48,616 bases of DNA, from positions 1-48,616 of the forward strand of contig CAIMVD010000072.1 of NCBI GenBank assembly GCA_903844815.1. Direction: 5' to 3'. Source of the DNA: an uncultured Bacteroidota bacterium (lineage in GTDB: Bacteria; Bacteroidota; Bacteroidia; Bacteroidales; VadinHA17). Positions 1 through 48,616 of this stretch are shown piece after piece. Position 1 is the stretch's first letter. Each line of letters starts with the position of its first letter. The position numbers were made by a program, and so were the translations under genes. The notes beneath the pieces are model-generated. The model saw nothing but the letters and a program-made list of their open reading frames with translations. It made no database searches and was not told the DNA's origin.

Positions 1-2
1 TA

Positions 3-171
3 GAGTGTCTAGAGTGTTTGGAGTGTTTGGAGTGTTTGGAGTGTTTGGAGTGTTTGGAGTGTTTGGAGTGTCTGGAGTGTCTGGAGGGATAAGAGTGGGT
101 TATTCTTAACTCCAGACACTCCGAACTCCAGACACTCCGAACTCCAGACACTCCGAACTTTCTACACTCCT
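3..171. repeat. Self-complementary tandem repeat block
   Basis: Bases 3-83 are nine tandem 9-nt units of the type GAGTGTTTG, with C/T and A/G variants. After a short spacer, bases 108-171 hold three exact copies and one degenerate copy of a 16-nt unit (AACTCCAGACACTCCG). That unit is largely the reverse complement of the first arm, so transcripts could fold into long, slippery hairpins. The same architecture recurs at 1108-1180 and 4288-4392. There are no unique spacers of CRISPR type. The function is unknown. It may be a transcription end, an intergenic repeat family or a slippage product. Confidence 0.75.
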
Positions 172-200
172 GACTTTTTTTCAAAAAAAACTAATAATTC

Positions 201-231
201 TTGCATATTAAATAAGTATATCTTATTTTTG
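201..231 (+). promoter_or_regulatory. Bacteroidota-type promoter of the XRE/S24 gene
   Basis: A TTG at 201-203 is followed, after exactly 20 nt, by TATTTTTG at 224-231. This fits the Bacteroidota primary-sigma consensus (TTTG, about 20 nt, TAnnTTTG). The expected start of transcription is near 238. A perfect 10-bp palindrome (AATCATGATT, 248-257) lies just downstream, before the start codon at 280. It is a natural candidate for an autoregulatory operator of the encoded repressor. The promoter call is a sequence match and the operator role is inference. Confidence 0.55.
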
Positions 232-279
232 ACTAGAAATTAATCAAAATCATGATTACAATATAATCAAATTTTCATT

Positions 280-1107
280 ATGTATTTCGCTTCGAACATA
301 AAATTTTTACGGAAAAGGAGGGGAAGGACACAGGATGATGTTGCTTTTTCCCTCAACCTCAAGCGTTCAACCCTCAGCGGTTATGAGAACGGCGTGGCCC
401 AGCCCGGGATAGAAATTCTTATCGCTTTTTCCGGGTACTTCAATATCTCAATTGATACTGTCCTTAAACTGGATATATCGAAACTTTCGGAAAGCCAGCT
501 TGGCGAACTTGAAAGGGGATATGATGCGTATGTAAAGGGAAGCAATCTGCGGGTGCTGACCACAACAGTCAACAGCCAGAACAGGGAAAACATTGAACTG
601 GTGCCGGAGAAGGCCAAGGCAGGATATGCCACAGGCTATGCCGACCCTGAATATATAGGTGAGCTTCCGGTTTTTACCCTTCCTTTTCTTTCTGACAGGA
701 AGAAATACAGAACTTTCCAGCTAAAGGGCGATTCGATGCTTCCCATTCCTGACGGATCCTGGGTAACAGGTGAATATCTCCAGGACTGGATGGGGATAAT
801 AAGCGGGAAAGCATATATTGTTTTTACTGTCGACGACGGGATAGTCTTTAAGGTTGTCGAGAACAACATTAAAACCGACGGGAAACTCATTCTTTATTCC
901 TTAAACCCGATTTATGAACCTTATGAGGTGCATATAAATGAGGTTAAGGAGATATGGAAATTCGTGAATTATATAAGCAGTGAGCTTCCCGATCCGGTTA
1001 TGCCCGAAAAACAACTCTTTCAGGCTGTTGCCGGTATGAAGCATGACCTCGAAAGGATTAAGACGAAGCTGGGAAGCGATATTTCGGATATAGAGGAGGA
1101 GAAATAG
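280..1107 (+). CDS. XRE-family transcriptional regulator with S24 (LexA/CI-like) domain
   Basis: This 275-aa protein has an N-terminal Cro/CI-type helix-turn-helix (about residues 6-60) and a LexA-like S24 domain (about 127-235). The GDSM motif places the nucleophile Ser at 152, and the FKVVE stretch supplies Lys191, so the Ser/Lys self-cleavage dyad looks intact. The C-terminal 40 residues are charged and probably helical. Related proteins are phage-type or stress-responsive repressors inactivated by RecA-stimulated autocleavage. No prophage genes are visible nearby, so it may be a chromosomal regulator. It has its own promoter at 201-231 and a palindrome in the leader. The target genes cannot be named from this window. 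Confidence 0.85.
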   Translation: MYFASNIKFLRKRRGRTQDDVAFSLNLKRSTLSGYENGVAQPGIEILIAFSGYFNISIDTVLKLDISKLSESQLGELERGYDAYVKGSNLRVLTTTVNSQNRENIELVPEKAKAGYATGYADPEYIGELPVFTLPFLSDRKKYRTFQLKGDSMLPIPDGSWVTGEYLQDWMGIISGKAYIVFTVDDGIVFKVVENNIKTDGKLILYSLNPIYEPYEVHINEVKEIWKFVNYISSELPDPVMPEKQLFQAVAGMKHDLERIKTKLGSDISDIEEEK

Positions 1108-1180
1108 CCGGAAGTCGGGAGTCGGAAGCAAGCAGTAGGTAGTAGGTAGTCTTCGGACTCCTGACTTCGGACTCCCGACT
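1108..1180. repeat. Intergenic inverted repeat between convergent genes
   Basis: Copies of GTCGGGAGTCGGAAG-like sequence are followed by near-complementary CTTCGGACTCCTGAC and CTTCGGACTCCCGAC units, with a short TAGGTAG direct repeat between them. The block fills the gap between the convergent XRE/S24 gene and the MobB-like gene. It could therefore fold and end transcription from both sides. It has the same architecture, but a different unit, as the blocks at 3-171 and 4288-4392. Confidence 0.6.
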
Positions 1181-1711
1181 TTAAACCGTATAATTCCATC
1201 CCCCTGCATCAAACCTTACAGGAACCAGCTCCATGTCATCAAGCTCTTCCAGCCTAAGCATCAGGTGATTTGATTCCTGTAAGTGGTTTAATTTCTTTTG
1301 TTTATTTACTGAATCTGATGTCATGATTATGAATGCGCCTGGCTCAACGAAATTCCTAAGGGCAGGTGATTCGCATATTACCGGCGACCATTCCGGGATG
1401 AGTTTCATTATTTCATGGAAGACATTCTCCAGTTTATCGTCCCATACCTTTGCAAAAATGACTCTCTCAGCCCCTGAGGCAAGCATTCTTGAGGTATCTT
1501 TTGTATTCGCCTTATCGGTCTCTTCGTAAATTACATAGCCTTCGTGTTCCGATAGGGAAATAAGGCCGGGTGTGGTCTCATGAAAATGAGGGGTTATTTT
1601 GATTGCGGTTATCCTGAGTTCAGGATGCTCACTTATTATCCTGCAGGCTACTGTGGTCTTGCCTGCCTTGGTTCCTGTACCGGCTATGAGTAAGAGATTT
1701 GGAATCAGCAT
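1181..1711 (-). CDS. P-loop NTPase, MobB-like
   Basis: This 176-aa protein begins with a beta strand and a Walker A loop (GTGTKAGKTT, residues 11-20), the arrangement seen in MobB and dethiobiotin-synthetase-type P-loop proteins. A conserved-looking KITPH segment follows about 20 residues later. A central ESPALRNFVEP stretch resembles the switch region of SIMIBI GTPases. MobB helps molybdenum-cofactor guanylylation, but no other molybdopterin genes are present here. The protein is therefore better called a MobB-like P-loop protein of unknown substrate. It converges on the XRE/S24 gene and is followed upstream by a CACAGAG-type repeat. Confidence 0.55.
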   Translation of the reverse strand: MLIPNLLLIAGTGTKAGKTTVACRIISEHPELRITAIKITPHFHETTPGLISLSEHEGYVIYEETDKANTKDTSRMLASGAERVIFAKVWDDKLENVFHEIMKLIPEWSPVICESPALRNFVEPGAFIIMTSDSVNKQKKLNHLQESNHLMLRLEELDDMELVPVRFDAGGWNYTV

Positions 1712-1727
1712 ATAGTTGAAATAAAAA

Positions 1728-1823
1728 ACTCTGTGTGCCTCTGTGATACCTCCGTGGCACTCAGTGTAACAAAAAAGAACTTACACAGAGATACACAGAG
1801 ATTGCACAGAGTTACACAGAGTT
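1728..1823. repeat. CTCTGTG / CACAGAG inverted intergenic repeat
   Basis: Two CTCTGTG units near the left end face several CACAGAG units (TACACAGAGATACACAGAG and TACACAGAG copies) on the right, giving hairpin potential. This is a low-information repeat of the kind scattered between genes in many Bacteroidota. A related but degraded copy lies at 20647-20729. It carries no coding signal. Confidence 0.6.
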
Positions 1824-1848
1824 TAGAAAAAAATCTATTTAATAAGTT

Positions 1849-2388
1849 TTACTCTTTTGTAAGTTCGATTATCATCTGGATGACCTTCTCATTGTCCGAT
1901 TCAGGTATTTTACCAATGAATAAAGCCCTGCATATACGGTTCTTATCGAGGATAGCCACCGAATAATTGTCTTTTGGAAGGCCCCATTTCTGCTGGAGGC
2001 TGGCTTCGTAATCAAATAATATGGTGGTTCCGAATTTCTTGGCTTTGTTGCCTGCTATCACACGTATGAGACTGTTTGGCTTCCATGTTGATTTGCAGTC
2101 AACAATACCAAAACCCTTAAAATAATCTCTGCTGATGCGTTTGTCGACATCCACAGCCTTGTTAACTGCTTCATTGAAAGGTTCATTCAGTTCCGATTCA
2201 TCCGGATCGACATAGTTTACCTGGATAACCTTTCCGGCCCATGAATTCATTGTAAACTCTTTTTTGTCGGCATCGGTGAACATCCATTCAGGGGCTTTCA
2301 TCCCGACAGCAAGTTTGATATTTTCCTGTCCGAAAACCCCAGGTATTGCAAACAGACTGAAAACAAGAGCGATGATAGTTTTTTTCAT
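1849..2388 (-). CDS. YtfJ-like secreted thioredoxin-fold protein
   Basis: I start this protein at the ATG at 2388 (179 aa), because it opens directly with a signal peptide (MKKTIIALVF, cleavage after GVFG). The frame remains open further upstream. After the signal come a WAGKVIQVNYVDP strand-loop, a G-[IV]-V-[DN] strand, a FDYEASLQQKWGL segment and a C-terminal V-[AV]-[IV]-LDK strand. This order matches the YtfJ family of periplasmic thioredoxin-fold proteins. No CxxC redox motif is visible and there is one cysteine in IVDCKS, so disulphide exchange is unlikely. Its role is unknown. It diverges from typA. Confidence 0.6.
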   Translation of the reverse strand: MKKTIIALVFSLFAIPGVFGQENIKLAVGMKAPEWMFTDADKKEFTMNSWAGKVIQVNYVDPDESELNEPFNEAVNKAVDVDKRISRDYFKGFGIVDCKSTWKPNSLIRVIAGNKAKKFGTTILFDYEASLQQKWGLPKDNYSVAILDKNRICRALFIGKIPESDNEKVIQMIIELTKE

Positions 2389-2480
2389 AATCAGATTTTT
2401 ATTAATTAGTTTCGAAATATATGAAATTTTTATCATAAATTAATTTTTGAAGTTTTTATCATTATTCCCGTCAGTAATAT

Positions 2481-2488
2481 TACTTTTG
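2481..2488 (+). promoter_or_regulatory. Candidate -7 box of typA
   Basis: TACTTTTG fits the Bacteroidota -7 consensus TAnnTTTG and sits 18 nt before the typA ATG, which predicts a very short leader. A well-spaced -33 TTG is not present. The nearest TTG is about 31 nt away, so this is a tentative call. Confidence 0.3.
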
Positions 2489-2505
2489 CGGTCTAATTAT
2501 TTTAT

Positions 2506-4287
2506 ATGCAATCAATAAGAAATATTGCGATCATTGCGCACGTTGATCATGGCAAAACAACTCTGGTAGACCGTATTATACAGGAATGCCAGGTACTTGA
2601 CCAGAGAAAGGAAGCGGGTGATCTTATTCTTGACAGTAATGATCTTGAGCGGGAAAGGGGAATAACAATACTCTCAAAGAATGTCTCGGCGAATTATAAA
2701 GATGTTAAAATTAACATTATTGATACCCCGGGCCACGCCGATTTTGGCGGCGAAGTGGAAAGGGTTCTTAAAATGGCCGACGGAGTTCTTTTGCTCGTAG
2801 ATGCTCTTGAAGGACCAATGCCTCAGACAAGATTTGTACTTGGAAAAGCTGTAGCTCTTGGACTCAAACCTATAGTAGTTGTTAATAAGGTAGATAAGGA
2901 AAACTGCAGACCCGACGAGGTGCAGCAGGATATTTTCGAGCTTATGTTCAATCTCGATGCTACCGATGAGCAGCTCAACTTTGCCACAGTTTTCGGATCG
3001 TCTAAACACGGATGGATGGGACCTGACTGGAAAAATCCTACAAATGACATCCGGTTCCTTCTCGATACGATCCTGAACGAAATACCTGAACCTCCTTATG
3101 TCGAAGGTACCGCTCAGATGCAGGTTGCTTCCCTTGACTTCTCAAACTATGTAGGTAGAATTGCCATTGGCCGTGTATTCAGGGGAGATATAACCACTGG
3201 TGTGGATTATACCCTTTGCAAGAGGGATGGTAAGGTTAAGAAAGTTAGGGTTAAGGAATTATATGTTTTCGAGGGACTCGGAAGAATTAAAACAGAAAGC
3301 GTTAGGTGCGGCGACCTCTGTGCCGTGATCGGTCTTGACGATTTTGAAATCGGCGATACTCTCGCAGATCTTCTTAATCCTGAAGCCTTGCAGCGTATTG
3401 AAGTCGATGAACCAACCATGAGCATGGTATTTACCATCAACAACTCACCGATGTTCGGGAAGGAAGGAAAATTTGTCACTTCACGCCACCTGAGGACCAG
3501 GCTGATGAGGGAGACGGAGAAGAACCTCGCACTTAAAGTTGAAGATACGAACTCCGAAGATACATTCAACGTCTTCGGAAGGGGGATTCTTCATCTGTCA
3601 ATACTTATTGAGACAATGCGCCGCGAAGGATATGAATTCCAGGTAGGCAAGCCGAAAGTTATCTTCAAGGAGATCGACGGTTCAAAATTGGAGCCATACG
3701 AAACACTAACTATCGATGTTCCCCAGGAATATTCCGGAAAAGCCATTGAGCTCGTGACTCAGCGTAAGGGTGAGATGGTGACAATTGAGCCTAAAGGCGA
3801 TCTGATTCATCTCGAATTCGATATTCCCGCAAGAGGCATAATTGGTCTGAGAAACAACATGCTTACTGCAACCGCAGGTGAGGCTGTAATGCATCACCGG
3901 TTCAGGGCTTACGACAAATATAAGGGCGAAGAACTGATACCAAAACAGAATGGTTCCCTCATTTCACTCGAGCAGGGTATGGCTACAGGCCATGCAATTG
4001 ACCGCCTTCAGGACAGAGGCCGGTTCTATATTGATCCGGGCGAGAATGTTTACAGAGGACAGGTTATCGGGGAAAGTACCAGGCTTGGTGATCTAGAGCT
4101 CAATATAGTTAAGGGTAAGAAACTTACAAATATGAGAGCTTCAGGTTCAGACGAAGGATTGAAAATATCACCGAAGCTGAAGTTTTCCCTTGAAGAATCA
4201 ATGGAGCAGATAAAGGACGATGAGTATTTGGAAATCACACCTTTAAGCCTTAGGATGAGGAAGGTTCCTTCCTATAAGTTTGCATAG
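2506..4287 (+). CDS. typA: Ribosome-associated GTPase TypA/BipA
   Basis: This is a full-length 593-aa translational GTPase of the BipA/TypA family, acting on the ribosome in 50S assembly and stress adaptation. The G motifs are clear: G1 AHVDHGKTT near the N-terminus, the RGITI switch region, DTPGHADF (G3) and NKVDK (G4). Domain II, domains III and V, and the BipA-specific C-terminal domain follow without interruption. The ATG at 2506 gives the canonical [16 protein letters not shown] opening. It stands alone, divergent from the YtfJ-like gene and separated from the next gene by a repeat block. Confidence 0.97.
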
Positions 4288-4392
4288 GGGAGTGCCTGGA
4301 GTGTCTTAAGTGTCTAGAGTGCCTAAAGTGTCTAGAGTGCCTAAAGTGGTTTTTAAACTTTAGACACTCCAAACTTTAGACACTCCGAACTT
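4288..4392. repeat. Self-complementary repeat block downstream of typA
   Basis: Forward units of GAGTGTCTAGAGTGCC / TAAAGTG type (4289-4350) are followed by AACTTTAGACACTCC units (4355-4391) that are their reverse complement. The block lies right after the typA stop and could form the 3' hairpin of its message. The units are close relatives of those at 3-171, about 4.2 kb away, which points to a mobile or recombining repeat family. Confidence 0.65.
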
Positions 4393-4418
4393 TTTACTTA
4401 AATATAAGGATATACACC

Positions 4419-5066
4419 ATGAAAAGAGGTATACTTTATTTGATTTTACTCGGATTTGTCTTAATTAATCCGGTTTTCGGCCAGGAACCCGATTATGCGA
4501 AGCTTGGGATAGATATTTCTGACGGCAATATCCCTGCTGGCTTAAAGGCTGGAGAAAAAGCTCCCGGGTTTACCGGATACGATCAGGCGGGTACTCAGAC
4601 AGAACTGAAGAACCTTATTGCGAAAGGCCCGGTAGTTCTCTTTTTTTACCGGGGCAAGTGGTCAGCCGAATGCAGCAGTTATCTAAACAACCTCCAGGAT
4701 TCTGTAAATATTATCAGTGACCTTGGGGCAAGCCTCGTTGCGATAACACCTGAATCAATCGAGAATGTTGAGCAGACAGTAAAATTCCACAAACTTACTT
4801 TCAGGGTCATTTATGACTGTCAGGAGAAAATAATGATGGATTATTTACTTATGTACACTGTAACCAGGGAATATCAGGAAAAGATAAAAACATCACTTTC
4901 AATTGATATTGCAGCAAACAATGGAAGGGAAACAGCTCATCTTCCGGTTACCGGCACTTATATTATCAGCAGGGAAGGAATGATAACAGCAGCTTTTACA
5001 GATCCGGATTTCAGTAAAAGGGCTTCAGTAAAGTGGATAATTAGGAACCTGGCTTCAGCCCTATGA
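4419..5066 (+). CDS. AhpC/TSA peroxiredoxin-like secreted protein, peroxidatic Cys replaced
   Basis: This 215-aa protein has an N-terminal signal peptide (cleavage about after VFGQ) and an AhpC/TSA thioredoxin fold: LKAGEKAPGF near the start, then VVLFFYRGKW, then VAITPES. In PRX-like proteins the FYRG-W motif is followed by CPYC with the first Cys peroxidatic. Here it reads W-S-A-E-C, so Ser82 occupies that position and only the second Cys (Cys85) remains. The usual peroxidase chemistry is therefore doubtful unless Cys85 takes over. It is monocistronic as far as can be seen, converging on the UroD-like gene. Confidence 0.75.
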   Translation: MKRGILYLILLGFVLINPVFGQEPDYAKLGIDISDGNIPAGLKAGEKAPGFTGYDQAGTQTELKNLIAKGPVVLFFYRGKWSAECSSYLNNLQDSVNIISDLGASLVAITPESIENVEQTVKFHKLTFRVIYDCQEKIMMDYLLMYTVTREYQEKIKTSLSIDIAANNGRETAHLPVTGTYIISREGMITAAFTDPDFSKRASVKWIIRNLASAL

Positions 5067-5077
5067 TAAATCTGTCT

Positions 5078-6085
5078 TTATTTTGTTTCGAAGGCAGCCT
5101 GCATAAAAGCTTTCATATTTTCCCTTGAGGTTCCGGGAGTAATTTCACAACCTGCTGATATAATGGTTCTTCCCTTAGCCTGCCGGAAATCTTCTGCAAC
5201 TTGCCTCCTTATTTTATCAACAGTTCCTTCCTGTATAACCGATACAGGATCAGCCTTGCCCGAAAAAACCTGTCCTCTGCGGAGCAAGGGCAGAAAATCG
5301 GCCATCGATGGTACAAGATGATCTATATCAATAATATCGGCTCCCGTGGATATCATAGCTGGCAGAATAGATTCGGTATTGCCGCAGATATGCAATTTTG
5401 CAAGGGCACCTGAATTGTGAATATGATCTACAAGAAGTTTTTGCCGGGCAAAAGCGAATTTTTCATACAACTCCGGACCGATCTGCGAACAGAAGGCATC
5501 ACCAATGCCTATGCAATGGGCTCCTGCTTCTATCTGAAGTGTGATAAACTGCATGGCACTTTCAACAATTGTATCCATGGCCATTAAGACTGAATCCGGA
5601 TCCAGGAAAAAGTCTACAGCAGCTTCACTTGCTTTACGAAGATCGACATATTCCGCAACTGGTCCCTCAACCCATCCGACAATAAAAAGATCCTTACCAT
5701 GCAACCTTTTGAATTCGCTGATCTCAGCAAGTCTGTTGCTGCATCTCAAATTAGAACGGACATCATATTTTTTTATCGTGGCAGCAGCTGCAGCATCCTG
5801 AAAATGCCCTCCAATGTCGATAGGCAGATTATCCTCCGGATAATCAACCCTGATCCCGAAGGCAGATGCTTCAGCCCAGGGGTCGGACATCACCGTAACC
5901 CAGTCAATTCCATAATCGCTCGCACACTGCGACATTGCCATGCATTTAGCATACGGATCAAGGCAGAAATCACTGTACTTTACACCTGCTTGCTTAGCTG
6001 CCCAGCGCATGATAATGGGGTGGAAGGGAGGATGATCTACGGCTTCTCCCTTTACAAAGAGCATTGTTCTTTCGAGTCCTGTCAT
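5078..6085 (-). CDS. Uroporphyrinogen decarboxylase-family protein (MtaA/CmuA-like)
   Basis: The ATG at 6085 gives a 335-aa protein starting MTGLERTM, typical of the family. A slightly longer frame exists upstream. It has the URO-D TIM-barrel pattern with HICGNTESIL, the zinc-binding H-x-C region of corrinoid/CoM methyltransferases, and a C-terminal AGCEITPGTS stretch in which a further Cys can complete the zinc site. This points to a methyltransferase (MtaA/MtbA/CmuA type) rather than haem-pathway HemE. No corrinoid protein or reactivase is nearby, so the methyl donor is unknown. Confidence 0.8.
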   Translation of the reverse strand: MTGLERTMLFVKGEAVDHPPFHPIIMRWAAKQAGVKYSDFCLDPYAKCMAMSQCASDYGIDWVTVMSDPWAEASAFGIRVDYPEDNLPIDIGGHFQDAAAAATIKKYDVRSNLRCSNRLAEISEFKRLHGKDLFIVGWVEGPVAEYVDLRKASEAAVDFFLDPDSVLMAMDTIVESAMQFITLQIEAGAHCIGIGDAFCSQIGPELYEKFAFARQKLLVDHIHNSGALAKLHICGNTESILPAMISTGADIIDIDHLVPSMADFLPLLRRGQVFSGKADPVSVIQEGTVDKIRRQVAEDFRQAKGRTIISAGCEITPGTSRENMKAFMQAAFETK

Positions 6086-6157
6086 GATACTGGTTTTAAA
6101 AACTAAAAGACACAAGTTATAATTTTAATATGGCAAATCCCGATTAAAAATCAATTT

Positions 6158-6820
6158 TCAATAATCATTCAGAAAATCATTCAGCGGTTTCATTGCGTGG
6201 AAAGCACTTACAACATAATCGAAAAACCTATCACTTACGACAAAATCATCCCTGATGTCGCTGAAGGCGAGGAAGCTTTTGAACTTAAGCAGTTCAAGAG
6301 CAGGATGATCGGCAGGATATCCCTTTGGAGCTTTTTTAAGCTTCTCTCCGTCAAGCTCTTTGAAGTATTTAATAAATTCCTTGTTTTTTAGTATGCTTTC
6401 CAGGGTTTCCTGATCCTCATCTATTTTTTCCCTGATAGCTTCCAGCCAAGGCTTCGGAGGCATATAGGCACCTCCTGCAACGATACTCTTTCCGGGTTCA
6501 ATATGCAGGTAGTATCCTGCAAGCTTGTCGCCGTTCTTTTTCCCGCCTCTTACGATAAATGCACCAAAATGCCATTTGTAAGGTGACTTATCGCTGGAAA
6601 AACGAGTATCGCGGTTAAACCGGTAGACACAGCTTTTTACCTCAAGTCCTTTGAGAATCGGTTCAAATTCAGTAATTTTGTTTATAACCTCACCCGCAAA
6701 TCTTTCGAAGTTTTCCCTCGCTTCAACGTATAACCCTTTGTTTTCCAGATACCAGTCACGGTTATTGTTATTCCTGATCAATTCAAGATAATCGAGTGTG
6801 GATTTTTTGATAGTTTCCAT
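6158..6820 (-). CDS. DUF2461 family protein
   Basis: This 220-aa protein matches the DUF2461/TIGR02453 family across its length. Landmarks are NNNNRDWYLENK near the N-terminus, the YRFNRDTRFSSDKSPYK core, the YYLHIEPG strand and a C-terminal SDRFFDYV segment. The biochemical function of the family is unknown. The protein is cytoplasmic, with no signal or membrane segment. It diverges from the ABC exporter, and the shared 170-bp upstream region contains a perfect inverted repeat at 6855-6877. Confidence 0.85.
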   Translation of the reverse strand: METIKKSTLDYLELIRNNNNRDWYLENKGLYVEARENFERFAGEVINKITEFEPILKGLEVKSCVYRFNRDTRFSSDKSPYKWHFGAFIVRGGKKNGDKLAGYYLHIEPGKSIVAGGAYMPPKPWLEAIREKIDEDQETLESILKNKEFIKYFKELDGEKLKKAPKGYPADHPALELLKFKSFLAFSDIRDDFVVSDRFFDYVVSAFHAMKPLNDFLNDY

Positions 6821-6854
6821 TTTACGATCGTTATTTAGTTATTATTTTCTGCAA

Positions 6855-6877
6855 AACAACTGGCGTCACCAGTTGTT
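6855..6877. promoter_or_regulatory. Perfect inverted repeat in a divergent intergenic region
   Basis: AACAACTGG and CCAGTTGTT form a perfect 9-bp inverted repeat around a 5-nt centre. It lies between the divergent DUF2461 and ABC exporter genes, which is the usual place for an operator. It has no T-run that would make it a terminator in the sense of either gene. The binding protein is unknown. Confidence 0.4.
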
Positions 6878-6990
6878 AATAATATTGAAGGATATTTTAT
6901 ACAACTCTCACAAATTTATTTAATTAAGCCAGAACATTAAGAAATTTGAAGAAAAATGCAGTTGGACAGTTTTAAAAAACAAAATAAAAA

Positions 6991-8769
6991 ATGACGGAAA
7001 TACCTAAAAAGAAGATTACACTGGAAGGATTAAAAAAGGCCCTACGCTTATACAAATATATAAAACCATTCAGGGTTGAGTATGCCTGGGGAATGTTTTT
7101 TCTTCTGGGCTCGAGCCTTGCAAGCCTGGCTTTTCCAAAGCTTCTTGGCGAACTGGTAAGTTCCGGAAATGCCAATGATCTGACTCATAACATTAACAGA
7201 ATTGCACTTATGCTGGTAGCCACTTTATTAATCCAGTCAGTGTTTTCATATTTCAGGGTAGTTCTTTTCGTCAATGTAACCGAAAAGACTCTTGCATCGC
7301 TTCGTCAAAGCACTTATAACCACCTGATAAGACTGCCGATTCGTTTTTTTGAAAAACACAGGGTGGGTGAACTTAACAGCAGGATCTCATCCGATATCAC
7401 CTTGTTGCAGGAGACTCTCACCTCTACTCTCGCTGAATTTATCCGTCAAATCATAATTATTGTAGGGGGAATTGCTCTTCTTGCTGTAACATCCTGGAAA
7501 TTAACACTTTTTATGCTGGCAATTTTGCCTCCAATGATGCTTCTTGCTGTTTTTTTTGGTAGATATATCAGAAAACTTTCGAGACAGGTTCAGAAAGAAG
7601 TGGCCAATTCGAATACAATAGTGGAGGAAACGCTTCAGGGGATACAGATTGTAAAGACATACACAAATGAATTTCTTGAAATAGCCCGTTTCCGCAGCCG
7701 CACTGAAGAGATTGCAACTATCGGGATGAAAAGCGGAAAATATCGTGGTGCCTTCTCCGCTTTCATGATCTTCGGACTTTTCGGTGCTATGGTGGCCGTC
7801 ATATGGAAGGGGTCAACTCTTATGTCATCGGGAGTTATCGATTCAGGACAGTTGTTCTCGTTCGTTATCTATTCCGGTTTTGTGGGAGGAACAATCGGGG
7901 GGCTTGCTGGAATTTTCACACAGATACAAAAATTCATAGGGGCAACAGAAGAGCTTTTTGAGATCTTCGGAGAGGAGGAAGAATTACTTTCTGATAATAA
8001 CAATATTACACACGATGAGACTATTAAAGGCAATATTACTTTCAAAGACTTGTCTTTCAGGTATCCCACAAGGCCCGATGAAGAGGTTCTTAAAAATATT
8101 AACCTGTCGATTACCGAAAACCAGCTCGTTGCACTTGTTGGGTCAAGCGGTGCAGGAAAATCGACTATTGCAGCATTATTGCTCCGCCTGTTTGAGCCAA
8201 CATCAGGAGATATTATTTTTGACATTAAGAACAGCCGTGATTTCTCACTTTCTTCGCTTCGGGGCCAGATAGCCATAGTCCCTCAGGACGTTTTTCTTTT
8301 TGGAGGATCGATAAGGGAAAACATAGCTTACGGAAAGCAGGGAGCTACTGAAGAGGAGATAATACAAGCTGCGGCAAAGGCAAATGCACTGGAATTCATT
8401 AACAGGTTCCCTGACAGGCTTAATACGATTGTTGGTGAGCGGGGAACCCAGCTCTCCGGAGGACAACGACAGCGTATTGCCATAGCAAGGGCTGTCCTTA
8501 AAAATCCCCGCATCCTCATCCTCGATGAGGCTACTTCCTCGCTCGATTCCGAATCGGAAAGGCTGGTACAGGATGCCCTCGAGAAACTTATGGCAGGCCG
8601 CACCTCGATTGTTATTGCCCACCGCCTTTCCACAATACGACGCTCTGATCAGATCTTTGTCATTGATAAGGGTAGTCTGGTTGAAAAAGGCACGCATGAG
8701 CAATTGTTGCGATTGGAAAACGGAATATACAGAAATCTCAACATCCTGCAGTTTCACGATTTGTCTTAA
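6991..8769 (+). CDS. ABC exporter, fused permease and ATPase (MsbA/ABCB-type)
   Basis: This 592-aa half-transporter has an N-terminal six-helix type I exporter domain (about residues 20-320) and a C-terminal nucleotide-binding domain. The ATPase has Walker A GSSGAGKS, the signature LSGGQRQRIAIARA, Walker B ILILDEATSSLD and the H-loop AHRLST, all intact, so it should be active as a homodimer. Its closest general resemblance is to MsbA and mitochondrial ABCB10-type multidrug or lipid exporters. The substrate cannot be told from sequence. It is transcribed away from the DUF2461 gene. Confidence 0.92.
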   Translation: MTEIPKKKITLEGLKKALRLYKYIKPFRVEYAWGMFFLLGSSLASLAFPKLLGELVSSGNANDLTHNINRIALMLVATLLIQSVFSYFRVVLFVNVTEKTLASLRQSTYNHLIRLPIRFFEKHRVGELNSRISSDITLLQETLTSTLAEFIRQIIIIVGGIALLAVTSWKLTLFMLAILPPMMLLAVFFGRYIRKLSRQVQKEVANSNTIVEETLQGIQIVKTYTNEFLEIARFRSRTEEIATIGMKSGKYRGAFSAFMIFGLFGAMVAVIWKGSTLMSSGVIDSGQLFSFVIYSGFVGGTIGGLAGIFTQIQKFIGATEELFEIFGEEEELLSDNNNITHDETIKGNITFKDLSFRYPTRPDEEVLKNINLSITENQLVALVGSSGAGKSTIAALLLRLFEPTSGDIIFDIKNSRDFSLSSLRGQIAIVPQDVFLFGGSIRENIAYGKQGATEEEIIQAAAKANALEFINRFPDRLNTIVGERGTQLSGGQRQRIAIARAVLKNPRILILDEATSSLDSESERLVQDALEKLMAGRTSIVIAHRLSTIRRSDQIFVIDKGSLVEKGTHEQLLRLENGIYRNLNILQFHDLS

Positions 8770-8855
8770 GCGGAAAAATTAAAATTATTTCATCTTCTTC
8801 ATCTCAGGCAGCTTAATTCTCTTGAAATATTATCTTTACTGCTTATCTGGACTGA

Positions 8856-9929
8856 ATGATGAGGGTAAATCTTTTTGTTTCTATTATAGTACTGCTTATC
8901 AGTTCGATGGCTTGCAGAAATGAATTTAACTCAGTATCCGGACCTGTCAAGGTCAGGCCATTGAGCGACACCATAGGCTTTGCGCAATATTCATGGCAGG
9001 TTGACAGCCTGATTGCAAGGATGCAATCGAATGGTTTGAAGGAACAGAAGGGATTACCGCTTAAGCTGGCAATTTGTCCCCACGATGACTACACTTACGT
9101 GGGTAAACTTTATCCGGAGTTATTGCAGCACGTTAAAGCTACTAATCTGATCCTCATTGGTGTTGCACATGGAGCCGCAAAGCTGGGTATTGAAGACTCA
9201 CTGGTTTTCGATACCTGGTCGCATTGGAAAGGTCCATGGAGAGATGTTCCTGTTTCTTCTGCAAGAGAGGAGATCTACAAACAGCTGGCTGGAAAATATG
9301 CCATTATTAATGATACTTTGCAGAAAACGGAGCACTCATTAGAAGCATTAATCCCTTACCTGCAATATTTTAACAGGGATCTTTCAATAGTTCCTATTCT
9401 AGTACCTGCAATGAACCCTGAAAGAATGCGGGACTGTGGTAAAGCGCTGGCTGATGCAATCAGGAGTGTTGCAAAGAGCCGCAAATGGGAGTGGGGAAAG
9501 GACTTTGCTATTGTAGTTACTACTGATGCAGTTCATTATGGCAATGAGGACTGGGGAGGTAAGGATATGGCATACTATGGTTGTGACGATATGGGAAACA
9601 GGAAAGCCCGCCATCACGAATATGAGATCATCAACAACTGTTTTCAGGGAGAACTTACCCAAAGAAAAATTCAGGCTTTCAGTAATTATACATTGAATCC
9701 TGATAATTTCAGAGAATATAAATGGACCTGGTGTGGAAGGTATTGTGTGCCGGTAGCACTTTATACATCATATTTTCTTAACAATTCACGACCGTTGAAG
9801 AATGAACTGGCTGATTACTCCACAAGTATTACCTCATTGCATCTTATGGTTGAAGATCTTGGAATGGGACACACTGCAATCGCCACAAGATGCCATTGGG
9901 TAGGGTATGCCACACTGGGTTACAGATAA
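8856..9929 (+). CDS. MEMO-like lipoprotein (AmmeMemoRadiSam system protein B family)
   Basis: The 357-aa product starts with a lipoprotein signal (LLISSMAC, lipid-anchored Cys at about residue 20). The rest is a MEMO-family domain related to extradiol dioxygenases: PHDDYTYVG for the usual PHAGY-x-YSG, then EHSLEALIPYL, then TTDAVHYG for the usual SSDxSHYG. The metal-binding His residues of these motifs are present. MEMO proteins are normally cytosolic, so a lipid-anchored form is unusual. It is the first gene of a compact unit, 8 nt ahead of the NlpC/P60 gene, which suggests a role in envelope or murein-peptide metabolism. Confidence 0.8.
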   Translation: MMRVNLFVSIIVLLISSMACRNEFNSVSGPVKVRPLSDTIGFAQYSWQVDSLIARMQSNGLKEQKGLPLKLAICPHDDYTYVGKLYPELLQHVKATNLILIGVAHGAAKLGIEDSLVFDTWSHWKGPWRDVPVSSAREEIYKQLAGKYAIINDTLQKTEHSLEALIPYLQYFNRDLSIVPILVPAMNPERMRDCGKALADAIRSVAKSRKWEWGKDFAIVVTTDAVHYGNEDWGGKDMAYYGCDDMGNRKARHHEYEIINNCFQGELTQRKIQAFSNYTLNPDNFREYKWTWCGRYCVPVALYTSYFLNNSRPLKNELADYSTSITSLHLMVEDLGMGHTAIATRCHWVGYATLGYR

Positions 9930-9937
9930 TTTATTAA

Positions 9938-11140
9938 ATGTTTATGAAAAAAACGTACGACAACCGAATCTATCTCTGCTCTTTTACCTTCTTTGCCATA
10001 ATGTTTTTCATGGCCGGATGCAAAGGTTACGGCGAGAAAAACTTACAGAAGGAAATTGACAGTATATCTGTAGCTCATGTCCCTGACCACAGGATTGGCA
10101 TCTGTAAAGTAAAGGCAGATCCAGGTGAGGGAGGATTGGTAATTCTTTCGGGAGAAACTACAGAGGCCTCTGCCAAAATTGACATAATAAATACTTTAGA
10201 TAAAGAAGGTATTAAATTTATCGATAGTATTTTAGTTATACCAGATACTGTTAATTACAAGTATTATTCAGGCCTTGTTACACTGAGTGTAATTAACCTC
10301 AGGAAGGATCCGGATGATGCTTCAGAGCTAATATCTCAGGCTAAACTTGGGACACCTGTTACTATCCTTAAATCAGATGGGTCGTGGATTCTTATCCAGA
10401 CTCCTGACAAATACATAGCATGGACCGATGCGTCATCGGTAAAACCAATGAGCGCTGCTGAGATAAAAGCCTGGAAAAAAACTGAAAGGGTTATATATCT
10501 TGAAAACACCGGGTGGATATATTCATCACCAGGGGAAACGGGAGTAACAGGTGATATCGTAGCCGGCTGTATTCTTCAGAAAGATGGAGAGTCGGGAAAA
10601 TATGTAAAAGTGTTACTGCCGGATGGCAGAAGCGGGTATGTACCAGGCAGCAGCGTTGAGAATCTTGAGGTCTGGGAAAACAATCACAACGGAAATCCGG
10701 AGGATATTTGTATCAGCGCATCATCATTGCTTGGAATACCTTACCTATGGGGAGGTAATACGCCTAAGGGTGCAGATTGCAGCGGCTTTGTACAATCGGT
10801 ATTTTTCATGAACGGGATTATTTTGCAGCGCGATGCATCATTGCAGGCTTTGCATGGCCAGCAAATTGATCTGTCTGATAATTTCAGCCGCCTTTTGCCA
10901 GGCGACCTGCTATTTTTTGGTCCAACACGTAATGGGAAACCTCGTGTAACTCATGTTGCAATCTACAAGGGAAATATGGAATATATTCACTCTTCGGGTT
11001 GGGTGAAGATCAACAGCCTTGACTCAACCAAGGCTGACTTCAATGGCCCAAGGTTGAAATTGTTGCTGATGGCAAAGCGAATTTTCGGAACAACGAATGA
11101 CGCAGGGATAACCGCAGTCAGGGATAATTCAGGGTATTGA
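9938..11140 (+). CDS. NlpC/P60 cell-wall endopeptidase, lipoprotein with SH3 domains
   Basis: This 400-aa protein is predicted to be a lipoprotein (FFMAGC, Cys28). It has two bacterial SH3-like segments (roughly residues 100-170 and 180-245) and a C-terminal NlpC/P60 papain-like domain. The catalytic Cys281 sits in DCSGF, His339 in THVAIY and a third polar His351 in YIHSSG. The architecture matches gamma-D-Glu-L-diamino-acid endopeptidases of the YkfC type, which cut murein peptides after L-Ala-D-Glu. The next gene is a dipeptide epimerase that would use the released L-Ala-D-Glu, which strongly supports this role. Confidence 0.9.
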   Translation: MFMKKTYDNRIYLCSFTFFAIMFFMAGCKGYGEKNLQKEIDSISVAHVPDHRIGICKVKADPGEGGLVILSGETTEASAKIDIINTLDKEGIKFIDSILVIPDTVNYKYYSGLVTLSVINLRKDPDDASELISQAKLGTPVTILKSDGSWILIQTPDKYIAWTDASSVKPMSAAEIKAWKKTERVIYLENTGWIYSSPGETGVTGDIVAGCILQKDGESGKYVKVLLPDGRSGYVPGSSVENLEVWENNHNGNPEDICISASSLLGIPYLWGGNTPKGADCSGFVQSVFFMNGIILQRDASLQALHGQQIDLSDNFSRLLPGDLLFFGPTRNGKPRVTHVAIYKGNMEYIHSSGWVKINSLDSTKADFNGPRLKLLLMAKRIFGTTNDAGITAVRDNSGY

Positions 11141-11162
11141 TTACTAAATAATTAGGGCTAAC

Positions 11163-12293
11163 ATGAGAACACGAAGGAAATTCTTAAAGGAATGTGGCTT
11201 AATGGCAGGAGGAACCGGAATTTCATACCTGGCGGCAGGAGCAATTGGTGAAAATTTTGCCGGAAAGGGAAGTGCTGGTATGGTTTTGAGATTCAGACCA
11301 TATGAGCTTCAGCTGAAACATGTTTTTACCCTGGCTACCAGTTCCAGAACAACGACTCCTGTAATGCTTACGGAAATAGAATTCGATGGTTTTACAGGTT
11401 ATGGAGAAGCTTCGATGCCGCCATATCTTGGAGAGAGTCATGCCACAGCGGGTGATTTTCTTTCAAAGGTTGATCTTACCCGATTTGGAAGTCCTTTCCT
11501 TATGGAAGATATTCTTGATTATGTTGATAAGATTGCCCCCGGGAATTATGCAGCCAAGGCCTCGGTCGACATAGCATTGCATGATCTCGTAGGAAAGATA
11601 ATGAACCAGCCCTGGTACAGGATCTGGGGTCTGAATCCTGATCGCACTCCGGTTACCTCATTTACAATCGGCATAGATAAACCTGAGGTTGTAAGGGAAA
11701 AAGTCCTTGAGGCTGCACCTTATAAGATATTGAAGGTCAAACTTGGACAGGGGAATGACAAGGAGATGATACAATCGGTAAGGAATGTTACAAATACACC
11801 TATTTGCGTTGACGTAAACCAGGGATGGACCGATAGGGCTAAAGCTCTTGAAACGACTCATTGGCTTAAAGAACAGGGAGTTGTGTTTGTGGAACAACCT
11901 ATGCAAAAGGCTTTGGTTGACGATATTGCCTGGCTGACACAGCATAGCCCTCTGCCTATAATTGCAGATGAGGCTCTCCAGACAATCAGCGATTTCAAAA
12001 AAATTCAGGGAGCCTACAGCGGAATAAACGTGAAGCTTATGAAGTGTGGTGGTATGCGTGCTGCATTCATAATGATGAAAATGGCCAGGGCAATGGACAT
12101 GAAGGTCATGATAGGTTGCATGACTGAAACATCATGTGCTGTGACAGCTGCAGCTCAGCTTTCTCCTCTCGTCGATTGGGCTGATCTGGATGGAAACCTG
12201 CTGATCAGTAATGATGTATATGGAGGAATTAAAATTAATAACGGAAAAATAATCTTACCCGATGCTCCGGGAATAGGAATAAGGAAACTGTAA
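11163..12293 (+). CDS. L-Ala-D/L-Glu (dipeptide) epimerase, enolase superfamily
   Basis: This 376-aa enolase-superfamily enzyme should interconvert L-Ala-D-Glu and L-Ala-L-Glu. The catalytic set is visible: KVK at 191-193, metal ligands Asp217 (VDVNQGW), Glu244 (VEQPM) and Asp269 (ADEAL), the second base Lys291 (NVKLMK), and the dipeptide-binding DLD motif at 341-343. It begins TRRKFLKECG followed by a hydrophobic Gly/Ala-rich stretch, a good twin-arginine signal. That predicts an exported enzyme, unlike cytosolic YkfB/YcjG. Its stop codon overlaps the start of the permease gene by one base (TAATG). Confidence 0.88.
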   Translation: MRTRRKFLKECGLMAGGTGISYLAAGAIGENFAGKGSAGMVLRFRPYELQLKHVFTLATSSRTTTPVMLTEIEFDGFTGYGEASMPPYLGESHATAGDFLSKVDLTRFGSPFLMEDILDYVDKIAPGNYAAKASVDIALHDLVGKIMNQPWYRIWGLNPDRTPVTSFTIGIDKPEVVREKVLEAAPYKILKVKLGQGNDKEMIQSVRNVTNTPICVDVNQGWTDRAKALETTHWLKEQGVVFVEQPMQKALVDDIAWLTQHSPLPIIADEALQTISDFKKIQGAYSGINVKLMKCGGMRAAFIMMKMARAMDMKVMIGCMTETSCAVTAAAQLSPLVDWADLDGNLLISNDVYGGIKINNGKIILPDAPGIGIRKL

Positions 12294-13594
12294 TGGAAGT
12301 AAATGAAGGTCTAAAGCGGGAGATAGGAGTGTGGGGGCTGGTTTCCAACTCGATTAACATAATAATAGGAGCAGGAATATTCATTCTTCCGGTTCTGGTG
12401 GCTCAAAAGCTCGGGGAAAACAGTATCTGGGCTTACCTGATATGCGGATCGCTGATGATAGCGATAATGCTCTGTTTTGCCGAGGTTGGTTCAATGATTA
12501 CCCGAACGGGCGGTGCATATTCATATATAGAGACTGCGTTCGGGAAATATGCAGGTTTTCTGACTACCAATATCTTTATCTTTGGTGCTGCTGTGATGGC
12601 CAACGCAGCAGTTGCAAACGGACTTGCCGATACAATCGGGTATTTTGTTCCTCTGTTTAAGCTGACCACAGTCAGGATAGGATTTTTTGCATTGATTTAT
12701 GCGGGATTAGCTTATGTAAACGTTAAGGGTGTCAGCAATGCAATTTTTATTGTAAAATTCAATACGATTGCCAAATTGGTGCCATTGCTGATGATTGCAT
12801 TTGCAGGCTGGTTTTTCATGGCTCCCCGGGGAAGTATTAATCCTATAAGTATAACTTCAGGTGATTTGGGTGAAATATCTCTGGTTCTATTATTTGCGTT
12901 TGTGGGAGCAGAGACAGCTCTGAATGTAAGCGGGGAGATTAAGAAACCTGAAAAGACAATTCCAAAAGGCATAATCCTGAGCATGTTTATTGTGGTTATC
13001 CTGTATGCGGTAATCCAGATAACCGTACAGGGAGTTCTTGGATTATCAATTTCAGATTTTAAGGAAGCACCTCTGGCTGAGGTAGGCCGGAGGATGTTCG
13101 GGCCATTAGGGGCAACAATTGTTGTGATTGGAGCTTCATTCTCTATGTTTGGAAATATTAGCGGTATGGTGCTGAACATGCCAAGGATTCTTTTTGCCGC
13201 AGCCAGGGATCGAATCGGCATTCCGCAGGTTCTTGCAAGGGTTCATCCTCAGTATAAAACTCCTCACATATCGATAATTGTATATGCCTTGCTGGGATTT
13301 ATCTTTTCTGCCACAGGCGAATTCAAACAGCTTGTAATGCTCTCAAGTGCTTCATATTTATTAATTTACCTTGGTGTTGTAATGGCTTTGATCCGGTTCA
13401 GGATTCGTAATATCGGCGAAAAGCCAACATACAAAGTCCCTGGCGGATATTTAATACCCGTAATAAGTATTATAACAATTCTATGGGTATTATCTAACCT
13501 TCCATTTAAGGAATTGATTGCAATGGTTGTAATGATTCTGATCCTTTCGGCTATATATTTGGTATATAGACTGGCAATTAGCAGGAAGCCTTGA
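12293..13594 (+). CDS. APC-superfamily amino acid/peptide permease
   Basis: The 433-aa protein has about 12 predicted membrane helices and the APC signature near its start (SNSINIIIGAGIFILP, with GAGIF in place of GSGIF). TM1 and TM6 contain the Gly-rich breaks expected for substrate binding. Its ATG overlaps the epimerase stop codon (TAATG), so translation is probably coupled. The context suggests uptake of L-Ala, L-Glu or the epimerised dipeptide released by the two upstream enzymes. Substrate specificity is inference. The Lys/Arg-rich C-terminus is short. Confidence 0.88.
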   Translation: MEVNEGLKREIGVWGLVSNSINIIIGAGIFILPVLVAQKLGENSIWAYLICGSLMIAIMLCFAEVGSMITRTGGAYSYIETAFGKYAGFLTTNIFIFGAAVMANAAVANGLADTIGYFVPLFKLTTVRIGFFALIYAGLAYVNVKGVSNAIFIVKFNTIAKLVPLLMIAFAGWFFMAPRGSINPISITSGDLGEISLVLLFAFVGAETALNVSGEIKKPEKTIPKGIILSMFIVVILYAVIQITVQGVLGLSISDFKEAPLAEVGRRMFGPLGATIVVIGASFSMFGNISGMVLNMPRILFAAARDRIGIPQVLARVHPQYKTPHISIIVYALLGFIFSATGEFKQLVMLSSASYLLIYLGVVMALIRFRIRNIGEKPTYKVPGGYLIPVISIITILWVLSNLPFKELIAMVVMILILSAIYLVYRLAISRKP

Positions 13595-13991
13595 AAACCA
13601 GTATTTTCGAAAGCAAGTCTGATTCAAGTGATTAAATTTTAAAGTGTCGGAGAATTCAATATTTCCACCAGCCCCGGCGGTTACACATGATTTTTCAAAT
13701 CTGAGAAGCAATAATTAGATTACTTTTTGGTGACTCCTCAAATCGTGCCGATATAGAACCCGGCCTTCGCCTCGTTGCTATATCTGATTTTATGTCAACC
13801 AGCGAGCTGGGCGCAAATTCCTTTAATTAAAAGCCTATAATTAATATTATGTAAAATAGAATATTCCTAATTCAGTTTTAGTGCTTTTAAAAATGTTCAC
13901 TGTTATGAACATAGAATAAAAGGAATCCCCTCTTCTAAATCTGTAATGGGAATAAACACATAATTCTGATGTGCACGCTATGGCATGCCAG
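13595..13991. other. Gene-free stretch, no recognised feature
   Basis: About 400 bp lie between the permease and the terminator of the convergent TPR gene. I find no convincing coding frame. A GATATAG/CTATATC pair brackets a GC-rich loop near 13752-13787, and the base composition there differs from the A/T-rich flanks. It may be a decayed element or a structured RNA, but nothing recognisable supports either. Confidence 0.4.
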
Positions 13992-14028
13992 AAATAAAAA
14001 GCCGTCTCAGAAAATAAACTGAGACGGC
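13992..14028 (-). terminator. Rho-independent terminator of the TPR gene
   Basis: A perfect 10-bp stem (GCCGTCTCAG / CTGAGACGGC, 14001-14028) with an 8-nt loop is followed on the minus strand by a T-rich run (13992-14000). It lies just past the TPR stop codon. The other side is also T-rich (CTCTTGTTTTATTTT), so it can also stop transcription from the left. Confidence 0.85.
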
Positions 14029-14049
14029 CTCTTGTTTTATTTTAGAAAA

Positions 14050-15225
14050 TTATTTTTTCTCTAGTGCAGCAAGTTTTGCTTTTATTGCATCATATTTTGG
14101 AGCAAATGAAGGATCTTTGTATTTAAGTCTGTAATACAATTCCTGCAAACTTCTCATTGTATAGACATCTTCAGGACTCAGTTCGTGAGCTTTTTCTGCA
14201 TATGGAAGAGCTTTGTAATAAATAGCCATAATTTCATCTACAGCAGCATTATATTTCTTCTGATCCATAATGTCATTTGCCTTTGTTGACAAAACTGCAG
14301 CTTTGTTCTGATATGCTAATGCCATCACATACTGCGTTTCAGCATTGTTAGGTTCAAGTTCAATTGCCTTTGTAATTTCTTCCAGTGCTTCATCATATTT
14401 TCCGAGGTTTACATAGGTTGCACCAGCAACATAATAGAGCCTGTAATTGCCCGGATCCGCTTCTTTTGCAGTTTTAATATATTTGAATGCTTCGTCTACC
14501 TTTTTATTGGTAAGATATAAATCGATCAACTGAAGAACTATAGCTTTGTTGCCTGGAAATTTACTATTCAAACTTGTTAAGATAGATTCTGCTTTAAGAG
14601 TATCCCCAAGTCCAAGGTAATTCTGATAAATCTGAAAATAAGGTGTTATGCCACCGTACTTCATTTCAGCACATTTCTCAAAATATTTTATCGCAACTTC
14701 ATATTTGCCGGCGTTTCCTGCGGCAAGACCAGTATTGAAATAAAGAGTTGTGTCAATTCCTCCGGCATATTTATCACTTTCCATGACTTTTATCTGGGTT
14801 TCAAAAGATTTAAAAGATCCGTTAAAATCCTTTGCTTCAAATCTCTTATAACCTTGTTGAGCGAAGTTATTTGCCAAAGTGTTATAGACCATTTTAGATA
14901 TTATCGTTTTCTTTAAGCTCCCTTTAGGATCTAATTCCAATCCCTTTTCATAACAGTTATAAGCTTCAATCAACGGATCGGCATAATAAGCCTGATAAGT
15001 TGGATTTTCTGATACAAATGAAGCCTGACAAAGTTGTCCTTTTGCAAAATAAGTGTTAAACCAGTCTTTGGTTTTCTCATCAAGCAGAGCTTGATCAATT
15101 GCTTCCTTAGCCTTGTCAAGACTACCTTGTTCTATATACCCAAGAGCACTTTGAACCTTTGCTTTCTGAGACATTGCTCCGAGCGAGATGGTTACAGCTG
15201 CTAACAGCAGAAAAAACTTTTTCAT
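14050..15225 (-). CDS. Secreted TPR-repeat protein
   Basis: This 391-aa protein has a signal peptide (MKKFFLLLAAVTISLGAMSQ) and is otherwise made of tetratricopeptide repeats. Clear units include FNTGLAAGNAGKYEVAIKYF, YYVAGATYVNLGKYDEALEE and the following AIELEPNNAETQYVMALAYQ. TPR arrays bind partner proteins. An envelope scaffold or assembly role is likely, but the partner is unknown. It has its own promoter (15263-15294) and terminator (13992-14028), so it is monocistronic. The final residues are Lys/Glu-rich. Confidence 0.85.
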   Translation of the reverse strand: MKKFFLLLAAVTISLGAMSQKAKVQSALGYIEQGSLDKAKEAIDQALLDEKTKDWFNTYFAKGQLCQASFVSENPTYQAYYADPLIEAYNCYEKGLELDPKGSLKKTIISKMVYNTLANNFAQQGYKRFEAKDFNGSFKSFETQIKVMESDKYAGGIDTTLYFNTGLAAGNAGKYEVAIKYFEKCAEMKYGGITPYFQIYQNYLGLGDTLKAESILTSLNSKFPGNKAIVLQLIDLYLTNKKVDEAFKYIKTAKEADPGNYRLYYVAGATYVNLGKYDEALEEITKAIELEPNNAETQYVMALAYQNKAAVLSTKANDIMDQKKYNAAVDEIMAIYYKALPYAEKAHELSPEDVYTMRSLQELYYRLKYKDPSFAPKYDAIKAKLAALEKK

Positions 15226-15262
15226 GATTATGATTTTAATTAAATTGTCTTTAAAAATTTCC

Positions 15263-15294
15263 CAAATTTATAATATTACTTACTAAACATCAAA
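15263..15294 (-). promoter_or_regulatory. Promoter of the TPR gene
   Basis: On the minus strand TTTG (15291-15294, inside the last codons of gyrA) is followed after 20 nt by TAAATTTG (15263-15270). This is a full match to the Bacteroidota TTTG/TAnnTTTG promoter. Transcription would begin near 15256, about 30 nt before the ATG. Confidence 0.65.
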
Positions 15295-17808
15295 TTCTTT
15301 GCCATTTTCCTCAGGAATATTGGAAATATCTTCTCCAATAATATTTATGGCCACTTCTTCTTCCTCATTTACAAGTACACAGGCCACTGAAGCAATGATA
15401 TCATTTTCACGTAAATTAATCAGACGGACCCCCTGCGTAGCTCTTCCCATGACCCTTAAAGCAGATACCGGGCTTCTCAGTATGTTCCCGAACTGAGTAA
15501 TTATCATGAGGTCATGATTATCGGTAACATCTTTAAGAGCTATAAGCGATCCTGTTTTTTCAGTAACATTTATTGTCTTTACCCCTTTTCCGCCACGGTT
15601 TGTTATCCTGTAACCATCTATATCAGAGCGTTTTCCATAGCCTCTTTCGGATACTACAAGAATATCTTTCTCTTTATCCTCAACAGTAATCATGCCTACC
15701 ACAAAATCAGTATCTTCAGATGCAAGCCTGATGCCCCTTACTCCGGACGCAGTTCTTCCCATAGGCCTGACAGAGGTTTCCGGGAATCTGATAGCACGTC
15801 CCGATTTGATTGCCAGCATAATATGATGCTGGCCGTTTGTCATTCGTGCTTCCAGAAGCTCATCTCCGTCCCTGACTGTAATTGCATTTACACCATTTGT
15901 TCTCGGACGTGAATAGGCTTCGAGGGATGTTTTCTTGATTATCCCTTTAGTGGTACAGAGTACTATGAAATTATGGTTAATGTATTCTGCGTCAGTCAGG
16001 TTTTTCACATTTATAAAGGCCCTGACATTGTCATCGGGCTCAATATTTATAAGGTTTTGCATTGCCCGGCCCTTTGAAGTCCTTGAGCCCTCAGGTATGG
16101 TATATACTTTCATCCAGAAACATTTGCCCTTTCTTGTAAAGAATAGCATAGTATTATGCATTGTGGCAATATAAAGGTGCTCAATGAAATCCTCTTCCCT
16201 GGTTGCTCCGCCCTTAGCCCCGGTTCCTCCCCTGTTTTGCCTTCTGAATTCGGTCAGGGGAGTCCTTTTGATATATCCCATATGCGAAATGGTGATTACC
16301 ATCTCATCATCGGCATAGAAATCTTCAGGGTTGAATTCTCCTTCATCCGGGACTATTTCAGTCCGGCGCTTATCTCCATATTTTTCCTTTATTTCAAGAA
16401 GTTCATCCTTGATAATTTTCATTTGCAGTTCATCACTTGCAAGAACGCTCTTCAGGTATTCAATATGAAGCATGATTTCATCAAATTCAGCCCTTAGCTT
16501 TTCCTGTTCAAGACCGGTAAGCTGACGGAGCCTCATTTCAACAATCGCCCTGGATTGAACATCGGTAAGGCCGAACCGTTCAATGAGCCTTTCGCGTGCC
16601 ATTTCGGTATTCTGAGATGACTTTATTATAGCGATTACCTCATCAATGTTATCACTGGCAATGATCAGTCCGGCGAGTATATGAGCCCTTTTCTCAGCCT
16701 GATCCAGATCATATTTAGTCCTTCGTACAACTACATCATGTCTGTGCTCTACAAAATAATGGATAAGATCTTTTGTGTTAAGCGTACGCGGACGTCCCTT
16801 TACAAGGGCAATATTATTTACGCTGAAAGATGTCTGGAGAGCTGAATATTTATATAGATTGTTAAGTACGACGTTGGCGCTTGAATCTTTCTTCAGGATA
16901 ATTACAATGCGCATCCCGTTCCTGTCCGATTCATCGTTGATATATGATATTCCGTCGAGTTTTTTCTCGTTTATAAGGTCGGCGATTTTCTTAATCATCT
17001 CGGCCTTGTTAACCATATACGGGATCTCGGTAACTATTATGCACTCGCGTCCCGAATGAGTAAGTTCAATCTCGGTCCGTCCCCTTACAACTATTCGTCC
17101 TCTTCCGGTTTCGCATGCTTCCCTTATTCCCTGATGTCCGTAAATGATGCCTCCGGTAGGAAAGTCAGGTCCTTTAACAAAATGAAGGATCTCTTCGGTA
17201 GTAATATCTTTATTATTAATATATGCTATAGTTGCGTCAATGATTTCAGAAATGTTATGAGGCGGCATATTTGTAGCCATACCGACTGCAATACCGGAAG
17301 CTCCGTTGACAAGAAGCTGCGGGATTCTGGTAGGAAGAACAGATGGTTCCGTCAGCGAATCATCGAAGTTTGGCTGAAAATCAACTGTATCCTTATCGAT
17401 GTCAGCAAGTGTCTCTTCAGCTATCCGCTTTAACCTTGCTTCAGTATATCGCATTGCTGCAGGGCTGTCGCCGTCGACCGATCCGAAGTTACCCTGTCCG
17501 TCTACCAGGGGATAACGTAATGACCATTCCTGCGCCATTCTTACCATTGCATCATATACTGAGGAATCACCATGGGGGTGGAATTTTCCAAGAACCTCTC
17601 CCACTATCCTTGCTGATTTCTTGTGTGCCTTATTCGACATCACTCCAAGTTCCGACATTCCAAAAAGCACCCTGCGGTGAACCGGCTTAAGACCATCCCT
17701 GACGTCAGGCAATGCCCTGGAAACGATGACCGACATCGAATAATCGATGTAGGCCGACTTCATCTCCTCTTCGATATTCACCTTGATGATTCTTTCTCTC
17801 TCCGACAT
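15283..17808 (-). CDS. gyrA: DNA gyrase subunit A
   Basis: The 841-aa protein is the breakage-reunion subunit of DNA gyrase. It opens with a standard GyrA N-terminus ([20 protein letters not shown]). The winged-helix domain carries the active-site Tyr in [10 protein letters not shown] near residue 122, and the quinolone-resistance region reads [11 protein letters not shown], a sensitive-looking Ser-containing form. The C-terminal beta-pinwheel has the GyrA box QRRGGxG-like motif as [10 protein letters not shown] near residue 530, which separates gyrase from ParC. The tail is acidic. gyrB is not in the window. It diverges from clpC. Confidence 0.97.
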
Positions 17809-17947
17809 AACAAACTATTAATTAAGTATTTATAATCAAACCTCTTCAAAGGTGTTGAAAGGAACGAAAGTAGTTAAATTTTAGCTATTTTTGAGTTTTT
17901 TCCACCCCGAATTTTTAACATTCTTTGTTCAAAATTGGGCATGATAA

Positions 17948-17981
17948 TTGACATTCAGATATTGAGCATATATTAACTTTG
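17948..17981 (+). promoter_or_regulatory. Candidate promoter of clpC
   Basis: TTG at 17948-17950 and TAACTTTG at 17974-17981 fit the Bacteroidota consensus, with a spacer of 23 nt that is slightly long. The predicted leader is about 80 nt. Within it a short perfect inverted repeat (GACATAATGTC, about 18020-18030) may bind a regulator. No CIRCE element is present. Confidence 0.4.
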
Positions 17982-18066
17982 ATCAGGCGGTATTATTCAG
18001 CTGTGTCGGTTAAAATATGACATAATGTCGTAAGTTTAATATTAATCGGAAAAGATAATTCAAAAT

Positions 18067-20610
18067 ATGGATTCACAATTTTCGCAAAGAGTAAAGGATA
18101 TACTAGGGTATTCTAAGGAGGAAGCCATAAGGCTGGGTAACAGCCATATATCTCCCGAACACCTTTTCCTTGGCATACTGAGGGACGGAGAAAGCGCTGC
18201 TATAGATATTCTTATAAACCAGGGTATTGATCTTCTGGTTCTCAAAGGATCGCTTGAAAAAAGCATTAAAGTAGAGAGCCCTGTACCTGTGGCTGACCAT
18301 GAAATTCTTCCATTGCTGAGGAGTACGGAACGTATTCTTAAGCTTGTTTACCTTGAAGCTAAGTCGCTGAAAAGTTCTGTAATCGATACAGAACATCTTC
18401 TTCTGGCAATACTTAAAGATGAAAATGCACTCGTAACCAGATTTCTGTCGGAACTTGACGTCGACTATCAGACTGTCCGCAGGATGGTGGAGGCTGATAT
18501 GCCCTCTGCCAGAGCTGATTATCCGCGCGATGAAGATGATGAAGGCCAGAGTTTCGGAAACCAGGGAAAAGGACAGCCAAGCCCTTCCTCTCCCTCAAAA
18601 TCATCGTCAGACACTCCTGTGCTCGACAATTTTGGCATCGATCTGACAAAAGCAGCTGAAGAAGGACGACTTGATCCTGTTGTTGGAAGGGAAAGAGAGA
18701 TAGAAAGGCTTGCTCAGATCTTATCGCGCCGTAAAAAGAACAATCCTGTTCTCATCGGCGAACCTGGTGTCGGAAAATCAGCAATCGCTGAAGGACTGGC
18801 TCTCAGGATAATAAAAAAGAATGTTTCGAGGGTACTATTTAATAAAAGGGTTGTTGCGCTCGACCTTGCATCAATTGTCGCAGGAACAAAATACCGCGGA
18901 CAGTTTGAAGAGAGAATGAAGGCTATACTGAATGAACTGTCGAAGAATGATAATATCATTCTGTTCATCGATGAAATTCACACAATTGTCGGTGCCGGCG
19001 GAGCCACAGGTTCACTTGATGCTGCCAATATGCTCAAACCTGCCCTTGCCAGGGGCGATATACAGTGCATCGGAGCTACGACTCTCGATGAATACCGTCA
19101 GCATATAGAAAAGGACGGAGCACTTGAAAGGAGATTCCAGAAAGTTATCGTTGAGCCAACCTCCATTGAAGAAACAATTGATATTCTGAATAATATTAAG
19201 GAACGATATGAGGATCATCATAACGTAACTTACACAAATGACGCAATCGAAGCTTGTGTTAAGCTTACTAACCGGTATATTTCTGACCGTCATCTTCCTG
19301 ATAAGGCAATTGATGCTCTTGATGAATCAGGATCCAGGGTACATATTTTGAACATTGTTGTTCCCGAAAAGATTCTGTCGCTTGAAAAACAGCTTGAGGA
19401 TGCCAAGAAGGAAAAAATGATGGCAGTCAAAAATCAGAATTTCGAAAAGGCTGCCAGTTTCCGCGACCGTGAAAAAGATCTCCTTGACATGATTGAAGTG
19501 GAGAAGAAGAAGTGGGAAAAAGAACTTGCTGAAAATCGCGAAATAGTTGACGCCGAAAAGGTTGCAGAAGTTGTCGCCATGATGACAGGAGTTCCGGTTC
19601 AGAGAATTGCCCAGACTGAAGGTACACGGCTTCTGAACATGGCCGATGAGCTCAGAGGAAGTGTTATTGGTCAGGATGAAGCCATTCAGAAAGTGGTAAA
19701 GTCGATCCAGAGGAACAGGGCCGGATTAAAAGACCCCAACAAACCCATTGGAACTTTCATTTTTCTTGGCCCAACCGGTGTTGGAAAGACCCAGCTAGCA
19801 AAAGTTCTCGCCAAATTCCTCTTCGACACTACCGACAATCTTGTCAGGATCGATATGAGCGAATACATGGAGAAATTCTCTATATCACGCCTTGTTGGAG
19901 CTCCTCCGGGATACGAAGGTTATGAGGAGGGCGGCCAGCTTACTGAAAAAGTAAGACGAAAACCATATTCGGTTGTACTTCTTGATGAGATAGAAAAAGC
20001 CCATCCCGATGTGTTCCATATTCTTTTACAGGTGCTTGACGAAGGTCAGCTTACCGACAGTCTGGGACGCAGGGTTGATTTCAGGAATACAATCGTAATA
20101 CTGACATCAAATATTGGAACCAGGCAGATAGCAGAGTTTGGTCATGGAATAGGATTCGATACCACAGCCCGTAAATCTTCGAGGGATGAACAGACAAGAA
20201 GCATTCTTCAAAAGGCCTTGCAAAAAACCTTTGCCCCCGAGTTTCTAAACAGGATCGATGATGTAATAATGTTCAATTCACTCGGAAAGGAAGAGATAAA
20301 CAAGATCATTGATCTCGAACTTAAAGGCCTTTACGACAGGGTTAAAACTCTAGGATATCAGCTCAGGATTGCTACAGCAGCAAGGGATTATATTGCGGAG
20401 AAAGGGTTTGATGCAAACTATGGCGCTCGTCCGCTTAAAAGGGCAATACAGAAGTATCTCGAAGATCCGATGGCAGAAGTACTGATTAAGGCAAACCTTC
20501 ATGAGGGTGACTGTATCAATGTAGGCTTTAATACGGCGAAATCGGAAATTAAAATAAAAATACAGAAGAAAAAGGAAGAACTTCCTGAGGCTTTGCCGCC
20601 AACCTCGTAA
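18067..20610 (+). CDS. clpC: Clp protease ATP-binding subunit ClpC
   Basis: This 847-aa Hsp100/Clp ATPase unfolds substrates for ClpP. The N-terminal double Clp-N repeat is followed by a Pro/Ser-rich linker (about residues 160-185). The first AAA+ domain has Walker A GEPGVGKS and Walker [10 protein letters not shown] central UVR-like region ([18 protein letters not shown]) identifies it as ClpC rather than ClpB, which has a long M domain. The second AAA+ domain has GPTGVGKT and [14 protein letters not shown]2-small domain closes the protein. It stands alone, convergent with rimO. Confidence 0.95.
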
Positions 20611-20646
20611 AAGAATAAGATAACAGGAAATTTGAGGCTATTCTGT

Positions 20647-20729
20647 GTCTCTCAGTATAAGCCATATTATTAAGTACTTTCACAGAGATCACAGTGTGGC
20701 CACAGCGTTCCACAGAGGATTTATTGTTC
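20647..20729. repeat. Degraded CACAGAG-type repeat between clpC and rimO
   Basis: TCTGTG near the left end pairs with TTTCACAGAGATCACAG and TTCCACAGAGG on the right. The block resembles the repeat at 1728-1823 and fills most of the gap between two convergent genes. No classic terminator hairpin with a T-run is present here. Confidence 0.4.
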
Positions 20730-20738
20730 AAGCCTGTT

Positions 20739-22034
20739 TTATTCAACTTCTCCGTATAGATCAAATTCGGTAGATCGGTTAATACGGATTATATAGAACT
20801 TGCCATTTTCAAGATTGTATGAAACAGGAATTAACACCTCCTGATCAACTTCCGGACTGTCGAATTCAGTCCTTCCTACGTGGAATTCACCCTCTTTTCT
20901 GTCGATAAGGACCTTCATGGACCTTCCTACATAGGCCTCATTTAATTCGGCGGAGATATTCTGCTGGATCTCCATAATCTCGGCAACCCTGGATTCTTTT
21001 ACTTCGTCAGGAATTTCATCCCTGTACTGTTTAAAGGAGTGCGTATCTTCTTCATGTGAATAGGCAAAAACCCCCAGCCTGTCAAACCGGAATCTGGTAA
21101 TGAAGTCTTTCAGTTCCTGAAAATCCTCTTCCGTCTCACCCGGGTGGCCTGCTATCAGGGTTGTCCTTATAACCGCTCCCGGAATCTGCAGCCTTATATT
21201 GTTAAGTACTGTCTCCGTTTCATGCCTGTTATGAGATCTTTTCATAAGTGAGAGCATATTATCGGAAATATGCTGAACAGGAATGTCGATATACTTGCAG
21301 ATCCGCGGATTATCCCTTATCAGGTCAATCATTTCATCTGGAAAATTTGCAGGGTAAAGGTAGTGCAGCCTTATCCATTCCAGGGATTGAATCTTTAATA
21401 TTTCGGAAACAAGCCGGGGCAATGCCTGCTTTTTATAAAGATCGAGGCCGTAATAGCTCAGGTCTTGGGCTATCAGTATTAGCTCCTTTACACCCTGGTC
21501 TGCAAGAAGAGATGCTTCCTTCACAAGTTCTTCTACAGGTCGCGATATGTATTTGCCACGTATTGAAGGAATTGCGCAAAAGGCACAAGTGCGGTCGCAC
21601 CCCTCGGATATTTTAAGATAGGCATAATGACCAGGGCCTGTAATAGTCCTGTCAGTAAGCAGATCATACCTGAATTTTACTCCAAGTTCGTCAAGGATAT
21701 CTGTCATATTGTTGACTCCGAAATACCTGTTAACCTCAGGGATCTCATGTTTTAGTGCATCGGCATAGCGTTCCGACAGGCAGCCCATTACATAAAGATT
21801 ATTGATATGCCCCTTTTCACGGGCTTTAACAAACCGCAGAATGGTGTCGATACTCTCCTCCTTGGCGTCATTGATAAAGCCGCAGGTATTAATAATGACA
21901 GTACCTGCCGAATTGTCATCCGAATTATGAATTACCTCAAAACCGCCCTCTTTTATCTGGCGGAGGAGCTTTTCGGAATCTACTACATTCTTGGAACAGC
22001 CGAGTGTTACTATGTTGATTTTTTTGTTTATCAT
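20739..22034 (-). CDS. rimO: Ribosomal protein S12 methylthiotransferase RimO
   Basis: The 431-aa radical-SAM enzyme adds a methylthio group to a conserved Asp of ribosomal protein uS12. The N-terminal UPF0004 domain supplies cysteines in LGCSKNVVDSEK, NTCGFI and VMGCLSERY for the auxiliary cluster. The radical-SAM CxxxCxxC lies in GCDRTCAFCAIPSIRG. A C-terminal TRAM domain (about 365-431) ends the protein. The LGCSKN opening separates RimO from MiaB, which usually has a TxGCQMN form. It follows ftsY in the conserved Bacteroidota order. Confidence 0.95.
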   Translation of the reverse strand: MINKKINIVTLGCSKNVVDSEKLLRQIKEGGFEVIHNSDDNSAGTVIINTCGFINDAKEESIDTILRFVKAREKGHINNLYVMGCLSERYADALKHEIPEVNRYFGVNNMTDILDELGVKFRYDLLTDRTITGPGHYAYLKISEGCDRTCAFCAIPSIRGKYISRPVEELVKEASLLADQGVKELILIAQDLSYYGLDLYKKQALPRLVSEILKIQSLEWIRLHYLYPANFPDEMIDLIRDNPRICKYIDIPVQHISDNMLSLMKRSHNRHETETVLNNIRLQIPGAVIRTTLIAGHPGETEEDFQELKDFITRFRFDRLGVFAYSHEEDTHSFKQYRDEIPDEVKESRVAEIMEIQQNISAELNEAYVGRSMKVLIDRKEGEFHVGRTEFDSPEVDQEVLIPVSYNLENGKFYIIRINRSTEFDLYGEVE

Positions 22035-22043
22035 ATTTCTTTT

Positions 22044-22090
22044 TAAACGCAGATGGCGCTGTCCCGAGTGCTCGGGATAGCAAAGGGCGC
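22044..22090. repeat. Hairpin-containing intergenic repeat between ftsY and rimO
   Basis: A strong hairpin with TCCCGAG/CTCGGGA arms and a 2-nt centre (22062-22077, extendable to 22058-22081) is embedded in CGCAGATGGCGC and GGGCGCAGAGGG sequence. This resembles scattered Bacteroidota intergenic repeats. It has no T-run that would make it a clear terminator. Confidence 0.55.
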
Positions 22091-22105
22091 AGAGGGAAAA
22101 AAATA

Positions 22106-23062
22106 TTATTTTGAACTGAAAAGGGAATCAACGAATTCATATCTGTTAAAGATCAGCAGGTCTTCGAGTTTTTCGCCGACGCCTATGTATTTAACGGGTA
22201 TTTTGAACTGATCGGATATTCCCAGAACAACTCCTCCTTTTGCCGTACCGTCGAGTTTAGTGATTGCTAGGGCAGTCACGCTGGTTGCCGCTGTGAATTG
22301 TTTTGCCTGTTCGAAGGCATTCTGACCTGTTGAGCCGTCGAGAACGAGCAGAACCTCGTGAGGGGCGTTTGGAATCACTTTTTCCATCACCCTTTTGATC
22401 TTCGAAAGTTCTGTCATCAGGTTGATTTTATTATGAAGTCTTCCGGCAGTGTCGATAATAACAACATCGTGTTTACCAGCTACCGCGGAGCGAAGGGTAT
22501 CGAAAGCAACTGAAGCGGGATCGGAGCCCATTTGCTGTTTAATTACCTCTACTCCTGCCCTGTCGGCCCAGATCTGAAGCTGGTCGATAGCCGCAGCCCT
22601 GAATGTATCAGCAGCACCAATAAGGACATTTTTTCCAGCTGATTTGAACTGGTGTGCGAGTTTGGCTATTGTGGTTGTTTTACCCGCCCCGTTGACGCCT
22701 ACAACCATTATTACAGTAGGAACATTGACAAGAGGAGCTGAAAAATCCACTTCAGTCCCTGGCTGGTTCTTTTCAAGAAGTGCGACAATCTCTTCCTTGA
22801 GGATAGTATTTAATTCACTGGTATTCAAATATTTATCCTTGGATACTCTGGCCTCGATACGTGCAATTATATTAAGCGTGGTTGCTACCCCTACATCGGA
22901 TGATACAAGTACTTCCTCAAGATTGTCGAGGACCTCGTCGTCAACCCTTGATTTTCCCGCGACGGCTCTTGAGATCTTATGAAAAACGCTTTCCTTCGTT
23001 TTCTCCAGACCCTTATCAAGAGACTCTTTCTTTTCCTTACCAAATAATCCAAGTAAAGCCAT
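22106..23062 (-). CDS. ftsY: Signal recognition particle receptor FtsY
   Basis: This 318-aa SRP GTPase docks ribosome-SRP complexes at the inner membrane. It has a short N domain and an NG GTPase core with G1 GVNGAGKTTTIAKLA, G3 DTAGR, G4 TKLDGTAKGG and the ATDTFRAAA-type motif as AADTFRAAA. The acidic A domain of E. coli FtsY is missing, which is normal for this phylum. It lies 72 nt ahead of rimO and 83 nt behind DUF4295, with a terminator in that latter gap. Confidence 0.96.
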   Translation of the reverse strand: MALLGLFGKEKKESLDKGLEKTKESVFHKISRAVAGKSRVDDEVLDNLEEVLVSSDVGVATTLNIIARIEARVSKDKYLNTSELNTILKEEIVALLEKNQPGTEVDFSAPLVNVPTVIMVVGVNGAGKTTTIAKLAHQFKSAGKNVLIGAADTFRAAAIDQLQIWADRAGVEVIKQQMGSDPASVAFDTLRSAVAGKHDVVIIDTAGRLHNKINLMTELSKIKRVMEKVIPNAPHEVLLVLDGSTGQNAFEQAKQFTAATSVTALAITKLDGTAKGGVVLGISDQFKIPVKYIGVGEKLEDLLIFNRYEFVDSLFSSK

Positions 23063-23084
23063 CAGGTAATAATATTAATCAGTA

Positions 23085-23120
23085 AACAAAAAAAAGCTTT
23101 CTCCCGTTAAGAAGAAAGCT
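23085..23120 (-). terminator. Rho-independent terminator after rpmB-rpmG-DUF4295
   Basis: On the minus strand AGCTTTCT and AGAAAGCT form an 8-bp stem followed by a run of eight or more T. It ends the small ribosomal-protein operon just before ftsY. Since ftsY starts only 22 nt further on, ftsY would need read-through or a promoter inside this gap, a plausible way to keep its expression below that of the ribosomal proteins. Confidence 0.75.
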
Positions 23121-23145
23121 ATGAATATCTTACAAGCCGGGAAGA

Positions 23146-23301
23146 CTATTTCTTTTCGAAAAAATCTTTAACATGGTCATTATGAATGATCTCTTCCTTG
23201 AAGGTATAAGCCCCCGATTTATCGGACCTGGTCAGCTTAATACATTTTGTGAATGATTTTCCTGCTCCGGTTTTCAGTGTTGCAACAACTTTCTTTGCCA
23301 T
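23146..23301 (-). CDS. DUF4295 family small protein
   Basis: This 51-aa basic protein starts MAKKVVATLK, continues with GKSFTKCIKL, and ends FFEKK. It matches the DUF4295 family, which is confined to Bacteroidota and almost always follows rpmG. The position and charge suggest a ribosome-associated role, but no function is established to my knowledge. The ATG at 23301 is 13 nt past the rpmG stop, and a terminator follows the stop codon. Confidence 0.9.
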   Translation of the reverse strand: MAKKVVATLKTGAGKSFTKCIKLTRSDKSGAYTFKEEIIHNDHVKDFFEKK

Positions 23302-23314
23302 GGTTTATGCTTTT

Positions 23315-23503
23315 TTACTTAATTTCCCTGTGAATTGTGTGTCTCTTGAGAATAGAATTATATTTCTTCCTTTCCATACGGTCGGGAGTATTTTTCCTGT
23401 TCTTTGTGGTAATATATCTTGATGTTCCCGGTTGTCCGCTTTCCTTATGCTCGGTACATTCCAGGATTACCTGCTGCCTGTTACCTTTAGCTTTCTTTGC
23501 CAT
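23315..23503 (-). CDS. rpmG: 50S ribosomal protein bL33
   Basis: The 62-aa protein has the bL33 pattern: [11 protein letters not shown] near the start, [14 protein letters not shown] in the middle and a basic C-terminus. The zinc-binding Cys pairs of C+ forms are absent, with only one Cys, so this is a C-minus form. It sits between rpmB and DUF4295, 13 nt from each. Confidence 0.95.
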
Positions 23504-23516
23504 TTTCTAACCTTTT

Positions 23517-23759
23517 TTAATAATTCAAAATGTATCCTTTTTCTTTTGCTTCCTTAAGAACGGATGTGAGTCCATTTTTGCTGATGAGACGTATGCCTGC
23601 AGCAGAAACTTTAAGAGAGACCCAACGGTCTTCTTCAGGAAGATAATATTTTTTTACAAAAAGATTCGGAAGAAATTTCCTCTTAGTCCTTCTTTTTGAG
23701 TGCGAAACGTTGTTTCCGACCATCGCCTTTTTCCCTGTAACCTGACAAATCTTTGACAT
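23517..23759 (-). CDS. rpmB: 50S ribosomal protein bL28
   Basis: I start at the ATG at 23759 (80 aa), which gives the family-standard [20 protein letters not shown] opening. The 27 codons that extend the frame upstream overlap the likely promoter and have no homology. The [13 protein letters not shown] and [13 protein letters not shown] segments are diagnostic. It is the first gene of the rpmB-rpmG-DUF4295 unit. Confidence 0.96.
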
Positions 23760-23809
23760 TAATGTTTGTTTTACTTCTTTACTAACGTTTGTCCTTTTTA
23801 AACGAAGCG

Positions 23810-23841
23810 CAAAATACGTGATTTTTATCTGATTAAACAAA
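23810..23841 (-). promoter_or_regulatory. Candidate promoter of rpmB-rpmG-DUF4295
   Basis: On the minus strand TTTG (23838-23841) is followed after 21 nt by TATTTTG (23810-23816), one base short of TAnnTTTG. The site lies inside the upstream frame extension of rpmB, which supports the shorter start chosen for that gene. Confidence 0.4.
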
Positions 23842-23882
23842 TATTTGGAGCACTTTTTTTCACATTATCAGTGAATTGGGTC

Positions 23883-25124
23883 TTACTCACTGATAATCTG
23901 CTTTCTGAGAAGATTCAGGGCCCTTAGTGAAAACCGTTTTATGTTTGTTAATCTGTCAGTTCCGAAGACGTGTTTTTCACTCACAACGCCTTTTGCGGAT
24001 GCAACCGCAATCCAGACTATTCCAACAGGCTTAGTTTCGGTGCCTCCGCCGGGTCCGGCAATGCCTGAAGTGGCAACCGAATAATCGGTGCCGAAGAGTT
24101 TCCTGGCGCCGATTGCCATTTCTCTTACAACTTCTTCACTTACAGCACCATATTCTTCAAATAAGGCACCATGAACACCCAGAATTCTTTTCTTAACAAT
24201 ATTCGAATAGGCAACAACTGAGCCGTTAAAATACTCTGAACTTCCTGCGATAGACGTGATAAGGTGTGCAATCTCCCCTCCTGTACAACTTTCAGCTGCA
24301 GAAACTGTTTTGTTCTTTTCTTTCAATAATTTGCCAATGACCATTTCAAGAGACACTTCATCTTCACCATAAATAAACTCCGGAATTGTTTCATAAAGTT
24401 TAGTAACCTGTTTGCTGATCAGGTCTGACAATTCACTTTCACTTGTTCCGGTGGCTGTCAGCCGGAGTTTAATAACACCTGATGATGGAAGATATGCAAG
24501 CTTGATTTCCGAAGGCAAGCCTGATTCAAAATCTGTAAGTATTTCAGCTAGTTTTGCTTCAAATGTTCCATAAGTCATTATATTTTTATGAATTATGACT
24601 TGTGACCTGAAGCGTTTATAAAGTTCAGGAAGGACATGTTCCTTCATGAGATATTTCATTTCATTTGGGACACCAGGCATTGAAATAAAAATTGTATCAT
24701 CTTTCTCAAACCACATACCCGGAGCGGTTCCGGCTGCATTCGTAAGAACCCTGCATGATTCCGGAACCTCTGCCTGCCGCCGGTTATTATCGTTCATTGG
24801 CATTCCCCTTCGGCCTGTGAGATTTTCGATCATTTCAAGAACAACAGGATCACTCACGAGTTTAGTGTCAAAATATTCGCACAAGGTGTGTTTTGTTATA
24901 TCATCGCTTGTGGGTCCAAGTCCACCTGTAATCAGAACCGCATCGGCCTTTCCCTGAGCTTCATCGAGTGCATAGATTATATCATCCCTCCTGTCGTGTA
25001 CAGATGTGATACGTGCTACATCAAATCCAAGCGCACTCAGCTCTGCTCCCATCCATGCAGAGTTTGTATCGACCGTCTGTCCGATTAACAGCTCATCGCC
25101 GATTGTTATAATAAAGGCTTTCAT
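23883..25124 (-). CDS. cinA: CinA family protein (NMN amidohydrolase-like, competence/damage-inducible)
   Basis: The ATG at 25124 gives a 413-aa protein starting MKAFIITIGDELLIGQTVDT, the normal CinA opening. The frame continues upstream, but without homology and across the promoter. The N-terminal MoCF-like domain (about 1-170) has the TGGLGPTSDDITK motif of the pyrophosphatase module. The C-terminal PncC domain carries AAESCTGGEIAHLIT and SGIAGPGGGTETKPVG and should deamidate nicotinamide mononucleotide. It diverges from the HD hydrolase and precedes rpmB. Confidence 0.94.
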   Translation of the reverse strand: MKAFIITIGDELLIGQTVDTNSAWMGAELSALGFDVARITSVHDRRDDIIYALDEAQGKADAVLITGGLGPTSDDITKHTLCEYFDTKLVSDPVVLEMIENLTGRRGMPMNDNNRRQAEVPESCRVLTNAAGTAPGMWFEKDDTIFISMPGVPNEMKYLMKEHVLPELYKRFRSQVIIHKNIMTYGTFEAKLAEILTDFESGLPSEIKLAYLPSSGVIKLRLTATGTSESELSDLISKQVTKLYETIPEFIYGEDEVSLEMVIGKLLKEKNKTVSAAESCTGGEIAHLITSIAGSSEYFNGSVVAYSNIVKKRILGVHGALFEEYGAVSEEVVREMAIGARKLFGTDYSVATSGIAGPGGGTETKPVGIVWIAVASAKGVVSEKHVFGTDRLTNIKRFSLRALNLLRKQIISE

Positions 25125-25145
25125 TATTTTCAGTTTAATGTTTTG

Positions 25146-25176
25146 CAAAAATATATTTTGTAAGTTCATCCGGCAA
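25146..25176 (-). promoter_or_regulatory. Promoter of cinA
   Basis: On the minus strand TTG (25174-25176) and TATTTTTG (25146-25153) are separated by exactly 20 nt, a full match to the Bacteroidota promoter. Transcription would start near 25139, about 15 nt before the cinA ATG. Confidence 0.55.
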
Positions 25177-25190
25177 TTAAATGAGGAAAA

Positions 25191-25811
25191 ATGAACAGAG
25201 ATCAGCAAATTAAAAAAACTGAAGAATTTGTAAAGGAAAATCTGAAAGGATATGACAGCGGTCACGACTGGTGGCATATTGAACGGGTAAGAGGGCTTTC
25301 AAGGCATATAAATGAGAAAGAATCGCTTGCTGACCCTTTTATTGTGGAGATTACTTCATTGCTTCACGATTCGGCTGACTCCAAGTTTGCCGGAGATAAA
25401 ATTGAAGAGGGCTATGCCAGGATTGAAGAATATTTAGACAGAAATGGTCTTGAAGGAATGAAGGAACGGGTTATGGGTGTAATACGGAATATCTCCTTCA
25501 GTAAAAAGAGCCCCTCGGGTGATCTTAGCGACCCCCTCCTGCACCTTATTCAGGATGCCGACAGGCTCGATGCCATAGGAGCGATTGGAGTTGCCAGGGC
25601 GTTTAATTATGGCGGATTCAGAAACAACCCGATCTGGATTCCGGAAGATGAAAACGGAAAGTCAACTGTAGGCCATTTCTATGAGAAACTGCTTCTGTTA
25701 AAGGGGAAGATGAATACTGAGACTGGTAGGAAGCTGGCAGATGAAAGACATGATTTCCTTGAGAAATTTCTTGAACAGTTCTACAGGGAATGGGAATTTT
25801 CGATAATCTGA
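25191..25811 (+). CDS. HD-domain phosphohydrolase
   Basis: The 206-aa protein is an HD-superfamily metal-dependent phosphohydrolase of the YpgQ/YedJ type. The first metal-binding His is in GHDWWHIERV, the HD doublet is in LLHDSADSKF, and the distal Asp is in DADRLDAIGAIGVAR. These proteins commonly dephosphorylate nucleotides. The substrate here is unknown. It lies in a head-to-head pair with cinA. Confidence 0.88.
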   Translation: MNRDQQIKKTEEFVKENLKGYDSGHDWWHIERVRGLSRHINEKESLADPFIVEITSLLHDSADSKFAGDKIEEGYARIEEYLDRNGLEGMKERVMGVIRNISFSKKSPSGDLSDPLLHLIQDADRLDAIGAIGVARAFNYGGFRNNPIWIPEDENGKSTVGHFYEKLLLLKGKMNTETGRKLADERHDFLEKFLEQFYREWEFSII

Positions 25812-25891
25812 AGATAAAGGAAGCACTCAGCTGACACACCAAACAGGGTATTAAAAGAAATGAGCGTAGAGCGTAGAGACAGCATAGAGTA

Positions 25892-26698
25892 TCATTTATA
25901 TAGATACTCAGCTTCACCATTTACTTTAACCGGGTAGCCGGAACTGTTATATTCATAGGTATTTATTAATGTTGACACTCTCTCCGTCCATGGGTCCACA
26001 TCAAAATAAAGAGTGCAGGTCTCCTTTGTAATATTATTTGGGTTGGTATATCTGCCAGGTAACATTAACCGTTTAAATGCAATAAAAGGATTATTCATAT
26101 TATCATATTCATATTCGGTAGTAGTCCACAGTTCTGCAACACCTGATTCCGGTACATGGTATTTTGATTGTTTGATCAAATTTCCATTTTCATCATATAA
26201 AAAGTCGATGTAAGTCGACAGGGCATTATTCCAAAACATTTTTTGTCTGCTGATCCTTTCATTCTCATAAGAGAATTCGCAATATTCAGAATTACTGACC
26301 GATGGACGGGTGTAAATCGAACGGGATAATTGTCCATTGGAATTGTATTCACAGGTAACTGTAAGGCTTTTTTCCGTATTATCAGCATTTACCCATTCTT
26401 TCCTGTTCATTGAAGCTTCCACTGCAGTACCCAGGCTACTGAACATGCCACGGTCCATATAATGCTCAGTCGATATCAGAAGGTTTCTGTCGTTATAGTT
26501 ATGCTTTGTATAAAAGAATTTGCTTTTCTCTTCATTTATCAGGTTTGCTTTATTATAGGTATATTCACCACTGGATACTCCGGCAACAAGTACACTCCTT
26601 AATAAGGGCAAATCAGTGTTTTCTACTGTTACAAGTTTCTCTTTTTCGCATGAGACAAATACTAAATAGAAGAAAAACAATACAAATAACTTTTTCAT
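25892..26698 (-). CDS. Hypothetical lipoprotein with YD/RHS-like repeats
   Basis: The 268-aa protein has a lipoprotein signal (LVFVSC, Cys17). The body contains repeated strand pairs such as CEYNSNGQLSRSIY, FSYENERISRQKMF and FLYDENGNLIKQSKYH, which resemble YD/RHS-type beta repeats (Y-D-x-N-G-N-L). Short secreted proteins of this sort are common in Bacteroidota and are of unknown function. It precedes nothing obvious in an operon. A second small lipoprotein gene lies 76 nt upstream on the same strand. Confidence 0.65.
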   Translation of the reverse strand: MKKLFVLFFFYLVFVSCEKEKLVTVENTDLPLLRSVLVAGVSSGEYTYNKANLINEEKSKFFYTKHNYNDRNLLISTEHYMDRGMFSSLGTAVEASMNRKEWVNADNTEKSLTVTCEYNSNGQLSRSIYTRPSVSNSEYCEFSYENERISRQKMFWNNALSTYIDFLYDENGNLIKQSKYHVPESGVAELWTTTEYEYDNMNNPFIAFKRLMLPGRYTNPNNITKETCTLYFDVDPWTERVSTLINTYEYNSSGYPVKVNGEAEYLYK

Positions 26699-26774
26699 AA
26701 TGCTGAAATTAAGAGAACTTAATACAAATGTTAGAAGACTATTTTATTTACAGAAATAACTGAAAGAGAAAATA

Positions 26775-27137
26775 TTACCATGGAGAATCATCGTAGTTAG
26801 GTGCCGACCATACTAACTGCCTGCAACATTTTTCTTTGTAGTAATCTGTAGTTACGTCGTTTGCCACGATATGAAGAGTATCCCCATTTTTTGAAATTGG
26901 CAGTGGTGATGATGAGCTGCAGGAACAATGATATTCAAAATAGTACTGATCCTGCCTTGAGTAACGCAGCCATCCACCATAATACAGGCATGATGATGGA
27001 TTATCTTTCATATATTTTTCGTCCTGACTGATTTTTGATTTCAACCAATTAGGAACTTCCCCGGAGGGAATAAGATAATCTTTCTCACAGGAAAGAAGCA
27101 TCATGGAAAAGAAAAGCAGAAAGGCAGTTTTATTCAT
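26775..27137 (-). CDS. Small hypothetical Cys-rich lipoprotein
   Basis: This 120-aa product has a lipoprotein signal (MMLLSC, Cys17) and six more cysteines in the mature part, including HCSCSS and EKCCRQ, so disulphides are likely. Aromatic and acidic residues are frequent. I recognise no family. It could be co-transcribed with the YD-like lipoprotein gene downstream. Confidence 0.55.
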   Translation of the reverse strand: MNKTAFLLFFSMMLLSCEKDYLIPSGEVPNWLKSKISQDEKYMKDNPSSCLYYGGWLRYSRQDQYYFEYHCSCSSSSPLPISKNGDTLHIVANDVTTDYYKEKCCRQLVWSAPNYDDSPW

Positions 27138-27238
27138 GTCGTAGGGTTATTGTTAATGTTTTCACAGCAAAAATCAAGCCATGGATGTTGGGTGTAGTAG
27201 TGTTTTCTTTGTTTTATAACTGTATCGTTGTCATTCGC

Positions 27239-27280
27239 TCAAACAAAAAGAGGTTGCAATTGCAACCTCTTTTTGTTTGA
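27239..27280. terminator. Bidirectional terminator, perfect 42-bp palindrome
   Basis: The whole 42-bp block is an exact palindrome. Its GAGGTTGC/GCAACCTC stem is flanked by A-rich sequence on one side and the matching T-rich sequence (CTTTTTGTTTGA) on the other. It abuts the 3' end of tRNA-Gly and works as a terminator on either strand. The last palindrome base coincides with the tRNA discriminator position. Confidence 0.85.
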
Positions 27281-27351
27281 GCGGGAAAAGGGATTCGAAC
27301 CCTCGACCCTCAGCTTGGGAAGCTGATGCTCTACCCCTGAGCTACTCCCGC
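27280..27351 (-). tRNA. tRNA-Gly (anticodon CCC)
   Basis: The minus strand folds into a cloverleaf. The acceptor stem is GCGGGAG/TTCCCGC with one G-T pair. The D-arm is AGCTCAGGGGTAGAGC. The anticodon stem is TCAGC/GCTGA around loop TTCCCAA, and the T-arm contains GGTTCGAATCC. The anticodon CCC decodes GGG. The 3' CCA is not encoded. A consensus promoter lies just upstream (27366-27396) and a palindromic terminator immediately downstream. Confidence 0.95.
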
Positions 27352-27365
27352 CTCTGAGTAGGCGA

Positions 27366-27396
27366 CAAAAATAATGAATAGATTCGTTTCTGCAAA
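27366..27396 (-). promoter_or_regulatory. Promoter of tRNA-Gly
   Basis: On the minus strand TTTG (27393-27396) and TATTTTTG (27366-27373) are separated by 19 nt, a full Bacteroidota consensus. Transcription should begin about 8 nt before the mature tRNA 5' end. Confidence 0.7.
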
Positions 27397-27441
27397 TTTA
27401 TTATCCCGTTGCGGCCCTACCTGGAGAATATTTATGGAAAC

Positions 27442-30400
27442 TCAGAAATTTCCGGCACGGAGGTTTCTAATAAGATCAGGGAACTTTTTAAGAAGACTCA
27501 GAATATCCTCAATATTATAGCTTTCTGCAGCTGAAAAGAGTTTCTCTCCATAAAGTCTTACGAGGCTGCAGTCATGTCTGTCACCAAGTTCCCTGATTTC
27601 TTTGCCAAGGTTTTTAATCTTTCCTATCGGCTGTCTGTGTTCATAATTCTTCCAATCGATCAAAATCCTGCCTTCAAGAGATTCCATCATTTCTGTAAAA
27701 TCTACAATTTCAGTTGTTTCAAAATGTATCTTTCTTTGGACTTCAATCAACGACTTTTCCCTGATCGTGTATGGAAGGAATCTCATGAACTCCATATACA
27801 GTCGTGAGATCTGAATAGGTTTTATCAGGAGACCCGCAAAATCGCTATTCAGAATCATTTCCTGTTCTTCCTTCATTACAGAAGCGGAATATGCAACGAC
27901 AGGAATATTCTTTAGTCTTTCATTGCATTTAATGTTTTTGAGCAATCCGAATCCATCCATTCGCGGCATTCTTATATCGGTAATAACCAGGTCGGGGATG
28001 AATTTATTAAGTAACTCAAGTGCTGCTTCTCCGTCTTCAGCCTCAAGAAAGGACAATTCAGTATTATTGAAAATGTCTTTTATGATCTTACGGTTTTCTG
28101 CGATATCGTCAACAATCAGGAGTAGTTTTTTCTTGAAAACAATAGTTGAAGGATCAACTTCTCCGGTCAGAATATCGTTCTCATAATTCTCAATGCATTG
28201 AATTCCGGGAAGGATTACTTTAAAGGTACTTCCTTCCCCTGAGTTCGATTCCAGGCTGATGCTTCCATTCATTAACTGCACCAAACGAGAGGTTATCGAA
28301 AGTCCAAGGCCTGTTCCTGCCTGGCTGTCTTTCCCTTTTACCTGGAAAAATGAGTCGAATATTTTGTCCTGATACTTTTCAGGAATTCCGATTCCTGTAT
28401 CTGAAACAATAATTACAAGATCAACAAGATTTTCTGCAACATTTGACCCGGCAGGCTGCTTCCTTGCATTTTCAGCATTTATAATAAGTTTTATTTCGCC
28501 AGATTCTGTGAATTTTACGGAATTACCTATTAGGTTGAGCAAAATCTGGCGCAAACGTATTCCATCTACATAAAGATAAGAAGGGATGTTATCTGATATC
28601 TCGGTAATGAGTCTTAATTTTTTTTCCCTTACCTTAAATCCAAAGATCCTCTCAAATTCAGGGAAGAATGAGTTGGAATTGATATAATCGTATTCAAGTT
28701 CAAGTTTGCCTGTCTCTATTTTAGAGAGGTCAAGAATGTCGTTTATAAGAGTTAAAAGAGTCTTACCGCTTGTCCGTATTGATTTAAGAAATTCCTTATG
28801 GGTTTGATCTTGAACCATCGATCCAAGGAGTTCCGAATATCCAAGTATTGCATTCATCGGTGTCCTTATCTCATGGCTCATATTAGCAAGGAACTGGCTT
28901 TTTGCACTGTTTGCACGTTCAGCCTCCGCCTTAGCTGAATTTATATCTTTTTCAGCCTGTATACGGTCAGTGATATCACGGGCTGAAGCGTAGAGTAACT
29001 TACCAACCGGGACGCATCTCCACTCAATTGACCGGTAGTTGCCATCTTTTGTCCTGTAGCGGTTTGTGAAATTGATAATGGGTTCCTGGTCATCAAGGAT
29101 ATCCATTGCATCAAGAGTCGGCTTCAGGTCTTCGGGATGTATAAAATCAAGGAAGTTCATGTGTTCGAGTTCTGAAACAGGATAGCCGAGAACATCTTCC
29201 CACGATTTGTTCAGTTTTATAAAATTTCCCGACAGATCAGCTATGCAGAGAAGGTCGAGCGCAACACTGAAGAAATTCTGAAGCTCAGCTGTTCTTTCCT
29301 TAACTTTTTCCTCAAGGTGAATATTCATCTCAAGGATCTTATCATCCCTGAGTTTCCTTTCACTTATATCTTCAAAAGTGGTATAAACCTGGTATGGAGT
29401 GGAACTTCCTTCCCTGAAGAGAGGAATTGAGCATACATTAATCCAGGTTATTGCATTGTTTTCCGGTTTGATCACACCCATAATCTGATTTTTGACCTCG
29501 ATACCAGTTTTGAGTGAAACCATTGCCGGATGTTTTTCACCTGGGAAGACAGAGCCATCTTCTTTAATTGCTTTCCAAATGGGATCAGCGGATTTTATTC
29601 CTGTCATCTGGTCGATTGACATTCCCAGTATTTTTTCCGCGGCCCTGTTTGCGGAAATGATACTTCCGTCAGCTGCCTGATAAACAACTCCCTGCATCAT
29701 TGTCTCAAACAGCATCAGATAGTCTTTCTCTTTCTGAGCTAGTATTTCCTGCTGAAGAATCTTATCGCTAATATCCAGACAATGTCCGATATAACCAAGA
29801 AACTCACCATCCCGGTCATAACGGGGAACACCTGCGTCACGGATCCACCTGTAGTTGCCATCGTTATACCTTAGGCGATAATCCATACTGAATTTTTCGC
29901 GTCTGCTGAAAGAAGTCTCATAAATCTGCACACATCTGTCAAGATCATCAGGATGAACACCCTGAACCCATCCGTAGCCCATTTCCTGTTCCAGCGTTCT
30001 TCCGGTGAAGTCAAGCCAGACCTTATTGAAATAATTACATTTTTTATCCAGTCCCGAAGTCCATATAAGTGCCTGTCCTATATCCAATAACACGTTCAGC
30101 AACCGGTTCTTTTCTTTCAGTTCATCCTCTGCTTTCCTGATGCGGGTGATATCCTGCACTATTCCAAGGGATGCAACAACTATGCCTTCTTCTGATCTTA
30201 CATGGATGCTCCTCTCAAGCACATAGATTGTATTTCCTGTATTTCTCTGAATTACCCGGTGCTCAATTTCATAGGAATCGCTATCATCTTCTAATGATTC
30301 CTTATAGCATTCATCTACTGAAGACCTGTCGTCAGGATGAATAAATTCCAAAAAGGATTCATATGTTGGCTCAAACTCAGCAGGTTCTACCCCGAAAATA

Positions 30401-30573
30401 CGAAAAACCTCATCTGACCAGGTAAGACTAAGGGAAACCATGTCAAGATACCAGCTTCCGGTATGACTCAACTTTTGAGATTCGTCGAGAAGCACCTCAT
30501 TTTTATTGAGTATATCTCGGGGGATTCTGTTATCGCCTGGTTTATATTCCGGAATAGTTTTCTTTTCAGCCAT
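27442..30573 (-). CDS. Hybrid sensor histidine kinase with four PAS domains and receiver
   Basis: This 1043-aa soluble kinase has four PAS/PAC units at roughly residues 35-145, 155-275, 285-405 and 430-545. The HisKA domain has the phospho-acceptor His567 in NMSHEIRTP. A HATPase_c domain (about 670-790) follows, with N-box NLIGNSVKF and G-boxes DTGIGIP and GTGLGLS. The receiver domain (about 815-930) has phospho-Asp866 in ITDIRMPRMDG and Lys near 918. No membrane segment is present, so it senses a cytoplasmic ligand. The last 110 residues form a helical, HPt-like tail without an obvious phospho-His. It is orphan, with no regulator beside it. Confidence 0.92.
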   Translation of the reverse strand: MAEKKTIPEYKPGDNRIPRDILNKNEVLLDESQKLSHTGSWYLDMVSLSLTWSDEVFRIFGVEPAEFEPTYESFLEFIHPDDRSSVDECYKESLEDDSDSYEIEHRVIQRNTGNTIYVLERSIHVRSEEGIVVASLGIVQDITRIRKAEDELKEKNRLLNVLLDIGQALIWTSGLDKKCNYFNKVWLDFTGRTLEQEMGYGWVQGVHPDDLDRCVQIYETSFSRREKFSMDYRLRYNDGNYRWIRDAGVPRYDRDGEFLGYIGHCLDISDKILQQEILAQKEKDYLMLFETMMQGVVYQAADGSIISANRAAEKILGMSIDQMTGIKSADPIWKAIKEDGSVFPGEKHPAMVSLKTGIEVKNQIMGVIKPENNAITWINVCSIPLFREGSSTPYQVYTTFEDISERKLRDDKILEMNIHLEEKVKERTAELQNFFSVALDLLCIADLSGNFIKLNKSWEDVLGYPVSELEHMNFLDFIHPEDLKPTLDAMDILDDQEPIINFTNRYRTKDGNYRSIEWRCVPVGKLLYASARDITDRIQAEKDINSAKAEAERANSAKSQFLANMSHEIRTPMNAILGYSELLGSMVQDQTHKEFLKSIRTSGKTLLTLINDILDLSKIETGKLELEYDYINSNSFFPEFERIFGFKVREKKLRLITEISDNIPSYLYVDGIRLRQILLNLIGNSVKFTESGEIKLIINAENARKQPAGSNVAENLVDLVIIVSDTGIGIPEKYQDKIFDSFFQVKGKDSQAGTGLGLSITSRLVQLMNGSISLESNSGEGSTFKVILPGIQCIENYENDILTGEVDPSTIVFKKKLLLIVDDIAENRKIIKDIFNNTELSFLEAEDGEAALELLNKFIPDLVITDIRMPRMDGFGLLKNIKCNERLKNIPVVAYSASVMKEEQEMILNSDFAGLLIKPIQISRLYMEFMRFLPYTIREKSLIEVQRKIHFETTEIVDFTEMMESLEGRILIDWKNYEHRQPIGKIKNLGKEIRELGDRHDCSLVRLYGEKLFSAAESYNIEDILSLLKKFPDLIRNLRAGNF

Positions 30574-31025
30574 ACTGTCTTTTAGTTATCTGATTTCTCT
30601 GATATGCTTTTCCCTGAATTTCTAAATATTGTCCTCTATATGACGGTATTGAAGTACTTTAAATTACCAAAGCACGGCACTTGTTTATTCCTAAAAACGA
30701 AGTCTTGAAAATCTAAACTATTTCCTCCCTGACAGATACAGAATATTTCCCTTTGGGTCCTAAATTAATTGAAAGTTTCGAGCTCTCAAAAGACCTGGAT
30801 TCTTTTTCATGAAAAATGTTAAAATTTTCAAATATTTAGCATTTTGGCAGCAAATTATTTAATATGACAAGGTCATTTGAAAGGAAGAAAATAACCCATA
30901 TCGGACAAATTCAGGAGCAAACTTTAATCTCAAATCCCGGGGTAGTGATTCAATTAATTAATAAATTTACTTTAGAAATTTCTTAAATCATATTTTTCTG
31001 TTAACCCCTGTAAAAATAGTGCCTT
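30574..31025. other. Divergent intergenic region, A/T-rich
   Basis: About 450 bp separate the histidine kinase from the DUF4956 gene and should contain both promoters. I see no full TTTG/TAnnTTTG match on either strand. A small inverted repeat (ATGAC, 3 nt, GTCAT at 30864-30876) is present. No coding frame of note was found. Confidence 0.4.
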
Positions 31026-31637
31026 ATGAACCCAGATCAAATTCCCGATGGATTTTTCAGCCTTGGTAATCCGACATTCCTCGCTATCATGCTGCGGTTT
31101 GCAACAAACCTGATTTTTATGTTCATTCTCATACGTGTCGTATATTACAGGTATAATAAAAAGATGAAGTTCCTTTTCACCTTTTTCATGATGGGGATCG
31201 TAGTCTTTTTTATCTGCTCAATGCTTGGTGCTGTAAGGCTCGACATCTCTTTTGCCTTCGGTCTTTTTGCAATCTTTGCCATTCTCAGGTTCAGAACCAG
31301 GAATGTCGGGATAAAGGATATGGCGTACATTTTTACTACGATAGGTATTTCGATGATAAATTCCCTGAAGGTTTTTAAATTCCCGCTCTTAGGTATTTTT
31401 ATTTTCAATATACTTATAATACTGTCAAGTTATTTTCTCGAAGAATATCTGGCACGGCACAGGTATGAATCGCATGTTATTACATATAACAATACCGAAA
31501 TGTTAAAGCCTGAAAACAAACAGAAGCTTTTGCAGGAGGTTTCTGATCTGACAGGAGAGAAAATTTTCAAAGTAAAAATTCTGAAAGTTGATTATAAGAA
31601 AGGAGAAGCCTCTCTTGAAGTATACTACAATTGCTAG
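31026..31637 (+). CDS. DUF4956 integral membrane protein
   Basis: The 203-aa protein has about four to five membrane helices in its first 140 residues and a soluble C-terminal domain (about 150-203). The core FAFGLFAIFAILRFRTRNVG followed by IKDMAYIFTTIG is the hallmark of DUF4956. Family members often accompany VTC-type polyphosphate polymerases or secreted CotH-like proteins, but neither is present here. The function is unknown. Confidence 0.85.
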   Translation: MNPDQIPDGFFSLGNPTFLAIMLRFATNLIFMFILIRVVYYRYNKKMKFLFTFFMMGIVVFFICSMLGAVRLDISFAFGLFAIFAILRFRTRNVGIKDMAYIFTTIGISMINSLKVFKFPLLGIFIFNILIILSSYFLEEYLARHRYESHVITYNNTEMLKPENKQKLLQEVSDLTGEKIFKVKILKVDYKKGEASLEVYYNC

Positions 31638-31678
31638 ATAGAAAACGGAGCAGAGCGCAGTGATGTATTGGATACCTT

Positions 31679-33070
31679 TTATTGCCTGATTATTTTTCCC
31701 GAACTAATTATCTGGTTATCTTTAAATATTCGGAATAAATAAATTCCCGGCTGGATATCCTTCAGATCAATGGTATTTTCATCAGGACCGTTTATTATGT
31801 GTGATTTAAGCCTTTTTCCCAGTAAATCATATATTTCAAGTTTCAGGTCGCCCTTAATATCACCTTTAATTCTTACAGAGATGTGATCGATAGCCGGATT
31901 AGGATAGATGTCAATCTCAATTTCCGTTTGTGTTGCAGCAATATCCTTTATTCCAACAATGCCTTTTTCAATCGACCAGGAAATTGAATAAATATGAATT
32001 GCAGCATGATTATCGACCCGCAAAAACTGTGTTGTATCCTCAATTATTGCTTCAAGAGTATTGATATTGAACGTCAAGTTGCTTTCTCTGAGGAAGAGTG
32101 AATCGGTGTTTTTCGTGTATGGTGAACCATTCAGAAACCAGGTTCTTTTCAGGGTATTGGGTTCAGGTGAAATTAGGGCCAATTTGATCTTAAGCGGATA
32201 AGTTGTTGCTGTTACTGAAGTGTTATCGGGATAATATGATTCTAAAGGTGAGGCAAGAGAGTGGATTTTTTCAATTGTTCCCTGTACACAGACTGAGCAG
32301 AAAGGAGTTCCAAGATATTGCATTTTGCAATTCTGATGAGGCTTGTACCATAAGGATGAATTTCCGCCGCAACAATGCTGATAAATTCCAATTTCATTTA
32401 TGCCCATCCAGTTTTTCCACTTTACCAATAAAGGATTAGTCTGTTTTGTCATGTTTTTACCTTCGGAAGCATAGGTATCTCCTGCCCAGTATTCGTCGTT
32501 CATACCCGAAAAAGAATGTCCCAGTTCATGTATTGCAATTTGGGCAGAGGACGAGTTTGTTGATGCAACCGTGTAATAGCCTCCGCTTCCTCCATAATAT
32601 GAGCTGTTTACAAGAATCAGTGCCTGATCATAATTCGGGAAATTACTTGCAAGAACATTTGAAATGACAGAAGTTTTTGTTGCAACAAGCAGCCTGTGGA
32701 TATTTCCATAGTCGAATGCCGATCCGAAATAATTATCCACGGTACTGACCGGATGTGCCGGTTCAGTTACATCGTTGGCCGTACCGGGATGGCTTGCACC
32801 GCTTTGATTCGACGGTACTTTAATAATAAAAACATTAAAGTACTTTTTATAGTTTGAATAAGGAATCTCACTAAAGAATCCATTTGTAAAGACAGTAGCG
32901 TCGGTTACGAATTTTGACAACTCGCCTGTAGTATACCCGTCGCTAAGTATTACAAGATTGATATGTTTGTCGGTATTTCCGTTGTAAACAATTGTATCCT
33001 TGTCAAATACCTGTCCAAATGCGTTCGCCAGGATATGGAACAGGGCTGCAATGAGTACAGACTTTTTCAT
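31679..33070 (-). CDS. Secreted M64-family metallopeptidase with T9SS sorting domain
   Basis: The 463-aa protein has a signal peptide (about residues 1-19), an M64 (IgA-peptidase-like) domain and a C-terminal type A T9SS sorting domain (about 385-463, opening with IYPNPAIDHISV). The zinc site is complete: HELGHSFSGMNDE with His181, Glu182, His185 and the downstream Asp/Glu. Several cysteines (HCCGG, CSVCVQG) probably stabilise the fold. Export through the type IX system puts it on the surface or in the medium. Its ATG overlaps the stop of the upstream lipoprotein gene (ATGA), so the two are translated together. Confidence 0.9.
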   Translation of the reverse strand: MKKSVLIAALFHILANAFGQVFDKDTIVYNGNTDKHINLVILSDGYTTGELSKFVTDATVFTNGFFSEIPYSNYKKYFNVFIIKVPSNQSGASHPGTANDVTEPAHPVSTVDNYFGSAFDYGNIHRLLVATKTSVISNVLASNFPNYDQALILVNSSYYGGSGGYYTVASTNSSSAQIAIHELGHSFSGMNDEYWAGDTYASEGKNMTKQTNPLLVKWKNWMGINEIGIYQHCCGGNSSLWYKPHQNCKMQYLGTPFCSVCVQGTIEKIHSLASPLESYYPDNTSVTATTYPLKIKLALISPEPNTLKRTWFLNGSPYTKNTDSLFLRESNLTFNINTLEAIIEDTTQFLRVDNHAAIHIYSISWSIEKGIVGIKDIAATQTEIEIDIYPNPAIDHISVRIKGDIKGDLKLEIYDLLGKRLKSHIINGPDENTIDLKDIQPGIYLFRIFKDNQIISSGKIIRQ

Positions 33071-33594
33071 GGTGGTACTATTTTAGTAATCAACAGGTAA
33101 TTATTCCTGTTTTCCGAATTTGACCTGGTTCTTATTCCAATGGACCTTGTTTTTTCGTCAAGCTGCATTCGCAGAGTAAATTGTGCACTGTCGAGGGCCA
33201 TTTCCTTCCTGAAAAGAGCATTTTTTTCATCAACAGATTCTATTGTAATATTTAAGGGATCAGGGATTATAACGCTGTCTACAGGCTCCAGATTATTATT
33301 CAGGGCAAAACAGAGCAGGTCACCAGGCTTAGGGATTTCTGAGCCTGTTATGTTCTTTTTCAGCCTTCCTTCCGTAATGATTTTATTGACGAGCCGGATC
33401 TCAGGTACCGCTTTGGATTTACCAGTCCTGACGAAGTAGTTTATAAAGATTATATGAGGAACTGTCAATACCTGATTTCCCGGTGTTTCTGTAGTCCTGA
33501 CATATCTTGTGGCTTTACATGAAAATGGGACTGTCAGCGTGAAAAGCAAAACAGGTATCAGGTAATAAAATCCATTTTTACTTTTGATAATCAT
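33067..33594 (-). CDS. Hypothetical lipoprotein coupled to the M64 peptidase
   Basis: I start at the ATG at 33594 (175 aa), which gives a lipoprotein signal (LTVPFSC, Cys26). The longer frame (to 33648) runs into a TAnnTTTG promoter element. The mature part is probably beta-rich and I recognise no family. It overlaps the M64 gene by 4 nt. The pair may work together, for example as a surface-bound partner or inhibitor, which is inference from position only. Confidence 0.6.
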   Translation of the reverse strand: MIIKSKNGFYYLIPVLLFTLTVPFSCKATRYVRTTETPGNQVLTVPHIIFINYFVRTGKSKAVPEIRLVNKIITEGRLKKNITGSEIPKPGDLLCFALNNNLEPVDSVIIPDPLNITIESVDEKNALFRKEMALDSAQFTLRMQLDEKTRSIGIRTRSNSENRNNYLLITKIVPP

Positions 33595-33645
33595 ATGATT
33601 ATTATGATAACGGATAGTAAAAATATAAATTATTAAGCTTGCCTG

Positions 33646-33653
33646 CAAAACTA
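33646..33653 (-). promoter_or_regulatory. Candidate -7 box for lipoprotein-M64 pair
   Basis: TAGTTTTG on the minus strand fits TAnnTTTG and lies about 50 nt upstream of the chosen ATG. No good TTTG is seen 20 nt upstream, so the match is partial. Confidence 0.3.
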
Positions 33654-33707
33654 TTTAATGACCCTATTCGAATTTGGCCTGCAGTTTTATCTGATAAATG
33701 AAAAAAT

Positions 33708-34301
33708 CTAAATTCCAATCTGGTTTCTGAAGGTGAGATCATCCCAGAAAAGGTATTCTTCGATAAGTTTCCCCCCCTGCCAGTGACCTACGGTGCACAT
33801 GCTCAATTTGAATTTCTTTCCGGTCGGAGGAATGGGTTTTCCGTTTGCAACGGGCATGGGTTGTGAAAATGTTCCTTCCATTTCTCCAACTACTGTAGTC
33901 CAGTCACCCTTGCCGAATTTAACGGGATGGTTGACTATTTTAGTGTCGGGAGCAAAAACAAATAATGGTTTCATTGATTCGAGATGCAATGGTACTAATC
34001 CGACTGTTATTGATCCATTTGGATAATGTACAACTATTTTGTCATCATGGCTTATGCTCATATCTTCCCACTTCTGATTATTGTAGATGTAAAAATCGAG
34101 GGAATCGAATCGGGCAAGACGCATTTCAGTTATCAGTTGCTCCGCTTTATAATTTAATAACTCTTTCTGAAGAGAATCAATTTCTGCTTTCAGACCAGTT
34201 ACTGTCTCGAGTCTTGCTGAACATGAAACGGAAAGAAAAAGAACAGGAAAAAGAAGGATAATTGATTTTAGATTTTTGCAGGTTATATAGTGGAAATTCA
34301 T
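33708..34301 (-). CDS. SnoaL-like (NTF2-fold) lipoprotein
   Basis: The 197-aa product has a lipoprotein signal (LFLSVSC, Cys27), a short coiled coil (about 30-60) and a C-terminal SnoaL/ester-cyclase-like domain. The domain is recognised from TTVVGEMEGTFSQPM, PPTGKKFKLSMCTVGHW and the ending GKLIEEYLFWDD. Such domains bind small molecules. The ligand here is unknown. It lies 115 nt downstream of gvpK on the same strand but looks unrelated to gas vesicles. A weak CTCTGG/CCAGAG hairpin lies between them. Confidence 0.7.
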   Translation of the reverse strand: MNFHYITCKNLKSIILLFPVLFLSVSCSARLETVTGLKAEIDSLQKELLNYKAEQLITEMRLARFDSLDFYIYNNQKWEDMSISHDDKIVVHYPNGSITVGLVPLHLESMKPLFVFAPDTKIVNHPVKFGKGDWTTVVGEMEGTFSQPMPVANGKPIPPTGKKFKLSMCTVGHWQGGKLIEEYLFWDDLTFRNQIGI

Positions 34302-34416
34302 TTTATCTCTGGTTTAAAATTCCAGAGTTAAACAAGAGGTGGGTTAAAATGTTCAGGCCTTGTAACGGTTCCCCTCTATGTATAGTTTTATCTTAAGCTT
34401 ATAAAGCTAAATGATT

Positions 34417-34761
34417 TTACATTAAATCGCCCAGTGGGCCCAGATTGATATTTAAATCCCTGTCGGTTAGGTTAAAATGCTTCTTAAGCTCTTCCATTTT
34501 TAGTTCCAGTTTCATGAGAGTCTCACCCAGCCGTTCAATTTCCTCATCTGTCAATGAGCCGCCATCGACTCTTCTCATAGCTTGTTTCTCGACAAGCTTG
34601 CGGATAAGTTCAATAAGGGTCAGGACAAGTTTAGCCAGACCGGAGTCGGCATTATCGGGCGAAAGCTTAAGCTTGGATTCATCATTGTCAGTCAGTTTTG
34701 CAACCTCCTGCGAAAGATCATCAAGCGATCCTGTATTAAAAAGTATCTTATTGTCGTTCAT
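34417..34761 (-). CDS. gvpK: Gas vesicle protein GvpK
   Basis: This 114-aa protein matches GvpK closely in its core: GLAKLVLTLIELIRKLVEKQ, then AMRRVDGGSLTDEEIERLG, then a MKLELKMEELKK helix, and a terminal NLGPLGDLM. GvpK is an accessory protein needed for vesicle assembly in several bacteria and is thought to act early. It is the last gene of the cluster in the window, 8 nt downstream of a GvpF/L gene. No strong terminator follows. Confidence 0.95.
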   Translation of the reverse strand: MNDNKILFNTGSLDDLSQEVAKLTDNDESKLKLSPDNADSGLAKLVLTLIELIRKLVEKQAMRRVDGGSLTDEEIERLGETLMKLELKMEELKKHFNLTDRDLNINLGPLGDLM

Positions 34762-34769
34762 TGCAGTGT

Positions 34770-35525
34770 TTATTTAATAGTGACATCGACAAAACTGTAG
34801 GGAGGCCATGGCCCTGTCAGAAAAAAGGTTAATCCTGGATTATCATTCTGGATTTCTGCAATTAAATCTATCAGATCACTTTTCTTTTCTTTATCAATCA
34901 GGAAAATTGCGTCAACGATAGTATTATCGGTAAGCATTTTTCTGAACTTGTTTATGGAATTGAGACTGCCAAGGCTGGCGGTTAATGCTGCAATTAATGT
35001 TTCAACATGAGCCAGCATCAACTCCTCAAGCCTGTGCTCGGCGAGTTTTTTATTTACATAGTCGCGGAACACAGAAGTAGTCGTTTGGCCGTCGGATGGT
35101 TTTTCAGTCTTAGAAAGAAAATCTGATTTTGCCAACAATTTAGCTTTAAGTATTTCGGAATCGCAAATTATCTTTAGTCCGAATTCAAATTTCCCGGCTA
35201 CCTTTCCCAGATTTTGCTGAATTTCAGGAGAATTGTTTTCAAGCATTGCTTTAACGGCTTCCGGTGATTCCATAATTGATCCGAACCGCATCGGCAGAAG
35301 AGAAAAGTGAGTGAAAAATGTTTCTATAACGTTTGCATAATCAATTGCAACAGATTTATCTGCTACAAATTCAGATTTATTGACATCACTTACAATTGCG
35401 TTTAAACCACCTCCGGAGATCACATAAAGGGAGGAATCCGAAATTCCTTTAGCAGAAGAAATCAAAGATGCCAGGTGCCCTGATTTGGCATAGTCTGACA
35501 TCAATGCATAGATTAGCTTTTCCAT
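34770..35525 (-). CDS. gvpF/gvpL: Gas vesicle protein GvpF/GvpL (copy 5, most divergent)
   Basis: The 251-aa protein fits GvpF/GvpL by its HFSLLPMRFGSIMESPE segment and the C-terminal GPWPPYSFVDV signature. It is more divergent than the other copies. The N-terminal YIYC/YIYG strand is altered to LIYALMSD, and the central helical region is Ala/Leu-rich. GvpF and GvpL bind GvpA and seed or feed the shell. It overlaps the preceding gvpA-family gene by 13 nt and precedes gvpK by 8 nt. Confidence 0.85.
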   Translation of the reverse strand: MEKLIYALMSDYAKSGHLASLISSAKGISDSSLYVISGGGLNAIVSDVNKSEFVADKSVAIDYANVIETFFTHFSLLPMRFGSIMESPEAVKAMLENNSPEIQQNLGKVAGKFEFGLKIICDSEILKAKLLAKSDFLSKTEKPSDGQTTTSVFRDYVNKKLAEHRLEELMLAHVETLIAALTASLGSLNSINKFRKMLTDNTIVDAIFLIDKEKKSDLIDLIAEIQNDNPGLTFFLTGPWPPYSFVDVTIK

Positions 35526-35734
35526 ACACCAGTCTTTTCCCTCGTTTTCCCGTCTTTTAGTTGTTCCATCGTTTCAACCGAGCTGAGCATAAGTTTTACT
35601 CCAAGATATACAAGGTCTATGTCAGCGACAGAAATGACTATATCACCGGTCAGTATGACTCCCTTGTTCAATACCCTGTCGAGCAGTTCAAGTATTGTAA
35701 TATCTTTTGACTTATCAATTACGTTTTCGTTCAT
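35513..35734 (-). CDS. GvpA-family minor shell protein (GvpM/GvpS/GvpJ-like)
   Basis: This 73-aa protein has the GvpA fold signature ELLDRVLNKGVILTGDIVIS followed by ADIDLVYLGVKLMLSS. The ILTGD and ADIDLVY choices are closer to GvpM/GvpS/GvpJ than to structural GvpA, which has [16 protein letters not shown]. Minor GvpA homologues nucleate or cap the vesicle. It overlaps the upstream GvpF/L gene by 4 nt (ATGA) and the downstream one by 13 nt, so all three are probably translated together. Confidence 0.85.
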   Translation of the reverse strand: MNENVIDKSKDITILELLDRVLNKGVILTGDIVISVADIDLVYLGVKLMLSSVETMEQLKDGKTREKTGVWKS

Positions 35735-36528
35735 ATGACCTTTTCGTTAAGTGAGATGAAACTAAAAGCTGGCCACGGGCCTGTTACTTCAATAGAGAAT
35801 CCCAGGGTTCCATCCTTTTTGAATATCTCATCAGCTTTCCCTCTGAAAGCGTCAACATTTTCCTTTCGCACAAGGCAGGCTGCATTCAGTATCATCTTTT
35901 CTTTTCGTCCGGTTAACTCTTCCGGAAGAAGATTATTGAGGCTTGTTGAATCGCTGATCCTATTATATTCATTAAAATATTCCTGCCCGTAATGATTACA
36001 CAAGCGCTCTGTTTCTTTTTGTATTAATTCAGTTTTCTTCCGGTTCAGGAGGAAGGCTTTGCCAGGCAGGCTCGACTTTATCTGATTTTCAAGGTTTGAA
36101 ACTTCCTCGCTCAGGTGAGAAACTTCCTGTGAAAGAGCATTCAGGTCGCAGTATATCCTGACAGACCATTCTTCCTTTCCTTTAATCTGCCTGAAATTTT
36201 CAACAAGCGAATCGGAATAGGATGATATGAACTTATTCAATCTTTCTTCAGAAAAAAAGATGGTACCGAATTTAAAAGGGATTACAGTTGCATTTTCCAT
36301 AATCCTGCTTATCACGCTAATATGCTCACGTGCATTGGTTTCAAGCCATTTAATATCTGATAAATTTCTCTTGAAGTTTTCTTCAGAGAATTCTTCTTCC
36401 GATACAGGTTTTAAATAAACACAAAAATCCATTACTCTTAAAACGTTCAGGTCGGATATATCTGCAGGAAGGTCACATTGTGGCTGGCTTTCTGACAAGC
36501 AGTATATATATATTAAATTATTGTCCAT
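35731..36528 (-). CDS. gvpF/gvpL: Gas vesicle protein GvpF/GvpL (copy 4)
   Basis: The ATG at 36528 (265 aa) begins MDNNLIYIYCLSES, where family homology starts. A GTG at 36564 overlapping the end of the gvpO-like gene would add 12 residues and cannot be excluded. Diagnostic parts are VIPFKFGTIFFS, a central Glu-rich coiled coil (about residues 135-175), ILNAACLVRKENV and the terminal GPWPAFSFI. It lies between the gvpO-like gene and the second GvpA-family gene. Confidence 0.88.
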   Translation of the reverse strand: MDNNLIYIYCLSESQPQCDLPADISDLNVLRVMDFCVYLKPVSEEEFSEENFKRNLSDIKWLETNAREHISVISRIMENATVIPFKFGTIFFSEERLNKFISSYSDSLVENFRQIKGKEEWSVRIYCDLNALSQEVSHLSEEVSNLENQIKSSLPGKAFLLNRKKTELIQKETERLCNHYGQEYFNEYNRISDSTSLNNLLPEELTGRKEKMILNAACLVRKENVDAFRGKADEIFKKDGTLGFSIEVTGPWPAFSFISLNEKVI

Positions 36529-36556
36529 AAGGTCGACGTCTGGCTGTTTCCGGGTC

Positions 36557-36829
36557 TTATTCACTTGTTAAATCAATTCCTTCAAAGGAATTAAGCCGTT
36601 CGAAGGAGACTATTTCAAGATTTTCATCCATTTTGACAGAATAAAAGAGCCTTACCTGTTTTGGAGGCAGGTTCATTGATTTTAAAAATGAATCATCTTC
36701 ATAAACCTCCGCAACCGAATTCCAGGTCTCACCTGCTTTTTGAATTTTAATGACAGTAACATCATAGCAGCTTATGCTTTCTTTCAGAAAATTGACTACA
36801 GCTTTCTTTACATCAATAATATTGCCCAT
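36557..36829 (-). CDS. gvpO: GvpO-like gas vesicle protein
   Basis: The 90-aa protein has the GvpO pattern: an N-terminal helix, AGETWNSVAEVYEDDSF, then a strand with RLFYSVKMDENLEIVSFER. In GvpO the equivalent is W-x-V-x-VEV-x-E, then YEV-x-LD-x-x-GE-x-x-x-Y-x-R. It is slightly shorter than usual. A strong Shine-Dalgarno-like GGAGGT lies 7 nt ahead of the ATG, unusual in this phylum. GvpO is a soluble factor required for vesicle formation in haloarchaea, with a regulatory role suggested. Confidence 0.72.
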   Translation of the reverse strand: MGNIIDVKKAVVNFLKESISCYDVTVIKIQKAGETWNSVAEVYEDDSFLKSMNLPPKQVRLFYSVKMDENLEIVSFERLNSFEGIDLTSE

Positions 36830-36879
36830 TTTTATACCTCCCGGTTCTTTAATTTCCTATTTAAAACACTGACTATATG

Positions 36880-37089
36880 TCATTTGATTTTTTCTTCCTT
36901 TTGTGGCTTGACAAGGGTTGGTTTTTTCATTCCATGTCCGCAACCAGGACAAAATTTGTTATCGAAATAAAAGCGCCATTTTTCACCGCATTCCGGGCAA
37001 ATAATATCTAGCTGATAACCACAGTCAATGCAGAATTTTTCTCTGCTGCTGGTTGTTTTTCCGCATTTCGGACATTTAAAGACGTTCAT
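36880..37089 (-). CDS. Double zinc-ribbon protein of the gas vesicle cluster
   Basis: This 69-aa protein holds two four-Cys zinc ribbons: FKCPKCGK with FCIDCGYQ, and IICPECGE with FCPGCGHG. A Lys-rich tail follows. An AGGAGGG Shine-Dalgarno-like sequence precedes the ATG. The position between gvpG and the gvpO-like gene in one tight unit implies a role in vesicle assembly, perhaps as a small adaptor. I know of no assigned Gvp name. Confidence 0.8.
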   Translation of the reverse strand: MNVFKCPKCGKTTSSREKFCIDCGYQLDIICPECGEKWRFYFDNKFCPGCGHGMKKPTLVKPQKEEKIK

Positions 37090-37104
37090 ATTACCCTCCT
37101 GTTT

Positions 37105-37344
37105 TCAATGGTTATTTAATTTTTCATTCCTGATTCTCTCAAGCGATGCCAACAATTCCTCTTCTTTTCTATCGTATTCTTCTTCATCAATCTCATCCAT
37201 CTCAAACTGTAACTGAAGGGCCATCAGCCTTTCTTTAACAGATCCTTCGTCGGATGTTTCCTTTTCAATTACCTCATTTATTTTCTTACCCAGGAAAATA
37301 ATTCCCTTCAGAGGGGCCAGTAGGATGTCGTCGATAATAAACAT
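37105..37344 (-). CDS. gvpG: Gas vesicle protein GvpG
   Basis: The 79-aa protein has the GvpG hallmark N-terminus (DDILLAPLKGIIFLGKKI) followed by acidic helices ending in QFEMDEIDEEEYDRKEEELL. GvpG is a small accessory protein that works with GvpF and GvpL in initial shell assembly. It follows GvpF/L copy 3 after a single base. Confidence 0.93.
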   Translation of the reverse strand: MFIIDDILLAPLKGIIFLGKKINEVIEKETSDEGSVKERLMALQLQFEMDEIDEEEYDRKEEELLASLERIRNEKLNNH

Positions 37345-37345
37345 T

Positions 37346-38128
37346 TCAGATTCCTTTAGTATTGATTACCAAATTTACAAAATTATAGGGAGGTAAGGTA
37401 CCCACATATTTGAAAGTCATAAACTTCCCGTACTTTTCATCCAGCTGGTTTACTGCGCTGTCGAAAACAGGTTCAGAAATGTTCCTGATAAGAAAAGCAG
37501 CATTAAGGATCATCATTTCACCGTAATTATCATTTATTTTAACATCTTCGGAAACAGGAGTCAGCAAATCAAGGATAATTTTCTTATAGGCCTGTGTTTC
37601 TTTCTTAAGTGCCTCAGCAACCATTTCTCCTATTTTCATTCGTTGATAATGAGTTTTATCAACCGGAAGGTGAATAAGTTTATCACGCATTGATCTGATA
37701 GCATCATATTTTTCGATGATTCCTTCGTACATGGCGCTTTCGTGAGCCAGGACTTTCAGGCCAAGCTCTTTTTTTCCCTCCATTTTTCGGAGCATATCAT
37801 CGAATTTGACATAATCTTTTTCAAGTATTCTTTTTATTCCTGAATCATCGTCATGTTCTGAAATTGTAGAGAATCTGACGGGTAGTACAGTAAATTTTTC
37901 CATAACTGCTTCCAGAACCTTTTCGTGCGCAGTCATATTCACACGCCGGGCTTCATACTGGATTATCGGTGAGTTACTTACTATTGCACTAATATCCCTG
38001 AAGCAAATGCCATAGACAAGGTCGGCTCTTTTTCCGATTCCAATGGGGCCGAATTCAATATTCCCCGTACTTCTTATAATCCCATAAATATATTTTCCTT
38101 CTTTTGGCAATTCCGTATCGGTACTCAT
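37346..38128 (-). CDS. gvpF/gvpL: Gas vesicle protein GvpF/GvpL (copy 3)
   Basis: This is a 260-aa GvpF/L protein with the N-terminal strand EGKYIYGIIRST, the FTVLPVRFSTI segment, the YGEMMILNAAFLIRN core and the terminal GTLPPYNFVNLVI. Copies 2 and 3 share the GP[IV]G[IV]G loop near residue 25 and look like a recent pair. The family binds GvpA directly and makes assembly intermediates. It is 1 nt from gvpG and 21 nt behind copy 2. Confidence 0.92.
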   Translation of the reverse strand: MSTDTELPKEGKYIYGIIRSTGNIEFGPIGIGKRADLVYGICFRDISAIVSNSPIIQYEARRVNMTAHEKVLEAVMEKFTVLPVRFSTISEHDDDSGIKRILEKDYVKFDDMLRKMEGKKELGLKVLAHESAMYEGIIEKYDAIRSMRDKLIHLPVDKTHYQRMKIGEMVAEALKKETQAYKKIILDLLTPVSEDVKINDNYGEMMILNAAFLIRNISEPVFDSAVNQLDEKYGKFMTFKYVGTLPPYNFVNLVINTKGI

Positions 38129-38149
38129 AGTTTTTATTCAATTAAATAT

Positions 38150-38923
38150 TTATAATTCCCATTTTTCAGGAAAGATCTTCAGGTCGATAAAATTAAATAT
38201 CGGCAAAGGGGCAGTATATACAAAATCGCTCCTGTCAATAAACTTTTCACCTATTTCTGCCATTATATTATCGAATTCAACCTCTCTGGCGTCATTAACA
38301 AGAAATGCTGTATTCATAAACATCGCATCGCCTGTTGTTTTGTTAAGTTTATATTCAAATACCGATTTCCTGAAGGAATCAATAATAAACCTGGCTTCCT
38401 CCTCTTTTTTTTCGGCCAGTGCCTGTTCTACAAGTTTTCCTGCATCATCAATAAGCTTGTCCCTTAGAGACTTATCCGACATTTTGTCAATTTCGGCCCT
38501 TATTTTCTGGAGTTCGAGATGTTCACAGTCGATCTCCTTGAAAATAACTCCCATACTTTTCCAGGTGCCCCTTACATTAAACTCCACTTTGTTTTCGAAC
38601 TGTTGGAGGAGTTCCATAAACTCGCTGTAGCGCCTGTTTAGAAGGTTTCTGATTTCATCGGGGGTTGCCGCTATCGTTCCGAACCTGATAGGGATAACGC
38701 TTCTGAACTCTTTCATTACAAGTTCAATAACCTTTTGATGGCACATCATGTTTTCGGGATTGACCACGAATCTGCTGAGAGGATGATCGCTGACGACCAT
38801 ACAGAGACCGTCAAATCCGATTGTTGATACCAGGTCGCCCCTTCCTCCTACTCCAACCGGGCCAAGGTTGACATCATATTCCGAAGCTATGATACAATAG
38901 ATATATTTTCCGTCGCGTTGCAT
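38150..38923 (-). CDS. gvpF/gvpL: Gas vesicle protein GvpF/GvpL (copy 2)
   Basis: This is a 257-aa GvpF/L protein: DGKYIYCIIASEYD at the start, a GPVGVGGRGD loop, SVIPIRFGTIAATPDE, a central Lys/Glu-rich helix region (about 120-190), then TAFLVNDAREVEFD and the terminal LPIFNFIDLKI. It starts only 1 nt past the stop of the J-domain fusion gene. Its resemblance to copy 3 suggests tandem duplication inside the cluster. Confidence 0.92.
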   Translation of the reverse strand: MQRDGKYIYCIIASEYDVNLGPVGVGGRGDLVSTIGFDGLCMVVSDHPLSRFVVNPENMMCHQKVIELVMKEFRSVIPIRFGTIAATPDEIRNLLNRRYSEFMELLQQFENKVEFNVRGTWKSMGVIFKEIDCEHLELQKIRAEIDKMSDKSLRDKLIDDAGKLVEQALAEKKEEEARFIIDSFRKSVFEYKLNKTTGDAMFMNTAFLVNDAREVEFDNIMAEIGEKFIDRSDFVYTAPLPIFNFIDLKIFPEKWEL

Positions 38924-38924
38924 T

Positions 38925-39965
38925 TTAATCCTTTATTTTAACCAAAATCAAATTTCCTGTTCTCTTCTCATCCGACTCCGTATTGTTTTCGCTGTTATAT
39001 GATTGTTTTACCGCCAGGGCATATTCAAGAAGAGTATGATAGGCCTGTGTAATCCTTGTAAAATTTTCTTCGCTGCCTGCTTCCTTACTGGTATCAGGAT
39101 GCAGAAGACGAGCCTTTCCAAGGTAAGCTTTTTTTATGTCGGCTTCTGAAGAATTTGCACTAAGGCCAAGCTCCCTTCCCGCCAGTTCTATCTGTTCAGG
39201 TGATAGCTTTTTCACGTCAAGAGTATAAAAACTATAACAAGGAAGAGGCCCGACGAGGCGGAAGTTCAATTTTCCCTCAAATTCCTTATCAAACATATCA
39301 AGGATGCTTTCAAATTTTTCAGAACTGTTTCTTTTAACAAGAAAAGCCGAGTTTGTCACCATCTCATCGTTCATAACCGGGTGATTCCTGATATCAAGGC
39401 TCAATGACGACATAAGATCAAGAAGACGCAGTTCAATCTTAACATTATTTTCCTTCAATTTTGATTGTAGCAGCATTCCTGCCTGCATCTGATCGTCAAG
39501 GGTAGGTTGTTCGTTCTTCTTAAGCAGTTTCTCCTTGAGTGCAATAACATCAGGATGGCTGGCCATTTCCCTCACTGTTGCCGGAAAATCAACCCAGGTA
39601 ACTGCAACGTCAAACTCTGTCAGAAACTGAATCTTTTTCAGGATTGAAGAAATAAGTTCATATCCGCTCAAAAATATCTTGAACACATCTTCCCTGGAAT
39701 TCGCTGTTGTTCCCAGCCGCATAGGGATAATAACGTTGAATCCGATAGCCTGAAGTTCTTCGATTGTTTTCTGATGATGAACCAGAAGGTTCCCGAGTGA
39801 TTCCCTGTCGGTAAAATCGGTCATCAGCATATTCCGTTCAGCTACTATAGCCGACATATTTTCAAAAGGGATGGCAGAAAGACCTGAATTTTCTAGAGAA
39901 CGGAACATTTCCGTACTATAAAAGTTCGGGACAATTCCATAAATGTATAATACTTTTTCTGTCAT
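38925..39965 (-). CDS. GvpF/GvpL fused to a C-terminal DnaJ J domain
   Basis: Residues 1-245 of this 346-aa protein are a complete GvpF/L (LYIYGIVPNFYS, VIIPMRLGTT, TNSAFLVKRN, GPLPCYSFYTLDV). Residues 264-316 (bases 39018-39170) form a J domain: LGLSANSSEADIKKAYLGKA, the HPD triad at 289-291, and helix III and IV residues ITQAYHTLLEYA. The HPD motif is what stimulates Hsp70 ATPase. This physically links the GvpA-binding assembly factor to Hsp70 recruitment. The two parts are in one uninterrupted frame, so this is a true fusion. The tail (317-346) is charged. Confidence 0.9.
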   Translation of the reverse strand: MTEKVLYIYGIVPNFYSTEMFRSLENSGLSAIPFENMSAIVAERNMLMTDFTDRESLGNLLVHHQKTIEELQAIGFNVIIPMRLGTTANSREDVFKIFLSGYELISSILKKIQFLTEFDVAVTWVDFPATVREMASHPDVIALKEKLLKKNEQPTLDDQMQAGMLLQSKLKENNVKIELRLLDLMSSLSLDIRNHPVMNDEMVTNSAFLVKRNSSEKFESILDMFDKEFEGKLNFRLVGPLPCYSFYTLDVKKLSPEQIELAGRELGLSANSSEADIKKAYLGKARLLHPDTSKEAGSEENFTRITQAYHTLLEYALAVKQSYNSENNTESDEKRTGNLILVKIKD

Positions 39966-39975
39966 ATCGGTAGAT

Positions 39976-42141
39976 TTATTTTTTTATTTCATTTTGCTTC
40001 AAAACCAAATCAATTGATTGTTCAAAATGATTCTGAAGGATTGTAATCTCACTTGAAACTTCACCTTTTTTATCAGATTTGTTTTCAATTATTTCCCTTA
40101 TGGCAAGTGTTGCAGCCTTTCTGCATATGAATCCTATATCGGAACCTGTAAGGGTATCGGTTTTTGCTGCCAGTTTTTTAAAATTAACCCCTTTGCCTAT
40201 GGGCTTATTTCGAGTATGGATTTTGAATATTTTCTCGCGTGTCGATTCATCGGGCAGTGGCAATTCGAATATAAGATCGAACCTACCGCTTCTGAGCAGT
40301 GCTGGGTCAATCAGATCTATCCTGTTAGTTGCTGCAAGGACAATCACACCTTTAAGGTCTTCAATGCCGTCCATTTCTGTGAGGAACTGGCCTATAACGC
40401 GATCGATAACGCCTGCTCCTGAACCATCGCTGCTTCGGCGGGGAGTAAGGCTGTCTATTTCATCCAGGAAAAGGATGCAGGGCGAGGCTTGTTTTGCCAT
40501 TCTGAAGAGTTCCCTAACCCCTTTTTCCGATTCACCTATATACCGGCTCAGAATCTGGGGGCCTTTTACCGAGATAAAATTTACACCGCTTTCACTCGCC
40601 AGGGCTTTAGCCAGATAGGTTTTGCCTGTTCCCGGACGCCCGTAAAGAATAATTCCCTTTGGTGGTTTGGTATCGGCTTTTTTAAACAGTTCTGCATATT
40701 TAAGAGGCCATTCAACTGTTTCCATCAAGGCTTCCTTGATATCAGCAAGGCCTCCCACATCCTCCCATTTTACATCAGGCACTTCTACAAATACTTCCCT
40801 GATGGCCGAAGGTTCAATTTCTTTCATGGCATCGAGAAAATTATCCATGTTCACTTCGAGCGACATCAGCAGTTCATAAGGGATATCGGCCATCTCGAAA
40901 TCGATCTTTGGAAGTATCTTCCGAAGTGCTGTCATGGCTGCTTCCCTTGCGAGGGCTTCGAGGTAGGCCCCGACAAAACCGTGGGTAATTTCCGCAAGTC
41001 TTTCAAGATCGACATCTTCCGATAAAGGAATGCCTCTGGTATGGATATGAAGAATTTCGCTTCTTCCTTTTTTATCAGGTATTGAGATTGAAATTTCCCT
41101 GTCGAATCTGCCGGGTCTTCTAAGGGCAGGATCAATGGAATTAGGGATGTTTGTAGCTCCGATCACTATGACCTTACCCCTCGATTCCAACCCGTCCATC
41201 AGTGACAAAAGCTGGGCAACCACCCTTTTCTCTACCTGCTTTTCTCCGCCCATATCTTCGCGCTTGGGTGCAATGGCGTCGATTTCATCAATAAAGATTA
41301 TTGAGGGTGCATGTGCCTGGGCCTCCTCAAAGAGTTTCCTTATCCGCCCTTCGCTTTCTCCATAGAATTTTCCCATGATCTCCGGCCCGGAGATATTTAT
41401 AAAGTAGGCATCAGTCTCGTGAGCTACTGCCCTTACAATCAGGGTTTTGCCTGTTCCGGGAGGTCCGTAGAGGAATACACCCTTTGGTGGTTGCACTCCA
41501 AGCCGTTCAAAAATTTCAGGATACTTAAGAGGAAGCTCTATCATCTCCCTGATACGGTGTACCTGATTTCCAAGACCACCAATATCCTCATATGAGACCT
41601 TCCCTCTTTTTTCTCCGGCCTGTTCCGACGATTCTACCTGGATGCCGGTGAGAGGATGTATCAAAACAACTCCCGCCGGGTTGGTTCCTGTAACTGTATA
41701 ATCTACAGGGCGGGAACCGAAAAGTTTGGCTCTGACTTTGTCTCCTTTTGTAACAGAAAGCCCGTTAATAAGCGATCCAATATATTTTGCATCATCAGCC
41801 CTTACAGCAGATCCCGTTTTTGTATCGGGTTTTAGCTTAATCTTTACTGCCTGGGAGCAGGAAGTTTTTATTATCTTAACCTTTTCATCAATGCCTATCT
41901 GAGCGTTCTCCCTTGTAATGCCGTCAATTTGAATAATGCTTTTACCCCTGTCGTCAGCATAACATGGCATTATCCTGACAGGAGTAGCCCTTTTCCCTTC
42001 AACCAATATTACATCGCCGTTTTCGAGACCCAGCTGAATCATATCCTCGGGGTCGATTCTGGCAACAGATCTTCCGACATCTTTCACGAGGGCTTCTTTT
42101 ACACGAAGAACTGATATATCTTTTGTCTTAGTCATTTTCAT
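39976..42141 (-). CDS. CDC48/VAT-type AAA+ ATPase in the gas vesicle cluster
   Basis: This 721-aa protein has an archaeal/eukaryal-style layout. It has a CDC48 N domain (about 8-90, double-psi barrel), a CDC48_2-like region (about 95-165) and two AAA+ modules. D1 has Walker A GPPGTGKT (226-233), Walker B IIFIDEIDA (281-289) and the RRPGRFD arginine-finger segment. D2 has GRPGTGKT (501-508, Arg where Pro is usual), ILFLDEIDS and RSGRFD. Both sites look catalytically competent. CDC48/VAT hexamers extract and unfold proteins. Here a substrate among Gvp proteins is likely from context. It follows the ArsA-like gene by 18 nt. Confidence 0.93.
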   Translation of the reverse strand: MKMTKTKDISVLRVKEALVKDVGRSVARIDPEDMIQLGLENGDVILVEGKRATPVRIMPCYADDRGKSIIQIDGITRENAQIGIDEKVKIIKTSCSQAVKIKLKPDTKTGSAVRADDAKYIGSLINGLSVTKGDKVRAKLFGSRPVDYTVTGTNPAGVVLIHPLTGIQVESSEQAGEKRGKVSYEDIGGLGNQVHRIREMIELPLKYPEIFERLGVQPPKGVFLYGPPGTGKTLIVRAVAHETDAYFINISGPEIMGKFYGESEGRIRKLFEEAQAHAPSIIFIDEIDAIAPKREDMGGEKQVEKRVVAQLLSLMDGLESRGKVIVIGATNIPNSIDPALRRPGRFDREISISIPDKKGRSEILHIHTRGIPLSEDVDLERLAEITHGFVGAYLEALAREAAMTALRKILPKIDFEMADIPYELLMSLEVNMDNFLDAMKEIEPSAIREVFVEVPDVKWEDVGGLADIKEALMETVEWPLKYAELFKKADTKPPKGIILYGRPGTGKTYLAKALASESGVNFISVKGPQILSRYIGESEKGVRELFRMAKQASPCILFLDEIDSLTPRRSSDGSGAGVIDRVIGQFLTEMDGIEDLKGVIVLAATNRIDLIDPALLRSGRFDLIFELPLPDESTREKIFKIHTRNKPIGKGVNFKKLAAKTDTLTGSDIGFICRKAATLAIREIIENKSDKKGEVSSEITILQNHFEQSIDLVLKQNEIKK

Positions 42142-42159
42142 TGCCGGTTTCCGGACTTT

Positions 42160-43104
42160 TCATTTTTTATCTTCAAAAAGGTATTTTTTCATTTCCGACA
42201 AGGCATTAAGTCCTTTCACCTCTTCGGGAAAGACAGGAACCTGGACCATATTCATATTCCTGAATTTTTCGCTTATCTCTCTTAAATACGGCAACTGGCT
42301 GTTTTTTCTTTTTGTGCAAAAGCTGCATCCTTCTGAAACCATGACATTATTAACAATAATCTGTTGTGGTTTGATACCGGTTTTTGACAGTTCGCCAAGA
42401 AGTCTTTCGGTTTCATTTACAGCCATTGCTTCAGGGATGCATACAGGGATAAATTCACACCTTGTTTTATCGCGCAAAATACTTTCGATTCTTTTTACTG
42501 TTTTCTTCAGGCTGAGCAAAAGGGCATCCACTTCGTCGTGCTGATACGATCCTGAGAAACTTGTGATCATATAACGGTACTTCCACCTCATTCGCGCCGC
42601 CATTTTAATCCATTCATCAAGCATTTCGGGAGATGAAATTAACCTTAGGGCATGTCCAGTCGGAGCTGTGTCGACTACATATTTATCATAATCGCCGGCT
42701 TCAATAAAATCGAGGATGGTTTTAAAACTCATGACCTCGTCAATCCCCGGCACCGATAATGCCAGCATTTCCTCAATGTCGTCATCATCGAGGTTTGTTG
42801 AGGTCGTAAGCAGCTTTTTAAGTTCAGACCTGTGACCGTTAAGAAACTCCGACATGGCTTCTTCTGCTACCACCTCAATAGCCGAAAGGTTTTCTATGCC
42901 TGCAATTTTTACGACCTTGTAACCAATATTCTGTTCGAGACAATCCGATAAGGAATGAGCAGGATCGGCTGAAATCAGAAGCGTTTTAAAATTCTCCGAC
43001 AAGGCCAGAGCCGAAGCAATGGCACAGCTGGTTTTTCCAACTCCCCCTTTCCCTCCGAAAATCAGGAGGCTCAATTTTTCGTTTTCCAAACCAGTCAGTG
43101 CCAT
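42160..43104 (-). CDS. ArsA/Get3-like ATPase in the gas vesicle cluster
   Basis: The 314-aa protein is a SIMIBI ATPase of the ArsA/GET3 family. It has the deviant Walker A GKGGVGKT (18-25), a SADPAHSLSD switch I, DTAPTGH switch II (143-149) and a single CxxC (Cys258-Cys261). That CxxC matches the zinc-binding dimer site of Get3 rather than the three scattered Cys of arsenite-pump ArsA. Get3 shields hydrophobic tail anchors. A similar escort of the hydrophobic GvpA would make sense here, which is inference. No ArsB or arsenic regulator is present. It is 5 nt past gvpH. Confidence 0.9.
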   Translation of the reverse strand: MALTGLENEKLSLLIFGGKGGVGKTSCAIASALALSENFKTLLISADPAHSLSDCLEQNIGYKVVKIAGIENLSAIEVVAEEAMSEFLNGHRSELKKLLTTSTNLDDDDIEEMLALSVPGIDEVMSFKTILDFIEAGDYDKYVVDTAPTGHALRLISSPEMLDEWIKMAARMRWKYRYMITSFSGSYQHDEVDALLLSLKKTVKRIESILRDKTRCEFIPVCIPEAMAVNETERLLGELSKTGIKPQQIIVNNVMVSEGCSFCTKRKNSQLPYLREISEKFRNMNMVQVPVFPEEVKGLNALSEMKKYLFEDKK

Positions 43105-43109
43105 CAGAA

Positions 43110-43628
43110 CTATTTCTTAATCCTTATCTCAAGGATCCCGTTTGTGAATTTGTGGCGTAAATTTTGTTTTGAAGATTTTACAGGCAGCAATAACTCTTTC
43201 CTGTAGGATCTTATTTTGCCATCGGCCTTGATTTCCAGAATATCTTCCTTAAGGTCTATTTCGATATCGTCTTCATCTATTCCCGGCATTTCGGCAAGGA
43301 CAATGATTTCGTGCAACTCATCGAAGAGATCGGTTATTGGTTCGCGTTCCTCGTCGACTTTAGGGCCTTTCGGTGTTTTCCTGATGTTTCCGAAAGTTTC
43401 CACTTTAGTAGTTCCACTGCTTGCTGTATTAATAGTAAAGCCGTAAACTCCTTTCATACCTTTTTTAAGGTGATCGAAATTGATTTCGCCTTCCCTGGTT
43501 ACGCCACCGCTTTGTTCGAGTTTGGCACCAAGGTCTATAAGTTTTTCAATACCTTTAAATAGTCCTCCCAGTCCGAAAAGATCAAAATCATTTTCGTTCT
43601 TTTTGCTGTTGGCATCATCTTTTTCCAT
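43110..43628 (-). CDS. gvpH: Gas vesicle protein GvpH, Hsp20-like
   Basis: The 172-aa protein has a GvpH-type N-terminal half (LFGLGGLFKGIEKLIDLGAK, then a GEINFDHLKKGMKGVYGFTI stretch) and a C-terminal alpha-crystallin domain (about 92-170). The latter holds ITDLFDELHEIIVLAEMPGI, DDIEIDLKEDILEIKA and the final FTNGILEIRIKK. GvpH of haloarchaea binds GvpA and prevents its aggregation. It opens the block of four chaperone-like genes that follow each other closely. Confidence 0.92.
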   Translation of the reverse strand: MEKDDANSKKNENDFDLFGLGGLFKGIEKLIDLGAKLEQSGGVTREGEINFDHLKKGMKGVYGFTINTASSGTTKVETFGNIRKTPKGPKVDEEREPITDLFDELHEIIVLAEMPGIDEDDIEIDLKEDILEIKADGKIRSYRKELLLPVKSSKQNLRHKFTNGILEIRIKK

Positions 43629-43698
43629 ATTCTAAATATTTTATGAGGATTGAATTGAGATTTCAAAGCTGCGTATATTCAAAATGAAAACTTTGCAG

Positions 43699-43998
43699 TT
43701 ACTGTATTTTGTTGATCGCTTCAAGTTTTTCAAGCCTTGCTTCAAGGGTTTCCTGCTGTTGCATAAGTTCTTTCTCTCTGGCCTTTGTTGAGAGGTAAGT
43801 ATCTTCCTGCCACCAGTTTATTCCCATTTCCATAGCTTTGTCAACAGAAGCCACCAGCAGCCTTATTTTAATTGTGAGGAGGTCAATATCCGCTATCTGG
43901 ATTTTAATGTCCCCTGCAATTACTATTCCTTTATCGAGTACTCTTTCAAGAATATCGGCAAGGCCGGTTGCATTAATTGAATGTGTTGGTTCTGACAT
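43699..43998 (-). CDS. gvpJ: GvpA-family protein with C-terminal coiled coil (GvpJ-like)
   Basis: The 99-aa protein has a GvpA core (DILERVLDKGIVIAGDIKIQ, then ADIDLLTIKIRLLVASVDKA) followed by MGINWWQED, typical of the GvpJ branch. The last 35 residues are a Glu/Lys/Gln-rich coiled coil. It is too long and too polar to be the main shell protein. GvpJ homologues act as minor or nucleating shell proteins. It is separated by 12 nt from the 104-aa helical gene. Confidence 0.88.
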   Translation of the reverse strand: MSEPTHSINATGLADILERVLDKGIVIAGDIKIQIADIDLLTIKIRLLVASVDKAMEMGINWWQEDTYLSTKAREKELMQQQETLEARLEKLEAINKIQ

Positions 43999-44010
43999 TT
44001 AGTCTTATTT

Positions 44011-44325
44011 TTAGTAGTCGATTGACATTATCTTAAAATCTCCTTTATCACCTTTAGATGGTTTCTTGCCGGAGCTGGTTGGTTCTGCATGATTCATCAG
44101 TCCTGCTTTCTCATCATTATAGACCTGTATTTCCTTTAGTCTTTTCTGAACAATTTCGAGTCTGAGCAAGAGTCTTATTTCCTCATTTTTCAGCCTTGTT
44201 CTTTCTTTTTCATAGAGATACAATTTAATGAAATCGGATTCTTCTTTGAGAGGAACACCGGATTTGACAACATTCTGCATACTTTTTATGCTCTGAAGTC
44301 CTTTTATTGTACTTGAAATTGGCAT
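44011..44325 (-). CDS. Small helical protein of the gas vesicle cluster
   Basis: This 104-aa product has a central amphipathic helix rich in Glu, Lys, Arg and Leu (about residues 28-70, for example RLLLRLEIVQKRLKEIQVYN) and a polar, Lys/Ser-rich C-terminus (SSGKKPSKGDKGD). I recognise no established Gvp family. Position 12 nt ahead of the GvpJ-like gene argues for a role in assembly. The basic unstructured tail recalls GvpI, but no sequence match is claimed. Confidence 0.6.
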   Translation of the reverse strand: MPISSTIKGLQSIKSMQNVVKSGVPLKEESDFIKLYLYEKERTRLKNEEIRLLLRLEIVQKRLKEIQVYNDEKAGLMNHAEPTSSGKKPSKGDKGDFKIMSIDY

Positions 44326-44411
44326 AATTCTAAATATTTAGTGGTTTTTCGTTCTTTGTATAAAGTTCTCGCATAATATGATATTGATGTATAGCGAGAT
44401 AACCGACAAGA

Positions 44412-44831
44412 TTAAAGATATTCCTTAACCTGATTCCAGTAGATAAATGTTTTTCTTCCTGAACCATTCCAGTTCCTCGCTATTAGTTCAAAATTATAAG
44501 GTCCGATCTTCGAGGCATAATAGAGGAATATCTTTTCAGATATCTTATAACTATACACGTCCCTGGCTGTATAATTACTTCCGGTTCTCCTGTTGTAGTC
44601 CAGAAGCCGGATGGGACGTATCTGTAAAAATCCTACAGCTTCCTCAACCGGATTATAAGCCAGGGTATCTATACCTGTTTCCACCATTCCCAGTGCATAA
44701 ATGAGGTTGGAAAAAGCCTGGACCGGTGGTTTTTTGCCAATAGTGATAAATCCGTTATTAGGTGCAAAAGCAAAAGATGCATAGGATGAGAAAAAAGTAA
44801 TGGTTGCTATTTTTTTAAAGTAAGTCGTCAT
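44412..44831 (-). CDS. Exported lysozyme/transglycosylase-like protein in the gas vesicle cluster
   Basis: The 139-aa protein has a signal peptide (about 1-23, ending SFAFA) and a lysozyme-fold pattern: ALGMVETGIDTLAYNPVEEA with a candidate catalytic Glu in METG, VGFLQIRPIRLLDYNRRTG, then IARNWNGSGRKTFIYWNQV. These are the E-S/T-G, G-x-LQI-x-P and ARxWNGG elements of small transglycosylase-like enzymes. A muralytic enzyme is out of place in a gas vesicle operon. The gaps on both sides (86 and 96 nt) are the widest nearby, so it may be an insertion with its own control. Confidence 0.68.
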   Translation of the reverse strand: MTTYFKKIATITFFSSYASFAFAPNNGFITIGKKPPVQAFSNLIYALGMVETGIDTLAYNPVEEAVGFLQIRPIRLLDYNRRTGSNYTARDVYSYKISEKIFLYYASKIGPYNFELIARNWNGSGRKTFIYWNQVKEYL

Positions 44832-44927
44832 AAAAATAATGAATTATGTAAACCGATTCGCAACCCTACTGTACACTTTATGCTAAATCCACCTTTATGT
44901 ATGCTTCTTGCTGCCGCCTGCAATCTT

Positions 44928-45845
44928 TCAGGCAAATTGTTCTATGAGTTCATTTACAATTGCCCTTACCTTTTCCTGATTGGTTTTTGATCCGATCCTG
45001 CTGGTTTCTGAAGTAAGTATATCCTGACAAATTTTTCTGAACTCTGTTTTTGATTGAGTTGGTGTTGTATTAAGGGTTGCCAGGGTTTTTGCAATCATTA
45101 TTGAACCGCGGATCGTTGGATCGAATTCCGTTTTTCCTGATTCTCTGAGGCCTCTGACAATTTTTACAATAATCTCGGTATCTTTTAGTGAAAGGTTCGA
45201 TTTTGCCCTTGTAATTTGTAATTCAGTTTCAAAGTCAAAGTGGTCAAGGTCCATTGTAACCATCCTGTCGCGCAGCGCGTCCTGTGTCCGGTTAACTCCG
45301 GCATATTCTTCAGGGTTTGAAGTAAATATTGCACGAAACTCGGGATGAACTTTCATATAATAATCCTCTTCTTTAGCTGCCGAGGTGCTGAGCATTCTCT
45401 CCTGAAGAATTGGCAGAAGGATGTTGTTTGCCTCCGGGCGTGACCTGGTAAATTCATCATAAATCAGGGTAAATCCGTTTTTTACAGCAATCGTCAAACG
45501 ATTATTTACCCATTGTTTGGTCATGTCCTCTTCGTATTTATGGACAGAATGGATAAATTTGTCATCGAGTTTTTTGTATTTATAACCCTGTTCACTACCG
45601 ATAAGGTCAGAAGTTTTATACTCGGCGTCGCCATGAATTATGACCACTGGTCTTCCTATCTTGCTTGCCAGATGCATCGCTACTGTTGTTTTGCCAGTAC
45701 CTGAAGGACCTCTGAAATGGACGGGAAAACCTGCTTTTATGTAAGTCAGGCCGCGGCTTGTAATATCTTTGATGTAGTCAGTCTCGACAAAATTCGACAT
45801 TGGCTTCAGTTCAAGGACCGTATTCATTTCATTATTATTGCTCAT
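44928..45845 (-). CDS. gvpN: Gas vesicle protein GvpN, MoxR-like AAA+ ATPase
   Basis: The 305-aa protein is a MoxR-type AAA+ ATPase with Walker A GPSGTGKT (46-53), a GYKYKKLDDKFIHSVHKYE segment typical of GvpN, Walker B TLIYDEFTRS, sensor 1 IFTSNPEEYAGVN and arginine finger ALRDRMV. GvpN drives vesicle growth, and its loss gives small, bipyramid-like vesicles in other systems. It lies 21 nt after the 62-aa helical gene. Confidence 0.96.
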   Translation of the reverse strand: MSNNNEMNTVLELKPMSNFVETDYIKDITSRGLTYIKAGFPVHFRGPSGTGKTTVAMHLASKIGRPVVIIHGDAEYKTSDLIGSEQGYKYKKLDDKFIHSVHKYEEDMTKQWVNNRLTIAVKNGFTLIYDEFTRSRPEANNILLPILQERMLSTSAAKEEDYYMKVHPEFRAIFTSNPEEYAGVNRTQDALRDRMVTMDLDHFDFETELQITRAKSNLSLKDTEIIVKIVRGLRESGKTEFDPTIRGSIMIAKTLATLNTTPTQSKTEFRKICQDILTSETSRIGSKTNQEKVRAIVNELIEQFA

Positions 45846-45866
45846 ACTAAGTCTGATTGATGTGGT

Positions 45867-46055
45867 TTAGTTGAATTCTTTATATGGTAACATGGCCAGA
45901 GTTTTTTTCCAGATATCGCCAGCCTCTTTGATATCGGCAGTTATTTGTTGTTTTTCAAGAAAAAAGGCCTGTCTTCTTGCTTCGAATTTTTGTTCTGCTG
46001 CGGCCCTTTTCTGCAGGAACTTTTGCATGTTCTGACTAAAACTTTTTTCTCTCAT
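45867..46055 (-). CDS. Short helical protein of the gas vesicle cluster
   Basis: Starting at the ATG at 46055 gives a 62-aa, strongly charged helix (MREKSFSQNMQKFLQKRAAA, then EQKFEARRQAFFLEKQQ) ending LPYKEFN. The same frame extends upstream, but that part overlaps the zinc-finger gene in another frame and is rejected. The start is 1 nt past that gene's stop, so translation is probably coupled. No family is recognised. Confidence 0.6.
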   Translation of the reverse strand: MREKSFSQNMQKFLQKRAAAEQKFEARRQAFFLEKQQITADIKEAGDIWKKTLAMLPYKEFN

Positions 46056-46056
46056 G

Positions 46057-46368
46057 CTATTTAAATCCTTTTCCACCGCAACGGGTACACGGAAGTCCGT
46101 CTCCTGATTTTCCCGACCCGTTGCATTGGACACATAAAATACTGCTTGCATAATGATTGAATCCCTTTCCACCGCATACTATACAGGGGACTCTTGAACC
46201 CAGGGGATTTTTTCCGGAGCCAGAACAGAACGGACACGCCTTCATTGGCTCTTCAACCTCAACGTGTCCGCTCCTGTTGCAAACCAGGCAATGTGAAACC
46301 GGCGATAATAAGTTAAAAGGATCTTTTCCTGTTCCACCGCAATATGCACAATTTATTACTTTAGCCAT
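46057..46368 (-). CDS. Stand-alone DnaJ-type cysteine-rich zinc-finger protein
   Basis: The ATG at 46368 gives 103 aa (MAKVINCAYCGG...). The protein is made almost entirely of CxxCxGxG-type motifs: CAYCGGTG, CLVCNRSG, CPFCSGSG, CIVCGGKG, CVQCNGSG and CTRCGGKG. These six pairs could build three zinc sites, against two in DnaJ. There is no J domain and no C-terminal substrate domain. In DnaJ this region binds unfolded clients. A J domain is found instead fused to a GvpF/L protein in the same cluster (38925-39965). Confidence 0.85.
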   Translation of the reverse strand: MAKVINCAYCGGTGKDPFNLLSPVSHCLVCNRSGHVEVEEPMKACPFCSGSGKNPLGSRVPCIVCGGKGFNHYASSILCVQCNGSGKSGDGLPCTRCGGKGFK

Positions 46369-46432
46369 GGTCTGATTTTTTATTAATTTCAGTGTTTGCA
46401 AAAATCTGTCAGCAATTTTTTAACTGATCGGA

Positions 46433-47659
46433 CTAACTTTCATGCTTTGTTACCGGAAAATAAACGGTATCTATTTTAAGCACTTTACCTTCGTCGAGCA
46501 GATTTTTTGCAATAAACCCAAGTTTCATTCTGGTTTCACCAATAGGCTCTTCCATTTCTGAAATTCTTACGCCTCCGGGGTGTTTATTAATATAATCAAG
46601 GACCTTTTCTTCGAGCGATACAGGTGCTTTCGTTTTAGGTTCGGCTTTTAGTTTTGCCGGAGCTTTGATTACAGGTTCCGCTTTTTCCTCAACTACGATT
46701 TTTTTTTCCTCTTTGACCTGGGTTTCTAATTTTACTTCTTTCTTTTCAACCTTCGCGGCCACTTTCTCAGGTTTTGCAGCAACACTTTTGTTCCTGATTT
46801 TCGCCATTTCATTCTTCATCTTGCTCCACTCAACTGATGCCTGAACCCTGTTCTGCAACAAGTCATTGAGTTTAAATGCAGTTTCATCCTTAATTCCTTT
46901 TACTTCCTTGCGGATCACTGAAATGGAGGTATTGATGCCTTTCATTATACGGTTATAGTCGTTTATTCGTCCAACTTCGCCATTTGCAAGATCTTTCCTG
47001 AGTTTCTGAGCCATCTTTTGATTTTCCTTGCTTATCTCGGCCAATCTTTTCTGGAATCCTGTGAGTAATACACTTGTATATTTAACTCTTTCAGCAAGGT
47101 TAGCGCTTAATTCTGCCCTGAGTTCAGCTGACATTTCCTGATGTTCTTTTTCGAAGAGAGCAATCATATCGTTAGTCTCCTTAAAAATGTTCAGGACTTC
47201 ATTATTTATGCTACTGATATCGTTATTGATATCTTTCATAAGAAGATCGAAATCTTTAAGTCTGTCTTTTTCGTTTTGTTTTCTTTCGGTTCTTTCGTCG
47301 GAGAAGAATTTGTTAAGTTCATCAGCCATCTGTCCGCGTTCAGTTGTGAACTCGTTTATCAGATTGAAGGTAGTGGTTTGAATGCCGGCAACCTCTTTTC
47401 TTATTTCGGAGATACTGTTGTGAATATCTCCCATAAGATTTTTATAAGTAAGGAGGCGTTCCTTTTCGTCATTGGCCATATCTTTTCTGAGTTCAGCTGC
47501 ATTTGCACTTAGTGCAGCTGCCAATTCCTGGTGATCTTTGTGGAATCCGTCCAGAGTTTTCTTTACTTCGTTTACAAGATCTTCATTTTCACTGATCCTT
47601 TGCCTGAATGAAGAAAGTAGCTCTTCACTCAAATTTTTCATGTCTACTGCTAGTCCCAT
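46433..47659 (-). CDS. Coiled-coil repeat protein with C-terminal winged helix (GvpC candidate)
   Basis: This 408-aa protein is highly helical. Three repeats (about 56-104, 113-169 and 219-268) share the pattern Y/F-x-x-[LI]M-x-x-I-x-x-x-I-S-x-I-x-x-EV-x-x-I, seen as TYKNLMGDIHNSISEIRKEV, DFDLLMKDINNDISSINNEV and DYNRIMKGINTSISVIRKEV. A Lys/Ala/Glu-rich linker (290-347) leads to a compact domain (348-405, with LDYINKHPGGVRISEME and FIAKNLLDEGKVLKI) that looks like a winged helix. A GGAGG site precedes the ATG. Helical repeat proteins placed after gvpA are usually GvpC, the outer reinforcing protein. No direct GvpC match is claimed. Confidence 0.65.
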   Translation of the reverse strand: MGLAVDMKNLSEELLSSFRQRISENEDLVNEVKKTLDGFHKDHQELAAALSANAAELRKDMANDEKERLLTYKNLMGDIHNSISEIRKEVAGIQTTTFNLINEFTTERGQMADELNKFFSDERTERKQNEKDRLKDFDLLMKDINNDISSINNEVLNIFKETNDMIALFEKEHQEMSAELRAELSANLAERVKYTSVLLTGFQKRLAEISKENQKMAQKLRKDLANGEVGRINDYNRIMKGINTSISVIRKEVKGIKDETAFKLNDLLQNRVQASVEWSKMKNEMAKIRNKSVAAKPEKVAAKVEKKEVKLETQVKEEKKIVVEEKAEPVIKAPAKLKAEPKTKAPVSLEEKVLDYINKHPGGVRISEMEEPIGETRMKLGFIAKNLLDEGKVLKIDTVYFPVTKHES

Positions 47660-47697
47660 TTTTTCCTCCTGTCTGGTTAATTAATATTTAGTTTCAG

Positions 47698-48312
47698 CTA
47701 TTGTTCTGCTTTTTTTATAACTATTTGATCTCTTATTTTTTTAATATCTTTAATAAGAATGTTGTCTCCGTTTTTCAGCAGGTTTTCGAGGCATTCCTGT
47801 ATTCTGCTGTGCATCTGCTGAAATTCAAGAAAGGCATCCATAACGGTTTTCTTTCGCATCTCCTGCAGCTTTAAAATTCCCGACATCTGATCCCTTATTG
47901 TAGAGATTTTCTCATCCGGGCCATCTGAAGTAATATCTTTGATTTCCAGAATGCTGTTTTTGAGCATCTGGACTGTTTCTTTCTGAGATTCAATAAAGAT
48001 TAAAAACTGGTTTTCAGCATCTTTCTCCTTTTCGTCCAGGCTTCCAAGAATACCTGACATAAGAGTATTGTAATCTTTTTTACGAAGTGAGCCATTTTTT
48101 GCAAGAGTTTCACAAAGGCGTGAATTCAGGATCTCCCGTTCCTTTTTGAGTTCGTCCAGTGTAGCGTGGACATTATTGAAGAGATAATAGGATGATTCAG
48201 TGATGTTTTCGGATGACTGGAAGGCTGTCTGTATTTTCTGGATCCTGGTTTCATATGAAGCAATTAAACTGTCAAGAAATCCATCTTTGTTCATTTCAGC
48301 AGACACATCCAT
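47698..48312 (-). CDS. Coiled-coil protein related to the neighbouring repeat protein
   Basis: The 204-aa product is predicted to be nearly all helix, with Lys/Glu-rich heptads throughout. Residues 75-90 (SLRKKDYNTLMSGILG) match the DYNRIMKGI repeat core of the 408-aa neighbour, so the two are probably related. The position directly downstream of gvpA fits a GvpC-like shell-binding protein. No known family is recognised. The gap to gvpA is 141 nt and holds a possible promoter box. Confidence 0.6.
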   Translation of the reverse strand: MDVSAEMNKDGFLDSLIASYETRIQKIQTAFQSSENITESSYYLFNNVHATLDELKKEREILNSRLCETLAKNGSLRKKDYNTLMSGILGSLDEKEKDAENQFLIFIESQKETVQMLKNSILEIKDITSDGPDEKISTIRDQMSGILKLQEMRKKTVMDAFLEFQQMHSRIQECLENLLKNGDNILIKDIKKIRDQIVIKKAEQ

Positions 48313-48425
48313 TTCTTAAGTCGTTGTTAGGTTTGGTTTTGAATTAATGAAGGAGAGAAGTTTTAAAGAACAGAGATTTTTGGTAAAAAATGCTGCCGGG
48401 TAAATGACCTGTGAGGATTTCTTAG

Positions 48426-48433
48426 CAAAAATA
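48426..48433 (-). promoter_or_regulatory. Candidate internal -7 box downstream of gvpA
   Basis: TATTTTTG on the minus strand fits TAnnTTTG in the only sizeable gap between gvpA and the rest of the cluster. The nearest TTTG is just 12 nt upstream, too close for the usual spacing. An internal start here would allow separate control of gvpA and the accessory genes. Confidence 0.25.
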
Positions 48434-48453
48434 TCTATTCAACTGCAAATGCC

Positions 48454-48616
48454 TTATGCGGCTTTAGCAGTTAAACCAATTGCTTCAGCATACTTGAGGT
48501 ATGTTTCAACAGAGGCAACGACTATTCTTGCTTCAATTGCAAGCAGTTCGATACCAACGAGAGAAACTCTTACCCATGCGTCAACTACAACACCTTTGTC
48601 AAGGATACGGTCGATA
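48454..48616 (-). CDS. gvpA: Gas vesicle structural protein GvpA (3' part, truncated by window edge)
   Basis: Only the last 53 codons and the stop are inside the window. They read [20 protein letters not shown] followed by [20 protein letters not shown], then [13 protein letters not shown]. This is the canonical GvpA shell sequence: the amphipathic helix 1 end, the two beta strands with a [11 protein letters not shown] turn, and helix 2. It should be the main rib protein. The N-terminus and promoter lie beyond base 48616. Confidence 0.97.

Follow-up and report, generated by a model that had tools for sequence, protein, structure and literature searches.

Gas vesicle protein GvpA is extremely hydrophobic, and how it stays soluble, gets placed and is corrected is an open question. 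That question is raised in concrete form by a 48,616-nucleotide stretch of DNA from an uncultured Bacteroidota bacterium (hereafter the window), in which genes for four chaperone and remodelling factors lie side by side among gas vesicle (gvp) genes. Do these genes form a machine of their own kind, and what would it do? Our analysis indicates that the helper-gene set is probably a dedicated, only partly described machine for very hydrophobic vesicle proteins.

Results

Four helper genes lie within a gvp operon

All features of the window described here are on the reverse (-) strand. At 38925-43628, genes for a small heat-shock protein (Hsp20, 43110..43628, 172 aa), a single-domain Get3/TRC40/ArsA-type ATPase (42160..43104, 314 aa), a full-length Cdc48 (39976..42141, 721 aa) and a GvpF/L protein with a C-terminal J domain (GvpF-J, 38925..39965, 346 aa) adjoin one another with spacings of 5, 18 and 10 nt. 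ORF and Pfam/NCBIfam analysis thus bears out the initial annotation, which had described four adjacent genes with gaps of 5 to 18 nt. Its gene classes also stand, except that the fourth gene is a gvp gene itself. Its treatment of the block as a separate unit does not: the block is part of a 14-gene same-strand run, with gaps of -13 to 70 nt, that begins with the GvpA-family gene directly upstream of Hsp20 (43699..43998; PF00741, 62 bits). Beyond GvpF-J the run continues with two GvpF/L paralogues (38150..38923 and 37346..38128; PF06386, 178.6 and 196.8 bits), GvpG (37105..37344; PF05120, 67.2 bits), a double zinc-ribbon protein (36880..37089; PF12773, 42.7 bits), a GvpO-like protein (36557..36829; PF05800, 20.3 bits, below the cut-off of 25), a GvpF/L paralogue (35731..36564; 168.1 bits), a second GvpA-family protein (35513..35734; 56.2 bits), another GvpF/L paralogue (34770..35525; 163.2 bits) and GvpK (34417..34761; PF05121, 116.4 bits).

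Upstream of the run are more gvp genes on the same strand. These comprise a small coiled protein kept in relatives, possibly GvpV to judge from its position and ending (44011..44325), the AAA+ ATPase GvpN (44928..45845; TIGR02640, 350 bits, cut-off 267) and a GvpA-family gene cut by the end of the window and contig (48454..48615; PF00741 at 48514-48615, 51.7 bits). In Anabaena, alr2246/gvpV is described as adjoining gvpG and gvpW. At another locus (L357, 7556-7873), GvpG and a GvpF-like gene flank a small ORF that is similar to the candidate GvpV and sits on the other strand. By domain profiles, the joint presence of the GvpA family, GvpN, GvpF/L, GvpG and GvpK identifies the locus as a gas vesicle cluster.

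The survey of gas vesicle clusters proposed in the initial annotation found the order Hsp20-Get3-Cdc48-GvpF-J again in other genomes, and the four components recur, in varied orders, in gvp clusters from records of several phyla. Two findings show that the association of the four genes exceeds chance: the order recurs, and in three phylum samples (below) far more genomes have both Cdc48 and GvpA than would be expected.

Domain composition of the helper proteins

The alpha-crystallin domain of Hsp20 is recognized by Pfam at residues 106-172 (25.7 bits, cut-off 20.8), while its score against the NCBIfam archaeal Hsp20 model, 122.5 bits, is below the cut-off of 140. Its N-terminal arm, of a gas vesicle type, holds an amphipathic motif, GLFKGIEKLIDLGAKLEQ, that is conserved in the Hsp20 alignment. 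Small heat-shock proteins have a C-terminal extension with an IxI motif; when this was looked for, most proteins in the alignment turned out to have only a few residues left after their final conserved strand.

Get3 scores 267 bits against ArsA_ATPase and 264 bits against TIGR00345 (GET3/ArsA/TRC40, cut-off 135). In alignment it has the deviant P-loop GGKGGVGKT, an intact DTAPTGH and one CxxC. An AlphaFold model (pLDDT 86.9) finds M. therm. TRC40 (3zq6) and M. jannaschii Get3 (3ug7) as its best Foldseek matches. The P-loop, ArsA fold and TRC40-like predicted structure place the protein in the Get3/TRC40 family. The ArsA_ATPase match spans residues 13-310 of 314 and Pfam gives no HSP20-type match, so that the C-terminal alpha-crystallin domain of Get3d is absent.

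Cdc48 scores 913 bits against TIGR01243 (cut-off 803), with CDC48_N and CDC48_2 above their cut-offs and two AAA stretches, giving the N-D1-D2 arrangement. Walker A and B are present at both ATPase sites in alignment and, among solved structures, the VCP-like ATPases 5g4f/5g4g come closest, in agreement with membership of the Cdc48/p97 family. By sequence, the catalytic motifs of Get3 and Cdc48 are intact.

GvpF-J combines a GvpL_GvpF domain (residues 6-247, 136.5 bits) with a DnaJ domain (266-312, 44 bits) whose HPD lies at 289-291. HPD is invariant in 11/11 aligned GvpF-J proteins; in a larger set of 29 copies, 28 retain it and one is cut by a contig end. The best fold match of the predicted structure (pLDDT 87.9) is GvpF 6l5d (E 1.1e-13), with J domains lower in the list; domain and fold therefore assign the protein to GvpF/L, and fold and HPD to the J-domain proteins. 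GvpF-J had no match in nine genomes of family f30, nor in clusters with a two-domain Get3 and the order Hsp20-Cdc48-GvpF.

A DnaJ-type zinc-finger protein without a J domain (46057..46401), absent from the initial annotation, is a proposed fifth part. It has five CxxCxGxG repeats by pattern and matches DnaJ_CXXCXGXG with E 2.4e-7 and 31.4 bits, below the 32.7 cut-off. All 20 further phmmer matches, in 14 other loci, lie in gas vesicle loci; none was found in the gvp clusters read from families f17-f19. Neither protein is a complete DnaJ: the J domain is carried by GvpF and the zinc-finger repeats by a separate protein.

Cdc48 follows GvpA across three phylum samples

Numbers of genomes with GvpA and Cdc48, GvpA only, Cdc48 only and neither, counted within samples whose genomes are not independent, were 28/10/1/356 in the window's phylum (395 genomes; by genus 9/3/1/158), 17/6/10/234 in a second phylum, that of a Geobacteraceae MAG (267 genomes), and 22/1/0/113 in cyanobacteria (136 genomes). 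GvpA is therefore present in 28/29 Cdc48-positive genomes of the window's phylum and in 17/27 of the second, where 10/27 are without it. A Cdc48 relative occurs in 22/23 GvpA-positive and 0/113 GvpA-negative cyanobacterial genomes, and in 21 of the 22 it is without the N domain. Conversely, GvpA-positive genomes without Cdc48 number 10/38, 6/23 and 1/23 in the three samples. A relaxed search of these 17 genomes and three more gas vesicle genomes gave single-AAA-module matches only (28-50% identity), which we read as FtsH or other AAA proteins. The genome of a Halobacillus with a gvp cluster (L231) has no Cdc48 at E 1e-150. Some 5 kb past its gvp genes, this genome has a Get3-type gene.

Separation of the genes from gvp genes in relatives, which the initial annotation had named as evidence against a dedicated module, does occur in part, in one family of the window's phylum, f30: of its nine Cdc48-positive genomes, eight carry Cdc48 apart from their gvp genes, yet all nine have gvp genes. 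Get3 is near Cdc48 in four of them (G125, G133, G272, G390) and on another contig in four (G079, G137, G237, G288), and G338 has a distant Get3 match only.

A quick unconstrained Cdc48 tree contained a 42-row group (support 84) made up of gas vesicle genomes only. Forcing all 45 gas-vesicle-type rows, a group defined after tree inspection, to one side gave a likelihood 8.65 higher and was not rejected (p-AU 0.69); 38/45 of these rows adjoin gvp genes. The gas vesicle Cdc48 lineage is thus compatible with a single group. This one-sided tree, the 28/29 co-occurrence and the recurrence in gvp clusters of several phyla uphold the earlier suggestion of a dedicated gas vesicle module.

Pairing of Cdc48 with Hsp20, and alternative roles

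Among 52 distinct Cdc48 loci, N-domain-less cyanobacterial ones left out, 16 read Hsp20-Get3-Cdc48 (17 if L073, with other genes inserted, is counted), and in 20 the nearest labelled gene upstream of Cdc48 is Hsp20 with no Get3 between, making this the tightest pair. The 18 N-domain-less cyanobacterial copies that were read have an N-terminus similar to the amphipathic motif in the N-terminal arm of gas vesicle Hsp20. The likeness covers a short stretch and is moderate (best E 1.1e-4 one way and 1.2e-3 in reverse, hhalign probability 85); the window's own Hsp20 reaches only E 0.2, and these proteins were missing from the matches of a first Hsp20 profile at E 0.01. From the sequences, the cyanobacterial form is likely a fusion of the Hsp20 motif with Cdc48, another feature not mentioned in the initial annotation.

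The pairing and the shared motif would also suit a different division of labour, in which Cdc48 and Hsp20 clear collapsed vesicles or dead-end GvpA aggregates for buoyancy control and recycling, with Get3 and GvpF-J having a separate part in assembly. We regard this as possible, on the less probable side. It fits the frequent position of two-domain Get3 beside GvpG in other phyla, and a clearing role agrees with the non-essentiality of GvpH (see Discussion). However, Get3 is the nearest labelled gene upstream of Cdc48 in 9/18 cyanobacterial loci, and the genes sit inside an assembly operon.

That Get3 serves a tail-anchored membrane substrate, its linkage to gas vesicles being secondary, is improbable. 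The nearest solved folds are TRC40/Get3, and CxxC, a motif of the Get3 dimer interface, is kept in the Get3 copies of the window and of loci L072 and L069. Against this, CxxC is missing from the aligned f19 and f30 copies (as it is from some accepted Get3 proteins; PMC10248533), the 11 top-ranking of 80 Get3 matches in the genome contigs searched all come from gvp clusters, and no Get1/Get2-type protein was noticed on reading the cluster's ORFs and domain matches. We think it quite unlikely that Cdc48 is a degradation ATPase that supplies a protease with unfolded GvpA or with regulators, as Cdc48-type ATPases feed the proteasome elsewhere: the matches of 20 cluster proteins scanned include no protease family, and the Cdc48 tails have no conserved end in alignment. 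Finally, although each family has general roles elsewhere, drift of generic stress genes into the cluster with no specific gas vesicle link is hardly credible given the Cdc48/GvpA co-occurrence in three samples, a Cdc48 type compatible with one tree group, recurrence in differing orders, the fusion of a J domain to a gvp part, and a genome in which no other full-length Cdc48 and, at E 1e-15, no second Get3 were found.

Discussion

We consider it fairly probable that the four genes make up the core of a chaperone and remodelling module dedicated to gas vesicles, with a four-step working; its clients, step order, physical contacts and direction (assembly, repair or disassembly) we infer. The initial annotation had envisaged a staged route of holding, escorting, correcting and handing over, and the scheme suggested here is similarly conjectural. 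Like GvpF elsewhere, GvpF-J would bind the hydrophobic GvpA-type subunits, to which its J domain would recruit the cell's Hsp70 (DnaK), perhaps assisted by the zinc-finger protein. Hsp20 would hold excess or misfolded subunits dispersed. Get3, a presumed dimer here and two-domain in other phyla, may shield hydrophobic segments and, on ATP hydrolysis, free them at the assembly site and not at a membrane. Cdc48 might dock on Hsp20, or in cyanobacteria use its own Hsp20-like N-terminal motif, and thread or unfold stuck or misassembled GvpA and Gvp complexes, making subunits reusable.

A broader reading, which we offer tentatively, is that a dedicated, ATP-driven machine builds or repairs the gas vesicles of many bacteria. 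It would consist of a Cdc48 unfoldase with an Hsp20-motif substrate arm, a Get3 carrier and a split DnaJ, the arm belonging to a separate partner Hsp20 in most phyla and to Cdc48 in cyanobacteria, and the J domain sitting on the GvpA-binding GvpF. To our knowledge and by the gene lists consulted, the common model gvp clusters (Bacillus, haloarchaea) lack most of the module; if the broader reading is true, that would be why it was overlooked. Four to five known chaperone types recur and fusions hint at contacts, so the question of GvpA handling becomes directly testable, cyanobacteria included. The module could raise engineered gas vesicle yields, and would add a dedicated organelle-bound role for Cdc48 and Get3 in bacteria.

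The initial annotation's suggestion that the module may be undescribed is only partly right. Castillo and Saier (2010) had noted that gvp clusters can contain arsA homologues and hsp20, for which they put forward an energising and a chaperone role in biogenesis (PMC2963123). By their account both adjoin gvp genes in Polaribacter, Pelodictyon and Geobacter (hsp20 implied in the last), and in Anabaena and Nostoc ArsA occurs with no hsp20. Their gas vesicle ArsAs are two-domain proteins of ~640 aa, whereas the window's Get3 has a single domain, and the available text of that paper does not mention Cdc48, the GvpF-J fusion or the zinc-finger protein, all present in the window's cluster. No paper dealing with the Cdc48 or the J-domain component came up in our literature search.

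Among gas vesicle proteins, GvpF was the only Gvp to contact GvpA in split-GFP assays, with more partners in pull-downs, and may chaperone it (PMC9501494); GvpF and GvpG have been proposed as GvpA chaperones and GvpN for GvpA preparation or proofreading (PMC11445434). The window's Hsp20 can be likened to haloarchaeal and enterobacterial GvpH, a gas vesicle accessory protein (PMC6107691, PMC4982088); in haloarchaea GvpH prevents the aggregation of GvpM (PMC6107691). Vesicles still form in Serratia and H. salinarum when this Hsp20-like or chaperone-like protein is deleted (PMC4982088, PMC9501494). Absence of a deletion effect had been named as grounds for rejecting the module; since GvpH is non-essential elsewhere, the module may instead raise yield, fidelity or turnover and not be strictly required. 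The 14 haloarchaeal gvp genes listed in PMC6107691 include neither Cdc48 nor Get3; the window's cluster has both.

The GET pathway of eukaryotes (from Hsp40/Hsp70 through Sgt2 to Get3), in which yeast clients are captured by Hsp40/Hsp70 and relayed to Get3, is alike in using a J domain and Get3 for very hydrophobic clients (PMC10761869). It differs in that Sgt2, Get4/5 and Get1/2 were not noticed on reading the window's cluster, and in its target, a membrane as opposed to the presumed protein shell. Get3d joins the Get3 fold and an alpha-crystallin domain in one protein (PMC10248533, a text in which "gas vesicle" does not occur), where the window has two neighbouring genes. With Cdc48/p97 and archaeal VAT, the window's Cdc48 has the full domain set in common, but it is encoded within a gvp cluster, its lineage is separable from the sampled archaeal copies, and its cyanobacterial counterpart has an Hsp20-like motif in place of the N domain.

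Organization of the gas vesicle cluster

The gas vesicle cluster occupies the minus strand of the window from about 48.6 to 34.4 kb. Its first gene, a GvpA-family one, is truncated at the contig end; two coiled-coil proteins and a DnaJ-type zinc-finger protein come next, followed by GvpN, possibly a GvpV-like protein, a GvpA-family protein, Hsp20, Get3, Cdc48 and GvpF-J, a GvpF/L protein with a C-terminal J domain. Four further GvpF/L genes, GvpG, a zinc ribbon, a GvpO-like protein, another GvpA-family protein and GvpK complete the minus-strand array. The initial annotation had described Hsp20, Get3, Cdc48 and the J-domain fusion as adjacent genes (38925–43628), and reading of the ORFs confirmed this, with gaps of 5, 18 and 10 nt inside the block and the next gvpF starting 1 nt after it.

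In GvpF-J, the GvpF/L part spans residues 6–247 and the J domain residues 266–312 (Pfam). The structure model (mean pLDDT 87.9) has solved GvpF as its top structural matches, with J domains ranking lower (E 0.01, probability 1.00). Get3 is a single-domain protein (model pLDDT 86.9) for which archaeal TRC40/Get3 is nearest by fold, while the first-ranked solved match by sequence is 5zme, a two-domain ArsA1. Cdc48 (39976–42141, minus strand) has the full domain set, and its closest solved sequences are the VCP-like ATPases 5g4f and 5g4g. At about residue 393, a nearly invariant D1 position, it reads VGAYL versus VGADL in the other 15 sequences of the Cdc48 alignment.

Two small proteins of the cluster were also noted. 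The first (44412–44831, minus strand; 139 aa) is encoded between GvpN and the putative GvpV gene and by eye resembles a lytic-transglycosylase fragment; it had no Pfam or NCBIfam match and was absent from every other locus read. The zinc-ribbon protein (36880–37089, minus strand), a double zinc ribbon, recurs in three further gas vesicle loci (L319, L345 and L321).

Cdc48 accompanies GvpA in three genome samples

Cdc48 was counted at E 1e-150 or better, and the co-occurrence tests assume independent genomes, which genomes are not; a recount by genus was made for the window's phylum only. Among the 395 genomes of that phylum, GvpA was found in 38, Cdc48 in 29 (27 above the family cut-off) and both in 28; by genus, 9 have both, 3 GvpA only, 1 Cdc48 only and 158 neither. 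The sole genome with Cdc48 and no GvpA, G231, carries a copy that groups with archaeal Cdc48 on the tree. Ten genomes have GvpA without Cdc48, including two with gvp genes at the loci read (L082 in G064 and L083 in G309); in G280, one of those counted as negative, a 59-aa terminal piece of Cdc48 sits at the edge of a contig (L085), and absence is unsure in some others because their GvpA matches lie at contig ends.

In the phylum of a Geobacteraceae MAG (267 genomes), 23 genomes have GvpA, 27 have Cdc48 (18 above the cut-off) and 17 have both. On the tree, the gas vesicle group includes none of the ten genomes with Cdc48 but no GvpA. The cyanobacterial phylum, that of a Lyngbya record, gave the sharpest pattern: GvpA in 23 of 136 genomes and a Cdc48-like protein in 22, every one of them GvpA-positive, with none in the 113 GvpA-negative genomes. 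These 22 all score below the CDC48 cut-off; the match begins past the N domain in 21, and the remaining genome, G739, has the N domain in a gene within which the contig ends. In 15 of the 22 the gene lies less than 7 kb from a GvpA-family gene.

A possible gas-vesicle-type Cdc48 lineage

A free quick tree of 71 Cdc48 rows contained a 42-row group (support 84) made up of gas vesicle genomes only. Constraining 45 gas-vesicle-type rows to one side improved the likelihood by 8.65 (p-AU 0.69), a p-value that is not blind, since the 45 were chosen after seeing the first tree and leave out by choice GvpA-negative and archaeal rows as well as L278, L301, L304, L305 and L306, other Cdc48 lineages from gas vesicle genomes. 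L251, L267 and L294 are among the 45, yet fall just outside the 42-row group. The first tree excluded cyanobacterial rows (by a length filter), partial copies and nine near-copies (L041, L045, L046, L048, L050, L052, L054, L062 and L065); for the second, the long branch L306 and the near-copy L361 were removed and L374 was added. When surroundings were re-read, which moved L248, L249, L253, L256 and L259 from unlinked to linked, 38 of the 45 adjoined gvp genes. Five others are copies from family f30; of the last two, L290 has Hsp20 beside it at the edge of a contig and L294 comes from a contig of 3.8 kb. Cyanobacterial rows occupy a long branch, and a tree that unites them with the 45 scores 0.76 log units lower without being rejected (p-AU 0.48), so that descent of cyanobacterial Cdc48 from the gas-vesicle-type lineage is possible.

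Two other roles are disfavoured: membrane-protein targeting by Get3, and a Cdc48 that feeds degradation. The reading of these genes as generic stress genes with no specific gas vesicle link is rejected by the co-occurrence and the tree.

The same parts recur in several orders

Scanning genome contigs with the Get3 alignment gave at least 600 pattern matches, of which 80 loci were kept; the phyla listed are thus a minimum, and titles of MAG records may be wrong. The best 11 of the 80 all lie inside gvp clusters. By title they comprise a Chitinophaga MAG, three Chlorobiaceae MAGs and a Nitrospinota MAG in which the four genes stand in exactly this order, together with Patescibacteria, Chloroflexaceae, Geobacteraceae, "archaeon", Dehalococcoides and Hakubella records. 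Lower among the 80, gvp clusters of Hydrogenedentes, Acidobacteria and Thiohalocapsa also carry Get3 and Cdc48. Three arrangements recur: Hsp20-Get3-Cdc48-GvpF-J; Hsp20-Cdc48-GvpF without a J domain, with a GvpG-Get3 pair (two-domain Get3) elsewhere; and Hsp20-Cdc48 with GvpF-J nearby. Outside the first, Get3 is mostly two-domain and about 650 aa long, with two ArsA_ATPase stretches in all five proteins scanned. Among 52 distinct Cdc48 loci (N-domain-less cyanobacterial ones excluded), 16 read Hsp20-Get3-Cdc48 (17 counting L073), Hsp20 is the nearest labelled upstream gene in 20, and 15 fit neither pattern. The HPD motif is present in 28 of 29 GvpF-J rows (26 without duplicates), the exception, L070, being cut by a contig end, although HPD-less copies could be missed because the search profile was built from HPD-bearing ones.

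Within the window's phylum, the four-gene order is retained in those family f19 clusters that were read completely and in the one genome each of families f17 and f18. Family f30 has nine Cdc48-positive genomes, and among these Cdc48 shares a contig with gvp genes in G133 only; Get3 is near Cdc48 in G125, G133, G272 and G390, on a separate contig in G079, G137, G237 and G288, and a distant match only in G338. No f30 genome gave a GvpF-J match. At the three f30 loci read (L073, L075 and L099), two other genes separate Get3 and Cdc48; by eye these are cyclase-like and lipoprotein-like and run in the opposite direction, and at L073 a toxin-antitoxin-like pair sits between Hsp20 and Get3.

Several single loci deserve mention. 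Genome G395 has two gas vesicle clusters (L163 and L345), both Hsp20-Get3-Cdc48-GvpF-J. In G400, titled archaeon (L342 and L171), a gvp cluster has a two-domain Get3 and an opposite-strand Cdc48 that groups with the gas-vesicle type; a second Cdc48 of this genome groups with archaeal copies. Halobacillus aidingensis (L231) has a Bacillus-type gvp cluster and a Get3-type gene about 5 kb past the last gvp gene; its genome gave no Cdc48 match at E 1e-150. Family f19 genomes such as those of L090 and L092, titled Chlorobiaceae, have a single-domain Get3 of about 312–324 aa without an alpha-crystallin domain, plus paralogues of about 400 aa. These copies conflict with a statement, in the accessible part of PMC10248533, that green sulfur bacteria have no Get3-like homologue other than Get3d.

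The same parts in varied orders are a stronger argument for a working set than a single conserved order. Based on this recurrence, the co-occurrence of Cdc48 with GvpA and the tree, the initial proposal of a dedicated gas vesicle chaperone module is well supported.

A separate zinc-finger protein and an Hsp20-like motif on Cdc48

The DnaJ-type zinc-finger protein (46057–46401, minus strand) has five CxxCxGxG repeats by pattern and no J domain. Searching 105 gas vesicle and 70 other loci gave 20 further matches at 14 other loci, all 20 in gas vesicle loci; the protein was absent from the f17–f19 clusters read. Its relatives often carry a motif like CAFCxGxGKDPFG. Taken with the J domain on GvpF, the protein resembles a DnaJ split between two polypeptides, in some lineages only.

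In the 18 N-domain-less cyanobacterial Cdc48 proteins read, the N-terminus is a motif like DLFKGFEQLLELAKTLEEK...GEIKTD where the Cdc48 N domain would be. When a profile of this motif was run over the six-frame ORFs from every locus (20,029 in total), gas vesicle Hsp20s came next after its own set and two cyanobacterial ORFs (best Hsp20 E 1.1e-4; the window's Hsp20 E 0.2). Conversely, when the N-arms of all gas vesicle Hsp20s were made into a profile, these cyanobacterial Cdc48s were the top matches beyond the profile's own members (best E 1.2e-3); with a narrower Hsp20 profile they were not among the matches at E 0.01. Alignment of the two regions with hhalign gave a probability of 85, and in three examples the motif is amphipathic beyond shuffles (1 to 9 of 2000 equally high). 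The cyanobacterial loci read lack an Hsp20 match except in G739, where the N-domain-bearing Cdc48 starts 3 nt after a separate Hsp20, an arrangement that looks like the pre-fusion state. Fusion of Hsp20 and Cdc48 parts in cyanobacteria is likely from these profiles, and the motif together with G739 suggests that Hsp20 acts as a substrate or docking arm for Cdc48.

Relation to known systems

Part of the module was known before. The claim that it is undescribed falls for ArsA and hsp20, since the accessible text of Castillo and Saier 2010 (PMC2963123) describes gvp clusters from several phyla that contain ArsA homologues and hsp20. It holds for Cdc48 and GvpF-J within the open-licence PMC literature (preprints aside), where none of the matches listed describes a gas vesicle Cdc48, a J domain fused to GvpF, the zinc-finger protein or the motif on cyanobacterial Cdc48. 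ArsA does not occur in the accessible portion of the Anabaena 7120 cluster paper (PMC7204071), and gvpH is given as missing from A. flos-aquae and B. megaterium in that of PMC4982088. Of the new points, four stand out as strongest: a Cdc48 of gas vesicle type; its nearly complete co-occurrence with GvpA among the sampled cyanobacteria; a GvpF-J fusion that retains HPD; and, on cyanobacterial Cdc48, a motif resembling that of Hsp20.

The staged handling of GvpA put forward in the initial annotation, as read from protein families, is a good hypothesis. According to the available excerpts, split-GFP assays show interaction with GvpA for GvpF alone among the Gvp proteins (PMC9501494), GvpF has been proposed as a GvpA chaperone (PMC11445434), and GvpH keeps GvpM from aggregating (PMC6107691). 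The J domain of GvpF-J would recruit Hsp70 to a GvpA client, and Cdc48 would take apart wrong polymers. In yeast, as described in the accessible part of PMC10761869, hydrophobic clients are captured by Hsp40 and Hsp70 and then relayed to Get3. The neighbouring GvpF-J and Get3 recall this relay, and together would form a similar one with the vesicle as its destination.
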